From assembly GCA_029261155.1 (NCBI GenBank), contig JAJDBW010000024.1:1-64000 (forward strand): a DNA stretch of 64,000 bases, given 5' to 3'. A program made the translations under genes and the position numbers. Below the pieces are notes generated by a model. The model saw only the letters and a list, made by a program, of their open reading frames with translations, did no database searches and was not told where the DNA came from. Below are positions 1 through 64,000 of this stretch, in pieces. Positions within the stretch are counted from its first letter, which is position 1. Each line of letters opens with the position of its first letter. This DNA comes from Nitrospirota bacterium. Its GTDB lineage: Bacteria > Nitrospirota > Nitrospiria > SBBL01 > JAADHI01.

Positions 1-92
1 AACGACCTTTAAAGCCGACAAAAGAGCATCCTTGGAGAAAATCTTATTTAGAATTGAAAAAGTCAGGGCCTCACCTTTGAATCTGAAAAACC

Positions 93-132
93 GGACATTT
101 CTATTTTGGTGACTTTAGGACATTTCTATTTT
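93..132. repeat. Two direct copies of GGACATTTCTATTTT, 25 bp apart; possible IS-end remnant
   Basis: Exact 15-bp motif at 93-107 and 118-132; multiple short terminal repeats are typical of some IS ends; no transposase in the window. Confidence 0.45.
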
Positions 133-339
133 GCCTTGACAAGGAAATTCTTTTTTGTGGTATCTTTTTTTCTAATTCATTAAACTGGAGGCCGCGTTAG
201 GGCTCTGGCCCTGTTTTGGCGCAAGCGTCTTTATAACCCTATAACATCAACATCAGCGTCTTCAAAAACGCGGCTCAGATCGGTCCCGGTTAATAAATCA
301 CGGGTCTTGCATCAAACAAAATTAAAAAGGAAACAGACC

Positions 340-1623
340 ATGACGGATCAAGAAAAACAGAAGATCACCATTGGGATTATCGGCTTGGGCTATGTTGGCC
401 TCCCCCTTGCCGTCGCCTTTGGACGGCATTTCGAAACCCTCGGATTCGATACCGATCCGAAACGCGTCGACGCGCTGAAAAAAGGAATCGATAGTACCTT
501 AGAAATTTCCGAGGATGAATTAAAGAAAGCGACAGGGCTCCGGTATGTAAAAAAAAGCAGCGACCTCAAACCCTGCAATTTTTTTATTGTCACCGTTCCC
601 ACCCCCATCGACATCTATAAAAGACCGGATTTAAGGGCCGTTGTAAGATCCTCCGAGGCAATCGGCGCGGTCCTAAAAAAAGACGACATTGTTGTTTACG
701 AATCGACCGTCTTTCCCGGCGTTACAGAGGATGTCTGTGTTCCCATTTTAGAAAAACATTCCGGTCTTACTTTCAATCGAGATTTTTTCGTGGGTTATTC
801 TCCTGAGCGGATTAACCCCGGAGACAAAGAACACACCGTCAGCACCATCCTTAAAGTCGTTTCCGGCTCCACGGAAGAAACCCTGGATAAGATAGACGCA
901 ATCTACCGAACCGTCATTACTGCAGGGACCTATCGGGCCAAATCGATACGAGTCGCCGAAGCGGCGAAGGTAATCGAAAACACCCAGCGTGATGTAAATA
1001 TCGCGCTCGTCAACGAGCTCGCACTTCTATTCAACCGATTGGGCATCGATACACATGACGTCTTGGAAACGGCAGGAACGAAGTGGAATTTTTTACCCTT
1101 TACACCCGGACTTGTTGGCGGACACTGCATTGGCGTCGATCCATATTATTTGACCCACAAGGCGCAGGAGGTGGGCTACCATCCGGAAGTCATCCTGGCT
1201 GGAAGACGGATCAATGATAATATGGGAAACTATGTGGCCGGCGAAGTTGTGAAGTTGATGACCCGGAAAAAGATCCAAGTCGGTGGAAGCCGCATCTTGA
1301 TCTTGGGCATCACTTTCAAAGAAAACTGTCCCGACATCCGCAACACCCGCGTGACTGACATCGTCCATGAATTCGAGCGTTACGGCGCCGAGATTGATTT
1401 ATACGATCCCTGGGCGCACCCTCAAGAAGTTGCGCAGGAATACGGGATCACGCTGGTTGACCAACCGAAGGACGGACGCTACGATGCGATTATTCTTGCC
1501 GTCGCTCACGATCAATTTAAAAAGTTAAACCAAAATAAAATAAAACAGTTTGCGCGTTCTAATTACGTACTTTACGATATTAAACACATCCTTGATCGGA
1601 CCTGGGTCGATGGACGCCTATAG
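340..1623 (+). CDS. Nucleotide-sugar dehydrogenase (UDP-GlcNAc/GalNAc dehydrogenase, WbpA/TviB type)
   Basis: GxGYVGLP Rossmann motif, [12 protein letters not shown] active-site motif, C-terminal UDP-binding domain; ATG at 340 preferred over the ORF-track start at 307. Confidence 0.9.
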
Positions 1624-1693
1624 AATATGGTGGCAAAGTTCAAGTGCACCTTAGATTTGTGTGGGTAAAATTCATTTTTAAAGGAGCAAGGCT

Positions 1694-2701
1694 ATGAAAT
1701 ATTTAGTCACCGGCGCCGCCGGTTTCATCGGATACCATGTCGCGAAACGACTGCTTAATGCCGATCATGAAGTGACCGGCTTGGACTGCATGAGCGACTA
1801 CTACGATGTCCAACTCAAAGCGGATCGCTTAAAAACTTTGGAAGGCCGACCCGGGTTCCGCTTTTTAAAAGTTAGCTTGGAAGATCGCCAAGCAATGGAA
1901 CAAGTTTTCCAGCAAGGCTGGTACGACCGGGTTATTCATCTTGCGGCCCAGGCCGGTGTCCGCTACAGCCTCGAGAATCCACATGCCTATATCGACAGCA
2001 ACCTCGTTGGCTTTTTGCATGTTTTGGAAGGCTGTCGCAACGCCGAAGTGCCGCACCTGGTTTACGCCTCCTCCAGCTCCGTCTATGGCGCCAATACCCG
2101 CATGCCTTTCTCCGTTCATCACAATGTGGATCATCCGGTTTCTCTTTATGCGGCCACGAAAAAAGCCAATGAACTGATGGCCCATACCTATTCCCATCTT
2201 TATCAATTACCGACCACCGGTCTTCGCTTCTTCACGGTCTACGGCCCTTGGGGCCGACCCGATATGGCCCTCTTTATATTCACGAAGGCGATTTTGGAAG
2301 GAAAGCCGATCGATGTTTACAACTATGGCAAGATGCGACGCGACTTCACTTATATCGATGACATTGTCGAAGGGGTCATCCGTGTCGCCGACACGGTTCC
2401 GAGGCCCAATAAAGCATGGTCCGGCGATGCGCCGGATCCGGCGACCAGTGCCGCCCCCTACAAGATCTATAATATCGGCAACAACAACCCGATTGAACTA
2501 TTGAGCATGATTGAAGCACTCGAGAACGCCCTTGGTAAAAAAGCCGAACGACGGCTTCAGCCAATACAGCCCGGAGATGTTCCGGCCACCTATGCGGATG
2601 TCGATGATCTCATTAAGGATGTGGGCTTCAAGCCCTCCACGCCAATCGAAACAGGAATCGCAAAATTTGTGGAGTGGTACCGGAGTTACTACACACTTTA
2701 A
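1694..2701 (+). CDS. NAD-dependent epimerase (UDP-glucuronate 4-epimerase-like)
   Basis: [32 protein letters not shown] (YxxxK), [15 protein letters not shown]. Confidence 0.9.
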
Positions 2702-2776
2702 GTAAGAGACACACGGCTACGAAAAAGCGAAGGCCTGCCCTTAATTGCCTTGATAGAAATTGATTAAACTCGCCCC

Positions 2777-3259
2777 ATGAACCGTATTGTTCGCGCCATT
2801 CAATTCGATCCCACAGTCTATTCGGAAATTGCCGCCGACAAAGGCGGTCTGTTTCAAGCCCTTCTCATAGCGGTCCTATCGAGCGTGGCCACCGGTATCG
2901 GCAGTGCCAAAGGCGACCCCCAACAAATTCCCTACCTCATCATGACCGCATTTATCGGTTGGCTTATCTGGATGGTCACCACACTGGTTATCGGGACCCT
3001 GATTCCAGGCCCAGATAGCCAACCCAACCTTGGTACTATCATCCGCGTGGGCGGGATCGCCAGCGCACCCGGTCTGCTCCGCTTGATCGCCTACCTACCG
3101 CCCTTCTCTGTCATTGCTCCAGCCGGCGCCATGATTTGGATGTTCGCCACCACCGCCATCGCCTTCCAGCAAGCGTTTCAATTTAAAAATCTCTCCCGGG
3201 CTTTGGGTGTGACCCTCATCGGGTGGATCCTTTATCAATGGTTCTATTTTAAGATGTAA
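2777..3259 (+). CDS. Yip1-family membrane protein
   Basis: Multiple hydrophobic segments and a Yip1-like layout. Confidence 0.6.
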   Translation: MNRIVRAIQFDPTVYSEIAADKGGLFQALLIAVLSSVATGIGSAKGDPQQIPYLIMTAFIGWLIWMVTTLVIGTLIPGPDSQPNLGTIIRVGGIASAPGLLRLIAYLPPFSVIAPAGAMIWMFATTAIAFQQAFQFKNLSRALGVTLIGWILYQWFYFKM

Positions 3260-3340
3260 TTCAAGCTTCCGCCGTCTTCCCTTCCCCATCTGAATCGATC
3301 CGCCTTTACGCTCATCTGGCCTTTGTGCTAGGTTTCCGCC

Positions 3341-4021
3341 ATGATTGCGTTAAAGAAAGTCAGTAAAATCTATCCGCATTCGACACATCCGGTGAAGGCC
3401 TTAAACGAAATTTCCCTTTCGATCGACAAGGGATCATTTTGCCTTTTGATGGGACCGAGCGGTTGTGGAAAATCGACGCTCCTGAATCTGCTGGGCGGGC
3501 TCGACCTGCCGACTTCAGGAGAAATTCTTTTTAAGGGACAATCGACGATTGATTTCAAAGACAGCGATTGGACCGCATTGAGGCGATCTGAAATCGGCAT
3601 GATCTTTCAATTTTTCAACCTCCTTCCCATGCTCACCGCCGCAGAGAATGTGGCCCTCCCAATGCTCCTTCGAGGCAATCCGCCGGACCTCGCAAAACAA
3701 AAATCGATTGCGGCCTTAGACAAGGTCGGCTTGGCCCATCGTCTCGATCATCTACCGAGTGCACTTTCGGGCGGCGAGATGCAGCGGGTGGCTATCGCTC
3801 GCGCCATGGCCATTTCGCCCTTACTCCTTTTGGCCGACGAACCGACCGGCAATCTCGATTCGCATACAGGGAACGAAATCCTTTCTCTCTTGGCCGCACA
3901 AACGAAAGCCTTGGGCCTTACACTCCTCATGGCCACGCATAGCCAACAAGCCCGGAGCTTCGCCGATCGGATTATCTTTATGAAAGACAGTGAAATCGAG
4001 CGGATCGAAACGCGACCATGA
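3341..4021 (+). CDS. ABC transporter ATP-binding protein (LolD/MacB-type; AttE-like)
   Basis: Walker A GPSGCGKST, LSGGE signature, Walker B LLLADEPTGNLD. Confidence 0.93.
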   Translation: MIALKKVSKIYPHSTHPVKALNEISLSIDKGSFCLLMGPSGCGKSTLLNLLGGLDLPTSGEILFKGQSTIDFKDSDWTALRRSEIGMIFQFFNLLPMLTAAENVALPMLLRGNPPDLAKQKSIAALDKVGLAHRLDHLPSALSGGEMQRVAIARAMAISPLLLLADEPTGNLDSHTGNEILSLLAAQTKALGLTLLMATHSQQARSFADRIIFMKDSEIERIETRP

Positions 4022-6594
4022 GCCAACAGATTCTTCTAAAATTCATCTCGCTTCGTCATCTCCTTCATGAAAAAAGAACCTGGCTAACCCTCATCGGCGT
4101 GGCCTTGGGCATATCCGTTTTCGTCTCCATACGGATCGCCAATCGAAGCGTGCTTCAAGCGTATCACCAATCCGTCGATGCCTTTGCTGGCGAGACCACA
4201 CTCGAAATCGTCGGCCGAAGCGGTCCATTTAACGAAAGACTGCTCATCGCATTGCGCAAGGAAGCGGCGATCGAAAAAATTTCTCCCCTCGTCCAAAGCG
4301 TGCTCCCCATCGTAGAACCCGCTTCGGCAGCCGAAGAGATGCTCTTACTCATGGGGATCGACCTCCTCCAAGAACAGGATTTCCGGGACTATGAAATTCA
4401 AGGTGAATCAGACGAGATCGAAATCACAAGCGCGTTTGAAAAGCTGCTCGATCCCGAGTCGATCTTTCTAACGGAGGCCTTTGCGGCAAGGCATCGCTTA
4501 AAAATTGGCGACGCGCTTTCGGTTCGAATGGGTGGCGACGTACTTTCATTTAAAGTGGCCGCCTTGCTTAAGGCAAAGGACATCGGTCAAATGCGGGATG
4601 GAAACATCGCCTTCCTCGATATTGCCACAGCGCAATGGCGTTTTGGCAAAATTGGACAGCTTGATCGAATCGACCTGATCAGCGACGTGCAGCTTGCGCT
4701 CGATGGGCTTATCACTCAACTCGAAAATCGGCTGGGCGATGGGGTCCTTGTCCGACGACCCAAGCAACGTAACCGACATGTCGAAAAGATGCTCTTTTCC
4801 TTTCAGATGAACCTCACGGCCCTCAGTGCCATCTCGCTTTTTGTCGGATTGTTCCTCATCTACAATACGCTCTTGGTGTCTGTCGCACATCGCAAAAAAG
4901 AAATCGGCATGCTTCGCGCCCTGGGCGTGGATCGACCTCAGATCTTCCGCCTTTTCACGATAGAAGGGATTGCCATCGGCCTTTTCGGTGGTTTCTTCGG
5001 GGTCTTGATGGGGGCTTTACTTGCGCGTTGGGTCGTGCAGGTTTTGTCGACCACCGTTACCGCGCTCTATGTTCCCATCCCGCCCTCGCCTTTTTCGCTC
5101 CCGCTCCCGCTCTTTGTCGAAGGAATAGTCATCGGGGTGCTTGTTGCTGCCTTTTCTGCGATTTACCCGGCCTGGCAGGCGGCGCGACTCAAACCGCGCG
5201 AGGCCATGGAAGGAATTTACAGCTCGGAAGAAACGGGATTTAAGCACGGTAAGTTATGCGTCCTCGGAAGCGGCGCGGGGCTCTTGGCCTTTCTGCTTTC
5301 CCAAATGCCCATCCGATGGGGCATGTCCTGGAATGGCTATCTCGCGGCTGCCCTGCTCCTCGCCGCCTTTTCGTTCTTCGTCCCATCGACGATTCTAGCC
5401 TTTTCCAGGGGCATCCGTTATTTTGTCCGAAATCGTGCCCCTGCCTGGCGGCTGGCCCAGGGCCATTTGGAACAGGCCATCCGCCGTAATGCCCCGACAA
5501 TCTCCGCTTTTATGGGCGCATTGGCCATGATGGTCAGCGTGGTCATTATGATTGAGAGCTACCGAAAGACCGTCCTCATTTGGATCGATCAGACCATCCA
5601 GGCCGATGTTATTGGCTTCCCGGCGTCCTACATGACAAGTGACTCGGACGAATCCATGCCGGATATTATCCGAAGCGAAATCGCCGCGCTGGATACGGTA
5701 GAGGCGGTGGACGGCTACCGTTCGCGGATCATTCTTTTCCGAGACGCGCCGGTCGAATTGGCCGCGCGTGATTTGGCCGTTCATGCCGCCCACAGCGACT
5801 ATCTTTTTCGCAAGGGAAGCCGGGACCGTCTCTTTCAGGACGCCATTGGAGGCACAACCCTTTTCGTTTCTGAAGTCCTGGCCAATCGCTTAGAACTGAA
5901 TGAAGGCGATTCCATCCAGATTCCAACGCCGCAAGGACTGATCCCTTTTCAAATCGGGGGCATCTTTTACGACTATGGCACCGACGGCGGAAAGATGGTT
6001 ATCGACCGATCTCAGATTAAAAAATATTGGCAGGATCAACAAATCGACGCCCTCCTCGTTTACATCAAAGAAGGGGTCGATGTTGTAAGCCTAAGTCAAC
6101 AATTGCGTTCTCAATGGGGAACGCGGCAGGGCCTCAGCTTTACAACCCAGCGCGATTTTAAAACCGAAATCATGGCGATCTTCGATCAAACCTTCCTCAT
6201 CACCTATGCCCTGGAATGGATCGCCATCGTCGTCGCGCTCTTAGGTATTGCCAACACACTCTTCGTGTCCATCTTAGAACGGCAGCGCGAAATCGGCATT
6301 CTCCGGTCCATCGGGGCGTCCCAGCCGCAGGTCATTCGCATCGTCCTTGCCGAGGCCGTCTACATGGGCCTGATTGGGAACCTTATCGCTCTGGTCTGCG
6401 GTTTTTTTCTCTCCCTCCTGCTGATATTTGTCATCAACAAGGCCTCTTTTGGCTGGACGCTGCAATTCCATTTTCCGCCTGAAATTCTGTTGCATTCTTT
6501 CATCGTTGCCATAGGCACCGCATTACTTGCCGCCTTTCTCCCCGCGCGCAAGGCCGCACGGACCGATTTAAAAGAGGCGATTGCCTATGAATAA
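4018..6594 (+). CDS. ABC transporter permease with two FtsX-type domains
   Basis: 858 aa, MacB periplasmic core-like N-terminus, paired FtsX modules (KKEIGMLRALG and QREIGILRSIG); 4-bp overlap with the ATPase gene. Confidence 0.9.
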   Translation: MSQQILLKFISLRHLLHEKRTWLTLIGVALGISVFVSIRIANRSVLQAYHQSVDAFAGETTLEIVGRSGPFNERLLIALRKEAAIEKISPLVQSVLPIVEPASAAEEMLLLMGIDLLQEQDFRDYEIQGESDEIEITSAFEKLLDPESIFLTEAFAARHRLKIGDALSVRMGGDVLSFKVAALLKAKDIGQMRDGNIAFLDIATAQWRFGKIGQLDRIDLISDVQLALDGLITQLENRLGDGVLVRRPKQRNRHVEKMLFSFQMNLTALSAISLFVGLFLIYNTLLVSVAHRKKEIGMLRALGVDRPQIFRLFTIEGIAIGLFGGFFGVLMGALLARWVVQVLSTTVTALYVPIPPSPFSLPLPLFVEGIVIGVLVAAFSAIYPAWQAARLKPREAMEGIYSSEETGFKHGKLCVLGSGAGLLAFLLSQMPIRWGMSWNGYLAAALLLAAFSFFVPSTILAFSRGIRYFVRNRAPAWRLAQGHLEQAIRRNAPTISAFMGALAMMVSVVIMIESYRKTVLIWIDQTIQADVIGFPASYMTSDSDESMPDIIRSEIAALDTVEAVDGYRSRIILFRDAPVELAARDLAVHAAHSDYLFRKGSRDRLFQDAIGGTTLFVSEVLANRLELNEGDSIQIPTPQGLIPFQIGGIFYDYGTDGGKMVIDRSQIKKYWQDQQIDALLVYIKEGVDVVSLSQQLRSQWGTRQGLSFTTQRDFKTEIMAIFDQTFLITYALEWIAIVVALLGIANTLFVSILERQREIGILRSIGASQPQVIRIVLAEAVYMGLIGNLIALVCGFFLSLLLIFVINKASFGWTLQFHFPPEILLHSFIVAIGTALLAAFLPARKAARTDLKEAIAYE

Positions 6595-7711
6595 ATCGGC
6601 CTGTCTTCCCCTCATCTTGGCCATCCTTCTTTTTGCCGGTAGTGAGCTGTCACAGGCCGAACCCGCATCCGAACCGAGCCGCTTCAAAAAGGCGCTGCCC
6701 GGTTATGCCTTTTCTTTCCCCAGGGACCACGGAAACCATCCCGACTACCTTATCGAGTGGTGGTATTTTACCGGCAACCTCCAATCCCAAGAGGGCAGCG
6801 CCTATGGCTATGAGCTCACCTTTTTTCGACGCGGCATCGAAAACAAAGTGGCCGAGGAGAATCCATCCCATTGGGCCGTTCGTGATCTTTATCTCGCGCA
6901 CTTCGCCATTAGCGATCTTTCAAATAAAGGCTTTTTCTACGATGAAAAAATCAGCCGCGAAGCCATCGGAAAGGCCGGTGCAAAAATAGGCAAGATGGCG
7001 GTGTGGATCGACCGCTGGTCCGCCGTTCAAACGGGAGATGGCATACGCCTGCTTGCGGACAACGCGACGATGCATATCGATCTCAACTTAATTCCCGCTA
7101 AACCGCTCGTCGTTCATGGGGACCAAGGGATTAGCCGCAAAGGAGACGAGGCCGGAGAAGCAAGCCACTATTATTCCTACACGCGCCTTCGAACCCAAGG
7201 CACCGTGCGTGTTAAGGAAAAAGAAGCCACCGTTACAGGTTTGAGTTGGATGGATCATGAATTTGGCAGCAGTCTCCTCGGAGCAGGACAGGTCGGCTGG
7301 GATTGGTTTTCCATTCAACTCGATGACGGCAGCGAGTACATGTTTTATCAAATCCGCGAGGAAAATGGTTCGAACGATCCGGTCTCCAGCGCAACGGTGA
7401 TCGACACCGAAGGGAAGTCAAGGCATCTCAGCGCACAAGAATTTTCTCTAAAGCCGACGCGTAATTGGACAAGTCCGCACAGCGGTGCAAGCTATCCCGT
7501 CGCCTGGGAAATCGCAGTGCCTTCCGAGGGGCTTTCCCTCACTTCACGACCGGCCCTCGACGACCAGGAGTTAATGACCTCGCAGAGCACCCGAGTCACC
7601 TATTGGGAAGGGGCGACTCATTTTTCCGGTCAGAAAAAGGGTCGGCAGGTTCAAGGCAAGGGATATGTCGAACTAACAGGATACGCCCAGACCTTAAAGA
7701 CGCAAGACTAG
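6587..7711 (+). CDS. Secreted lipocalin-like / CrtC-type (AttH-like) hydrolase domain protein
   Basis: Signal peptide; DHGNHPDYLIEWWYFTGNL and SWMDHEFGSS motifs; start overlaps the permease stop. Confidence 0.85.
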   Translation: MNKSACLPLILAILLFAGSELSQAEPASEPSRFKKALPGYAFSFPRDHGNHPDYLIEWWYFTGNLQSQEGSAYGYELTFFRRGIENKVAEENPSHWAVRDLYLAHFAISDLSNKGFFYDEKISREAIGKAGAKIGKMAVWIDRWSAVQTGDGIRLLADNATMHIDLNLIPAKPLVVHGDQGISRKGDEAGEASHYYSYTRLRTQGTVRVKEKEATVTGLSWMDHEFGSSLLGAGQVGWDWFSIQLDDGSEYMFYQIREENGSNDPVSSATVIDTEGKSRHLSAQEFSLKPTRNWTSPHSGASYPVAWEIAVPSEGLSLTSRPALDDQELMTSQSTRVTYWEGATHFSGQKKGRQVQGKGYVELTGYAQTLKTQD

Positions 7712-7912
7712 CCCTTTCCAACCTCATGACTTTCATCGCACACCGCCTCACGTTTTCGACGCCATTTTTGTCGCACTCAATCCTTACTCAAGTCGGTTCA
7801 AAATTGACAAAGCGCCTGTTTCGGCTAGAGTTATGGGGTAGCACTTTCTGTGCACACACTTTGATATGTGCCTAAAAATAGACCCCTTTTTTCAAGTAGG
7901 TGAAGCTGATAA

Positions 7913-10108
7913 ATGAAACCGTCCTCCACCAGTGTTCCGGTCGTGAGTCGCACGCGACTCACAGACCTTTTAATCGAGCTTCAGGTCGGCATTCGAAAAA
8001 TTTCCATGTATGGTCTGAATCATTCGGTGGCCCCAAAAACGGCTAAAAATCTACACTCGCAATTTTCGGAAATACTCACGACGGTCGATTCGCTTTCCTT
8101 CGTTATTGGTAAAGACGATATGCTCTATCAAGGGCAGGTTCTCGCCGAAGGCACGCAGGTTATTCAGAATTTGTCCCGTATGTTTCACGACCTCAATTTG
8201 ATCGGAATCACCTTTAAAAAAGGGCTCAGTGAAGCCGATCTTCTCACCTTTTTTACTTTCATTATCGAAAACCGGACAGCCGCCTTTACACAAGACGATC
8301 CGACGATTAGTCAATTTCACGAACAAGCGCTGGCGATTTCATTTCAATTGGTGAGTTTTGCGGGCGCATTAAAAGCACAAAACCCCGATTCACCCGAAGC
8401 GGAGATCTCTACCGAGAGCAAGGGAAACCCTTGGCAGGGCCTGCTGAACCGCTTGTCCGGAAAATCCTTTCCTGCAACGCTTCAATCAAAACTAGCGCAG
8501 GCTTCGGACGGGCCCTTCGACCCGGAAAAAATAGCCTGGGTCATCAATGCACTTTATTCTGCGGGACAGGCGGAAGCCCATATTCGAGCCACCGGGAACG
8601 TTCAAGATCTGGTTGATGAAGCCGGAAAAAGTGACTATGACACCGCAATTGTTCAAACACTCAAAGAGCAATTTCAACGCAATATCGGAGACGGAGAGCA
8701 AGGCGATCAGGTGAAACAAGAAATGGCGAAGCTGTTTACTATGATTCATCCCGAGGCCCGTCAGAAAATTTTTCGAAGTTCAATGGCAGAACAAGGGAAT
8801 CAAACCTTGCCGCTGGAGGATTTTTTGGACTTTGTGCCGCCCACCCTCTTGCCGGAAGTGTTGCACCAGATAACGATCTCCAAGGAATCCGTCTCGGGTC
8901 CAACCGTGAGCTTGCTCAAAAAAATGGTCCCACTTTCTGATTCGGATGACAAGCTGAAAAATCTCTTGGAAACAAAGGTCGAAAGCCACAAGGGCTTGTT
9001 CGACGAACTCTTTATTAATCGCGCCGACCGAGAATATTATCCTTCCGACTACCGATCCATCCTTGATAATGAGTTGATCGGAGACCCCTCAGCCTCTGAA
9101 AACGAGATCCCGGAAACCGAATCTAAGCTCTCGAATGCGGAAATCGATAGCCACCTTTCCCTCATCCTGCTCGAAATACTCGATGATCCAATAGGTGTGG
9201 AAGCCAAAACAGAGCGATGCCTGATGCTGCTCAAAAATCTATTGACTCAAGGCTTCGGAGAGGAAACCCCGGTTATATTGATCAAAACAATTCGTCTCCT
9301 CCTTAAGAAGTGCTCAGAAATAACCGAATCACAAGCCCTCTGGAAGCGCATGCTCAAGATGATGATCTCACCCGAAATTTTCCAGCAACTTCTCGCAGTA
9401 AACCAAAATAAATCGGATGCGGAAGACTCAGGTGAGGAAGACAATGTAGCCGATGAGTTGGTTCGTGTCGCGGGCGAAGAGCTGTTTCCGATTTTGCTCG
9501 ATATCCTGGCCTTCGAATCGAACTTATCGACACGGAAACAAATCATACAACTCATTGTCAAAGGCGGCCCCACCGTTGTCCCTCTCATCGTGGAACAGCT
9601 TTCGAATGACAAGTGGTTTATCGTTCGGAATATGTTGGTTATCCTACGGGACCTCAGAGCCGAAGAATCCATACCCGATATTCTGCCTTGTCTGGAACAT
9701 GCCTCAGAGAAAGTCCGCCTTGCTGCACTTCAGGCCCTCGGTACCCTGGCCCGAGAAAAAGAGATCCTGCTGACGCATGTACAGGAAGCGTTACGAGATC
9801 CGGATGAACGCGTTTCTAAAACAGCGGTATTGCTCCTGGCGTCCAGCCGCCACGAAAAAGCACGCGTTTTTTTTGAAGAACAGTTCATCAAGGTCGAAAA
9901 TGGCGGAAAGGATATCGAAATTCTTTTCGACGTTTTAAATACGATCGGCCGTTCCGGCCCACCCACCTGGCTCCCCGTTCTTCACCGCCTGAGAAAAGGG
10001 TTCTCTTTTTTGGTTTGGGGGCTGGGGCGGAAACGGTCCTTACAAAAAGTCCTTCATAAAGCCATCTCGGAAATAAATCATCGCGAGGAAACCGCACATG
10101 CCAAATGA
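7913..10108 (+). CDS. HEAT-repeat protein with uncharacterised N-terminal domain
   Basis: C-terminal helical HEAT/PBS-lyase repeats (VRLAALQALGTLA, VSKTAVLLLASS). Confidence 0.75.
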   Translation: MKPSSTSVPVVSRTRLTDLLIELQVGIRKISMYGLNHSVAPKTAKNLHSQFSEILTTVDSLSFVIGKDDMLYQGQVLAEGTQVIQNLSRMFHDLNLIGITFKKGLSEADLLTFFTFIIENRTAAFTQDDPTISQFHEQALAISFQLVSFAGALKAQNPDSPEAEISTESKGNPWQGLLNRLSGKSFPATLQSKLAQASDGPFDPEKIAWVINALYSAGQAEAHIRATGNVQDLVDEAGKSDYDTAIVQTLKEQFQRNIGDGEQGDQVKQEMAKLFTMIHPEARQKIFRSSMAEQGNQTLPLEDFLDFVPPTLLPEVLHQITISKESVSGPTVSLLKKMVPLSDSDDKLKNLLETKVESHKGLFDELFINRADREYYPSDYRSILDNELIGDPSASENEIPETESKLSNAEIDSHLSLILLEILDDPIGVEAKTERCLMLLKNLLTQGFGEETPVILIKTIRLLLKKCSEITESQALWKRMLKMMISPEIFQQLLAVNQNKSDAEDSGEEDNVADELVRVAGEELFPILLDILAFESNLSTRKQIIQLIVKGGPTVVPLIVEQLSNDKWFIVRNMLVILRDLRAEESIPDILPCLEHASEKVRLAALQALGTLAREKEILLTHVQEALRDPDERVSKTAVLLLASSRHEKARVFFEEQFIKVENGGKDIEILFDVLNTIGRSGPPTWLPVLHRLRKGFSFLVWGLGRKRSLQKVLHKAISEINHREETAHAK

Positions 10109-11330
10109 AGATGCCCTGTTCTCCGAGTCGAAGACAAAAATCGGAACCCAGGAAACCGGGGAGAAAGAAACCAAAGGCCAAAAGGAAGATACAGCGATAC
10201 AATTCATTCGAGGATTCGCCAAACTCCTCAGGGACCGCGCTTTTTATCCCAAAGAACATCCGCAGATCATTCGGAGCATGGCGAACTTGGAGGATTGGGG
10301 CACACGCCTCTTTCTTAAACGGAAACAACGCATTTTCGTTTTTATCGACGACCAAGTCTACATTGACGACCTGCTCGTGAAAGAAGAATCTAATCCGGCC
10401 GAGATCGCCCGTCTTTTTATCGAAAAACAGGTTGAAGCGCTCAGCCTTCGCGCCGGATTAACCGCAAGCGAAATTCGGCAATTCGCCAATCATTTTTGTA
10501 ACTCAGACAATCAAGGCTCTAAATCGCCCTTTCAGACCCTTCATATCTCTGTTGGAAAGTTGGCTTTAGAAGATAACGGCGCAAAACAAATGCACCCGCA
10601 ATTCGACAACTTCGGAACAACCGCCTTAAAAAACGATCTGCATTACCGCCGATACGCGGAGGAAGTCAAAACGATACGAGACATATATGTCGATTGGAAA
10701 AGCATGAAAACCTCACTCATTCAAAACGTAGGCAACATCATGCAGAAACTCGAGAACTCGCTCTTTGCCAATGTTCATTCCTTTATCCCTTTAAGAGACC
10801 TCAAGGTCCACGACGAATATACTTATGTACACGCGATCAATCTTTCCATCTTAACCATGGCGCAAGCCGAGGCCCTCGGCTTTTCGAAAAAAGAGATTCA
10901 TGCCTTCGGCATCGGCGCAATGTTACACGATGTAGGAAAAACCCAGGTTGCAGTGGAGGTGCTTAATAAAAAGGGAAAGTTGAATGCGGAAGAGGCGGAG
11001 GCGATGAAAAGTCACCCTCGGCTTGGGGCCTTGCTTCTGCTCGAATACCCCGAGATCCCGAAGGTTGCGGCCATTGTGGCCTACGAACATCATTTAAAAT
11101 TCGACGGCTCAGGCTATCCGGACATGCGGCAGCATCGGCAACAGCACATTGCAAGCCGCCTGACCTCCATTTCGGATTATTTCGATGCGATGCGTGCCAA
11201 TCGCTCGTACAGGGCTGCGCTCGAACCCCAAGAAATTATCGTCCAGATGAAAAAAGAAAAAGGAAGCGGGCTCGATCCGGTCCTTTTTGATAAATTTCAC
11301 GCCCTCGTCAAATCAAGAAAGCTCGTTTAA
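10098..11330 (+). CDS. HD-GYP domain phosphohydrolase
   Basis: GAMLHDVGK, EHHLKFDGSGYP, SISDYFDAM; overlaps the upstream gene by 11 bp. Confidence 0.88.
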   Translation: MPNEDALFSESKTKIGTQETGEKETKGQKEDTAIQFIRGFAKLLRDRAFYPKEHPQIIRSMANLEDWGTRLFLKRKQRIFVFIDDQVYIDDLLVKEESNPAEIARLFIEKQVEALSLRAGLTASEIRQFANHFCNSDNQGSKSPFQTLHISVGKLALEDNGAKQMHPQFDNFGTTALKNDLHYRRYAEEVKTIRDIYVDWKSMKTSLIQNVGNIMQKLENSLFANVHSFIPLRDLKVHDEYTYVHAINLSILTMAQAEALGFSKKEIHAFGIGAMLHDVGKTQVAVEVLNKKGKLNAEEAEAMKSHPRLGALLLLEYPEIPKVAAIVAYEHHLKFDGSGYPDMRQHRQQHIASRLTSISDYFDAMRANRSYRAALEPQEIIVQMKKEKGSGLDPVLFDKFHALVKSRKLV

Positions 11331-11472
11331 AAACGCAGTGACGAACGCACCACGTTCCGGGAAGATGCCTCGGCGCCTCAACCCTTTTCTATCTAACGAA
11401 AGACCGACAAGGATCGAGACGCCACAGACTTTTGAGACTTATGTGCTGGATCGAATGTGCGCGTGCCTTCGA

Positions 11473-11973
11473 TTAAGAAAGGGTGGCCAAGGCTGCGTCG
11501 AAGTTCGGCTCTTGGGTGATTTCCGGAACCTGTTCGGTGTAGGACACATTGCCCGTTTTGTCGACAATAACAATGGCCCTCGACAAAACACCCGCAAGCG
11601 GTCCTGTGGAGATTAAGGCACCGTAGTTTTTACCGAAATCCGGGGCACGAAAAACCGAGAGCGGCACCACATTGTTTAAGCCTTCGGCACCACAAAATCG
11701 CCCGAGGGCAAAAGGCAAGTCCGCCGAAATACAGAGCACAACCGTATCGGCCAATTTAGAGGCCTCTTCATTAAAGCGTTTCACCGATCCGGCACAAACG
11801 GGTGTATCGATGCTAGGAAAGATATTAAGCACAACCCGCTTCCCGGCAAAATCGCCAAGCTTCACCTCGGACAAATCGTTCTTCACCAAGGTAAACGCGG
11901 GTGCCTTGCTTCCAACCGCGGGCAAATCGCCGACGGTTTCGATGGGATTCCCTTTGAGTGTGATTTTTGCCAT
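11473..11973 (-). CDS. tpx: Thiol peroxidase Tpx
   Basis: 166 aa; [20 protein letters not shown] active site; [16 protein letters not shown] resolving Cys. Confidence 0.93.
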
Positions 11974-12308
11974 AGTTCCTCTCCTTTTTTTTGAAGTATG
12001 ATTTAAACGGGTCGGGCCGATACTAGAAAATGCAGGCCTCTCCCTGATGGTGGGTATTCGGTCTCCTTTGCGATTCTAACAGGCATATAGATACAGGAAG
12101 CGATGCCTACTGTGCAAGCGCTCTCTTTGAAACCATCCTATGACTCAGGATTTAGGGCTGAGCTTCATCGCGTTTCCCACATCGTCCAGGTCTCTGCCTT
12201 TAGGAAGCGCGTCGTCCGATGAGCGGCTTGAGCGTCCTTTTTCAATTCCGGTACGAAATGCTCTGAAATGGGCCCTTTATTTTATTTTAATTTTTTGTTG
12301 AATTTACT

Positions 12309-12337
12309 TTGACATTCCCAGATCGAATCGTTAGAAT
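12309..12337 (+). promoter_or_regulatory. Sigma70-type promoter for the HU gene
   Basis: TTGACA - 17 nt - TAGAAT, upstream of the ATG at 12384 with an AGGAGG-type RBS. Confidence 0.7.
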
Positions 12338-12383
12338 TCACACCCAGTCTACCGATTAGGCCAATCCAATAGGAGGGAACATC

Positions 12384-12662
12384 ATGACCAAAGGGGAATT
12401 GATCGATCAACTATCGAAATCTGCATCCAAAAGTGGCGTCAGCAAAAAAACGGTCGAAGCGATCGTGTCGGAAACCTTCGAGACCATCGGAAAAACGATT
12501 AAGAAGGCTGGACGTTTCAGCTACCCGAGTTTTGGAACCTTTACCGTCACGAAGCGCGCCGCGCGTAAAGGCCGAAATCCTCAGACTGGAGAACCCATTA
12601 AGATCAAGGCATCCAAGTCGATCAAATTCAAACCCGCTCCCGTTTTAAAAGGAAAGCTATAA
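12384..12662 (+). CDS. HU-family DNA-binding protein
   Basis: 92 aa; GRFSYPSFGTFTVTKRAARKGRNPQTGEPIKI. Confidence 0.93.
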   Translation: MTKGELIDQLSKSASKSGVSKKTVEAIVSETFETIGKTIKKAGRFSYPSFGTFTVTKRAARKGRNPQTGEPIKIKASKSIKFKPAPVLKGKL

Positions 12663-12744
12663 TCTCTAAACGAATCAAACCTTAAGATCCCAGCACCGCT
12701 TAATTTAAAAAATTCAATTCAAAACGCAGTGTGTCTTCGCTTAT

Positions 12745-12787
12745 CAAGCGCATTGAGGGATTTTTAAACCTTCCCTCAATGCGCTTG
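12745..12787. repeat. Perfect 16-bp inverted repeat downstream of HU
   Basis: CAAGCGCATTGAGGGA / TCCCTCAATGCGCTTG with an 11-nt loop. Confidence 0.8.
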
Positions 12788-12927
12788 TGGAAGAAGGCTC
12801 CCTGGTTCACAAGGCAGCACAGTTTTTTGATCCCCTGTTCCAAGCCCTATCTCTAAACTTTAAAAAACCTCTTTCCTTTATAATTCGCAGAACCTTCGGA
12901 TCCGCTCTCCACATGAGTCATTCGCAC

Positions 12928-12952
12928 AAAAAAAAAGCCGCTTCGCAGCGGC
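12928..12952 (-). terminator. Rho-independent terminator downstream of tRNA-fMet
   Basis: Minus strand GCCGCTGCGAAGCGGC followed by a run of nine T. Confidence 0.85.
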
Positions 12953-12980
12953 CTTAAACTAATCTATTTTTGTGAGATAT

Positions 12981-13057
<77 letters not shown>

Positions 13058-13169
13058 GACGCATCGTAGCAAAAGGGGTGATTCAAGTCAAGGATAGTGT
13101 ATATCGAAACAGTGGATTCCATCGATTGTGATTCCGAATTTTTGAATACGACGCCGGGCGATCCTTTGC

Positions 13170-14615
13170 TTAAGTCCTCGGGGGCGAGTTCATAAAACAG
13201 AGCCTGAAGCACGATCCCTGAGAAACCTTGCTCTCGACAGAAATCTCTCCGCCATGGGCCTCTACAATTTTTTTCACAATCGAGAGGCCAAGGCCCGTTC
13301 CGCCGAGATCTCTTGATCGGCTGCGATCGGCGCGATAAAAACGTTCGAAGATGCGCGTCAAGTCGCGTTCCGGAATACCGATCCCATTATCTTCAATCTG
13401 TAGGACAACCGAACCTTCCCCGGCCTTCGCGCTAATCCGAATTTCCCCAGAGGCCTCGGTATACTTGATCGCATTGTCGAGGAGGTTCGTCAATACGACA
13501 TTAAGCTTTTCAGGATCGGCCATCAGTGTGAGATCAGGGGGAACCGACAGGCTCATGTGCTGTTTTTTCTGGTCGGCCCGAGGCTTAAACAACATCACAA
13601 CCCGCTCAAGCGCATCTAAAAGATCGAGTTTAACCGGTCGCGCCCGATCGAGTCCGGATTCAATTCGCGAGAGTTGCAAGAGGTCCTCGACAATCCGCTC
13701 CATGCGCGTACTATTTTTTTGCAGAATCTGCAGAAAGGCGATCGCCTGTTTCTGATCGGCAATGCCTCCATCGATGAGGGTTTCGATATAGCCCTTGATG
13801 ATAGAAATCGGCGTCCGCAGTTCGTGAGAGATATTGGCCACAAAATCGGATTGAATTTCCTCCTGCCGCTTCTTTTCGGTAATGTCGTGAAAAACCAGCA
13901 CCACCGATCCGTGCTCAAAGGGTTGAGCCACGGAAGCCTGAACCTCCAATGCCTGCCTGTGCGGAATGTCGAGGCGAATTTCGCAAGCCCGAGGCTCGCC
14001 GCTTTCAATCACCGCATCAACTAAAGCATTGAGCGAATGATGCCGCAGTTTTTCGTAATGGTATCCTCCAATCATCTCGTTTCGACTTTGACCAAAAAGC
14101 TTCTCGAAGGCTGGATTCACCAGCACAATCCGCCCCAAATCATCGAGAACCAAAACCCCCTCCACCATGTCAGAGAGAATCGAGAGGACCTTTAATCGCT
14201 CGTCCGAAAGAAATTGGATGCGAGATTCGAGGTGCTCGCTCATTTCGTTAAAACATTCTTCCAGGGGCTGGAAAATCTCCGATTCGAGGCGAAGCGGGTG
14301 TTCGAATTTTCCCTTTAAAATCTCTTCGATGGAGGCCGTCATATGAGAAATCGGTGCGACGATGCGCTTCGAGAAGGAAAGACCATAGAGGAGGGCGATA
14401 GAAACACTCGTGGCCGAAGCCGGAACAAAATAGAGAAAGAATAGGCCGAGATCCCGACCCAGATCGAAAAACCAAAAGGCGAGCCCTCCCATCAAAGAAA
14501 CAAGCAATAGAGACAAAAATAGAAAGGGATAGATGAGACGCCATTTTATACGGGCAAAAGAAAGCCCGAATCGGCGAATGGCTTCTCTTGGCTTAGGGTT
14601 TGACGATTTCACCAT
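13170..14615 (-). CDS. Sensor histidine kinase (HAMP-PAS-HisKA-HATPase; PhoR-like)
   Basis: VANISHELRTPISIIKGYIETL, DNGIGI, GGTGLGLSIVKKIVEAHGG. Confidence 0.93.
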   Translation of the reverse strand: MVKSSNPKPREAIRRFGLSFARIKWRLIYPFLFLSLLLVSLMGGLAFWFFDLGRDLGLFFLYFVPASATSVSIALLYGLSFSKRIVAPISHMTASIEEILKGKFEHPLRLESEIFQPLEECFNEMSEHLESRIQFLSDERLKVLSILSDMVEGVLVLDDLGRIVLVNPAFEKLFGQSRNEMIGGYHYEKLRHHSLNALVDAVIESGEPRACEIRLDIPHRQALEVQASVAQPFEHGSVVLVFHDITEKKRQEEIQSDFVANISHELRTPISIIKGYIETLIDGGIADQKQAIAFLQILQKNSTRMERIVEDLLQLSRIESGLDRARPVKLDLLDALERVVMLFKPRADQKKQHMSLSVPPDLTLMADPEKLNVVLTNLLDNAIKYTEASGEIRISAKAGEGSVVLQIEDNGIGIPERDLTRIFERFYRADRSRSRDLGGTGLGLSIVKKIVEAHGGEISVESKVSQGSCFRLCFMNSPPRT

Positions 14616-14706
14616 AACAAATACCCTGGACCCGTGCTTGATGATCCGCCAAGGCCCGTCCGGTTAAACAAGGGTCTTTCGATAAATCTTGTGAATCCAT
14701 TCAGCC

Positions 14707-15387
14707 TTAAGGATCGAGCAGCTTATAACCCAGTGAGGGAAGCGTTTCGATCGCCGTGGCCAGGATTGGAATTTTCGTTCTCAAGCGACGGATGTGCACA
14801 TCCACCGTTCGCGTCGTCCCATAATATTCATAGCCCCACACCGATTGGAGAAGGGCATCGCGGGTTAACACCTTTCCTTTGTTAATAATGAACTGAGCCA
14901 ATAATGAGAATTCTTTTGCGCGTAAGACCACCGGAGACCCTTTGGCCCGAACTTCATGGCGATTCATGTCCAGCGTAATATCCCGATAGACATAAACGTG
15001 ATCGCTTTCTTCGTGGGTCGTCCGCCTTAAAAGCGCTTTAACCCGTGCGACCAACTCTTTCGGGGAAAAAGGCTTGGTCATATAATCGTCTGCCCCCAAT
15101 TCCAAGCCAAGCACCTTATCGCTTTCGTCATCCAGCGCGGTCAGCAGGATGATGGGGAGCGCGACCGTCTTTGCATTCTTCCGGATTTGTCTGCAGACCT
15201 GAAGGCCGTTTCCGCCCGGCATCATAATATCGAGAATCATCAGGGCGATCTCGCCCCCGCTGAGCCCCCTTAAAGCCTCGTTTCCGCTAGACGCACAGAC
15301 CGGCTCGAAACCCGCCTTTTTAAGATGATGGGCGATCAAACGAGTCAAATCGGGCTCGTCGTCAACCACCATGATTTTCTGAGACAT
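14707..15387 (-). CDS. OmpR/PhoB-family response regulator
   Basis: MVVDDEPD receiver, LDIMMPGGNG, C-terminal wHTH (SVWGYEYYGTTRTVDVHIRRLRTKI). Confidence 0.93.
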   Translation of the reverse strand: MSQKIMVVDDEPDLTRLIAHHLKKAGFEPVCASSGNEALRGLSGGEIALMILDIMMPGGNGLQVCRQIRKNAKTVALPIILLTALDDESDKVLGLELGADDYMTKPFSPKELVARVKALLRRTTHEESDHVYVYRDITLDMNRHEVRAKGSPVVLRAKEFSLLAQFIINKGKVLTRDALLQSVWGYEYYGTTRTVDVHIRRLRTKIPILATAIETLPSLGYKLLDP

Positions 15388-15531
15388 GATCCCATCCATA
15401 AAAAAATGATCTTAGCATAGCCGCATTATGAGGAACAAATAACCGCAAATGAATCGGAAAACGGCATCTCGATCATCTTGCGGCTTGGGACAATATATGC
15501 TACAAAATTAGAAAGACATGAAAATCGAAAA

Positions 15532-16041
15532 ATGAAAAAAGAAGAAGATCTTTTTTACGATCTGTTCGATTCACCCATCGGCCCCCTCTGGATAGTCTCT
15601 GTCCAAGCCGGCCTTGCCTACCTCCTCTGGCATCGGAGCGAAGCCGCGATGCGCGCTGAATTACGCGACCGCACCGGTCGCCACCCGAAAAAAAGCGCGC
15701 GTTACGCCAAACCATGGCGCTCAAGCTTAAAACGTTATTTTTCCGGCGAGCAAGTCGTTTTTCGAGAGGCCATCGCCTTCCTCGAAGGCACGCCCTTCCA
15801 ACATGCAGTGTGGCAAAATCTTATGCACATCCCCTATGGAAAAGTCAGCACGTATCGCTCAGTCTCCCAAAAACTAAACAAGCCGAGCGCCGCCCGCGCC
15901 GTAGGCAACGCCTGTGGAAAAAACCCGCTGCCCATCGTGGTGCCTTGTCACCGGGTCGTTCGGGAAGACGGCACCCTGGGGGGTTATACGGGAGGCATCG
16001 GCATTAAAACCCACTTGTTAAAAATTGAAGGCGTTCTATAG
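15532..16041 (+). CDS. ogt: Methylated-DNA--protein-cysteine methyltransferase
   Basis: PIVVPCHRVV active site; GKVSTYRSVSQKL; start chosen at MKKEEDLF. Confidence 0.9.
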   Translation: MKKEEDLFYDLFDSPIGPLWIVSVQAGLAYLLWHRSEAAMRAELRDRTGRHPKKSARYAKPWRSSLKRYFSGEQVVFREAIAFLEGTPFQHAVWQNLMHIPYGKVSTYRSVSQKLNKPSAARAVGNACGKNPLPIVVPCHRVVREDGTLGGYTGGIGIKTHLLKIEGVL

Positions 16042-16101
16042 TCCCATTGACAGCAGATCCTATTCCCATCGTTCGCGCCGCATTACCGGAGGAAAAAAAA
16101 G

Positions 16102-17532
16102 ATGAGCCCATCCAACGCCAGCCGCAGTGTCACATTGAGGATCAGGTTTCCAAATCAAATCGGGATGCTTGGAAAAATCACATCGGCCATCGGAAAAACC
16201 GGTGGCGATATCGAGGCCATCGATATCGCAAATGCCGACCGCGGCATGATTATTCGGGACATTACCGTCAAGACACGAGACGATGACCACCTCAAAGAGA
16301 TTGAAACCGGGCTTAAAACCATCCCGGATGTGGAACTGGTTCACTTGTCCGATCGGACCTTTCTATTACACCTCGGCGGCAAGATCGCCATTCAAAACAA
16401 GGTGCCTTTAAAGACGCGGGACGACCTCTCCCGTGTTTATACGCCTGGCGTGGCACAAATCTGCCTGGCCATCCACGAGAACAAAAGCAAGGCCTTTTCC
16501 CTGACGATTAAAAAGAACAGCGTCTTGATTGTCTCCGACGGCTCGGCCGTGCTGGGGCTGGGAAATATCGGGCCGGAAGCGGCGATGCCGGTAATGGAAG
16601 GTAAGGCCATGCTGTTTAAGGAGTTTGGCAAGATCGACGCCTATCCCATCTGCCTGAAAACGCAAGACAGCGACGAAATCGTGGAAACCATCGAACGGAT
16701 TTCCACGGGCTTTGGCGGGGTGAATTTGGAAGACATCTCCTCGCCGCGCTGTTTCGAAATCGAGGCCCGGTTAAAAGAACGCCTCGACATCCCCGTCTTT
16801 CACGACGATCAGCACGGCACGGCCATCGTGGTACTGGGCGCGCTCTTAAACGCCGTCAAAGTCGTTAAAAAGGAAATCTCCGATTTAAAGGTGGTGATCA
16901 ACGGCGTCGGCGCAGCGGGCGTGGCCATCGCCGAAATCCTTTTGGCCTCCGGCGTGCGGGAGATTACCGGCTGCGACCGGGAAGGGATCATTTACAAAGG
17001 CCGCGAAAAGGGGATGAACGACATTAAGCTGCAGTTCGCGGAAAAGACCAACGCAAAACAGGCGAAGGGGAATTTAAGCGCCGCGCTCGAAGGCGCCGAT
17101 TTGTTCATCGGGGTCTCGTCCGCCGGGGTACTGACACAGGATGCCCTCAAAAAAATGGCGCGCGATCCGATCGTGTTCGCCTTGGCCAATCCCACGCCGG
17201 AAATCATGCCGGAAGAAACCGTCGGCCTGGTCCGGGTCATGGCGACGGGGCGTTCGGACTACTCGAACCAAATCAACAATGTACTGGTCTTCCCGGGCAT
17301 CTTCCGGGGCGCGCTCGATGTGAGGGCCTCCGTGATCAATACCGAAATGAAGCTGGCGGCCGCCCATGGCATCGCTTCGATTATTCCGGAAGAAGAACTT
17401 TCGGAAGATTACATTGTCCCTGGGGTCTTTAATAACCGGGTGGCTAAAATTGTATCGCAGAAAGTGGCCGAAGCGGCCATCGCCACCGGCGTCGCCCGTC
17501 GAATCAAGAAAACCACGACCAGGCAACTCTGA
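16102..17532 (+). CDS. NAD(P)-dependent malic enzyme with N-terminal ACT domain
   Basis: ACT-like N-terminus; DLSRVYTPGVAQIC, DGSAVLGLGNIGP, FHDDQHGTAIVVLGALLNA. Confidence 0.92.
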   Translation: MSPSNASRSVTLRIRFPNQIGMLGKITSAIGKTGGDIEAIDIANADRGMIIRDITVKTRDDDHLKEIETGLKTIPDVELVHLSDRTFLLHLGGKIAIQNKVPLKTRDDLSRVYTPGVAQICLAIHENKSKAFSLTIKKNSVLIVSDGSAVLGLGNIGPEAAMPVMEGKAMLFKEFGKIDAYPICLKTQDSDEIVETIERISTGFGGVNLEDISSPRCFEIEARLKERLDIPVFHDDQHGTAIVVLGALLNAVKVVKKEISDLKVVINGVGAAGVAIAEILLASGVREITGCDREGIIYKGREKGMNDIKLQFAEKTNAKQAKGNLSAALEGADLFIGVSSAGVLTQDALKKMARDPIVFALANPTPEIMPEETVGLVRVMATGRSDYSNQINNVLVFPGIFRGALDVRASVINTEMKLAAAHGIASIIPEEELSEDYIVPGVFNNRVAKIVSQKVAEAAIATGVARRIKKTTTRQL

Positions 17533-17556
17533 TCCCACAAACGCGCTGCGATTCGA

Positions 17557-18387
17557 TCAGGCCTTCTGTTTTTCTTCGCGCCGCCGCGGAATAAAAATCG
17601 AGAGTAATAAGACCACGGTCATCAGCAAGACGATTGTTGCCCCGGAAGGGATATCAAGCCAGTAAGACAGGAGAACCCCCAACCAAGAAGAACTCACCCC
17701 AATCCCCGCCGAATAAAACATCATCTCGCGCATGGTATGGGCCCATTGCCGCGCCGCCGCCGCCGGAATCACCAAGAGGGCAAAGACCAGAATGGAACCC
17801 ACCGCCTTTAGTGAAATCACCACCGTTAAGGCCAGGAGATAGAGAAAGACAAGCGACAAGCGCCGCGCCGGAATGCCGCTGGCCTCCGCCATATCCTGAT
17901 CGAAGGCAATGAAGTGGAATTCCTTGAAAAAGAGAAAAAAGACCGTCAGGATGGCGGCGGAGAGCAGCAAAATCATGCGGAGATCGGCCGTGGTTACCGA
18001 TAAGATGCTGCCGAATAGATAGCCATAGAGCTCGGGGCGATAGCCCTTCATTAAACCGATAAAAAGAATGGCCAAGGCCATGGTGGCGGTATAAAAAATC
18101 CCGATGGATACATCGGGTTTCATGCGGCCTTTTTCTTGAACCAGACCGGTAATCCATACCGTCCCCAATCCGAAGAGCACCGCCATCAAAAAAGGATCGC
18201 TCCCGATGAGATAGGCCAGGGCCACTCCGGCAAAGGCCGCATGCGCCGTTCCGGCCCCGACGAAGGTGAGTCCTTTTAAAACGGCAAAGACGCCGATGAG
18301 CGAGCAAACCAAGCCAATGAAAAAAGAGGCAAGAAAGGCCCGTTGCATAAAGCCGTAGGACAGAATTTCAATGATGGTGTGTGTCAT
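17557..18387 (-). CDS. znuB: Zinc/manganese ABC transporter permease (ZnuB-like)
   Basis: ABC-3 family membrane protein; overlaps the ATPase gene. Confidence 0.88.
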   Translation of the reverse strand: MTHTIIEILSYGFMQRAFLASFFIGLVCSLIGVFAVLKGLTFVGAGTAHAAFAGVALAYLIGSDPFLMAVLFGLGTVWITGLVQEKGRMKPDVSIGIFYTATMALAILFIGLMKGYRPELYGYLFGSILSVTTADLRMILLLSAAILTVFFLFFKEFHFIAFDQDMAEASGIPARRLSLVFLYLLALTVVISLKAVGSILVFALLVIPAAAARQWAHTMREMMFYSAGIGVSSSWLGVLLSYWLDIPSGATIVLLMTVVLLLSIFIPRRREEKQKA

Positions 18388-19159
18388 GAACGATGGTGTA
18401 GGGCGTTCGCTCCCCCTCCGTAATAATGACCTCTTGCCCGTACACCGGCGCCAAGATCGCTTGGGTGAGAATCTCGGCAGGCGGGCCCTTGCCGTAGAGC
18501 CGCGTTTTCAAAAGGACGATGGTGTCAACGATAGGGCTAATGAGGTTGATGTCGTGCGTCACCAGCACAATGGTCAGGTGGTACTGCTGGTGAAGGCGAC
18601 GGACGAGCTGAATCAAACGGTGCTGGGCCTCGGCATCGATACCCGTCGTCGGCTCGTCCATGAGAAGCACTTGCGGCTTTTGTGCAAGCGCACGCGCGAT
18701 CAAGACCCGCTGCTGCTGCCCACCCGAAAGCTGACCAAAAGCATAGGATCGAAAATCCGCCATCCCCACCGCTTCGAGGGCCTCTTCGACAATCTTACGA
18801 TCCTCCGAGGACGGTCTTTTCAGAAGTCCGATCGCCCCGTAGCGGCCCATCATCGCCACTTCCCAGGCCGTAATTGGAAATTGGTCGTCGCTCCCTTCCA
18901 TCTGGGGAAGATAACCGATCCGCGCCCGATGATGGCAACGCATATCTTCGCAGGCGCAGTCGAATATTTGAAGGGTCCCTTTCACCGGGACGATCAGACC
19001 CAGCAGGCCCTTTAATAGGGTCGTCTTTCCCGAACCGTTGGGCCCAATTACTCCCACAAATTCGCCTTCGGCGATGTCGAGGCTGATGTCTTCGAGCGCC
19101 AGCTTGCCATTAAAGGCGAAGCTCGCATTTTTAATTTGAATAATCGGACTCTGCGCCAC
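18368..19159 (-). CDS. znuC: Metal ABC transporter ATP-binding protein (ZnuC-like)
   Basis: GPNGSGKTT, LSGGQQQRV, LLMDEPTTGID. Confidence 0.9.
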   Translation of the reverse strand: MAQSPIIQIKNASFAFNGKLALEDISLDIAEGEFVGVIGPNGSGKTTLLKGLLGLIVPVKGTLQIFDCACEDMRCHHRARIGYLPQMEGSDDQFPITAWEVAMMGRYGAIGLLKRPSSEDRKIVEEALEAVGMADFRSYAFGQLSGGQQQRVLIARALAQKPQVLLMDEPTTGIDAEAQHRLIQLVRRLHQQYHLTIVLVTHDINLISPIVDTIVLLKTRLYGKGPPAEILTQAILAPVYGQEVIITEGERTPYTIVHDTHHH

Positions 19160-20122
19160 TTAAGCCCCCCCCAAGGCTGCAACCAAGGTTTCGATATTGT
19201 AGCGGATGAGATCGAGATAATGTTCCGTCCCCGGAATCGCGCCCGGCAAGGGCGACAGCGAAACGATGCGCACGCCCGTTTCCTGGGCCAAGATCTGGGG
19301 TATTTTTTGATTCAACTGCGGTTCCGACACGACGACCTTGATGCCTTCTTGTTTGATCAGCCGAATCAGTTGGCCCATCCGTTTCGGCGAAGGTTCGCTG
19401 CCGACCTGGCTCAAGATATTTCCTTTGATGACAAAACCGAAGCGCCGCGCAAAGTAGGGCCAAGCCGGGTGGTGGGTGATGATCGCCCTATCCTGAAGCC
19501 CATTCACCTTAGCCTGCAAGTTCTTTTGGAGGACGTCCAAGCGATCGATATAAGCCGCTGCGTTTTTCCGGTAATCCGCTTCGTGGATCGCATCCGCAGC
19601 GATGAGGCCCTTTGTGATGACGGCAATCATCATCTTCACATTTTCGGGGTCGAGCCAGATGTGTGGGTTGCCCTGTGCATGGTCGTCCCCGTGATCATCC
19701 GCATGGCCTTCGTCATCTTTTATTAAAGCCACGCCGTTGGAGGTCGTCACAATGGGCAGGTCGGGCCGGTTGGCGTTTTCGATCAGGGAAGCGGCCCAGA
19801 TCTCTAAGCCCAATCCGATTTTGATTAAGAGATCGGCATTTTGAATCGAGAGGATATCGCTCGGCTTTGGGCTGTAGGTATGTTCACTCTCGAAACCGGT
19901 AATCAGTGAAACAACCCGAACATGAGGCCCGCCCACCGCTTCCGTAAAATCCTTCAAAACGGGTAGCGTTGCCACCACGGCCAGAGGCTCTGCGGCTTGA
20001 GCGGCTCTCGGTAAAATTGTCCCGCAAAGAAGTGAGAAAACAATGAAAACGTGGGGTATTTTACTGGCAGTGAAAGGGAAAGACATCCAGGATAGATACA
20101 TGATATAGGGGGAGATGCGCAA
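19160..20122 (-). CDS. znuA: Metal ABC transporter substrate-binding protein (ZnuA-like)
   Basis: His-rich loop EGHADDHGDDHAQGNPHIWLDPENV; FESEHTYSPKPSDI. Confidence 0.9.
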   Translation of the reverse strand: MRISPYIMYLSWMSFPFTASKIPHVFIVFSLLCGTILPRAAQAAEPLAVVATLPVLKDFTEAVGGPHVRVVSLITGFESEHTYSPKPSDILSIQNADLLIKIGLGLEIWAASLIENANRPDLPIVTTSNGVALIKDDEGHADDHGDDHAQGNPHIWLDPENVKMMIAVITKGLIAADAIHEADYRKNAAAYIDRLDVLQKNLQAKVNGLQDRAIITHHPAWPYFARRFGFVIKGNILSQVGSEPSPKRMGQLIRLIKQEGIKVVVSEPQLNQKIPQILAQETGVRIVSLSPLPGAIPGTEHYLDLIRYNIETLVAALGGA

Positions 20123-20238
20123 GTCAATTCGATGGATGCTTAAGCGGTAAGACTTAAAATCACCCGAGCGGCGCCAAATCTTGCCCGGACCATCCCCAAA
20201 GTTCTCCTTCCGAATATTGTCGATCTCGAGAATTCCTT

Positions 20239-21774
20239 TCAGGGAAGCATCGGTCCAGAGGGCCTCGATATGGGATTCTTTTCTTCTAGGTTTTTGCGCC
20301 GTTGACGGGCGCCGCCGTATTCGAAAACCAGCCCGGCGAGCGCGGGCGAGCGTGTGGCCCGAAGGACGACAGCGCTTGCCCTCAGGGGACGCGTCGGACG
20401 GACTTCTTTAATCCGCGATAGAAAAGCGGCGAAGACGATAAAACGCCCAAGCGTCGAAATGAGGAAAATCGTATAAAAGGCATCGTGCGAACTGAAGTGC
20501 GGTCGACCGACGGCCAAGGCTGATTCGATAAAAGACACCAGCCATCCACCAAAACTAATCCCTAAAAACACACCCAGGGCAGCCAAAACATTGTGGACAG
20601 CCAAATAGGTCACCCGCTTGCTCGCGGGCACCAAATCGTAAAGAAAATTGGCGGCGCTTAAATTAAATCCCGCCCAAAAAAAACCAGTCAAGGCCTGGAT
20701 GACGATGAGATAGGCCAGGTTTTCCGAAAAAACCCAGGCCGCCGGTACAAAGGAGACAATGCAGCCCGTCACCACTAGAATCAGCCGGTTACCGAAGGCG
20801 TCCCCCAACCTGCCCCAACTATTAAAGGTGAGGAACTGTGCCAGCATGGAGGCGGCGATTACGGTCATAAAAGCGAAATAAGAAAACTGCAGGTCGCGTA
20901 AGAGATAGACTGCAAAATAGGGCGAGGCAATACCGACCATGCAGTTCATCAGCGCAATAAAGAGAGCGAATTTAAAAAAAGGCGATCCGGAGATGCGCTT
21001 CCAGCCTTCCTTTCCGAGCTTCCATTCGAGCGTGGCCACATGTCCCGGCGGGTCCACCATCCGAGAGAGGAAGTAAACGGAAACGAGGCGGGCGGCGATG
21101 GCGGCAATAAAAACCAGCGCATAGCCGGTAAGGGTTTCACCGCCTTGCTCGAAATAATGGAGCAGGGCCCCCGCCCCGATCAAGGCAATAAAATGAGAGA
21201 TACTCATCAAGCGGTTGCGGAGGGCGAAATAGCGTCCGCGTTGCTTTTCGTCAACCAGGTCGCCCATGAGACTGCTCCACTGCGGGACCGCGAGATTGCC
21301 CACGGCAAAATAGAGGGTAAGGCAGAGGGTGAGCAAAAAAACGGCATAATCTGGAAAAACAAGCGGCAGGACGAAGAGCGGAATCCAAGACAGCGCCTGC
21401 AGCGAGACACCCATGAGGATAATCTGGCGGCGGCTGCCGACAATGTGTCCCAGCCAGGCGGAGAACAATTGGACAAAGGAACCGATTAGCGGCGGCAAGG
21501 CAGATAAGAAGCCCACCTGCTGAGTCGTCGCCTTTAAAAAGAGGGCGAAGGCGGAAAAATAGGTTTCCCCCGCCCCCATCATCACCGAATAGGCCACGCC
21601 ATCCCGTACCGAGGAGCGGAGCGAATCCGCGATTTCCTTCTCACTCGGCCGGGTACTCGCTCCCTTTTCTAGAGTATCGGCCTGTTTGTTCTCCAAAACA
21701 CCCCCACATGCGACACAAAGCGGTTGGTCCCCGCCGAACTCAGAGCCCTTATTGGGCCGAGAGGCAGAATCCAA
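20239..21774 (-). CDS. MFS transporter
   Basis: About 12 TM segments; CVACGGV N-terminal region. Confidence 0.85.
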   Translation of the reverse strand: MDSASRPNKGSEFGGDQPLCVACGGVLENKQADTLEKGASTRPSEKEIADSLRSSVRDGVAYSVMMGAGETYFSAFALFLKATTQQVGFLSALPPLIGSFVQLFSAWLGHIVGSRRQIILMGVSLQALSWIPLFVLPLVFPDYAVFLLTLCLTLYFAVGNLAVPQWSSLMGDLVDEKQRGRYFALRNRLMSISHFIALIGAGALLHYFEQGGETLTGYALVFIAAIAARLVSVYFLSRMVDPPGHVATLEWKLGKEGWKRISGSPFFKFALFIALMNCMVGIASPYFAVYLLRDLQFSYFAFMTVIAASMLAQFLTFNSWGRLGDAFGNRLILVVTGCIVSFVPAAWVFSENLAYLIVIQALTGFFWAGFNLSAANFLYDLVPASKRVTYLAVHNVLAALGVFLGISFGGWLVSFIESALAVGRPHFSSHDAFYTIFLISTLGRFIVFAAFLSRIKEVRPTRPLRASAVVLRATRSPALAGLVFEYGGARQRRKNLEEKNPISRPSGPMLP

Positions 21775-22038
21775 CTAAAATTAATCTGAAAACCGAAAGA
21801 AGACAGTATGATCGTTAGGCTTTATTTTCCGGAAGGCTGAAGGCATTCTACGGTGGCAAAAAAATCTCTCTTCACTCTTGCAATCAGTCTAGCACCCTTT
21901 TGAGGAAGGCGCAGCGTGTTCTAGCATCATCCTATTCCAGTTACGGTTTTATAAACAAGAGGGCGAGGCAAGCTCTGAGCCTAAAATTTAGATCTGCAAG
22001 CCAATCTGGGTTTTATGGTGTGATTTAAGCCTATCTTT

Positions 22039-22830
22039 TTATCCCTGGGCTTTCCAGGCGGACAGCGTACAGCGAAGGGCAAAGAGGGGCAGGAAGCTGT
22101 CGATGTCGTTTGAAACCGTGGTCATCACCTCGTTTGCAAGTACTGGGTCTTCGAAGCATTCGTAGGCATCCTCCAAAAATCCACCGCGCAGAAGCGGGTG
22201 ATAGAGGAAAGCCGGTCCAGAACCGGTGGGGATTTCGAGCGGGTCTTCTTGAACGACAATGTTTTCCATGCGCAGGGCTTCGAGCCATTCCTTGACTTCT
22301 TGGGCCGATGGACGCTCGGCAATATAGTCGGCCAGGGCCCGGCGCTCGCGGACCAGTTGCCGATCCGCCATTTCGCGGTCGATGCGCTGCCAGAGTGAAT
22401 CGAAGGTGCCGAGGGAGGGAAAGGTCAGTACAATTTGCCCTCCGGGTTTGAGGTGAGCGATCAAGTTTTGGAGGGCCTCGAAGCGCTTGGGACGAAAGAA
22501 CATAAAACTCAAGTTCCCGGTAATACGGTCGAATGACGGAAAATCGGGCGGCAAGGCCCGCACATCCATGCAGGCAAATGTAAGCCAAGGGAGGGCCTTG
22601 CCTTTGCGCGCCCGCGCACGTGCAATTTGACCGGGGCTGAGATCAATCCCCAAAACTCGCCCACTCGGTCCGATTTGTTCAGCCAGATAAAAAGCCGGAA
22701 TCCCCGCGCCACCGCAGGCCACATCGAGCAAGCTGAGTCCGGCTTGCACGTCTAATTGCGACAGCAGGGACTCGGCGAAGGGCGTGGACCAGGGATCGTT
22801 AAAGGGGAGTGCCCAAGATTCATTCATCAT
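22039..22830 (-). CDS. Class I SAM-dependent methyltransferase
   Basis: LLDVACGGAGIPAFYLAEQIGPSGRVLGIDLS motif I. Confidence 0.88.
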   Translation of the reverse strand: MMNESWALPFNDPWSTPFAESLLSQLDVQAGLSLLDVACGGAGIPAFYLAEQIGPSGRVLGIDLSPGQIARARARKGKALPWLTFACMDVRALPPDFPSFDRITGNLSFMFFRPKRFEALQNLIAHLKPGGQIVLTFPSLGTFDSLWQRIDREMADRQLVRERRALADYIAERPSAQEVKEWLEALRMENIVVQEDPLEIPTGSGPAFLYHPLLRGGFLEDAYECFEDPVLANEVMTTVSNDIDSFLPLFALRCTLSAWKAQG

Positions 22831-22997
22831 GGAATCGGTCTATTTTTACGGTCCTCACTTTACCACTTAGAGCCATTCATCTTAGGAGATACATTGCACC
22901 CTTACAAGCCCCTATTTCGGATTCGTTGTAGATATATTACCGGCAACGTGCAAAGAAAAGGCGCTTGCGAACAGAAAATCAAACATCGAACAGGTCT

Positions 22998-23243
22998 TTA
23001 ATGACTGAGTCCGCTCCCTTGAACACTGGATAAGGCATCCTCCCAGTCTTCCTTTTTCAAATTCTCGCTGACCTCAGCCACTCCCCTTGATAACCCGATA
23101 AACTCTTGATGCGATAAATGCAAGGTCGTCCTGCCAAAAAAAGAGAGTTGAACCCCGCCGCATTTGCACACGCGGATATCGATCTCTTTTTCTTTGGACT
23201 TTCCGCCACGATGCTTTTCATCCCAGGCATTGCCGTGTGTCAT
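22998..23243 (-). CDS. Small CxCG protein, paralogue of the next upstream gene
   Basis: AGAGGAGAA SD; VCKCGGVQLSFFGRTTLHLSHQEFIGLSRG. Confidence 0.6.
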   Translation of the reverse strand: MTHGNAWDEKHRGGKSKEKEIDIRVCKCGGVQLSFFGRTTLHLSHQEFIGLSRGVAEVSENLKKEDWEDALSSVQGSGLSH

Positions 23244-23349
23244 TTGATTCTCCTCTTCTTAAGGTTTCGATTAATTTGATGAACGCACGCGCCTCAGTTC
23301 TTTTGCCCAAGCCATGTGCCCCTTTGTTTCCCTGGCCGAATCAAAGGCC

Positions 23350-23637
23350 TCAGAAGCAAGGGCGGCGGCCCGCCAAAATCCCGAAGGCGAGCTTAAAGAG
23401 CCGCGCAGCGGCGTAAAATTGGGTTTCGGTCATATGGAGTGTGGTCGTGTCGATTCGCACATGGTAGGTTCCGCAGCGGCAGAGGGAAATGTCTCCGTTC
23501 AATGTCGAAAGCAGCGCCTCCTTCTGACAATCATGCGTATTCTTCAATATACGTTTTATCATGCGCTTATCCGCCTTTAAAAGCGCGTCCATCTCATCCG
23601 TCTTTTTTCTCTCCCGAATACCCGCCTTGCTTCCCAT
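23350..23637 (-). CDS. Small CxCG protein
   Basis: GGGAGAAG SD before ATG at 23637; LCRCGTYHVRIDTTTLHMTETQFYAAARL. Confidence 0.6.
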   Translation of the reverse strand: MGSKAGIRERKKTDEMDALLKADKRMIKRILKNTHDCQKEALLSTLNGDISLCRCGTYHVRIDTTTLHMTETQFYAAARLFKLAFGILAGRRPCF

Positions 23638-23760
23638 AGCTCTTCTCCCTTCGTTTGCGCGATTTGCCCGCCACAAATAGAACGCGTGGCGATAGAGTGT
23701 TTGCTATGGGCTTCTAGGTGCTAAAAAACCTCGACCTCAAGCCGCTACCTTAAATAATAT

Positions 23761-23775
23761 TGAGAATCATTATCA
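23761..23775. promoter_or_regulatory. Fur box
   Basis: TGAGAATCATTATCA versus 7-1-7 consensus TGATAATnATTATCA (13/14). Confidence 0.75.
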
Positions 23776-23976
23776 ATTAATGGAATTCTACACAGAGCGA
23801 CCGGCGGTGTCAAGACTTCGCAGCGTTTGAAATGGGGAAATAAGTTGCGGAGGGCTTCGACTTCATTCGGATAAAACCTAAAGTCCGGGCGATTTGGTCG
23901 GAGGAGCCTAGAAATTGTCTTGGTGAAATCAGTAGGTCCCATCGAAGGCTTCGATGATTTGAGGTGAGACCGATTG

Positions 23977-24243
23977 CTACGCCACCCTTCTTTGTTTTTC
24001 TGCGCGATCCAAATCGTAGGTGGCCTGAAAATTCATCCATAGCTTCGCGGAAGTCTTTAAGGCCTTTGCCAAATCCAAGGCCGAATCCGCAGTGATGCCG
24101 CGTTTCCCTTTAATAAGCTCATTTAATTTTGCTTTGGTCCAACCCAGTTTTCTAGCAAAGCTGACTTGCGTCATACCCTGTGGATTCAAGAACTCCTCCA
24201 ACAAAATTTCTCCAGGGTGAAACGGGTTTTTAGGTTGTTTCAT
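23977..24243 (-). CDS. higA: HigA-family antitoxin (XRE)
   Basis: NPFHPGEILLEEFLNPQGMTQVSFARKLGW...LIKGKRGITADSALDLAKAL. Confidence 0.92.
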   Translation of the reverse strand: MKQPKNPFHPGEILLEEFLNPQGMTQVSFARKLGWTKAKLNELIKGKRGITADSALDLAKALKTSAKLWMNFQATYDLDRAEKQRRVA

Positions 24244-24261
24244 TTTTCTTCGTATCCTTTC

Positions 24262-24552
24262 TTAGTGATAATCAATGACTTGGGCCATATAGGCACTCCC
24301 GTCTTTCCATCGAAAAACGACACGCCATTGATCATTGATCCGGATGGAATAAAAACCTTTCCATTTTCCCTTTAGGGGCTCAAGACGATTTCCGGGAGGG
24401 GCACTCAAATCATTTAGCTCAGCCGCTTCGTGGAGATACAGTAGTTTTCTTCTGGCCGAACGCCTCAGCGTTTCCGGAAAACCTCTTACCGCTTTGGACC
24501 TTCTATCTTCAAATAAATCTTCCGCAAGACGATTTCCAAAGCTTTCAATCAT
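24262..24552 (-). CDS. higB: HigB-type RelE-superfamily toxin
   Basis: MIESFGNRLAEDLFED...LSAPPGNRLEPLKGKWKGFYSIRINDQWRVVFRW; directly upstream of higA. Confidence 0.92.
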   Translation of the reverse strand: MIESFGNRLAEDLFEDRRSKAVRGFPETLRRSARRKLLYLHEAAELNDLSAPPGNRLEPLKGKWKGFYSIRINDQWRVVFRWKDGSAYMAQVIDYH

Positions 24553-24638
24553 GCTTAGATATTATCGGAAATCGATAACGATCGCAAGGGCCTAAAAAAG
24601 TGCCAACAACAACTCATGCTCTCATCGACACAATCCGC

Positions 24639-25541
24639 TTAAGCCTCGCCTGCGCCTCCATCGGGCTTCAGGGCATTCTTTTGAACGATCTGCGTATAGA
24701 GATCCGAGGCCCGGAATTTTTTCAATTCGAAGATCCGCTTAAGGATGTAGGGATGGGTCGACATCTTTTCCGAAAGGCGGGAGAAGAGGTCGCTGTCTAA
24801 GTCTTCCTTTTGCGAAAGCAAGGCCTCGAGGTCGAGTTGTTTAAAAAGATGTTCCCCAACCGAGAGTTTAATCAGCGCCGTCATCGAGGCCTGGAGATTG
24901 CCGCTGGCGATGAGGCCGCCCCGGTCGCAGGTGTATTCCGCCTTGCGCGTCCAGAGTAAAAAAATAAAATTCAGCACCATCGACACCAGCGGAACCCGCA
25001 CAAGCTGGGAGGTGCTGGTCAGGGCAATCCATTGGGTGTGGCCGCAGAGGATATGCGAAAATTCGTGGCCCAGTATCGAAACCAATTCTTCTTGTTCCAT
25101 GCATTCGATGGTTTTAGAATGCACCACCACGGTTTTCTTTCCGAACACGCCCATGGCGTAGGCATTAATCTCTTGATTTTGAATGACGTAGACATCGGGG
25201 ATGTCCATCCCCAAACGCATGGCCGCCGTTTCCACCGCCGCATGCACCTTTGGCAACTGCGCTTCCGTCACGCGTATGCCCTGCCCCAACAACTGGCTCT
25301 GCTTGAGTTTCACCATCGCCACGGCACCCACAACGCCCAGTAAAATCAGTCCGAAGGTCACACGCAGCAACACCAACAACACAAAAATGGAAACACCGAT
25401 GGAGAAAAGGAGGTTCAGCGTTTCACCGGGCACGCGGAAGGCATCGGGCGGGAGGCGATTGGGTTTGGAAGGGTAGAATGTGGTTTTGATGAGGTAGAGA
25501 ACCAGCCCGATAAGCAGGGCGATGAGGATTAAGCGCGGCAT
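24639..25541 (-). CDS. M48-family zinc metalloprotease
   Basis: HEFSH motif (LVSILGHEFSHILCGHTQW), N-terminal TM segments. Confidence 0.9.
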   Translation of the reverse strand: MPRLILIALLIGLVLYLIKTTFYPSKPNRLPPDAFRVPGETLNLLFSIGVSIFVLLVLLRVTFGLILLGVVGAVAMVKLKQSQLLGQGIRVTEAQLPKVHAAVETAAMRLGMDIPDVYVIQNQEINAYAMGVFGKKTVVVHSKTIECMEQEELVSILGHEFSHILCGHTQWIALTSTSQLVRVPLVSMVLNFIFLLWTRKAEYTCDRGGLIASGNLQASMTALIKLSVGEHLFKQLDLEALLSQKEDLDSDLFSRLSEKMSTHPYILKRIFELKKFRASDLYTQIVQKNALKPDGGAGEA

Positions 25542-25626
25542 GCTTGTTTTCTCTGAAAATTCGAGAAATGTCTAAAGGCGTTCAAACTGTGGATTAAACG
25601 CTGCTTTGAGAAAAAATATTCGTGTG

Positions 25627-25672
25627 ATTGTCGCCCCGCGACAATGCTTCTTGAAGCGCGGGGATTCTTTTT
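25627..25672. repeat. Overlapping alternative hairpins
   Basis: ATTGTCGC-CCC-GCGACAAT and CCCCGCG...CGCGGGG share sequence; ATTCTTTTT follows on the plus strand. Confidence 0.6.
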
Positions 25673-25709
25673 CGGTAGGTTTGCGGGGATAAGGAGTGCG
25701 CCTGGAACA

Positions 25710-26051
25710 TTACTGTGCATCGCTCAGTTCAATCAGTGGTTCGCCTTTTCCTAGCAGTTGTAGAGCCACAGGAAAACTTTTTGCCAGAACGTCTTTCAAT
25801 CGGTCATTGGATGTGTTTCCACAAGTGACCCACAAAATTTGTGGTGGCGGTCCATGTTGCTCCAGCAAGTGGAGAAAGTCGCGATCCTTTGTCATAAACA
25901 CCACTCCGTCGTCTCGCGCTGCATTAAAAATTTCCAGATCCTTTGCGTCGCGAAGACCTAAATCACGAACAGCGTGTGCTTGAATATCAAAAGTAAGATT
26001 GATCCAAGGCGCGATGGCCGGCGGTAGCTGCGCATCGATCCAGATGATCAA
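25710..26051 (-). CDS. DUF5615-family PIN-like protein (toxin-like)
   Basis: IIWIDAQLPPAIAPW, DLGLRDAKDLEIFNAARDDGVVFMTKDRDFLHLLEQHG. Confidence 0.88.
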   Translation of the reverse strand: MIIWIDAQLPPAIAPWINLTFDIQAHAVRDLGLRDAKDLEIFNAARDDGVVFMTKDRDFLHLLEQHGPPPQILWVTCGNTSNDRLKDVLAKSFPVALQLLGKGEPLIELSDAQ

Positions 26052-26272
26052 GTCGCGACCACAGGATGGTCAAAGCGATGACTCGCAAACCGAAGGCACG
26101 CTCGGATATCCTCGATTTTCAAGTCCGGTAACTCCTCAATCACTTGTTCATGGCTTAAGCCATTTGCAAGAAGGTCCAACACATCGCTCACGCGGATTCG
26201 CATGCCGCGAATGCAGGGACGCCCCCCGCATTGTTCCGGATCGACCGTAATCCCTTCTTCAAGATTTGGCAT
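26048..26272 (-). CDS. DUF433-family antitoxin-like protein
   Basis: ITVDPEQCGGRPCIRGMRIRVSDVLDLLANGLSHEQVIEELPDL; ATG at 26272 within the longer ORF; 4-bp overlap with the toxin gene. Confidence 0.9.
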   Translation of the reverse strand: MPNLEEGITVDPEQCGGRPCIRGMRIRVSDVLDLLANGLSHEQVIEELPDLKIEDIRACLRFASHRFDHPVVAT

Positions 26273-26329
26273 TTTCCATAACCTCCATCTGTGAATTATA
26301 CTACAACTGCTTGTGGCCGCCCATAGAAA

Positions 26330-26425
26330 AAGACGCACATAACAGCCACTGCGCCGACCAGATATAGTAAAATCAGGCCGATGGTCACGCGGAGCAACAC
26401 CACCAAAATAAAAAAAAGAAATGAG
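26330..26425 (-). pseudogene. Degenerate copy of the TM region of the M48 protease
   Basis: FFILVVLLRVTIGLILLYLVGAVAVMC matches VFVLLVLLRVTFGLILLGVVGAVAMVK of the 24639-25541 CDS. Confidence 0.75.
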
Positions 26426-26563
26426 GAACAGGTACCATTTGGTGATGACTTGGGTTTTCCCTTTTGCAAAACAGTGATTGCTCGATCGATTTCTTGAATT
26501 GTTTCCGAATCGTTGTTCGACGACAATAAATAGTGTCTGTCCCTCTTTTTTTGGGATTGCGAC

Positions 26564-26662
26564 AATGTGTGATTGCAAGACGAGACCCTATTATTGCAGC
26601 CGACTTTGTTATCTTTTTTCTGAAGTGCGGACGCTATAATGTGTTATTTCAAGACGAGACCC
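26564..26662. repeat. Two short direct repeats (AATGTGT-ATT-CAAGACGAGACCC)
   Basis: 26564-26589 and 26638-26662, near-identical. Confidence 0.6.
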
Positions 26663-26727
26663 GATCACGCGACACAACATTGAGGTCGGCCTCATTAACG
26701 GCTTCGATGAATTGAGCCATGATTGGT

Positions 26728-26995
26728 TGTTTCGCCTCCCTTCATTGTTGTTCCACGCGATCCAGATCGTAGGTCACCTGGAGATTCATCCATAACTTCG
26801 CGGAGGTTATTAAGGCCTTTGCCAAATCCAAAGCCGAATCGGCAGTGATGCCGCGCTTTCCTTAATGAGATCGTTTAATTTTGCTTAGGTCCAACCCAGT
26901 TTTTTAGCAAAGGCGACTTGCGTCATGCCCTGTGGATTCAAAAATTCTTCTATTAAGATTTCCCCTGAGTGGAACGGATTTTTAGGTTGTCTCAT
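26728..26995 (-). pseudogene. Decayed higA paralogue
   Basis: High nucleotide identity to 23977-24243; internal stop (WTK to WT*) and a 1-nt deletion. Confidence 0.85.
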
Positions 26996-27026
26996 TTTTC
27001 TTCGCATCCTTTATTGGTAGAATATC

Positions 27027-27088
27027 GAGGCCATGTTTACAAAATGAACTGTGAGAACTCTAACACACAATTTGTAGGCATGACCCTG
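27027..27088. repeat. Palindromic repeat copy A (degenerate)
   Basis: GGCCATGTTTACAAA...GAACTCTAACACACAATTTGTAGGCATGACC; homologous to 28634-28694. Confidence 0.7.
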
Positions 27089-27140
27089 TTTTTTCTGTTT
27101 TATAATAGTGGATGTTCCCGGAATTGGTCTCCCAAAATAG

Positions 27141-28502
27141 TTAGTTGGACTTTTCATATTTCTTAGCCAGAATAAAGCGAATCAGTCCTTCACCAGTCCG
27201 CAGTAGAGCTATAAGACTCTCTTCATGTTTTTGATTTTGATGTGTGTATTTGTTAAGTTGATTGTAAGAACTGAAGACGGCTTGGACAACAGCTTCGATG
27301 AATTCAGTATCGCTTTTGCTCGTCTCCAATACTATCCTGACGCGAGCTTTTATTTGAGGACCTTGGCGCTGGCCCTCAGGTAAGTGAATATCTGGCACCA
27401 ATAGTTGCAACAGTTGCCTTATTAATTCTCGTTGTGAAGTTGCGGCTTGACGTAAACGATCTGGGCTACCTATTTGTAATACAGACCAAGAACCTCGACG
27501 CATATCGACAAAATCTGGACTATGTTCACAGAGCAACGTGTCTAGGGCTTGATCGCCTACTTCCTCATGCCCTTGATCAGGTAGTGGAGGTATATCGGCT
27601 TCCGTTTCGGCTTCAACAAGATCCCGTAAAGAGTCAGAATAATAATTTACCGTTGCAGCCGGTAATATTATTTCCTCAGCTAATGAAAGTGAAATTGTTG
27701 GTACATTTGGAATTTCAATTTTCTCCAAATAATCGCGAAATAGATGCCCAAAAGATTGGTTTACATTTATAAGATGAGTTGATATCCACGAGAAATCGAT
27801 AGAGCTTTGTACTTGAGTAGCAACCTTGGCCATTTCGGCTTGGTGAATGGTTAAAATATTATCAATGGCACCTGTTAAATATAGATTATTTTGTTTTACA
27901 ATCTTATCGATACCAGCCAGATACGTTTGAGCTGTGAGATTACCCAACAAAATACTATTCCTCTCTTGTGCCTCAATTAATGGTCTCACGACCTCTCCAA
28001 ATATCTTCTTTGTATCGAATCTCGTAAGAATATCGTCAACAGTTGGAATTATCTTATTAATGGCATTTGCTGTAATAGGTGCTAATGCAGCATCGTTAAG
28101 TAATTTCATAGTCTTTGGTGCCAGCATATTCTTACTAATTATTTTTATTGAATCATTCAATGGTATTAGCCTATCAAAGTTCTTTGTTATATTCGCCAAG
28201 ACATCCATACGACCAAATATCTCGTTGGTGCGCATGGATATACTTTTTATTTTTTTGCTGGTTTCAAAAAGTGAGATCCTTGCTGCTGCTGACTCATCTT
28301 TACCGTCTTTGGTAAGTTGCCACCCTTTTCGATCTCGGGACACCATCCCTTGGTCTCTGAGAAGGCGCAGTGAACGACTTATAGATGGGCGTTGTGCACC
28401 CATCCGTTCAGCAAGGTCAGTGACTGTCTTAGCTGGTTTTTCTTCTAACTGCATTAATATTTCTGCTTGGCGTAGCGAACGCCTATATTGTTTTTCTTTC
28501 AT
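27141..28502 (-). CDS. wHTH (MarR-like) protein with long helical region and possible C-terminal HEPN / pPIWI-associated-nuclease-like domain
   Basis: N-term AEILMQLEEKPAKTVTDLAERMGAQRPSISRSLRLLRDQGMVSRDRKGWQLT; C-term DRLRQAATSQRELIRQLLQLLVP...YNQLNKYTHQNQKHEESLIALL. Confidence 0.6.
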   Translation of the reverse strand: MKEKQYRRSLRQAEILMQLEEKPAKTVTDLAERMGAQRPSISRSLRLLRDQGMVSRDRKGWQLTKDGKDESAAARISLFETSKKIKSISMRTNEIFGRMDVLANITKNFDRLIPLNDSIKIISKNMLAPKTMKLLNDAALAPITANAINKIIPTVDDILTRFDTKKIFGEVVRPLIEAQERNSILLGNLTAQTYLAGIDKIVKQNNLYLTGAIDNILTIHQAEMAKVATQVQSSIDFSWISTHLINVNQSFGHLFRDYLEKIEIPNVPTISLSLAEEIILPAATVNYYSDSLRDLVEAETEADIPPLPDQGHEEVGDQALDTLLCEHSPDFVDMRRGSWSVLQIGSPDRLRQAATSQRELIRQLLQLLVPDIHLPEGQRQGPQIKARVRIVLETSKSDTEFIEAVVQAVFSSYNQLNKYTHQNQKHEESLIALLRTGEGLIRFILAKKYEKSN

Positions 28503-28510
28503 GGCTCACT

Positions 28511-28534
28511 CGTAACAATAGAATTATTGTTACG
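28511..28534. promoter_or_regulatory. Perfect palindromic operator-like site
   Basis: CGTAACAATA-GAAT-TATTGTTACG immediately upstream of the start codon at 28502. Confidence 0.65.
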
Positions 28535-28633
28535 ATAATCTAGCCGATTCATGACCATTTGTCAAGATATAAGGTGATTTTTTACATACCTGAATACATA
28601 GCATAATTCGAAAAAATCAGGGGTATAAACTTT

Positions 28634-28694
28634 CAGGGCCAGGTCTACAAATTTGACTATAGAACTCTAATACGTAACTTGTAGACCTGGCCCT
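28634..28694. repeat. Palindromic repeat copy B
   Basis: Perfect 15-bp inverted repeat GGGCCAGGTCTACAA / TTGTAGACCTGGCCC with 28-nt spacer. Confidence 0.8.
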
Positions 28695-28725
28695 TAAGCT
28701 TTGTTCGGTCACTTTATATTCGGCT

Positions 28726-29172
28726 TCAGTCTTCCCCCAATGCCTCCAAATCCGCCAAATCTTTCTTTCTTCCGGTGGCTTTTTTGTTCGCGATAAAAGC
28801 GTTTAGTCCAATAAAATAAACGGGCACATCCCCAAACATCCCCTTCATTTTGTGGAGATGGGCTTCTTCCCATGTAACGCCGGTGAGCGAAGTGATCAGG
28901 TCCACGCGGACAGGCGGAACACCCAGTTGAACGATCTTGTCGGGGGAAGCAAAATCTTCTGCTTGAAGCCCAAGATCTCCAAAGCCAAATTCGCGAAGCG
29001 CCTCGACCACTTGCATGGCATTTTCGATGTCGGGACTCACGAGAATATCCAAGTCGCCCGTAAAACGCGGCGCGCCGTGGAAGGCCAATGCATAACCGCC
29101 GACGATCAAATAATCAACGTGGTGTGCGTTGAATAACGCGAGCAATTCTTTGAAGTCGCGCTGAATCTCCAT
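28726..29172 (-). CDS. Nucleotidyltransferase-like protein (MNT/DUF6036-type; TA-like)
   Basis: VDYLIVGGYALAFHGAPRFTGDLDILV. Confidence 0.85.
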   Translation of the reverse strand: MEIQRDFKELLALFNAHHVDYLIVGGYALAFHGAPRFTGDLDILVSPDIENAMQVVEALREFGFGDLGLQAEDFASPDKIVQLGVPPVRVDLITSLTGVTWEEAHLHKMKGMFGDVPVYFIGLNAFIANKKATGRKKDLADLEALGED

Positions 29173-29302
29173 AATATTGCCTTCTGAGGTCTTCGACCGC
29201 TTCGATGCGTTTTTCGACACTTTGACTGCGCCAATAGTCCAAATCTTCTTGAATCGTATTTTTATCCTTTAAAGCATGCCGCGCAATCACTTTTTTGATC
29301 AT
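29114..29302 (-). CDS. Small partner protein of the nucleotidyltransferase
   Basis: 62 aa, overlaps the next gene; LDYWRSQSVEKRIEAVEDLRRQYYG motif. Confidence 0.75.
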   Translation of the reverse strand: MIKKVIARHALKDKNTIQEDLDYWRSQSVEKRIEAVEDLRRQYYGDSARLQRIARVIQRTPR

Positions 29303-29449
29303 CGGTGCTTCTCTCCCTTATTGTTGCTCATTAAATAAGGATTCCGTTTCCGGATAGTACCTAATTAATCCGCGAGATAGCAATCTTCTCACAGTAGATT
29401 GGAAAGGGCTCAAAAATCTGAGCGGGCCCGAAGCCTATGCACCCTTCGC

Positions 29450-29607
29450 TTCAACAGTTCATCCAACGTAATCGAACACCCTTTTAACTCTGCATCAGAC
29501 GCCCGCCCGAGAAAATCAAATTTATCTCCGACCTGCCTTCCCAAATCCTCCGTTAAAATCGCGGCGGCGTATCGCAGTTCGCCAGATCAAAATGCCCGTG
29601 GATGCCG
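29450..29607 (-). pseudogene. Degenerate copy of the 3' end of the LuxE-like gene
   Basis: Aligns with 30399-30559 over about 160 bp, with frameshifting indels. Confidence 0.85.
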
Positions 29608-29627
29608 CCAATGTTCTCCATATCTCC

Positions 29628-29969
29628 TCAACGGCTTTGTCGGGCCGTAGTAGTTTTGATCTGAACCGCTACGGCGTGGAATTTTAAACCGAGCGCGTTT
29701 AATACTTTCAGGATGGTATCGAAACCTGGGCTCCGTTCCCCGGAAAGTGCTTTGTAAAGACTTTCGCGAGACAAGCCGGCATCTCGCGCGACTTGAGACA
29801 TTCCCTTGGCCCGCGCGATATCGCCCAAAGTTTTTGCAATAAAGGCCGCATCGCCATCCGCTTCTTCTAGGCAGGCTTCAAGGTAAGCAGCCATTTCCTC
29901 TGGGCTGCGAAGATGTTCAGCGACATCGTATTTTGTCGTCTTGGTTTTAGGCATGGTTTTAGCCATCAT
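29628..29969 (-). CDS. Addiction-module antidote (XRE-type)
   Basis: DVAEHLRSPEEMAAYLEACLEE...DIARAKGMSQVARDAGLSRESLYKALSGERSPGFDTILKVLNALGL. Confidence 0.92.
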   Translation of the reverse strand: MMAKTMPKTKTTKYDVAEHLRSPEEMAAYLEACLEEADGDAAFIAKTLGDIARAKGMSQVARDAGLSRESLYKALSGERSPGFDTILKVLNALGLKFHAVAVQIKTTTARQSR

Positions 29970-29975
29970 TCACTC

Positions 29976-30266
29976 CTATAGATTTCGTGCGAGACTTGAG
30001 GCGGATTTAATATCCTTGGCTTGGGTCCGTTTGTCGCCACCCGCCAACAAAATAATAATCTGACGTCCTACCTTTTTGTAATACACCCGATAACCGGGTC
30101 CATAATCGATGCGCAACTCCGAAATGCCTTCACCAAGGGCTTTCACATCCCCAGGATTTCCAGATGCCAATCGTTCAATCCGGACAAGAATGCGAGCGCG
30201 TGCACGTCGGTCATGTAATCCATCAAGCCAGTGAGTAAAAACATCCGTTTTGCGAATTTCAAGCAT
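29976..30266 (-). CDS. RelE/HigB-type addiction-module killer protein
   Basis: FTHWLDGLHDRRARARILVRIERLASGNPGDVKALGEGISELRIDYGPGYRVYY. Confidence 0.92.
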   Translation of the reverse strand: MLEIRKTDVFTHWLDGLHDRRARARILVRIERLASGNPGDVKALGEGISELRIDYGPGYRVYYKKVGRQIIILLAGGDKRTQAKDIKSASSLARNL

Positions 30267-30363
30267 AGCTATAGTGTAGCCTTGTGGCTACGCCATGTCA
30301 ACGAATATTGCGTGGTGGAGGAATGGGAGGAACACCCAGATGAGAATCGATAATCCAGCCGGG

Positions 30364-31446
30364 CTAAGTGGACAGATCTCCACTAATTGAACCGCTTCTT
30401 TTCAACAACTCATCCAGCGTAATCGAACAACCCTTTAACTCCGCATCCGAAGCCCGCCCCAACAAAACAAAATGATCCCCGACCTGCCTCCCCAAATCCT
30501 CCGTTAAAATCGCGGCGGCCGTTTCGCAGTTCGCCAAGTCATAATGGGCGAGGATGCCGAGTTCGCCTTCTTTCACCGGTTTTAAGGTTTCGGGATTAAG
30601 GAAGCGGGTGCGGATTTGCGGCGGGGCGACGTATTGGCGCGGGCTGGTTTCCCCGGCAACGCGGTCGTAGAATTGCGAGGTCATCTCGGCCATGCCGTAT
30701 TCGTTCACGCAATAGGCATCGGGAATGCCAAGCCGGTCCGCAGCCTGCGCGTAAACCCAGCCTTCCGGCACCTCGCGGGCCTTTCCTTTTAAGCCCCCCG
30801 TGTCCATCAAGCGGCTCTCTGCGGGGAGTTGAAGCGCTATCCCTTTTTCTTCGCAAGTGTCGAAAAAATGAACAAAGGAAAAAGTCGTGCCCAAGAGGGC
30901 AACCGGCTCGTCCGCTTCGGCCAAGTCCTTTGCCAAGCGCGCGCTTTCCAAGACGCCATTTTTGATGTAGGTGTCGCTCTTTTCCGATCCAAAAATTTCC
31001 CGGACAATGGACATCATGTACGAGAGGGAGGCATGGGGCGCTTCTTCAGGCGAGGGGCAAAGGATCATCATGCGGATCTGGTCGCGGTCATGGATCATAT
31101 GTCGTTTAAAATGCGTGAGAATCGCGCCGCGCGCCATCCAGTCGTCATATAAAAAGTGGCGGCTCTTTTCGCCTTGGGTGGTTCCGCTGGAATGAAAGGT
31201 CCGCACCGCTTCGGCAATCGGGCGGCAAGAAATCTCCGCCCACTTAAAAGCCGTCACCGGCAAGGCCGGAATCTGCTCCCAGCTTTGAACCGTGTCGGGG
31301 CTTTGCTTGTTGATTTCGCAAAAACGGCGGTAGGGCTCATTATGTTCGTATTGATAGCGGAAGAGCTGAAGGGCTAAGGCATTGAACGTTTGCTCCGGGT
31401 TCTCTCCCAACCGCCCCGCAAGAAAATGAAAAATGTCGTCTTTCAT
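30364..31446 (-). CDS. LuxE/acyl-protein synthetase family protein
   Basis: FHSSGTTQGEKSRH, LMDTGGLKGKAREV, NEYGMAEMTSQFYD. Confidence 0.85.
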   Translation of the reverse strand: MKDDIFHFLAGRLGENPEQTFNALALQLFRYQYEHNEPYRRFCEINKQSPDTVQSWEQIPALPVTAFKWAEISCRPIAEAVRTFHSSGTTQGEKSRHFLYDDWMARGAILTHFKRHMIHDRDQIRMMILCPSPEEAPHASLSYMMSIVREIFGSEKSDTYIKNGVLESARLAKDLAEADEPVALLGTTFSFVHFFDTCEEKGIALQLPAESRLMDTGGLKGKAREVPEGWVYAQAADRLGIPDAYCVNEYGMAEMTSQFYDRVAGETSPRQYVAPPQIRTRFLNPETLKPVKEGELGILAHYDLANCETAAAILTEDLGRQVGDHFVLLGRASDAELKGCSITLDELLKRSGSISGDLST

Positions 31447-31543
31447 TGTTTTATGAGATAGCGCATGACAGACCTACAAGTCAATCGAGCAAAGGCCTGC
31501 CCGCTAATAATTTCCATCTCTTTCTTTGTTATCCCCCACTTAG

Positions 31544-31622
31544 AAAAAGGGGGGCAAGGGGGGATTTAAACGGGTTTGGATTGGGGAAGGCATAAATCCC
31601 CCTCAATCCCCCTTTGTTAAAG
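31544..31622. repeat. G/C-run inverted repeat (MITE-like)
   Basis: AAAAAGGGGGGCAAGGGGGGATTTA ... TAAATCCCCCTCAATCCCCCTTTGTT. Confidence 0.7.
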
Positions 31623-34600
31623 GGGGAGGTGTTATGACGCTAACACTTTCCCCCAGCCTTAAAAAAATCAACTCCATGGCGGCCACATCTCTTTTCAGCG
31701 CCCGCCGGAGGGCCTCGGGATAGACTATACATTGGTGACGATATTTTTCGGCGGCCTGGGCCAGATCCGCATGGCTCACTCGGTCCGTCTTGTAGTCGCC
31801 GACATAGAGTGCACCCTCGCTTTCGTAGGCGATGTCGATAACGCCCTCCATCACCTGCCCTTCCCAGGGCATGACAAAAGGAATCTCCCGTCCAAGGATC
31901 TTGGCCCCAGAGAGCCTGCGATAAACCGGGGACTTCAAAAAAGTGTCGAAAATTGCGCCCAGCTCCGAGGCCATTTCCTCTCCTGAAAAACCTTCCATCG
32001 GCGGGACCTGTGCCTTTACAAAACCGGTAAGTATTTCGCCCAGGCCTTCGACCGGTTTCGAAAAATCCCAGCCTTCAAGAAAAAGATGGGCAAGCCGCCC
32101 GATCCACTTCCCTCGCTCGGCGGCCTCTCCGCCAAGCCCGCTCGACGGCGCGGGAGCCGCGGCCTTCATCTCTTTCAAAAGCGCCGGCGCATCCATTCTT
32201 TTCAAAACACTGGGGTTGATAAACAAGCGGCGGCCTTCAATGGCCTCGCAACTTTTTTTCCGAAGCGCCCATTGCGCCGCCCAATCCCCCCAATCCACCT
32301 TGGGCGTATTTTTCTTCTCCGCCGCTTTGCGATGCAGATGATTCATGTCGATGCTCAGGTTTTGTATTTCAATGGTGCCTTTGCCCACAGTGAGACTCTC
32401 TGCCGCCGCGTCGGAAAAAGAGTGCCCCGTCCCTTCCGCCAAAAGAGAGAAAAAGCTTCCCCGCCGAAATCGCCCCGCCCCAAAAAAACTCAGATGTTCG
32501 CGTGCCCGCGTCATGGCGACATAGAGCACGCGCTTTTCTTCTTCTATTTCGCGAAGCCGCTCTTTTTCGGCCAAATAAACCGAGGCCAAATCCGAGACTT
32601 CCCCCACCCGCAGGCCGCTTAAGCCGCTGAACCAATCGTGCCGCGCCAAAACGCGGCCTTGCGGCGGATGATCGCTTCCGGCATGGCTGCCCGCCAAAAC
32701 CACGACGGGAAATTCGAGGCCCTTCGCCTTGTGAATGCTAAAGACCTTCACCGCATCCACGCCCGCTTCCGCCAAGGGCGACTCCGCCGCCTCGCGCCCC
32801 TCGGAAACCGCCTGGGCCAAGGCAGCCGCCACTTCGCGAAAGGTCCCCGTGGCCTCCAGGCCTAACAATTCAGCATCGCGCCGGATTTTTTCGAGATTGG
32901 CCAGGGCCTGTTCCCGATGCGTCGCACTGGCGGCAAGCAAGGCGATGCCCGTTTCGTCGAAGATGCGGGTCACCGCTGCGCCCACCGGAAGGCGGAAGGC
33001 CAAAGCGTGCAGGCGATCAAGCATGCCGTAAAGTGCGCGAAGCGTCGGGGCCAGTTCGGCATCGTCCTTCGCCTTTCGATAATGCAAGCGGCCTTCCCGA
33101 TGCAAACGCAGAATGTCGGTATCGGGCAAGCCCCCCACCGGGGAACGCAAGACCCCGACCAAGGCCATCCGATCGTTCGGGTCGGCGACCGCGCAGAGCA
33201 GGTTGACGGCGTCGCGGACCTCCTGGCTGCGGTAAAAGCGCCGCTCGCCCTCCACCACGTAACGGATGCCCCAGCGCCGAAGCGGTTCGAGATAAAAATG
33301 CACGCCGGTTAAGCGCCGCATCAAAATGGCGACATCGCCCCGCCGCACCCTTCGGGCTGCGCCGTCCCGATCATGGATGATGGCCTTGCCGATGACGGTT
33401 TCACTCAACCAACGGGCCAGGGCCTCGCCTTCGGCGCGTCGGGCTTCTTCGGCCTTCATGGGCTCCGCGCCGCTTCCGGTCCGCCTATCCTCACCTAGGG
33501 TATCGACGAAGCGGCAAACCACGGCCCGGAAAAGATTGGGTCCGGCTTCGGCTTCAAGGGTCTCCACTTTTGCGGCCGAGTGGATGCCGATATAGTCCGG
33601 CTGAAGTCCGTCTTTCGGCAGCATCAATTTTCGAAAGATGCCGTTCACCGGTTCGAGGAGGGCGGTGTGGCTTCTAAAATTCGTCGTCAAGCGGCACTCG
33701 ATGCCGCCCTGATCGAGGATCGTCTGACGGATGGCTTGCGTGGCGGCGATGTCCGCGCGGCGGAAGCCATAGATGGATTGCTTCGGATCGCCCACGACAA
33801 AAAGTTTGCCTGGCGCGAGCCGCACCTCCCGCCAGTTTTTTGCAGACCTGTCGGGTCGCTCGGCGGGCCCTTCGGACAGATAGAGGAGGATCTCGTATTG
33901 CACCGGATCGGTGTCTTGAAACTCGTCGATCAAGATCGCCCGGTAGCGGGCCTTCAAGGCCTCGCGGACGCCAGGGCAATCGCGCAAGAGGTTCCGTGCC
34001 CGGACGAGCAGGCCGTCGAAAGACACCCAAGCCTGTTTCGTTTGAATCTTCCGCAGCCGCCGCACAAAGGGGCCAAGGAGCGCCAGCAGGTTTTCGAGCG
34101 CCGCAGCGTCGATGCGGAGCAGGCCCTGGGCGATGCGGATCAAGCCCTTCGCCGCTTCAATGTCTTCGTCCGTCCAGCCCTTGACCTTGGCCGCCTGCTT
34201 TCCCGAGGCGAGCAGGGCGTATCCTGCCGCGTCTTCGCCCGAAGCCGCGTCCCCCACCTCGCCTGAAGCGAGCACGGATTCAAAGACCGCCTTCGCGGCC
34301 GCGATCATCTTTTCGACATTGCGCGACCTGGTACTCGCTCCATTTCCTAGCGTATCGGGATGCCCTTCCAAAAGCAGGTCGGTCGCGGCGATCAGCCCCC
34401 GCAGCCATTGCGCCACCGTCTTCGGCGGTCGCGCTTCATCGATTTGCTTTTTTAAATCGTCGATGTCCACTGTCTCCGAGGCCAGAGCTCCCGCCGTCTC
34501 CCTGAGCTCGCCCAGCGAAAATTGCCGGAGGGCCGCCTGCCAGCGCGTCTTGTTGGGACTCTGCGCCGAAAGTTCCCCCTCGAGCCAAGCCGACCAGCAC

Positions 34601-35085
34601 TCGTCGAAGAGATGTTCTGCGGCCTGCGCTCCCGTATCGACGCGAAACTGCGGGTCCACCCCGGCCTCGATGGGATAGCGCCGCAAGAGGCTGGTCGCGA
34701 AATGATGGAGGGTGCCGATCTCGGCGCGTTCCAATTGTCGGAGTGCGGCCTCCGCGCGCACATCAATGTCCCGCCGCGACAGGGTGTAGCGATCCATGAG
34801 CACCGCCGCCTTCTCCGGCAGGTCCTCCGCGTGCCGCAGAGCCTCTAAAGCCTCGCCAAGCCGGAGCTTCATTTCATTGGCGGCCTTGTTGGTAAAGGTG
34901 AGGGCGACGATCTCGGTAATCGCAAGCGGTTCCGGTTCGCGCATCAAGAGGTGAATCAATCGATCGACGAGCAAGGTCGTTTTGCCCGTGCCCGCCCCGG
35001 CGGTGACGATCACATTCCGGTCAAAGGTGCACACGGCGCATTCTCGCTCGCTTTGATCCTCCGGCGGCTTGAAGGCGGCACTCAC
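31603..35085 (-). CDS. addA: UvrD-family helicase/nuclease (AddA-like)
   Basis: TAGAGTGKTTLLVDRL, LIDEFQDTDPVQ, DPKQSIYGFR, IHKAKGLEFPVVV, C-terminal RecB-type nuclease (VGDYKTDRV); GTG start with SD, GTGA overlap. Confidence 0.85.
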   Translation of the reverse strand: MSAAFKPPEDQSERECAVCTFDRNVIVTAGAGTGKTTLLVDRLIHLLMREPEPLAITEIVALTFTNKAANEMKLRLGEALEALRHAEDLPEKAAVLMDRYTLSRRDIDVRAEAALRQLERAEIGTLHHFATSLLRRYPIEAGVDPQFRVDTGAQAAEHLFDECWSAWLEGELSAQSPNKTRWQAALRQFSLGELRETAGALASETVDIDDLKKQIDEARPPKTVAQWLRGLIAATDLLLEGHPDTLGNGASTRSRNVEKMIAAAKAVFESVLASGEVGDAASGEDAAGYALLASGKQAAKVKGWTDEDIEAAKGLIRIAQGLLRIDAAALENLLALLGPFVRRLRKIQTKQAWVSFDGLLVRARNLLRDCPGVREALKARYRAILIDEFQDTDPVQYEILLYLSEGPAERPDRSAKNWREVRLAPGKLFVVGDPKQSIYGFRRADIAATQAIRQTILDQGGIECRLTTNFRSHTALLEPVNGIFRKLMLPKDGLQPDYIGIHSAAKVETLEAEAGPNLFRAVVCRFVDTLGEDRRTGSGAEPMKAEEARRAEGEALARWLSETVIGKAIIHDRDGAARRVRRGDVAILMRRLTGVHFYLEPLRRWGIRYVVEGERRFYRSQEVRDAVNLLCAVADPNDRMALVGVLRSPVGGLPDTDILRLHREGRLHYRKAKDDAELAPTLRALYGMLDRLHALAFRLPVGAAVTRIFDETGIALLAASATHREQALANLEKIRRDAELLGLEATGTFREVAAALAQAVSEGREAAESPLAEAGVDAVKVFSIHKAKGLEFPVVVLAGSHAGSDHPPQGRVLARHDWFSGLSGLRVGEVSDLASVYLAEKERLREIEEEKRVLYVAMTRAREHLSFFGAGRFRRGSFFSLLAEGTGHSFSDAAAESLTVGKGTIEIQNLSIDMNHLHRKAAEKKNTPKVDWGDWAAQWALRKKSCEAIEGRRLFINPSVLKRMDAPALLKEMKAAAPAPSSGLGGEAAERGKWIGRLAHLFLEGWDFSKPVEGLGEILTGFVKAQVPPMEGFSGEEMASELGAIFDTFLKSPVYRRLSGAKILGREIPFVMPWEGQVMEGVIDIAYESEGALYVGDYKTDRVSHADLAQAAEKYRHQCIVYPEALRRALKRDVAAMELIFLRLGESVSVITPPPLTKGD

Positions 35086-38000
35086 GAACCCGGCTCCTTT
35101 TTTTTCGAAGGCACATCGCTTTGACGCAGCAGCCGATGACGCGCCCAGAGGGGATCGCGCTCCAAGCGCCGACGCGAAGGCAGGTGCTCTTTGCGGCAAA
35201 GGGCCGCAATCGGACAATATCGGCAGTGCGCACCCGGATCGATAAAAAAGTGTCCCGACGCCATGCCGGAAAGGAGTCCCCCAATCGTCGCCTTCAAGCG
35301 CGCGCCGGTCTCGCCGGCCCAGGCGTCCTGCGGAAATTCGCGCGGCACGAGCGGTCCTTCGGGCCAATTCGGCGCAAGAAAATAAAAGGCCGATTGGAGC
35401 GGGGCGTTTTCTTCGCCGTAGGGCGCGGCGAGTTTTTGATACAAGGGCGGCTGCAAGCGTTCGCCGCGAAGCGCGGCGCGCAGGAGGTTTTTTTCGACCG
35501 ATCCGGCCTGCCTGCGAAAGGTGATCTTGTAATCGATGGCCCGGACGGTCTTCGTCTCCGGATGTACATCGAGGCGGTCTATGCGTCCCGAAAACTCGGG
35601 CCAGTCCGCTTCGATCTTTCCACGGCATTTCAGTTCGAAGGCGGTGGGACGAAAACCGGAGGCCGAGAGTTGTTTTAAATCGATGGCGATGGCCTCTGAT
35701 AAGAAGGCCGCGATCTGCATCTTTATCTCCTCCCAAAACAGCGGATAGGCCACGGGATGCTCCGATTCGAAGCGGACAAAGGCCTCGGCACAAATCCGAT
35801 TAAAATCCCGCATCGGATCGTCGGCGGCATCGCCCTCGAAATAGTCTGCCCGGAACAAGCCCGCATAGAAACGATGCAAGATCTCATGGCAAAGCGTTCC
35901 AATCTCCGAGGCCGGCAATTCGAGACGGTCTTCCGGCCGTTCGACCGGGGCCAGCTTCAGAAGATCGGCGGCAAAATATTGAAAGGGGCAAAGCGCATAA
36001 CGTTCGAGCCCGGTCGGGCTCAAAACGCCATGCCTATCGAAGGCGGCAGTGCTTGGATCGATGAGGCCGTCATGGGCCGTCAGCGCGCCGCCGGATTCCA
36101 GCCGCCGCAAGGCCGCACGGCCCTGCCGGTACAAGGCGGCAGAAAGCGGGAGCGTGTCTAAAACCGGGGCCGGATCGAGGCCGAGAAAAGCGGCCCGCAA
36201 GGCCGCCTCTTCGGGTGGAAGCAGGGCGAAATCTTTAAAGGGCGCACGGGCGTAGCGCTCGCGAAGGCCACGCGGCATCACGTGCGTGAGGGACCCGCTT
36301 TGCCCAGGGGCAAGGCATTGCGCAATCCGCCGCAAGGCCCAGGAGGGGCTGGCGGCGCTGCCTTCGGCATCGACCCGATGTGAGAAAACACGGAGGCGGT
36401 GTTGCGTGCTGTCGACCAATAAGGTCAAGAGCAGGCGTTCTTCGTCGTAGGCGGCCAGGTTTTCCCCGACCTTGTAGCCCAGCACGGTTTCGAGGACGCG
36501 GCGATGGCCGTCCGGCAAAAAGGGATCTTCGCGGATACTCCGGGGAAAGCGGCCCTCGTTCATGCCCAGGATGAAGAGATGGGAAAAGGCCAGGCCGCGT
36601 GCCGCCATTGCACCCATGACTGATACGCCCGCGTTCGCGGGACCGGCCGCAGGGATCGTCTCCCGCGCCATCCAGCGGCTGAAGGTCTCGACGAAGGTTT
36701 CAAGCGGAATGCGCGGGGCAATTCGATCGAGGCCGGAGATCGCTTCGAAGAGCCCGGCCAGCGCGCCCTGCACCCGCGCGTCTTGCGTCAGCGTTTCTTC
36801 GTGTATCCTTTCTTCCTGCTCTTCTTCGGTCGCCGCCGGACCGAGCGCATCCCTTTCGATTGCATCCAGGGTGTGTCCCTCGGGCGGCGAAAAACCCAGA
36901 GTGTGCTGCAGCAAGGCTTGGAAACGCGCGGCGTAGTCCGACCAGGCTGCCTTCGGCGGCAGGGCCTCGAGCTCGGCGGCGAGGGTCGACACACAGTCGA
37001 AAAGCAGGGCCGCTTGGGTCGAGGACGCGTCCCGCGGGTGCCCTAAGGCCTCCCATGCGGAAAGCCCCTTGCTCACACCCGCTTGGCGCGACAAGGTCTC
37101 CCACTCGTCCTTTACAACTTCAGCCCCCTGCACGCAAAAGCGCTCGGCCTGGAAGTCGGGCGAGGCGAGGAGATCGATCATGGGTCCACGGGCATAGTCC
37201 TTAAGCCTGAGGTTCAGTAAAAGGAGGACGCTTTTTGCAAAGGGATATTGGATCAAAGCCTCCTCCCCCTGCGTGGTTATCGGAAGGGCATGGCTTTTAA
37301 AGAGGGCCTTGATGTCGGGCAGGTAGGTTTCGATCTCGCGGGCCACGAGGCCGATGTCCTGAAAGGCCAGGCCTTCGTCCTTCACCAAGCGCAGGATTTC
37401 TTTTGCCGCCGTCGAGACCTCATCCCGCGCATCGTAGCAATCAAAAATTTCGAGAGCCGGTCCAAGATGGGGGTCTTCCGCCTCGCCGTCGTCGAATAGA
37501 TTGTGGCCGCGCGGGCCTTTAGTGCAGAGATCGACCACTTGGGACGCATGGCCCACCAGGCCCTCAACGTGCCGTTCGTAGAAGCGCCTCGCGTAGTCCC
37601 AACCGGAATTCTTAGGCGCGAGAGGAAAAAACAGGGTGGCGTCGTGGTGCCGCGCAACGGACTGAAAGAGATCTACTTGCACTTGCGTGAGATCGTAGAA
37701 ACCGTAATAGAATATCCGACCGAAGGTTTTGAGAAAAATCGATTCCGGTACCAGCGGCGTGGCGATGGCGGCCAAATCGCCATAAGACAGCTGACTTTTT
37801 GCCCGGTCCTCGGTTTCGATACGGCGATGGAGTTCGAAAAGCGGACGCAAGTTTTGGGCGGCACCTTTGCCAAACTGCCCTTCGCTCAGCGCAGCAAGGG
37901 CCAGATCCGGATCGACCAGACCGTCTTTTAAATCGCGCAGACTACGCCACAAAGCGGCAACCCCGCCTTCCGTTTTTTCCACTTGGGACAAAAAGGCATC

Positions 38001-38312
38001 GGCAGACGCATTTTGCCGAAGGACGAGACGCAGACGCTCCTGAAAAAAAAGCCCGCTTTCCGTAGAAAAATCATCTGCTGGATGGCCTTCCACACAAAGG
38101 CGTTTGGAGAGCTGATGAAAGGTGAGTATGGAGATCGCAAGCAGGCTGAAGCCCTGCTCAAGGGCCAAGAGAACCTGAAGACGCCTTCGGATTTGCTCGG
38201 AAGGCACCAAGAGGAGAAGCGGATACAGGGGATCTGCGGCCTTGAGTCGCTGGACCTCCGCGACCAAGGCCTCTTCGAGATGCGGATGAAAGGGACCGAG
38301 AAAAATCTGCAC
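35082..38312 (-). CDS. addB: PD-(D/E)XK nuclease/helicase-like subunit (AddB-like)
   Basis: N-terminal helicase-like region, C-terminal nuclease (IDYKITF) with Cys cluster (CRYCPIAALCRK). Confidence 0.82.
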   Translation of the reverse strand: MQIFLGPFHPHLEEALVAEVQRLKAADPLYPLLLLVPSEQIRRRLQVLLALEQGFSLLAISILTFHQLSKRLCVEGHPADDFSTESGLFFQERLRLVLRQNASADAFLSQVEKTEGGVAALWRSLRDLKDGLVDPDLALAALSEGQFGKGAAQNLRPLFELHRRIETEDRAKSQLSYGDLAAIATPLVPESIFLKTFGRIFYYGFYDLTQVQVDLFQSVARHHDATLFFPLAPKNSGWDYARRFYERHVEGLVGHASQVVDLCTKGPRGHNLFDDGEAEDPHLGPALEIFDCYDARDEVSTAAKEILRLVKDEGLAFQDIGLVAREIETYLPDIKALFKSHALPITTQGEEALIQYPFAKSVLLLLNLRLKDYARGPMIDLLASPDFQAERFCVQGAEVVKDEWETLSRQAGVSKGLSAWEALGHPRDASSTQAALLFDCVSTLAAELEALPPKAAWSDYAARFQALLQHTLGFSPPEGHTLDAIERDALGPAATEEEQEERIHEETLTQDARVQGALAGLFEAISGLDRIAPRIPLETFVETFSRWMARETIPAAGPANAGVSVMGAMAARGLAFSHLFILGMNEGRFPRSIREDPFLPDGHRRVLETVLGYKVGENLAAYDEERLLLTLLVDSTQHRLRVFSHRVDAEGSAASPSWALRRIAQCLAPGQSGSLTHVMPRGLRERYARAPFKDFALLPPEEAALRAAFLGLDPAPVLDTLPLSAALYRQGRAALRRLESGGALTAHDGLIDPSTAAFDRHGVLSPTGLERYALCPFQYFAADLLKLAPVERPEDRLELPASEIGTLCHEILHRFYAGLFRADYFEGDAADDPMRDFNRICAEAFVRFESEHPVAYPLFWEEIKMQIAAFLSEAIAIDLKQLSASGFRPTAFELKCRGKIEADWPEFSGRIDRLDVHPETKTVRAIDYKITFRRQAGSVEKNLLRAALRGERLQPPLYQKLAAPYGEENAPLQSAFYFLAPNWPEGPLVPREFPQDAWAGETGARLKATIGGLLSGMASGHFFIDPGAHCRYCPIAALCRKEHLPSRRRLERDPLWARHRLLRQSDVPSKKKEPGS

Positions 38313-38313
38313 G

Positions 38314-38937
38314 TTATATTGGCGGAAAAAGGCTTCGACCGAAGCGATTCAAGGCATTTACAAATCGATCCAAAACAGGACCTCTCTTTTTGCTAGGCCA
38401 GGATTGAATTGGGATCGATTCAATCACGTCCAAATTCACGACCCCATTGTTCTTCCAGGCCCCACCTTCCAAAATCATTTGATATTGGGTCCTTAGGGTC
38501 GAGTGATCCATCCCCGTAATACGCACTTTGGCGAGGGCTTGATTTAAATCCTCCGACAAAAGGATTTCGCCAAAGTCCACTTTGCGCGATTTGTCGATTT
38601 GTGGATAGCCGCTTCGAACCATGGTTTCGAATTCAACAAGAGAAAAAACAGATTGGATCGCTTTCGAGGCGTATCGGTAAGCCGCTTTGTAGTCGTTATT
38701 ATTGAAGGCCATTAACTGTTGCTTGATGGCCTTTTGAATGCCTTCGATCTGTGTTTCGCCGCTTTGCGCGGAAACGGTCGAAAAAGTGAGGAGCAAAACC
38801 GCAAGGCAGAAACAGGCGATTCGAGGCGACCTTTGCCCTGTCAATCCAGACCCTCCGCCACGGGGTATCCAGCCCAATCTCTTTTTAACAAAAAACGTCG
38901 TAAGATAAAACCCTTCTGCTATGGATGCGTTCTTCAT
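38314..38937 (-). CDS. DUF4864-like secreted protein
   Basis: AIKQQLMAFNNNDYKAAYRYASKAIQSVF...MVRSGYPQI. Confidence 0.75.
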   Translation of the reverse strand: MKNASIAEGFYLTTFFVKKRLGWIPRGGGSGLTGQRSPRIACFCLAVLLLTFSTVSAQSGETQIEGIQKAIKQQLMAFNNNDYKAAYRYASKAIQSVFSLVEFETMVRSGYPQIDKSRKVDFGEILLSEDLNQALAKVRITGMDHSTLRTQYQMILEGGAWKNNGVVNLDVIESIPIQSWPSKKRGPVLDRFVNALNRFGRSLFPPI

Positions 38938-38949
38938 AGATCGAAGCCT

Positions 38950-39390
38950 CTAATCCACGTCCTCTGTATCGCCCACTTGCCCTATGTGGTGTTCCCCGAA
39001 AATAGCAGATTCTCGCCGATAGTGTTTGAATTCCAGGAGGTTTCCCGAAGGGTCTTGAAGGAAAAAGGTGAGGTGTTCGAGTGGGCTGCCCGGAAATCGG
39101 GACCGAGGTTGTTGATAAAAATTAAGGCGGCGCGCCTTGGCACGATCGGCCAAGGCCTGCCAATCGGCTTCCGATCGAAACAATAAACCGAAGTGCCGGG
39201 GATAGACCCCTTTTTGAGAAGACGCGGAATCCGCGTCGAGATGCGCAATGATTTGATGCCCCCCCAAAGATAAGGTGAGCGCTTTTGAAGAGGTCCGCCC
39301 CAGCTGGCATCCAAGGCCCTCCACATAAAAGGTATGGGCGGCCTCCAAATCTTTAACCGGAAAGGCGAGGTGAAATAAGATGTCGTCCAT
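38950..39390 (-). CDS. VOC-family (glyoxalase/bleomycin-resistance) protein
   Basis: FHLAFPVKDLEAAHTFYVEGLGCQLGR...LTFFLQDPSGNLLEFKHY. Confidence 0.9.
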   Translation of the reverse strand: MDDILFHLAFPVKDLEAAHTFYVEGLGCQLGRTSSKALTLSLGGHQIIAHLDADSASSQKGVYPRHFGLLFRSEADWQALADRAKARRLNFYQQPRSRFPGSPLEHLTFFLQDPSGNLLEFKHYRRESAIFGEHHIGQVGDTEDVD

Positions 39391-39477
39391 TACAATCTCC
39401 CAGTCATAGGCCCCTATTCTAACACCAGTATTTTCCGAAATAAAACAGATTCGAACCCTCGTTTAAGGACACAGCGA

Positions 39478-40572
39478 TTAGGCCAAATACTGAAGCGCCC
39501 CCTTCCGCTTTCCCTGTATGCCTTTATGAATCACCAGGGTAAGGCCTTGTGCGACGCCGGAACGATAGGCACTATGACTACTTTTGGAATATCTTGAAGC
39601 CGTATGCACCCGTTTTGGATTTCTTTTCCGAAAAAAAGCCTGCAACGCAGGATCGCCCTTCCAAACCAAATTCTTGCTTTGATTCTCGACCCATCGACGA
39701 TCCAATTGGACATGGAAACCGTTTAAAAGACCGTAGATAAAACTTCTCCGATGGCGATTTCCCTGGATCGCCTCCTGACGTTTATAGTTTTGCCACAAGC
39801 CCTCAGAAATATGGCGCAGCGTGTCGTGGATATATTCGGCGATCTCGACGTTTTCAGCTGTGCCGTAGAGCTCCAAAACCCGCCCGCGCTTATCTCGCTT
39901 CGCATCGTAACCGAATGTCCAGATTGTCTCCACGAAAAAAAATTTAGATAGGATCGCGCTCAAAATTGACTTGGCCGGGCTCCTCCTTCCAACTTCACCA
40001 ATTTGCTTGTGGATATAGTGACTTCTGTTTTTAAGATCCAACACGCTCAAGTTGTGCTTCAGGAGCAAGGTGTGCGCCTTACTCATGGCGCTTTCGGCTT
40101 CATGTATGTTGGCACTTTCGGCCAAGGCCAAGAGCTTATTCACTTTGTCCATCATCTTATGATCTTGCGATTGCACAAGGCCTTTATTTCTTCGACCTGT
40201 TATCCATTCCATCACCTCACCTCTTGCGCCGGAATCAATCTCATGTTCGAAACACAGTTGTTTAAATGCCGGCCCGTGAGGTGCTTCGTCCAAGATCCCA
40301 AGGACTTCCTCTACATACTGGTGTGCCATTTCATGATAGAGTACCTCTTGTACATATTCCCAAGGGGCGCTTTGAATCAGTGGGATACTCATTGAAATAC
40401 ATCGAAGCCTGCCGCCTTGCCAGTGACCCAAGACACCTTCGGAGGCCGAAAGCGTCAGCTGCGGAAAGCGCATTTTGTTTTTAAAAAAATTATAATTGGC
40501 CGTGTGCCAATCTTCCCGTAACTGGCGGATCCAGGCGTTTTTTATTTTGTCATCGAACACGTTTAGGATCAT
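39478..40572 (-). CDS. SprT-like metallopeptidase with DUF2786 domain
   Basis: VLYHEMAHQYVEE zinc motif; DUF2786-like KLLALAESANIHEAESAMSKAHTLL. Confidence 0.85.
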   Translation of the reverse strand: MILNVFDDKIKNAWIRQLREDWHTANYNFFKNKMRFPQLTLSASEGVLGHWQGGRLRCISMSIPLIQSAPWEYVQEVLYHEMAHQYVEEVLGILDEAPHGPAFKQLCFEHEIDSGARGEVMEWITGRRNKGLVQSQDHKMMDKVNKLLALAESANIHEAESAMSKAHTLLLKHNLSVLDLKNRSHYIHKQIGEVGRRSPAKSILSAILSKFFFVETIWTFGYDAKRDKRGRVLELYGTAENVEIAEYIHDTLRHISEGLWQNYKRQEAIQGNRHRRSFIYGLLNGFHVQLDRRWVENQSKNLVWKGDPALQAFFRKRNPKRVHTASRYSKSSHSAYRSGVAQGLTLVIHKGIQGKRKGALQYLA

Positions 40573-40764
40573 TCTATGCCTTAAAAGAACTGAGCTGTAT
40601 TACCTTATCAGGATGGCAATCCGACCGCAATCCAGATCAGACCATCTATAAACGCAGGCCAATCAGCCATCCTCTTTTTATAGACTCTTTTTCCTGAAAG
40701 GGCTATATTGAATGCGCGCGGGCACATCGACAAAGGATTCTTTTCCACTATTAAAGGAGAAAAA

Positions 40765-41139
40765 ATGGCAGCGATCATTGCAGATTCTTGGGTCAAGGCC
40801 GATGTCGGCAACATGAAAAAATCCCTGGCTTTTTATGCAAAGCTCGGATTGAAACCCTCGATGCAAGTCCCCTCTTATTCGGAAATCACCTTTCCAGGGG
40901 GCACGGTTTTGGGCTTGCACCAGGTAAAAAAGAAGACCCCGGTTCAAGCCAAAAGGCCCTCTAAAAAAGGCTTCGGGATCATGGTTCGCGTTCACAACCT
41001 CAAGAAGGTTGTCTCTGAATTGAAACGAAAACGGATTCCAGCTGCCACAATCGCCCATGCCCCCGGCGGCGCCGATTTCTCTTCCATCTACGATCCTGAC
41101 GGCAACCGCCTGATCTTGGTCGAAATGGCTAAGGCATAA
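40765..41139 (+). CDS. VOC-family protein
   Basis: DVGNMKKSLAFYAKLGLKPS...DFSSIYDPDGNRLILVE; SD AAAGGAG. Confidence 0.88.
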   Translation: MAAIIADSWVKADVGNMKKSLAFYAKLGLKPSMQVPSYSEITFPGGTVLGLHQVKKKTPVQAKRPSKKGFGIMVRVHNLKKVVSELKRKRIPAATIAHAPGGADFSSIYDPDGNRLILVEMAKA

Positions 41140-41217
41140 GCCTAAGGAATATGGCGTGGGATTTCATTTTCAGCTCTTCGGCAATAGAATCAGAGGTAAC
41201 GCATGCGTAATGCGTTC

Positions 41218-41766
41218 TCACGCAAGGGCGCCTTTTTTTAAAGCATAGACGACATGCCGTACTGTCGCGCTCGCCTGATTAACAACCTTGTCGTAGGTCT
41301 TCCTTTTTTTCATACCCATCTTCTCAGCAACACGAATAGAAGCGGCATTCTCAAGCGAAGTATGAATGAACAGTTCCGGTAACCCGACTTTTAAAAAACC
41401 ATAATCCAAAGAGGCCTTCGCGGCTTCGGAGGCATAGCCTCTTCGCCAATATTTTTTATGAATATGGTAACCAATTTCAGGGAGCGTTTTACCGTCGATC
41501 TCTTGTAAGCTAATTCCGCACTGCCCGATAAATTGATCTTCCTTCTTTAGGATCACCGCCCAGAGGCCGAAATTTTTGTCACGATAACTTAACATCGACC
41601 GCGCAATCCAAGCTTCGGTTTCCTCCCGCGTATAGGGCCTTGGATAATAGCGCATCGTTTCTAGGTCGGATAATATTTCAAACAAACTTTGACAGTCGGC
41701 TAAGCTTAAAGCCCTTAAACCCAACCTTTCTGTTTCGATAAAAAAAGTGCTTGTGTCTTCACGCAT
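41218..41766 (-). CDS. GNAT-family N-acetyltransferase (RimJ-like)
   Basis: TERLGLRALSLADC, GYHIHKKYWRRGYASEAAKA. Confidence 0.9.
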   Translation of the reverse strand: MREDTSTFFIETERLGLRALSLADCQSLFEILSDLETMRYYPRPYTREETEAWIARSMLSYRDKNFGLWAVILKKEDQFIGQCGISLQEIDGKTLPEIGYHIHKKYWRRGYASEAAKASLDYGFLKVGLPELFIHTSLENAASIRVAEKMGMKKRKTYDKVVNQASATVRHVVYALKKGALA

Positions 41767-41814
41767 CGTTCGTAACGAGGACTAAAAAATGAGGCGCTCT
41801 TTCTCCCAACCGCC

Positions 41815-42126
41815 TCACTTCTTAAACACGCCAAACCACTTATCCACCATGCCTTGCTCTAACTGTGAAACCGCTTCCAGTTCACCGGCGTCGAGCCACA
41901 CCCCTTCGCAAGCCGAACATTTATCCACGGCAATGTCTTTATAATTGATTTCGATCAGCGGCATACCGCACTTCGGACAGTGCATAAAATGCAAGGCCTT
42001 CAGCCGGTTTTTCTCTTCGCCCTCCAGTTTCGCACGCGTCTCGTCCTCCGCCTTCTTGCGTCGCTCAAATTCCATACGGGCAAAATATTCATCTTCCTTC
42101 TCACTTGGCTTCATTGACATACGCAC
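41815..42126 (-). CDS. TFIIB-type zinc-ribbon protein
   Basis: CPKCGMPLIEINYKDIAVDKCSACEGVWLDAGEL. Confidence 0.88.
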   Translation of the reverse strand: MRMSMKPSEKEDEYFARMEFERRKKAEDETRAKLEGEEKNRLKALHFMHCPKCGMPLIEINYKDIAVDKCSACEGVWLDAGELEAVSQLEQGMVDKWFGVFKK

Positions 42127-42155
42127 TCCTTTTTTAAGGTGATTTCATTTTTCAA

Positions 42156-43643
42156 TCAGTGTACCTCCCTCACCAAACGAATGCCGATGAACTGATTGAT
42201 CTTATTACTGTTGCTAAATTCTTCGAATAAAAAGCCGTCCAGGGTCGCGCCCGTCTGCCAACCGCCGTCCCAAGTCATACTCTTTGCAAGAGAACCCCCG
42301 GCGTGAATTCGATGGTGGCGATTAAAATCCCAGCAGTCGGTCACCGCGCCGCCGTTTTTCGTCTGCGTCTGAAAACCTTCTTGATCCTTGGGCGGGCAAT
42401 CCAAAGTCCATTCCGACACATTGCCCACCATGTCGTAAAGCCCCCAGGGATTAGGCGGATATTGACCGATGGGCCTTAAATCGTCCACGTAACAACTGTG
42501 GTTTTTATAGGTCGGCAATTCCGTGCAGAGGTTTCCCATGTGATAAATATTTTTATAAATTTTATTGTCGTACAAAATATTGCTGAAACCGCGCTCCCAA
42601 TAGAAATCGCCATTTTCCCCCGCCAAGGCCGCATACTGCCATTCGGCGTGGCTGGGCAAGCGGTAATTGACCCCCGTGACTTCGGAGATCCATTCCGCAT
42701 AGTGTTGTGCGTCTTCGAAAGACACCCAAAAAACCGGCAGGACTATACCCTCTTGATAGCGACGCGGCGTCGGACAGGGATTCTCATCGGCACCCCAACT
42801 CAATCGATAAGCCGGTCGGTCCGTCGGCAAACAGCCCTTGAATTTTTCTTCCCGCCCTGTACTGCGGGCGAATAGATTATATTGCTCGAAGGAAATCTCG
42901 TATTTCGAAATTGAAAAGCGCTTCACGTGAATTTTATGCCGCACACGATGGTTGCCCTTTGAATCGCGCTTTTGATTGCCGTAAAGAAAATCCCCATCGG
43001 GAACAGGAACCATAACAATCCCCTCGCTGCCGTCGATCAAAACATCTTTGAATTCCCTGAGATCACTGATCATGCGAGAGCGGTTGTTGTTGATGATCAT
43101 TTGTTTTTGAATGGCATCGACCTTGCCGATAATAATCTTCGATCGCTCCGCGCCAAGCGTCGCTTGCTTTTCGACCGCCTCGACCTGGCCCATCATTTCC
43201 TGATGCTGGGCCAGCAACTGCGTCCGTAATTGAGCGATATTGGCCTCGACTGATTTCCTGAGACCCTTAATCTGCCCATAAAGCTGAGACTGCTGCTGCG
43301 CGTTGAGCTGCTCGATGTGCCGAAAAAATTCCTGCTGAACCCTTGGGTTTTCGGCGACCAGTTTCGCGGCAAGCTGGGCTTGAATGTCGTCGGGCTTTTC
43401 TTTTTCTTCCTTCAAGGCGATGAGCTCAGGGGCCTGCTTGATCACGGCATCAATAAGGGGGGCGCAGATCAATTTCAACACGACCTCTCCGCCGATTTCC
43501 TTGCAAAGCCGTTTGGGCCCGAGTTCCGCGCTGTTTTTTAAAATCTCTTTCCCGACATCCAAAGCGAATTGTTCTAATGAAAAAGCCGCCGAGGCGCGGG
43601 CCGGGAAAAGAAAGAGCAATAGGACGATGAGGTAGCGTACCAT
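42156..43643 (-). CDS. Secreted FGE/SUMF1-fold protein
   Basis: MVPVPDGDFLYGN, WGLYDMVGNVSEWTLD, HAGGS. Confidence 0.82.
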   Translation of the reverse strand: MVRYLIVLLLFLFPARASAAFSLEQFALDVGKEILKNSAELGPKRLCKEIGGEVVLKLICAPLIDAVIKQAPELIALKEEKEKPDDIQAQLAAKLVAENPRVQQEFFRHIEQLNAQQQSQLYGQIKGLRKSVEANIAQLRTQLLAQHQEMMGQVEAVEKQATLGAERSKIIIGKVDAIQKQMIINNNRSRMISDLREFKDVLIDGSEGIVMVPVPDGDFLYGNQKRDSKGNHRVRHKIHVKRFSISKYEISFEQYNLFARSTGREEKFKGCLPTDRPAYRLSWGADENPCPTPRRYQEGIVLPVFWVSFEDAQHYAEWISEVTGVNYRLPSHAEWQYAALAGENGDFYWERGFSNILYDNKIYKNIYHMGNLCTELPTYKNHSCYVDDLRPIGQYPPNPWGLYDMVGNVSEWTLDCPPKDQEGFQTQTKNGGAVTDCWDFNRHHRIHAGGSLAKSMTWDGGWQTGATLDGFLFEEFSNSNKINQFIGIRLVREVH

Positions 43644-44026
43644 TTTAATTTAAGAGGACTCCCAAGACATTCACGAATCACAACAAAGGTCTTTAATGAT
43701 GCATCGTAACGAATCGGATGCAGATTGGCAAGACAGGATTTCACCGCCCACAATATCGCCACAATCACTCACATACAGACCGTTTAGACCTTCGGAGCAG
43801 ATCCTTAAAAAGGAGGTGGTTTAGATCGACTGCGGTTCGACGGCCCGAGTCTTTTCCACATCGATGAGGAATTCATCCCCGCCGAGCGCACCGTGGAAGG
43901 ACCGACAAAAGAGGCGGAAGGAGGGGACACGACAACACAGGTATTACGCGGGAGAACGGGAAAAATAAAAATCTTAGAACCGAGACCATAATAATTGAAG
44001 CGGTTTACTGGAAATGGCTTGTAATT

Positions 44027-47000
44027 TTATTTGCCGTCGGCCCTAAAATATTTCGCCTCTGGATGATGAAAGGCCAGGGCAGAAACCGAGGCTTCGGGGT
44101 CCATCATGTGGCCTTCGGTAAGGGACACACCAATTTGTTCGGTCTCTTTCAAAAGTGCGAAAAGTTTTTCCTGATCGGCCATGTCGGGACAAGCGGGATA
44201 ACCGAAGCTCACGCGGATGCCTTGGTATTTGTTTTTGAGAACCTCACGAATGCTCAATCCTGCTGGGTCGGCAATACCCCAGTCCGCGCGGATCTTTTTG
44301 TGCAGCCATTCGGCCATACCCTCGGCCCCTTCTATGGCAATCGCCTGCAACATGTGGGAGCGGAGATAATCGCCCGCCTCTTTCCACTGCTGCGAAAGAT
44401 CGCGCACGCCCCGCCCGAACGTAACGACGAAGAGGGCGACCGAATCCCTCTCTCCGGAGGACACATCGCGGCAATAGTCGGATAAGCACAAATGCTCGCC
44501 ACCCGCCTGCCGCGGAAAGTGAAAGGTTTTAATCACGCGATCCAAGTGTTCGGGATCGTAAATCAGCAGATCGTTTCCCTGCGACTGGCAAGGGAAATAA
44601 CGATAGAGACCTTCGGCCACAAGCAGATTTTTTTGGACGATCTCCAACTGCATCGCCTCGACTTGTTCGTGAAGTTTTTTCGCCTTTTCATCACCGTCTT
44701 TAAGCAGCCGTTCCAGGTTGCCTTTTAAACCCAAATGATTGCCATATAACATCGACGGATTGATGAAGGAAAAGATTTCCTTCAAGGGACCGGATTGAAT
44801 CAAGTGCGGAGAGAAATCGGGCGGCTTTGGCAGCGGAACATCGCGGCGAACGGCCGAGCGTTCTATTGGACCGGACGTTATCACTGCCGTCTTCTTTTCC
44901 TTTTCCGCACGCGCCTTGGCAGACTTTTCAACCTCGACCGCAAGCTTTTTGATGAGATCGGCACGGGCTTCGGGATCAGTCAGTTGGTTGGCCAAGCGCA
45001 GGCCGTCCATGGCATCCTTCGCATAAAGGACGGGCCCGCTGTATTCGGCGGCGATCTTCGTGTCGGTGAAACGCCGGGTGAGGGCAGCGCCACCGACCAG
45101 AATGGGCAGGGTTATTCCGGCATGTTTAAAATCCTTGGCCGTAATCACCATCTCCTGGGCTGATTTTACGAGCAGACCGCTCAGGCCGATCATGTCCGGC
45201 ATTTCCTTGCGCGCGGCTTCGATCAAGATCTCCGGCCGGACCTTGATGCCCAAATTCACGACTTCGAAGCCGTTGTTCGAGAGAATGATCTCGACGAGAT
45301 TTTTTCCAATATCGTGGACGTCGCCCTTCACCGTCGCCAAGATGATCTTGCCCCGGTTGGCGGTCTCGGATTTTTTCATGAATTGCTCAAGGTGGCGCAC
45401 GGCCGCCTTCATCGCCTCTGCCGACTGGAGTACCTCGGCGACGATCAGTTCGTTCAAATTAAAAAGCCGGCCGACCTCCGCCATGCCCTTCATTAACGGC
45501 CCGTTGATAATCTCGATGGGTCCTGCCGCTTTTCGCTTTAATTCCAAGTCGTCGATCAGGCCGTCTTTACTGCCTTCGATGATGTAGGTCGCCAGGCGCT
45601 CGTCGAGCGGTGGCCTTGGACCTTCTTTTTTAGGTACAACCTTTTTTTCGCGGAAATGCGCGGCGAAGGCGGCAATGGGATCCTCGCCCCGCCAATACAG
45701 CAAATCTTCGGACAACTTGCGTTCCGCTGCCGGGATGGAGGGATAGCGCTCCAACTTTTCGGCGTTGACAATGGCATAATCGAGCCCGGCCTGAACGCAA
45801 TGATAAAGAAAGACGGCATTGAGCACCTCGCGTCCCGCCGGGGGCAAACCGAAGGACACATTGCTGATGCCGAGAATGGTCTTCACGCCCGGCAAGGCCG
45901 CTTTGACGAGACGGATACCTTCGATGGTTTCGGGCGCCGAACCGATGTAATTCGCGTCGCCCGTGCCCACGGGAAAGACGAGTAAGTCGAAGATGAGATC
46001 CTCAGGCTGAATCCCGTACTTGTTCACGAGTAAGTCGTAGGACCGTTTGGCGATTTCGAGTTTGCGCTGGCGCGTCACGCCCATGCCCTGATCGGGGTCT
46101 TCGTCGATGCAACCGACGACGACCGCGCCGCCGTATTTTTTGAGCAGCGGGACAACATCCTCAAAGCGCTTCTCGCCCTCTTCAAGATTAATCGAATTGA
46201 TAATCGACTTGCCTTGGCAACGCTTGAGCGCGGCCTCCGTCACTTGGTAATCCGTCGAGTCGATCATGATGGGGGCCTGGATCTTTTTGTTAAGCAAAGC
46301 GAGGAAGACATCGATGTCTTCGACTTCCTCGCGGTCAGGATTGGCCATGCACACGTCGATAACCTGTGCGCCGTTTTTCACCTGCGCCCGTCCGATCTCC
46401 GCGCCTTCCTCGATCTTACCGTTGACGATCATCTCCTTGAACTTGCGGCTGCCAATGACGTTGGTCCGCTCACCGACGATGATGGGACGGTTTTCTTCCT
46501 CGACCAAGAGATATTCGATGCCCGAAACAGCCGTCCGTTTTTGGGGCTTCGGCACACGGGGCTTGCGGCCCGCGACCATCTTGGCGATGGCGGCGATATG
46601 CGCAGGCGTCGTGCCGCAGCAACCGCCGATAATATTCACCCAGCCTTCTTCTACAAAATGGTCGAGTTTCGTGGACAAGGATTCGGGCGTTTCCTCGTAA
46701 AGCCCTTCTTCGTTGGGCAGCCCTGCGTTCGGATAAACGCTCACCAAGCAGGCAGCCATCTTCGAAATCGAACGGATGTGATCGGTCATAAACTCCGGCC
46801 CGGTCGCACAATTCAGACCGATAGACAACAAAGGAAGATGTTCGACCGCCGTGTAGAGGGCCTCCACGCCTTGGCCCGCCAGCATCGTCCCCGTCGGCTC
46901 GATCGTTGCGGAAAGCATGATGGGCACGGAAACGCCGAGGGCCTCTTGGGCTTGAATGAGGCCGATGGCTGCCGCCTTAACGTTAATCGTATCCTGCGCG

Positions 47001-47494
47001 GTTTCGAGCAGGAGCAGATCGACGCCGCCTTCGATCAGGCCCTGGGCCTGCAAGGAAAAGTTGTCGACCAATTGATCGAAGGTCACGCCGCCGGTCACAG
47101 TAATGGCCTTAGTGGTCGGCCCCATCGAACCCGCGACGAAACGGGGTTTGTCCGGTGTGCTGAATTTTGCCGCCGCCGCCCGCGCCACCTGCGCGCCGGC
47201 CTTGTTGATTTCGACAACCTGATTTTCGAGGTCGTATTCCGCCAAGACAAGGCCCGTACCCCCGAAGGTGTTGGTTTCGACGATGTCGGCCCCGGCCTCG
47301 TAATAGGTTTCGTGAATGGCTTGAATGACATCAGGCCGAGTAAGATTCAAATTCTCATTGCAGCCCTCGAGCGCCTCGCCCCCGAAATCCGCTGCGTTGA
47401 GTTCCCGCGCCTGAATCATCGTCCCCATTGCCCCATCCATCACGAGGATGCGTTCACGCAGGAGCGAAATTAATTTATTATCCTCATCGGGCAT
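44027..47494 (-). CDS. metH: Cobalamin-dependent methionine synthase
   Basis: MDGAMGTMIQ, GGCCGTTP, pterin-binding domain, DVHDIGKNLV B12 motif, C-terminal activation domain. Confidence 0.96.
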   Translation of the reverse strand: MPDEDNKLISLLRERILVMDGAMGTMIQARELNAADFGGEALEGCNENLNLTRPDVIQAIHETYYEAGADIVETNTFGGTGLVLAEYDLENQVVEINKAGAQVARAAAAKFSTPDKPRFVAGSMGPTTKAITVTGGVTFDQLVDNFSLQAQGLIEGGVDLLLLETAQDTINVKAAAIGLIQAQEALGVSVPIMLSATIEPTGTMLAGQGVEALYTAVEHLPLLSIGLNCATGPEFMTDHIRSISKMAACLVSVYPNAGLPNEEGLYEETPESLSTKLDHFVEEGWVNIIGGCCGTTPAHIAAIAKMVAGRKPRVPKPQKRTAVSGIEYLLVEEENRPIIVGERTNVIGSRKFKEMIVNGKIEEGAEIGRAQVKNGAQVIDVCMANPDREEVEDIDVFLALLNKKIQAPIMIDSTDYQVTEAALKRCQGKSIINSINLEEGEKRFEDVVPLLKKYGGAVVVGCIDEDPDQGMGVTRQRKLEIAKRSYDLLVNKYGIQPEDLIFDLLVFPVGTGDANYIGSAPETIEGIRLVKAALPGVKTILGISNVSFGLPPAGREVLNAVFLYHCVQAGLDYAIVNAEKLERYPSIPAAERKLSEDLLYWRGEDPIAAFAAHFREKKVVPKKEGPRPPLDERLATYIIEGSKDGLIDDLELKRKAAGPIEIINGPLMKGMAEVGRLFNLNELIVAEVLQSAEAMKAAVRHLEQFMKKSETANRGKIILATVKGDVHDIGKNLVEIILSNNGFEVVNLGIKVRPEILIEAARKEMPDMIGLSGLLVKSAQEMVITAKDFKHAGITLPILVGGAALTRRFTDTKIAAEYSGPVLYAKDAMDGLRLANQLTDPEARADLIKKLAVEVEKSAKARAEKEKKTAVITSGPIERSAVRRDVPLPKPPDFSPHLIQSGPLKEIFSFINPSMLYGNHLGLKGNLERLLKDGDEKAKKLHEQVEAMQLEIVQKNLLVAEGLYRYFPCQSQGNDLLIYDPEHLDRVIKTFHFPRQAGGEHLCLSDYCRDVSSGERDSVALFVVTFGRGVRDLSQQWKEAGDYLRSHMLQAIAIEGAEGMAEWLHKKIRADWGIADPAGLSIREVLKNKYQGIRVSFGYPACPDMADQEKLFALLKETEQIGVSLTEGHMMDPEASVSALAFHHPEAKYFRADGK

Positions 47495-47693
47495 TCTTTT
47501 TCTCTCTTATTTTCAAATGATCGGTCTGATTAAACATTGTCTATCGACAACGCCCTTTTCCTGGGAAAGGCAGATTCGCCTTTTATTATCGGGCGGAAAA
47601 ATTTTTATCATTGTAGCAGAGGATCGGATGCTGTGCACTTCTTTTTCAATTCTTGACTTTCGAGGTGGGTGCGGATAAAATCGTGCGACTTTC

Positions 47694-47769
47694 CCCAGTA
47701 GCTCAGCTGGCAGAGCAGACGGCTGTTAACCGTCGGGTCGCTGGTTCGAATCCGGCCTGGGGAGCCATA
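47694..47769 (+). tRNA. tRNA-Asn (GTT)
   Basis: 76-nt cloverleaf, anticodon GTT, encoded CCA. Confidence 0.95.
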
Positions 47770-47776
47770 ATTTAAA

Positions 47777-47811
47777 AGGCTGTCTTCCAAAGGGGAGACA
47801 GCCTTTTTTAT
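47777..47811 (+). terminator. Rho-independent terminator after tRNA-Asn
   Basis: AAAGGCTGTCT ... AGACAGCCTTT followed by T-run. Confidence 0.88.
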
Positions 47812-47928
47812 TCTTGTTTCATTGGGGGATTAATATGGCTTCTCGGAAGTGAGGCGAGCTAGGCTTGTCTGATTTGAGGGATGAGACCGAATCGGGTCGC
47901 CCTTCACTCGGCTCCAGCTTTCAAGCGC

Positions 47929-49350
47929 TTAAATCCGATATTTCTGGACAAATTCGTTTAGTTTCGCGGCCATCTCGGATAAACTGGAAGCCGCTTCCTC
48001 AGTGCCGGAGGCCCCCTGGACGACATCCGTCGCCGCGAGGTTCACTTGGCCGATTTTTTCGGTAATTTCGACCGAACTAATGTTTCCGATACAACGAACG
48101 GCTTTTTCGGTATCTTCCTGAATTAAGGCGATCTTTTCCGTAATCGTTTCTGCAGCGTGCGTGGTTTCCTTAGAAAGGGTTTTTACCTCGTTTGCAACCA
48201 CCGCAAAACCTTTGCCCGCCTCTCCAGCTCGTGCGGCTTCGATGGTCGCATTCAAGGCCAACAGGTTGGTCTGGTCGGCCAGGGAGGTAATAAGCTGTGT
48301 CACCTCGTTAATTTCGTTGCTGTTTTGACTCAGTTTCAGCATGATCGCATTGGTTTCGTCGCTCATCTTCTTGGCCGAATCGGCCACACCACTCACCCTC
48401 TCGGAGGAAACCTTCGCGTTGTTCCCCATTTCCCGGCTGATTGCGGTGAGCTCTTCCGAGGAACTGGCCAGTGAATTCGAATAGCGGCCGATGGTCTGTA
48501 TATTTTCTTTCAGATCCATAAAAAAGCGAGATAAGCCCTCACCGAGCAGGCCGATGGCACTCTCCCCCTTCACCTCAATCTCTTGGTTCAGATCGCCTTT
48601 GGCCGCAGCATTTACCACTTCGAGTATGCTATCCACCTTTTGGCTCAGTTCCCAGGACTCCGCCATTTCTTTCTCTCCGGCGTAGCGGATTTTTTCGAGG
48701 GCTTCTTCCATCTTCTCCGTCGCCGTGTTTAAGGCAGCCGATATGCGTCCGGTTTCGTCCTTGGAATTGATATCCAGCCGTTGAGAAAGATCGCCCTCCG
48801 CAACGCGCTCTAGCACGCCCACAACCTGTCCAAGCGGTTTTAGCATGCGGTTCACCCTAAAAATCGAAAGGCAAAGGACGGGAAGGAAGACAAGAATGCC
48901 TGCAGACATCGCATAAACAAGACCATCCTCAATGGCCGTTTCCACCGGTGTGAAGGTAAACGCGATCAGAAGATACCCTATCCCTTCTCCATCTTCATCT
49001 CTTAATATCCTTCTTTCATAAGAAATGTTTTCGACCACGACCATGTTCCCATTTCGGAGTGCGGTTTCCACCGTGGAGGGAATTTCAAAAGACTCCGGGA
49101 TGGAAAGGAGGGCGGTATTGTCTTCGTCGTAGACGATCGATCCTGCAACGATGGAATAGTGTCGATGTTGCTGAAGGGTCTTTTGAACGGCATCCATCCT
49201 GCCCGTCGAAAGACCCAGCTCCACATTATCGACGGAAAACTCCATAAGGCTCGATTTCTGTTCCGTAAAGGAGCGAAGCGTTTCCTCTTTTTGTGCTTTG
49301 GTCAGGACGACCACAACGACAACAACAGTTGTTATGAGTGCGGCCATCAA
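47929..49350 (-). CDS. Methyl-accepting chemotaxis protein
   Basis: N-terminal TM and sensor, [44 protein letters not shown]. Confidence 0.93.
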
Positions 49351-49756
49351 AACAACGAGAAACTTTCTAAGAATGATCTCCCTCCTTTGCCAAAACGATG
49401 TTCCTGCTAACCGATGTATTGCTCAGCAGGTGCTTAAAAATGCTGTTTTTTTTGATCGAATCAAATAATTGAGCTCAAAAAAGTCCAAAGGTTTGATTAC
49501 GGCCCTGAGGTAACATTACCTTTGCCTCAAATCAATCAAAGCAAAAAAAAAAGAAAAACCTTTCGCGCGCAGGGGCGACGCACTTTTAGACCCATCAATA
49601 TAGAGGACTATTCCATTCATCGGAACCGGACCTAAATTCTTGAGTCCGAACCTGTGATTTGCTAATTATTATAACACTTTATTTGAATTCGCTTGGGCAG
49701 GCTTAGCTTAAAATCAAGATTACTTGAGTATGATCTGAGAATGATCTGAGGATTTA

Positions 49757-50491
49757 TTAGTCGAAGATTTCTCCCCCGCTGATTTTTCTCCGTTTTTTCT
49801 CCCGATCGAGCGGGTGATCATAGCCGGGCAAGATGGTCCCATCGACAGAGTAGGGCCCAATACGGTTCCATGTCCCTCGCTCGGCCTGGCTGAGATACTC
49901 CATTTCCAAAATCGCCTTAGGGCTTTTGTAGCCGTATTTATAGGGAATGATCATTCTTAAGGGAAATCCATGCTCGTCACTCAGCGGCGCGGCGTTCATA
50001 CTGTGCACCAGGAGGCTGCGCGTGTGGTGAAGATCATCCAAGGGAAGGTATTCGATGTAGGTATCGGCGCAACGGAAAAGAACGCCAACGGCATCGGGCA
50101 GGGGTCGAACAATCGCATCGAGCGCGGCAAGACGAAAACCCTCCCACTCCGCCTTGGCCGACCAGCATTCAACGCATTTTATACGGGAAACTTGCGTTTG
50201 CCTTGGGAGTTTTTTAAGGACCTCCAGGCTAAAGTTTTGTGGGTTTTCGCAGGCGCCGCTCACTTTCAATCGCCAGGATTCGCCCTCTATTCTTTTAAAC
50301 GATTTATAGTATTGGATGTAGAAATGCTTATACTTCCCCTCGCGAGTTTTCCCGACATACTCCGAACCCCGCCAAAAATTGAAGCCCGCAAGTGCCTTAG
50401 TCGGCCGAAACCAAGAAACACCGAGAGCCGCCAGGGCGATAATAATACGTCGGATAAAACTTCGACGTCCCATTTTATTTAACGGACGCAT
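49757..50491 (-). CDS. SUOX-fold molybdopterin-dependent oxidoreductase (YedY/MsrP-like)
   Basis: Tat-like GRRSFIRR leader; IKCVECWSAKAEWEG; NAAPLSDEHGFPLRMIIPYKYGYKSPKAI. Confidence 0.82.
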   Translation of the reverse strand: MRPLNKMGRRSFIRRIIIALAALGVSWFRPTKALAGFNFWRGSEYVGKTREGKYKHFYIQYYKSFKRIEGESWRLKVSGACENPQNFSLEVLKKLPRQTQVSRIKCVECWSAKAEWEGFRLAALDAIVRPLPDAVGVLFRCADTYIEYLPLDDLHHTRSLLVHSMNAAPLSDEHGFPLRMIIPYKYGYKSPKAILEMEYLSQAERGTWNRIGPYSVDGTILPGYDHPLDREKKRRKISGGEIFD

Positions 50492-51225
50492 CGAAAGCCC
50501 AGGAAGATATATCGCCGGTCCGCATCCACTTCAATCTGATCGGTGGTCCGACTGTATTCGTAATCCAGGTGCTGGTTCCACACCCCGCCCCGCGCGATTT
50601 TTTTACCCTTTGCCTCATCGGCAGTCCACTCCCAAACGGAAGCGGCCATGTCGCGCACACCAAAGGGTGAAACGTCTTTTTTGTTGAAGCCGACGACGCG
50701 CTTCACCATACCGGAAAAAGGGGGGTGGGGTTTATTTCGGTTCCGCTTTTCACCCCAGGGATAAACCCTGCCATCCGTGCCACGGGCTGCCTTTTCCCAC
50801 TCTGCCGCCGAGGGAAGTCTTTTGCCCAGGGCTTCGCAATAGCCCTGGGCTTCGCGCCAGCGAATGAAACTCACAGGATGTCGTTCTTTTCCCGCAGGAT
50901 AGACATAGGCAGGAAAAACGATTTTGAATTCCGCGTTCGACACTTCAAAGCGGTCAATCGTGTAGCGCTCGAGCACGACGATATTGTGATCACCCGACTC
51001 TGCTTTCTCCCCCATCAAAAAAGGACCTTCAGGGATTTCAATCATCTCTTCCGATATGGGAACAGGCAGCATGTCCGCCAAGGCAGGGCTCAAGTATGGG
51101 AAGTAACATAAGAACAAAGCGAGGGTGATCAAACATAAACCCGCCTTCACAACCGTTCTTTGACATACGGGTGAGAGACTCAAGTGATTATTTTTATATT
51201 TAAATAAAATGGCGTGGGATTGCAT
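50479..51225 (-). CDS. FGE/SUMF1-fold protein, translationally coupled to the molybdoenzyme gene
   Basis: MIEIPEGPFLMGEKAESGD, GKRLPSAAEWEKAARGTDGRVYPWG, ARGGVW; overlaps the downstream gene. Confidence 0.85.
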   Translation of the reverse strand: MQSHAILFKYKNNHLSLSPVCQRTVVKAGLCLITLALFLCYFPYLSPALADMLPVPISEEMIEIPEGPFLMGEKAESGDHNIVVLERYTIDRFEVSNAEFKIVFPAYVYPAGKERHPVSFIRWREAQGYCEALGKRLPSAAEWEKAARGTDGRVYPWGEKRNRNKPHPPFSGMVKRVVGFNKKDVSPFGVRDMAASVWEWTADEAKGKKIARGGVWNQHLDYEYSRTTDQIEVDADRRYIFLGFRCVR

Positions 51226-51252
51226 GAACGATCACTCATTCCTGCTGTGCGA

Positions 51253-51789
51253 TTAAAACTCCGAAGATTGTTCAGTCGGCAATCTCGGTTCCGTAGGTGA
51301 GAAAGGGTCCTCGCTGAATTGCGAAAAGATCACCAGGTAGGCCATCACCAGGCAGACAATCAACGCGATTAAGAGCGGATTGTCCCTCAAAAAATGAATC
51401 TGCGCGCCGCCGCAGGCTGGGCATTTGTTGCCGTGTTCATCTCGCAAAGCTTCATTGCACCATCGGCAAAACTTTTCTTTGCCTGGCGCGGGCTTGGCCG
51501 TGTCAACCGACTGAGGTCCAGAGCTTGCTTGAAGTGTGGCACCGCAGTGCCGACAAATAGGCTGATCGGCTTTTACCATTTTACCGCATGACGAACAGGC
51601 CACAAAGCCCATCTTCTCCAACTCTTGGACCTCGTACTTCCGATCACCGAGGGCTGCGAGGTGAATAATGGCAATAAAAAACAAGAGAAAACCATAGACC
51701 GCCCAAGGGAAAAACGGACGGTTCTTCTGCTCTGCGATGACTCCGACGATGGCCCCGCTAATGATGCCGACAATGAGAGGGACAAGCAT
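51253..51789 (-). CDS. Membrane protein with double zinc-ribbon
   Basis: CSSCGKMVKADQPICRHCG and CRWCNEALRDEHGNKCPACGG plus N- and C-terminal TM segments. Confidence 0.75.
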   Translation of the reverse strand: MLVPLIVGIISGAIVGVIAEQKNRPFFPWAVYGFLLFFIAIIHLAALGDRKYEVQELEKMGFVACSSCGKMVKADQPICRHCGATLQASSGPQSVDTAKPAPGKEKFCRWCNEALRDEHGNKCPACGGAQIHFLRDNPLLIALIVCLVMAYLVIFSQFSEDPFSPTEPRLPTEQSSEF

Positions 51790-52069
51790 TTTTTATCTAT
51801 ATCCTTTCAGTTAAAAAAAAGTTCGGTCGAAAAAGAGGACGAAAAACCTCCTTAGGCTTCAAAAAGTGGTTCCGATACAATAAACGGACCCAGATTTAAT
51901 TCTATAACAAGCCCAGGGGGCAAACAAGTTTAATTAATAAAAATAAGCCTAAGGCCATGAAAGAATAGGAAGCGCTTCGCTTAGGCTTGATAAACTGGAT
52001 CGCAAACGAGAGCACACAGCGGGACATATGCGTGAGGCGCGAAGGCGGACCCACCTAATTTAGCCTAGT

Positions 52070-52927
52070 TTAGTGGGTTTGCAATTCGACCGCCGGCGTC
52101 TCAAAGTGACGCGGTTCCAAGGGTGTATTGAGGCGATAGTTCAATTGAAGATCGTGAAGGGGAATTTTAACTTGTTTCGAATCGAAGGCGAAGGAAATGG
52201 AAACGGTCTTTTCAGGATTGATACTCACCTCCTGCGCTTGAATCTTCATATGCGGATGCCAAGCGATAACATAGTAAGTTCCGGGCGGTACATCAGAAAT
52301 ACGAAAGCCACCTTCGGCGTCTGTGACGGCAAAGTAGGGATTGCCTACGGCCATGCCCCAGGACTGCATGTAGTCATGCACACCGCACTGCGTTCGGAAA
52401 AGATAGTGGCTTTTTCTAAACTGAATCATTCGCATGACATTCGCCATAGGCGTGGTCGGCTTATTGAACATGGGGAAGGTGTATTCGCCCTTCATGGTGT
52501 AACCTTGAATGTCGTGGGCCACGGGATCCTTACTCGATATGGCAATGGGATGATGATTTCGAACGGGTGTCACAAAGGGTGTAATTTGACAATTTTCAAT
52601 ATCGATACGCGGGGTAAAATCAAAGGGCTTTCCTCGTTTTACGCCCACAATCGCAACGATCGCATTTTGTAAACCGCCGTCTTGGGAAACCTCAAATTCT
52701 TTTAATAAGCGGTTCCCCTTCCCATCCGAAATACGCATGCAATAATCAATATTCGGTGAGAAGATCAGATGAAAAATGCGAGTCGGAGGAGTCGTTCCCT
52801 CCAAAAAAATACGACCAGTCAAGGTGCCGCCGGAGGAGACCGGACCTTCTTCATAAGTCCAGCCCCTTGATTGATTGACGCAGATCGAAAGCACGATCCA
52901 TATGCCAATAAAAACTTTTCTAAACAT
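52070..52927 (-). CDS. Secreted carboxypeptidase-regulatory-like / cupredoxin-like protein (paralogue 3)
   Basis: Signal peptide; PVAHDIQGYT...CGVHDYMQSWGMAVGNPYFAVTDAEGGFRISDVPPGTYYVIAWHPH. Confidence 0.8.
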   Translation of the reverse strand: MFRKVFIGIWIVLSICVNQSRGWTYEEGPVSSGGTLTGRIFLEGTTPPTRIFHLIFSPNIDYCMRISDGKGNRLLKEFEVSQDGGLQNAIVAIVGVKRGKPFDFTPRIDIENCQITPFVTPVRNHHPIAISSKDPVAHDIQGYTMKGEYTFPMFNKPTTPMANVMRMIQFRKSHYLFRTQCGVHDYMQSWGMAVGNPYFAVTDAEGGFRISDVPPGTYYVIAWHPHMKIQAQEVSINPEKTVSISFAFDSKQVKIPLHDLQLNYRLNTPLEPRHFETPAVELQTH

Positions 52928-53057
52928 TCAAAGGCCTCCAAAGGTATATATTAAACCATAGCACTTTTCATTGAAAGGGTTTAAAGATCGCGCTTCGATC
53001 GCTTGAAATAAGACATTAGGGGCATGAATCGCTTGGATCACTACACGCCGGTTGAAT

Positions 53058-53993
53058 TCAATCGATAATAATTCGATCTTCGCCCTCGTGAAGTCGGTGA
53101 TCCTCTGGGGTCGCCGGGCTGATTCGAAATTGTTTCTGTGTCTCGTAGGGCGGTCGCCTGACGAGTGCCCCGTCAAATTCGAAATCGAGACGCGTAACCT
53201 GCCCGCTATCCACGGTAATGCTTTTCTCATAGACCTTATAATGCGGATGCCAAATGCTTACGGTATAGTCGCCCGGCAACAAATCCGAAATTTTGTAGCG
53301 ACCATCTTTCGCGGTTTTTGCGTAATAAGGACTGTCTACGACAAAGCCCCAGCTCTGCATAAATTCATGCATCCCGCAGATCATCTGCGAAATGCGCTTG
53401 CCTTCCTGAAAATGAAGTCCCCCGCCCCTCGGTTCATCCGAGATGGGGAGCGGTGTATTCAATATAATATTACCTTTTTCGTTTTGAAAAACCTGTATAT
53501 TGTGAACGATGGGATCCTTGTTGATCATGGAGATGGGCTGGTGATTTTCTAAAATCGCCACATTCGGGTGTTCATGGTGAACGTGTCCATTTTCATCCAC
53601 AAAAAACTGTTCGTTTGCCGCCACATCGGCCGGGTGAAACATGCAATCGACCGCAACGAATTCTCTTTGAATCACCGGGAAGGGTTTGCCCTTCTCTACT
53701 TCCTGAACAAATACGACGGCTTCCCATAAACCACGATCTTTATCTACAATAAATTCATTGAGAAGCACATTGCCTTGACCATCGGATATTTTTTTACAAA
53801 ACGAACCGAAGGGATAGAGCACCAAGGCAAATACCCGAGGTTCCGGGATTGGCCCCCGCAAAGTCACTTTTCCCTCGATCGAACCGCCTCGACTCACATC
53901 CACCTCCTCGTAACTATAAACGAGCGCTGGAAGTGTGAAGAACAGTCCCACCAAAAGAAAAGAGGCGACTCCCTTCAGAAAAAAAGGCTTCAT
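53058..53993 (-). CDS. Secreted carboxypeptidase-regulatory-like / cupredoxin-like protein (paralogue 2)
   Basis: PIVHNIQVFQ...MICGMHEFMQSWGFVVDSPYYAKTAKDGRYKISDLLPGDYTVSIWHPH; SD GGGAGG before ATG at 53993. Confidence 0.82.
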   Translation of the reverse strand: MKPFFLKGVASFLLVGLFFTLPALVYSYEEVDVSRGGSIEGKVTLRGPIPEPRVFALVLYPFGSFCKKISDGQGNVLLNEFIVDKDRGLWEAVVFVQEVEKGKPFPVIQREFVAVDCMFHPADVAANEQFFVDENGHVHHEHPNVAILENHQPISMINKDPIVHNIQVFQNEKGNIILNTPLPISDEPRGGGLHFQEGKRISQMICGMHEFMQSWGFVVDSPYYAKTAKDGRYKISDLLPGDYTVSIWHPHYKVYEKSITVDSGQVTRLDFEFDGALVRRPPYETQKQFRISPATPEDHRLHEGEDRIIID

Positions 53994-54044
53994 TGAATCG
54001 CCTCCCTTCATCCGAATAGATATAAAGTTCAAGCGAATAAACAA

Positions 54045-54078
54045 GACGGGGCAGGCGTCAAAAGCCTCCTGCCCCGTC
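54045..54078. repeat. Intergenic GC-rich hairpin between cupredoxin-like genes
   Basis: GACGGGGCAGG ... CCTGCCCCGTC. Confidence 0.75.
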
Positions 54079-54209
54079 TAAAAAAATAATACCGAATTCG
54101 TTTTAGAACCTAAGAATGAATATCGAGATAAGTGACAAGGCCGCTTTAGCCTCATTAAATCATTGTAATTTTTCTTCGTGACGCCTGAACCGAAAGAAGT
54201 CGTTTTGCT

Positions 54210-55178
54210 TTAATCGATGATGAGCCTGTCGTCTCCTTCTTTCAGTTTATGGTCTTCCGGCGTTGCAGGACTAATACGAAATTGTTTTTGTTTTTCGTAC
54301 TCTGGGCGTTTAACCAGATCGGCATTAAACTCGAAATTGACTCGAGTCTCTTTATTGGCTTTGATCGTCACCTCTTTCTCAAAAACCTTAAACTGTGGAT
54401 GCCAAAAAGCAACCGTGTAGGTTCCAGGCAAGAGTCCGTCGATAGTGAAGGTGCCATCTTTTGCCGTCTTTGCGTAATAGGGATTATCGACGACAAATCC
54501 CCAACTTTGCATAAACTCGTGCATGCCGCAAATCATCTGAGAAATTCGTTTCCCTTTTTTATAGTGCAAAACACCGCCTCGGGGTTCGTAGGCGACAGTC
54601 GCGACGCCCGGCTTGGTTTTTTTTGCCGGTGGCAGCGGTGTATTCAAAATAATATTTCCTCTTTCGTTCTGAAAGACCTGAATATTGTGAATGATGGGAT
54701 CCCGGTTCACCATGTTCATCTTCTGGTGATTGTGCAAGATAGAAACATTTGGATGCTCATGTCGCATTTGCCCTTGCTCGTCAACCATGAACATTTCATT
54801 ATCCGCCACATCGGCGGGATGGAACATGCAATCTGTCGCGACAAAATCGGCGACTTGGGGGCGATAAGGCTTTCCCTTTTCTACGGCCTTTACGGCAACA
54901 ACAGCCTCCCAGAGTCCTCTGTCTTTTGATACGATAAATTCCTTCAGACGAACATTCCCCTCGCCATCCGATATCTTCTTACAAAAAGGCCCAAAAGGAT
55001 AGAGCACCAGGGCAAAAACCCTTGCGGAAGGTTTTTCACCCCTTAAGGTGACTTTTCCGGTAATGGCGCCGCCTTCACTCACATCAACCGTTTCGTATGC
55101 CTCAGCCACTGAAAGCAAAAACAAGCCAAGCAGACCGATGAGCAGAAGTCCTAGGCTTAATCTTCTCCGCTTTTTCAT
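54210..55178 (-). CDS. Secreted carboxypeptidase-regulatory-like / cupredoxin-like protein (paralogue 1)
   Basis: PIIHNIQVFQ...MICGMHEFMQSWGFVVDNPYYAKTAKDGTFTIDGLLPGTYTVAFWHPQ. Confidence 0.82.
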   Translation of the reverse strand: MKKRRRLSLGLLLIGLLGLFLLSVAEAYETVDVSEGGAITGKVTLRGEKPSARVFALVLYPFGPFCKKISDGEGNVRLKEFIVSKDRGLWEAVVAVKAVEKGKPYRPQVADFVATDCMFHPADVADNEMFMVDEQGQMRHEHPNVSILHNHQKMNMVNRDPIIHNIQVFQNERGNIILNTPLPPAKKTKPGVATVAYEPRGGVLHYKKGKRISQMICGMHEFMQSWGFVVDNPYYAKTAKDGTFTIDGLLPGTYTVAFWHPQFKVFEKEVTIKANKETRVNFEFNADLVKRPEYEKQKQFRISPATPEDHKLKEGDDRLIID

Positions 55179-55209
55179 TGGTTCCTCCTTACTTTACTTC
55201 AGGTGATTC

Positions 55210-55256
55210 AAAAAAAATCGGGGCGAAGGACAAGTTTGCACTCACCCTTGCCCCGA
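55210..55256 (-). terminator. Terminator between the multicopper oxidase and cupredoxin-like genes
   Basis: Minus strand TCGGGGCAAGG...CCTTCGCCCCGA followed by eight T. Confidence 0.75.
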
Positions 55257-55278
55257 CATCTTTAAAATAAAACTTCGC

Positions 55279-58200
55279 TTATTTTTCGAGCATCGATAAG
55301 GGCCCGGGCAATTCATCCAAGCCCGAGAGAACTTCCGGAAGTTCTACTTGAGGAAGTTCAGCTGTTCGGCTCCCGACACTGCCACCCCGGTTCAAGGGCA
55401 GGATACGCTGATCTCCGGCTGGGAGGACTCGGAGATAGCCCCACTGGCCCGCCGCAGTATAGGGTAGCCGGTGATTCTGCCAGACATAGTCTCCCACTAA
55501 ACCGAAAGGACCACCGGCACCTTGCTTGATGTAGACATCCAGGTATTCCCCACCGCCAAACTGGAGACTGCTCAACATATCGGCACCCACCATGTTCGGT
55601 TTAAAGGGCCACTCGTGACCTTCGATGCTGAAAACCTGATTCTGTTCGCTGAATGCACCGAAGACGTGCATGCGAACAGGATCGCCGGCATGCGCCATAA
55701 CCGTCGGGGTGTACAATCCCTTTGCATCGGCGACACAGGGCGTAAACATGGTGGCCAGCTCGCAGCCATTTTCTTCACGATACATCCAGGGCTCGCTCCG
55801 GTAATTCACACCCGCTAGTCCAGCAATCTGCTGGATGTAGGGCATAAAAGACGTCCCGATAATATTGTCTTCATCCTGGAAGAAAAGCGAGGCATCGCGA
55901 TAATCCGAACGTCCGCGATTCTCCGGCATTGTTTGATCGAGAATAACATCGACCATCCAGGCATTCTTTAAGGAGACATCATCACCGGTAATCGGATCGC
56001 GATATTTCGATCCCTTTGGCCCGACGATGATCGCTCCAAAAAGACCATCTCGAACGTTATTAATGAAGTTCCCCCAATCCCAAATCAAAGAGGCAAATTC
56101 GCCATGATGTGGATGGGCATAAAAGGTGTACGTACGGCTTTTACCCGGAGGAACCGTCTGATTGGTCGGATTGTTGCCGACGTTAACACCATGAGAATCG
56201 CGTGGATCAAAGGACATCATATCGGAACTGAAAGATGCATGTCCTTCTTTTAATTGATTCTTGAGATTCACTTTCACACAATCTCCAGAGTTGACGTGCA
56301 GGACCAAGGGGTGTGGCTGATCGCCCGTTGCCACTTTGGCCTTGTCGCCTTCAAGCATGAAGATCTTACCCTCCGGATTTGAAATTTGAAGCTTACGGTC
56401 AAAATCAACCTCTATGACATCCGGGGCATTCGGATTAAACTTTAATGCCCGGTCGGCCGCAATGACATTAAACATTTTTACCGGTGCGTCCGAAGGACAG
56501 ATCGACTTGCTGGACACAGGAATCACGCCTGTCCCATTGCCGGTTCCCGGAAGTTTTTGAAGATCTTTAACTTCCTTATCCAAGACACGGAGAATACCCC
56601 ACGATCCCTCGGAAAGATGCGAGGCGCGACCGTTATAATGAAGGTAATCGCCAGCCATCATCTGCGGTCCACCGGCCTTAAAGACCAAGTCATAACGTTC
56701 CGCAATACCCACGTGATGCGCATTCCTAAAATCGGAGTGTTCCGCATAACGCTCTGTCCGGAAGGCATGGCCTGCCACCTTCCACACATGGCTCTCGTTC
56801 ATCAAGCTGTGGAGCAAGCGAACCGTAATGGTGTCGCCCAGATAGGCACGAACCATGATGGTGCTCGGATCCTGATGCGTTTTGCTTGAGAAGATAAGCG
56901 TCGGGTCCGGATTGATCTTTAAGCGACGCGCAACCGATTCGGCTCGGAAATTAAATCCGCCGCCCGTGGTGTGCGTTCCGCCGTTGAGGTCCGTCGCTGC
57001 AACCAGATCCAAATCATAAGGCATTTGGAAAGAAAGCGTCTGACCCGCATCAATGGCCACCTGTATCGACTGCCCCGGCGGATTACCCTTGGTCACAACC
57101 TGTGCGGTGGTCGGCACGGTATCGTGCGGCATCACCACAATTTCACGGAAGCTTCCGTTGATCCCATAACCGATCGGCTCGGTTGAGCGAATATCGGCGA
57201 CGGTTCCGCTTCGAATGGGTTCACCGGTGGTTGGATCGTGGTAGGTCGAACCCGCGGGCTCGACAATCATTGCACCCACACCGCCGTGCGCCCAAGTTGT
57301 CGCGCCGAAGGCATGGTCATGCCAGAAAACCGCGCCGGTGTCTGCATCAACCCAATAGCGATACCGCACCCATTCAACGGAGGCGATCTCGCCTTTTTTA
57401 TGGTCGTGCTTCAGAGGTTCGGACAGGATCATCGTGTCGCCTTTGATGTCCTTAATCCACCGGACTTCACCCGTATTCACTTGATCCATCCCGATCAAGA
57501 TGTCGGTTCCGACATGGAATTTACTCGCCTCTTCCGGCATCTTGAACTTAATGCGATCAGAACCGGCTTTAGCATCCGCGGTCACGTGCGCGTTCATTGG
57601 AACCGGAAGCCCTTTGTGTTTATCTTTTTTGAATTGTGTAAAGGGCCGAACCGATTGGTCATAGGAAAAACCACTGATTACGCCGTCGGAAGCCTGATTG
57701 TCGAACTGAATGAAATGAATGTGGATATTGATTTTCGACATCTGAAAATTCGTCGTGTCGTTATCCAACCACTCGCTCTTGAGCAAGACATCAACACAGT
57801 CGTAAACGCTGGATCGATAAACCAAGGGGATGGCTTTCGGTCCACCCGGATTCGCTCGAACCTCTTCTTCTTCCTCATGAAGAACGTAAATCAATCCCCC
57901 TTTATCGACCACGGCCTTTTCACTTCCGAGCTTCTTTGAAAGCTCGATCGGCGTTTCGATAAAGTGGATGGTGTATTGTTTACGACCGGCATTCTCCGGG
58001 CAAAGGCTCCAGCGGCCCTGCTCACCCGGACGGGGAGGCTGGGTCGTTTCTTGGCCGGGCACCCCGACGCTTCCGGGATCGGTACCGGGTATGCCGGTGT
58101 TTTTGTCCATATGGATCGGTTCCAACCAGGGTGCCCCGCCATGATGACGTGCGAAAGGCGGACGCTTACCGAAATGCGGTTTAAAGTGAGGCCAAGCCAA

Positions 58201-60240
58201 TTTTCCGGTTCTCGCGTCAAATAATAAGGGCGGACGTTTTCCCGGCATCGGCGATTTGTATTTCGGCCAAGGAAATTTACCCGTGGCTTCTTTTTCGCCC
58301 ATCGCCTTATTGCCATCCCACACCCAGTCAAATACGGTTGCATCATAGGCCGCAATCTGACCTTTTTCATCGGATGTGTGACCGGGTTCACCGGCTGGGG
58401 GCAGCATCATCTTGACCCAATCTTTAATGGAAACATCGGGAATTGGTTTTGACCAATCGCTGCTGGCCTTGGTCACATTCCATTTTTTGTCAAACCAGTC
58501 CATCGTTTTTCCGACCAGTTTGTCGGAGGTGACAGCCGGTTTGATGCGCCCTTTTCTATCGGGTAATTCTTGAAGCGGCGGCATCACATCGGTGCTCATC
58601 ATGGGATAGTCCCCGCCTTGAAGCGTATTGTATACCCGCCAGTATCCCCACATACCTGCAACATAGTGGTGGGCCACATGGCAGTGGAAAAGAAAATCTC
58701 CGGCCAGTTGTTGGCAAAGCCCCGATCCGCACTCGGTCTGAAGATCCAGTACCTCGGAGGGCCCAATCACCTGCACATCGACACGGTCGGAAGTGGTTCG
58801 AATTTCAGGGAACTTTACTGGACCGTTCTCTGCTGCAGTTAACAAAAATTCTGCTTTTCCGTCGGCTTTGGGCTGACGGAGCCAGCGAATGGTGCCACCG
58901 TGCGGATGGTGGGAGTGGAAAACTTCTCCGCCACCATGGACAAGGCGGTACTTTGCTGGATCACCCATGTAGGATCGTGGAATCGTCGTGGGCGGATCGC
59001 CAAAGGTGTAGGCGCTGTACCCCTGCGACTCGTCTTCAAAGTGAAAATATTTTTCCTGAACGGCCAGGTTATTCACGCCGAAAGGCTCGCTCCGGAAGTT
59101 CAGCGCACGCGCCGAAGGCCGATAGGCATCGGTATTCGGATCGCGCTGAGGAATCATCTCGCCAAAACGGTTCAAAGGACGGAAGGACTCATCACCAATC
59201 TCGTGATAAATCAGAACGAACTCTCGGAAATCCCGAGAAGAGGGATGTAGAGACTTGTCGCTGGCAATCATCATCTGCCAACCGCTCTTTCCATCTTTGC
59301 CGGTAAGTGGATCGATATAAGTTGAACCCATGGGTTCAACCACGAAAGTGCCGATCATCCCCAAGCTGGCTTGTTCACGGCCCACATGACTGTGAAATGT
59401 ATGGGCGCCTTCTTGCTCGTCAGGAAGGATATACCACTCGTAAACCTGGCTGGCGTCTTGATCGATAATCGTCGAATCGGGATTGGAGATAACCGCCGCC
59501 TTACCCGTTGATTTAATAATGGTGCTCGAACCGTGAATGTGGAGGCTGACTTCTTCACCATCCAGCTTGTTGTGTAGTGTGATATTGACGCAATCGCCCT
59601 GATTCGCACGGATCACTAGAGGTTGAATCTTATCGCCCTGAAGTCCGTTGGAAACCGCGCCGGGATCGTAACCTTCCTTTTCGCGGGCTTCAGCATTAAT
59701 GCGTTCTTCTTCTCGAACGGCTTCGAGATCTTGCGTGAGTACGTACATGTAGCCCGGATGAAAATCCAACCACTGGTTCAAGGTAATTTCGACATTGATT
59801 GCAGCGATGTCGAAATTCTTCATTGGCGCGCCTTTCGGACAATGTCCGCCGCCGCTGACGGTTTCAGAAGCCCCGCTCGGTCCGAGAAAGAAGCTGCGAT
59901 CCATCTGCTGCATCGCGCCCATTTCTCCGAAAGCACCGGGGTCACCGCCGCTTCGTTCCGATAGTTTCTGGGTGCCCACCATAATATCGTCCATTAAGGT
60001 CTTCATGGCGGCGTTAACTTGTTCGTCGCGTCCGGCACGGCCCTCGGCCTGTTCTTCTCTCTTAATTTGGGCGTTGAACTTTTCCTTCCAATTCTCTGCA
60101 TCGGCGGAAGCAAGCATTTGTGAATCGGAATGGCCCGAATGCTCATGATCTGACTCTCCTGCCATGACCTTTCCATGCACAGAGAAAACCAGCATGAACG
60201 CGAAGAACAACTTTAAGGCATTTCCTCCAGTAACATTCAT
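55279..60240 (-). CDS. Giant secreted multicopper oxidase (1653 aa; MofA-like putative Mn(II)/metal oxidase)
   Basis: Signal peptide; LHIHG, FHSHVG, FHSHHPHGG, FHCHVAHHYVAGMWG (complete MCO ligand set) plus further HIH, FWHDHAF, AHPHHGEF segments. Confidence 0.85.
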   Translation of the reverse strand: MNVTGGNALKLFFAFMLVFSVHGKVMAGESDHEHSGHSDSQMLASADAENWKEKFNAQIKREEQAEGRAGRDEQVNAAMKTLMDDIMVGTQKLSERSGGDPGAFGEMGAMQQMDRSFFLGPSGASETVSGGGHCPKGAPMKNFDIAAINVEITLNQWLDFHPGYMYVLTQDLEAVREEERINAEAREKEGYDPGAVSNGLQGDKIQPLVIRANQGDCVNITLHNKLDGEEVSLHIHGSSTIIKSTGKAAVISNPDSTIIDQDASQVYEWYILPDEQEGAHTFHSHVGREQASLGMIGTFVVEPMGSTYIDPLTGKDGKSGWQMMIASDKSLHPSSRDFREFVLIYHEIGDESFRPLNRFGEMIPQRDPNTDAYRPSARALNFRSEPFGVNNLAVQEKYFHFEDESQGYSAYTFGDPPTTIPRSYMGDPAKYRLVHGGGEVFHSHHPHGGTIRWLRQPKADGKAEFLLTAAENGPVKFPEIRTTSDRVDVQVIGPSEVLDLQTECGSGLCQQLAGDFLFHCHVAHHYVAGMWGYWRVYNTLQGGDYPMMSTDVMPPLQELPDRKGRIKPAVTSDKLVGKTMDWFDKKWNVTKASSDWSKPIPDVSIKDWVKMMLPPAGEPGHTSDEKGQIAAYDATVFDWVWDGNKAMGEKEATGKFPWPKYKSPMPGKRPPLLFDARTGKLAWPHFKPHFGKRPPFARHHGGAPWLEPIHMDKNTGIPGTDPGSVGVPGQETTQPPRPGEQGRWSLCPENAGRKQYTIHFIETPIELSKKLGSEKAVVDKGGLIYVLHEEEEEVRANPGGPKAIPLVYRSSVYDCVDVLLKSEWLDNDTTNFQMSKINIHIHFIQFDNQASDGVISGFSYDQSVRPFTQFKKDKHKGLPVPMNAHVTADAKAGSDRIKFKMPEEASKFHVGTDILIGMDQVNTGEVRWIKDIKGDTMILSEPLKHDHKKGEIASVEWVRYRYWVDADTGAVFWHDHAFGATTWAHGGVGAMIVEPAGSTYHDPTTGEPIRSGTVADIRSTEPIGYGINGSFREIVVMPHDTVPTTAQVVTKGNPPGQSIQVAIDAGQTLSFQMPYDLDLVAATDLNGGTHTTGGGFNFRAESVARRLKINPDPTLIFSSKTHQDPSTIMVRAYLGDTITVRLLHSLMNESHVWKVAGHAFRTERYAEHSDFRNAHHVGIAERYDLVFKAGGPQMMAGDYLHYNGRASHLSEGSWGILRVLDKEVKDLQKLPGTGNGTGVIPVSSKSICPSDAPVKMFNVIAADRALKFNPNAPDVIEVDFDRKLQISNPEGKIFMLEGDKAKVATGDQPHPLVLHVNSGDCVKVNLKNQLKEGHASFSSDMMSFDPRDSHGVNVGNNPTNQTVPPGKSRTYTFYAHPHHGEFASLIWDWGNFINNVRDGLFGAIIVGPKGSKYRDPITGDDVSLKNAWMVDVILDQTMPENRGRSDYRDASLFFQDEDNIIGTSFMPYIQQIAGLAGVNYRSEPWMYREENGCELATMFTPCVADAKGLYTPTVMAHAGDPVRMHVFGAFSEQNQVFSIEGHEWPFKPNMVGADMLSSLQFGGGEYLDVYIKQGAGGPFGLVGDYVWQNHRLPYTAAGQWGYLRVLPAGDQRILPLNRGGSVGSRTAELPQVELPEVLSGLDELPGPLSMLEK

Positions 60241-60676
60241 TATATTCTCCTTCTCATCTTCATTATTTATGGGGGTTTCGGTCTTAATTAAAATAACTCG
60301 GTTGCCTTGAATGTAAAAATAGATTCCGTATCGACTTTTTGATTGCGATGCTCAAAACAAAATATCGACAACATAAGTTCACTCGTACGAATTTTACGCA
60401 AATCTAACCGCGAAAAACATGAGAAATTTTGGCAAAAATAGCACTTACAAAATAAAGTGTCAAGAACTTTATTGCGAGCTTAATCCTTTTCATTCTTGTT
60501 TATATCGATTCGAGCGACCATTCGCATAACATAGCGGCAAATAATAGATGCTGACCCTAAGCCTGTCTATTGGAATTTGTCAGGAACTCGCCAAATTTAT
60601 AAAGGACAAGCTGTGAATTATGGGTCGGCGTATTCTTATTTTTTGGATATGCTGTATTCAAATATAGAAATATGAT

Positions 60677-61690
60677 TCAGGGCATGCGAACAGCGTACAA
60701 TCGGACATGTCGATCTCCACCTCCGGAAGCGAGTGTCTTTCCATCCGGGGAAAAAGCAAGAGAGGCAACATATAGGGCATGCCCCGAGTGCAAGGTCATT
60801 CTGCTTTCTCCTGTTTCAAGATCCCAAAGAAGAATTGAGGCATCCGCGCCACCAGAAGCAAGCGTTGTTCCATCGGGTGAAAAAGACAATGTATTGACGG
60901 CGCCTTTATGACCAATGAGTTGTTTCTTTTCATTGAGTGTTGCCATGTCCCATAACCGTATCGTTTGATCTCCGCTGCCTGAGGCCAGCGTTGCACCATC
61001 CGGAGAAAAGGCGAGCGAAAAAACCGGCTTTTCGTGCCCGACCAAAACCGCAATCTCTTCTCCGGAGGCCCAATCCCAAAGTCGAATGCGTCGATCGGTG
61101 CTTCCAGAGGCCAAGAACCGACCGTCGGGAGAAAAGGCCAGCGCATTGATCGATTTTTTATGCCCCTTAAGCATTTTTTTCTGCCTTCCCGTTCTGACGC
61201 TCCAAAGACGGACCTTGTTATCGGAGCTGCCCGAAACCAAGATCTGTCCGTCCGGAGAAAAGGCGACTGCACGGACCAATTTGGAATGCCCCAGGATCAC
61301 CATCCGCTTTCCCGTCTGGGCATCCCAAAGATCCACGGATTTACTATAATTTCCCGAAGCCACAATATTTCCATCGGGAGAAAAGGTCACCGCGCGGACC
61401 AAGTTCGGGTGGCGCATCGAAAAGACCTGCTTCCCTTCTTCGAGGTCCCAGATCCGAACAGTCTTGTCATAACTGCCGGTCGCCAAACGCTTACCGTCGG
61501 GAGAAAAGGCCAGCGAGCGAACAATATCAAGATGCCCTTCCAGTACCGCTTTCACCTTGAGCTGCTGCGATCCGGCCGAGTCGGCATCGGCGGTGTACGC
61601 GATGAGCGGAAGGAGGGCGACCCAAAGGGCGATGAAGCCAAACCCATTTCGCCGGTTGTTTCTTTTTTTATGATTCAGAGGTCGATACAA
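60677..61690 (-). CDS. Secreted seven-bladed WD40-repeat protein
   Basis: Signal peptide followed by seven repeats of the FSPDG..LASGS.D..IRLWD type. Confidence 0.92.
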   Translation of the reverse strand: MYRPLNHKKRNNRRNGFGFIALWVALLPLIAYTADADSAGSQQLKVKAVLEGHLDIVRSLAFSPDGKRLATGSYDKTVRIWDLEEGKQVFSMRHPNLVRAVTFSPDGNIVASGNYSKSVDLWDAQTGKRMVILGHSKLVRAVAFSPDGQILVSGSSDNKVRLWSVRTGRQKKMLKGHKKSINALAFSPDGRFLASGSTDRRIRLWDWASGEEIAVLVGHEKPVFSLAFSPDGATLASGSGDQTIRLWDMATLNEKKQLIGHKGAVNTLSFSPDGTTLASGGADASILLWDLETGESRMTLHSGHALYVASLAFSPDGKTLASGGGDRHVRLYAVRMP

Positions 61691-61814
61691 TTCACCCCTC
61701 CGAGATAAGCACTCACTTGAGCCGCCCCATTACGAGATGTCTATATTGGAAGAATGGGGGGCGAGGATGAGAAACAAGAGCTGAGACTTCGGAAACCTTC
61801 TGCTCAGGCTTCCC

Positions 61815-62237
61815 TTAATGGGCGACGCCCACTTTTACAGTAACACGACTTCCCGTGACCCGAGGCAGGTCCACGGTCATAATATAGGAATCGGCAACAA
61901 TTTTGAGCGTTTCTTGAGGATCGACATATTTATTGGCGACGTTTCGAGCAAGGGGCACGTTGTCCGCATCGAGCAGGTCGTAATAAAGATAAACCCGTTT
62001 CCTCACGTCTGAATGGTTTCGAACCGTTGCATTCCAAAAAAATTGCGTTTTGCCAATCCGATCCCAGACTTCGCCTGGATGCCAAGCATGCCCGATCACT
62101 TCGATCTTAGAGGCATCCCGATCCACAGCCTTGGCTTCGCTTGGGAAAATAGCGCTCATGGATACTAGCGCAACGAAGAGAAGCAGAAGACATGAGGGCA
62201 AAAAACAAAATCGATTTCGATGGAGATAACGGCTCAT
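61815..62237 (-). CDS. Secreted protein of unknown function
   Basis: Signal peptide; GHAWHPGEVWDRIGKTQFFWNATVRNHSD; 4-bp overlap with the upstream gene. Confidence 0.6.
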   Translation of the reverse strand: MSRYLHRNRFCFLPSCLLLLFVALVSMSAIFPSEAKAVDRDASKIEVIGHAWHPGEVWDRIGKTQFFWNATVRNHSDVRKRVYLYYDLLDADNVPLARNVANKYVDPQETLKIVADSYIMTVDLPRVTGSRVTVKVGVAH

Positions 62238-62815
62238 TTCCCCTCTGCCGCTTCGATCTGCTTGGTCCCCATGCCGAAGGGTAATTTCCGTTCTTTCAAG
62301 GTTGCAAGCTCCCGATAAACGGATTGGAAGGCTTCAGTGGAAAGCGCCGGGTCGCTTAGACGCGCCATGTCTTCAGGCGCCACCGGGACCCAGGCCAGCT
62401 CGGCTAAATCGGTCAATCCGATCCGAACCCAGTGGTGCGGTAAAAGTTCCTGCATCACTAAAAAACCGACACCGCGGTTATAGGTCGTCGCCGTCTTGAT
62501 GGCCAACCGTCCCTCTTCTGCCGAAACACACTTTCCAATGGCAAGGTTCATCGGTGGATCCAAAAAAGGAAAGAAGGCCAGCCGAACTTTCATCGTTTCA
62601 TTCGATGCCTTCACTTCCTCTCGGATCTCCGCCTTTTGCTTCTTATACTTTTTTGAGAGTTTCAGATCAATTGTCGTAAGCACCTCGCGGTTTCCCGCCG
62701 CATTACAATCGTAAACTTCTTTTTCAAAAGCGCCGGCCACCTCGCTGAAGAGCGCGAAAAAGCTTATGCTTAGTATTAGGATTCGACCCCACTGGGGACG
62801 GGATAAGGACATCAT
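62234..62815 (-). CDS. Secreted protein of unknown function
   Basis: Signal peptide; translationally coupled to 61815-62237. Confidence 0.6.
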   Translation of the reverse strand: MMSLSRPQWGRILILSISFFALFSEVAGAFEKEVYDCNAAGNREVLTTIDLKLSKKYKKQKAEIREEVKASNETMKVRLAFFPFLDPPMNLAIGKCVSAEEGRLAIKTATTYNRGVGFLVMQELLPHHWVRIGLTDLAELAWVPVAPEDMARLSDPALSTEAFQSVYRELATLKERKLPFGMGTKQIEAAEGK

Positions 62816-62872
62816 GTTCTCTTTACTCCTTGCGATTCCATCGCGTTAAAACTTTTACTGTTCGCATCCAGA

Positions 62873-63889
62873 TCACGATCCCTTCCGGGATGGCGCCATG
62901 GCCTTCAAACGATTCAGGTAATCTTGTGCCGCCTTGTTTTTGGGGTCGAGTTCCAACACCCGCTCAAAGCTTTCCCGCGCGCGCATCTTGAGGGTCGCGC
63001 GGTCTTCGGCGTTTGAAAGTTCCGCCGCCAACAGAATCTGGGCCTCTCCAAGCGCGAAATAAAGTTCCGGATCGTCTAATCGTACCTTTGAAAGGGTGAC
63101 GTACTCTTTGACCGCATCCATGTAGAGCTTTGCGCGAAAATAAAGCTTGGCCAAACGCTCACGGGCATCCGATTCATTCGGATCGGCTTCGAGCATCATC
63201 TTCCACTGCTCGGCGGCCTCGCCAAATTTCCCTTTTTTTTCGTAAATCAATCCCAGATTATAGCGAGCCTCCAAGTAAGACGTGTCTTTTTCGAGGGCGA
63301 TCTCATAAGCCCGTTCGGCCTCATCGTTTTTTCCCATCGCGAAGTATATATTCCCTATGCCGACCTTCACGATGGGAATATCAGGAACCAATGCATCCGC
63401 CTGCAAATAGGCATCTAAAGCCTCTTTCCTTTTTTCCAAGCGAACATAAGCATGCCCTAGAGAAATAAAACCATGTTCATCCTTCGGCGCCAACACCGTG
63501 ACTCTCTGGAACTCCCGAACCGCCGAGTCCAGATCATTACTTGCGAGATAGAATCGCCCCAACCAATAATGAACCGTCGGGTTTTTTGGGTGTTCCCGAA
63601 CCAAGCCTTTATAAAACGAAATGCCAAGGCGCCCTCTGCGCATCGCCAAATAAGTGCGGTGGAGGGCAAGATGGTATTTATGGTTATCGATGCTCAGCTT
63701 CACGGCCTGGGCCAATTCAACAACGGCATCGTTGAAACGGCGTTGCTTATTCAGGTCCAGTCCCGCTTCGAAAAAGGCCTGGGCCTGTTCTTCAGGCGTC
63801 GCCGCATGTGAGGTGCCCGAAATAGAAAAACAAACCACGATCAATACGACCAAGCCGATCTGAGCAAAAAGAGCGCGCGCTTTTCTCAT
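62873..63889 (-). CDS. Secreted TPR-repeat protein
   Basis: Signal peptide and multiple tandem TPRs (YLEARYNLGLIYEKKGKFGEAAEQWKMMLEADP). Confidence 0.9.
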   Translation of the reverse strand: MRKARALFAQIGLVVLIVVCFSISGTSHAATPEEQAQAFFEAGLDLNKQRRFNDAVVELAQAVKLSIDNHKYHLALHRTYLAMRRGRLGISFYKGLVREHPKNPTVHYWLGRFYLASNDLDSAVREFQRVTVLAPKDEHGFISLGHAYVRLEKRKEALDAYLQADALVPDIPIVKVGIGNIYFAMGKNDEAERAYEIALEKDTSYLEARYNLGLIYEKKGKFGEAAEQWKMMLEADPNESDARERLAKLYFRAKLYMDAVKEYVTLSKVRLDDPELYFALGEAQILLAAELSNAEDRATLKMRARESFERVLELDPKNKAAQDYLNRLKAMAPSRKGS

Positions 63890-64000
63890 AAAAAGCCTTT
63901 TGAATATGAATAATTGATCCTAAGCGCATCTTAACATCGGGATGAAAAAAACACAATAATAGATCGATTTTAGCCTCTGGATAGTGCTACACTTTTCGGA

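Follow-up and report, generated by a model that had tools for sequence, protein, structure and literature searches.

What do three related, apparently exported proteins contribute when their genes lie directly behind that of one large multicopper oxidase (MCO)? The question is raised by a locus in the window, the whole 64,000-nucleotide stretch analysed here, from a genome of the class Nitrospiria whose relatives in the collection include Ca. Manganitrophus, Ca. Troglogloeales and other Nitrospirota. On the minus strand, the order of transcription is MCO (60240-55279, 1653 aa), LONG1 (55178-54210, 322 aa), LONG2 (53993-53058) and SHORT (52927-52070, 285 aa). The ORF of LONG1, its motifs, the AF2 model and Foldseek matches mark it as a predicted exported protein combining a cupredoxin with a CarboxypepD_reg domain, and the N-termini of all three copies look like signal peptides. 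With 69% and 37% identity to LONG1, LONG2 and SHORT are clear paralogues of it, as the initial annotation had stated. The start of LONG2 was corrected: the mechanical ORF (53058-54044) opens at TTG 54044, and the true start is most likely ATG 53993, because a ribosome-binding site, AAGGGAGG, precedes it. Further 3' of SHORT follow genes for a zinc-ribbon protein, an FGE-sulfatase-domain protein and an MsrP/sulfite-oxidase-like molybdopterin protein.

Some neighbours of the locus recur elsewhere. Genes with the FGE-sulfatase domain (SUMF1-like; 50479-51225 and 42156-43643, minus strand, in the window) are found near the same arrangement at loci L110, L114 and L117, and as tandem pairs in Nitrospiraceae. 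Upstream of the MCO, 61815-63889 on the minus strand encodes a TPR protein and two others that match no Pfam family, and these recur close to the same arrangement in related genomes (L042, L057, L059, L098, L100).

The motifs that had first drawn attention to the three proteins are readily found. A hydrophobic-flanked His occurs in every copy (DPIIHNIQVF, DPIVHNIQVF and DPVAHDIQGY), as do CG[MV]H[ED][FY]M and WHPQ or WHPH, while CMFHPADVA and the His-rich HEHPNV[SA]IL[HE]NHQ are confined to LONG1 and LONG2. Their placement within one carboxypeptidase-regulatory-like fold is right for the WHP motif, which belongs to the C-terminal domain, and wrong for the His, Cys, His and Met residues, which sit in a separate, N-terminal cupredoxin-like domain. 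PF13620 (CarboxypepD_reg) is limited to the C-terminal part (residues 234-283 in LONG1), with scores of 39.3, 40.7 and 34.1 bits, above the Pfam gathering cut-off of 32.3; sandwiches of this type are the only significant Pfam domains in the three proteins.

Structure prediction, which the initial annotation had proposed as a check, supports a cupredoxin-like fold for the N-terminal domain. AF2 models built from the window sequences plus relatives reached a mean pLDDT of 85 for LONG1 and 71 for SHORT, and Foldseek against the PDB returned, at probability 1.00, the Nitrosopumilus purple cupredoxin 5fc9, amicyanin and plastocyanin. The scores are moderate: E 5e-5 with a target TM of 0.71 for the best SHORT match, and E 1e-3 to 7e-3 with target TM of 0.60-0.66 for LONG. 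The LONG list also includes poor adhesin and scaffoldin matches, as expected for a protein made of two sandwiches. The probability-1.00 matches are mostly cupredoxins. Sequence searches of the PDB matched the C-terminal beta-sandwich and not the cupredoxin part. The window proteins, two-domain and about 300 aa long, differ from amicyanin, plastocyanin and 5fc9 in architecture and in lacking detectable PDB sequence similarity to them, while sharing the predicted fold and the H...C-x2-H-x2-M ligand order.

Conservation points the same way. Across 70 aligned relatives that represent 10 families and include the three window copies, the LONG1 residues H164 (54687-54689, minus strand) and C217, H220 and M223 of the copper loop CGMHEFM (54510-54530, minus strand) are invariant (70/70), and so are two further Cys, C66 and C117. 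With four ligands and two Cys unchanged throughout, the pattern is far beyond chance. The type-1 copper order H...C-x2-H-x(2-5)-M is present in all 70, with a His-to-Cys spacing of 41-47 in most, and the C-x2-H-x2-M spacing of the window proteins is that of the amicyanin loop. In type-1 sites the Cys usually stands at a strand end and the His and Met in the following loop; in the LONG1 model strands 212-217 and 224-229 flank the copper loop, the Cys closing the first and the His and Met preceding the second. Sites with all four of these ligands, Met among them, and a buried-site loop typically belong to electron-transfer copper proteins and not to chaperones. The suggestion of a plausible type-1 ligand set thus gains from loop spacing, predicted fold and invariance alike, and on sequence and models a copper-protein reading of LONG1, LONG2 and SHORT is well supported; each N-terminal domain would hold a single copper in a type-1 site, and C66 and C117 probably form a disulfide.

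The copies differ chiefly outside this site. An insertion after Cys117 of LONG carries H120, H140 and H142 (35/36 each) and E/D128, and is absent from SHORT and from all Nitrospiraceae copies. The copper loops of LONG1 and LONG2 are identical, and the seven fixed differences between the two (105, 109, 126, 149 and 153-155) fall in or around the His-rich region. A difference in redox potential between LONG1 and LONG2 is therefore not indicated, and the proposal of distinct redox partners or potentials for this pair is not supported; among the window copies, clear divergence is limited to SHORT against LONG.

Nor does the phylogeny describe a simple tandem triplication: the genes are paralogues, as that term implied, yet they arose in two events. 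The LONG/SHORT split predates the separation of families in this group and is reflected in a clade to which SHORT belongs, whereas the LONG1/LONG2 duplication (clade supports 99/96 and 100/99) is confined to the window's own family and came after that family had separated from Manganitrophus, where each MCO has a single LONG. In Nitrospiraceae (L109, L113, L115, L116), another cupredoxin, distantly related and bearing the motif CDQHEFM, follows a HEAT-repeat gene, and the same gene order recurs in several genomes downstream of the MCO and its cupredoxins.

The oxidase itself, of the MnxG/MofA type, carries Pfam Cu-oxidase_3/_2 domains and is homologous to the solved MnxG 9bxa (E 4e-80). Against the NCBI MnxG equivalog model NF041487 it scores 133.5 bits, with the cut-off at 3100; by sequence it is an MnxG homologue and, by that cut-off, not the equivalog. 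None of the 53 class-member MCOs departs from the blue-copper motif HCHVAHHYVAGM (HCHxxxHxxxxM, residues 519-530), from HxxHxH at 442-447 or from HxH at 840 and 974, and a type-1 site together with the eight His of a trinuclear site can be recognised. The HxH motifs at 840 and 974 would then belong to the trinuclear centre, and the simplest reading is that this invariant set builds the O2-reducing site. Two N-terminal HxH motifs (234/236 and 283/285) are missing in about a quarter of the 53. The idea that some Nitrospiraceae MCOs have for this reason lost the O2 site was dropped, as the 840 and 974 motifs persist in all 53. Nitrospiraceae loci in which the N-terminal HxH is lost and every other motif kept are L110, L114, L117, L118, L120, L121 and L126-L128.

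How tightly the two kinds of gene are associated can be judged across the class. A family member lies directly downstream on the same strand of 29 of the 43 MCO genes with enough flanking sequence, and precedes three more; this fraction is indicative, since cupredoxin positions had partly guided the selection of the MCO panel. Roughly one MCO gene in three lacks an adjacent cupredoxin. Anchored on LONG instead, the loci with context show an MCO directly upstream in 24/37, downstream in 3/37 and none in 10/37, and those solitary LONG genes that the tree includes fall together in one subclade (L065-L068, L070-L073, L075). In Ca. Manganitrophus GAC4 the MCO-less LONG adjoins a PAS-GGDEF-EAL gene. 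Among 61 Nitrospirota genomes sampled across the phylum, the MCO is present in 11/11 Nitrospiria and 0/50 others, and cupredoxins of the MCO-linked kind (best E <1e-60) occur in the same 11 genomes; weaker relatives (1e-27 to 1e-36) appear in 6/50 genomes outside the class. An MCO with one to three cupredoxins is thus a class-wide Nitrospiria module. The co-occurrence with MofA-like MCOs that the initial annotation had wished to see examined takes the form of a close genetic link, and the opposite case, a family consistently found without a redox partner, is not what is seen, although a single LONG subclade stands alone. Maintenance of the arrangement across the class suggests an oxidase paired with its own copper electron carriers.

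Between the oxidase and its cupredoxins lies a second conserved feature. The MCO stop is followed immediately by a GC-rich stem-loop and T-run (55217-55257, minus strand; fold z -4.9), and the ribosome-binding site for the first cupredoxin comes just after it. Comparable hairpins occur at 37/44 MCO-cupredoxin junctions and 13/19 other MCO ends, against 2/195 control gene ends and 0/33 gaps between cupredoxins, figures whose contrast matters more than their exact values because the control ORFs are uncurated and the loci related. The consensus, GGGGCAGG..CCTGCCCC, shows compensatory changes in 11/13 pairs, counted on hairpins that had been picked for pairing. With a covariance model over 41 genomes, 36 of 37 sites scoring at least 34 bits lie at an MCO 3' end or inside the module; many of these were training members, and two stand at contig ends beside LONG, where the MCO is cut off. 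A second window hairpin, in the gap between LONG1 and LONG2 (54042-54081, minus strand; fold z -6.7), scores 41.5 bits with model R1, whose training set includes it.

In two of three genomes, a strict pattern search placed the hairpin nowhere but at MCO junctions, and Rfam gave no credible match to it. An operon-specific new class of RNA was nevertheless rejected: the covariance search also picked up ordinary gene-end terminators of similar sequence, mostly with lower scores but including a strong one in genome G011, and the element is for this reason called terminator-like. In the order to which the window belongs and in near relatives, the start codon of the first cupredoxin typically lies 15-29 nt beyond the stem, too close for a promoter to fit in between; the distance is 38 in the window and 36-118 in Nitrospiraceae. 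The likeliest role, predicted by analogy, is control of cupredoxin dose by read-through. Internal terminators set the stoichiometry of clostridial ABC importer operons, where likewise a stem-loop with a GC-rich stem and a T-run follows the first gene and the operon continues, although in that case the genes and the phylum are different, and termination in Nitrospiria is a prediction (PMC9045158).

Taken together, the locus may be pictured as a periplasmic copper redox module, and the reading towards which we lean, with a little more confidence than doubt, is that LONG1, LONG2 and SHORT are periplasmic electron carriers for the MCO. The oxidase would take electrons from a periplasmic substrate, with Mn(II), Fe(II), Cu(I) or another compound as candidates, at its blue-copper site and pass them to the O2-reducing trinuclear site. 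Through the predicted type-1 copper (His164, Cys217, His220 and Met223 in LONG1), the cupredoxins would shuttle electrons, one at a time, between the MCO and some other partner in the periplasm, their C-terminal beta-sandwich serving for docking or anchoring. The hairpin would let only part of the transcripts continue, so that the amount of cupredoxin differs from that of the oxidase. Electron transfer, its partner and its direction are, like the attenuation of the transcript, deduced. The LONG subclade without a nearby MCO and the third of MCOs without an adjacent cupredoxin count against the carrier reading, and gene adjacency would fit copper delivery or a subunit role equally well.

Such a role, with the proteins supplying the MCO with copper, keeping copper for it or acting as accessory subunits in the manner of MnxE/MnxF, and not as mobile carriers, seems to us rather unlikely. 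The position of the cupredoxin genes directly 3' of the MCO suits it, and the extra invariant His of LONG could hold exchangeable copper, but the H-C-H-M set and buried-site loop point to electron-transfer copper, and two or three different copies are retained per MCO. Its model is the Bacillus Mnx complex, in which MnxG (PDB 9bxa) requires the copper-binding MnxE and MnxF and forms a stable complex with them (PMC5622069). The window resembles it in joining a large homologous MCO to small partners predicted to bind copper; its partners, however, are cupredoxin-like and two-domain, whereas MnxE and MnxF reportedly resemble no characterised protein (PMC5622069), and no MnxE/MnxF chain was among the solved chains matched in the PDB sequence search. 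More improbable still would be that the three are structural beta-sandwich surface proteins whose C-x2-H-x2-M is no metal site: this suits their only Pfam domains and the adhesin and scaffoldin matches, but we give it very little credence in view of four ligands with the expected order, spacing and strand-loop position, invariant in 70/70, and of probability-1.00 matches that are mostly cupredoxins.

A different function has been suggested for related systems. The Nitrospina gracilis genome paper describes an MnxG-like MCO and two cupredoxin-like proteins in a nitrite-oxidation cluster of Nitrospina and Nitrospira (defluvii), and suggests a defence against ROS via Mn(III) (PMC3578206). By extension, the module could serve oxidative or copper stress defence without a role in energy conservation, the MCO making Mn(III) or oxidising Cu(I) and the cupredoxins buffering copper or electrons. 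Its occurrence in Nitrospiraceae, including nitrite oxidisers, shows that the module is not specific to manganese growth and agrees with this proposal, which we nonetheless regard as improbable: it leaves the retention of two conserved cupredoxin forms unexplained, and no stress genes recur beside the module.

The kind of cluster is therefore known, an MCO with two cupredoxin-like proteins having been reported in Nitrospira and Nitrospina, and the Nitrospiraceae MCO-cupredoxin pairs are homologous to that of the window. Unlike those clusters, the window has three cupredoxins and the His-rich LONG insertion, and no nitrite oxidoreductase genes adjoin. Distant homologues over at most 86% of LONG1, rhizobial proteins named "carboxypeptidase regulatory-like domain-containing protein", share a copper and respiration neighbourhood, one lying also near cbb3-type oxidase genes, but are shorter, single genes and adjoin an SCO-family protein, not an MCO. 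In the literature that could be searched, no paper tying this cupredoxin family by name to an MCO was found, and as far as that search goes the class-wide range, the two-domain LONG/SHORT set, the LONG insertion and the RNA hairpin are new.

Nitrospiria include nitrite oxidisers and cultured manganese-growing bacteria, and the class-wide presence of the module means that the MCO is not tied to manganese growth alone. For growth on manganese, it has been noted that a lithotrophic role of the MCOs would require electrons to be handed to a periplasmic carrier and not passed straight to O2 (PMC9040806); a cupredoxin family directly behind most such MCOs offers a concrete, testable candidate for that carrier. 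It is tempting to go further and to see in LONG a two-metal carrier, with a second site formed by H120, H140, H142 and the near-invariant E128, and in MCO, LONG and SHORT a dedicated route from the MCO substrate (e.g., Mn(II) or Fe(II)) to the respiratory chain, its stoichiometry set by the conserved hairpin, but this is a speculation that we hold to be doubtful. The paper on Manganitrophaceae reports two novel MCOs per genome and does not mention cupredoxins (PMC9040806). Three Ca. Manganitrophus loci (L090, L093, L051) have another MCO, about 51% identical to the main one, upstream of it, and a gene for a PQQ-type beta-propeller lies between the two.
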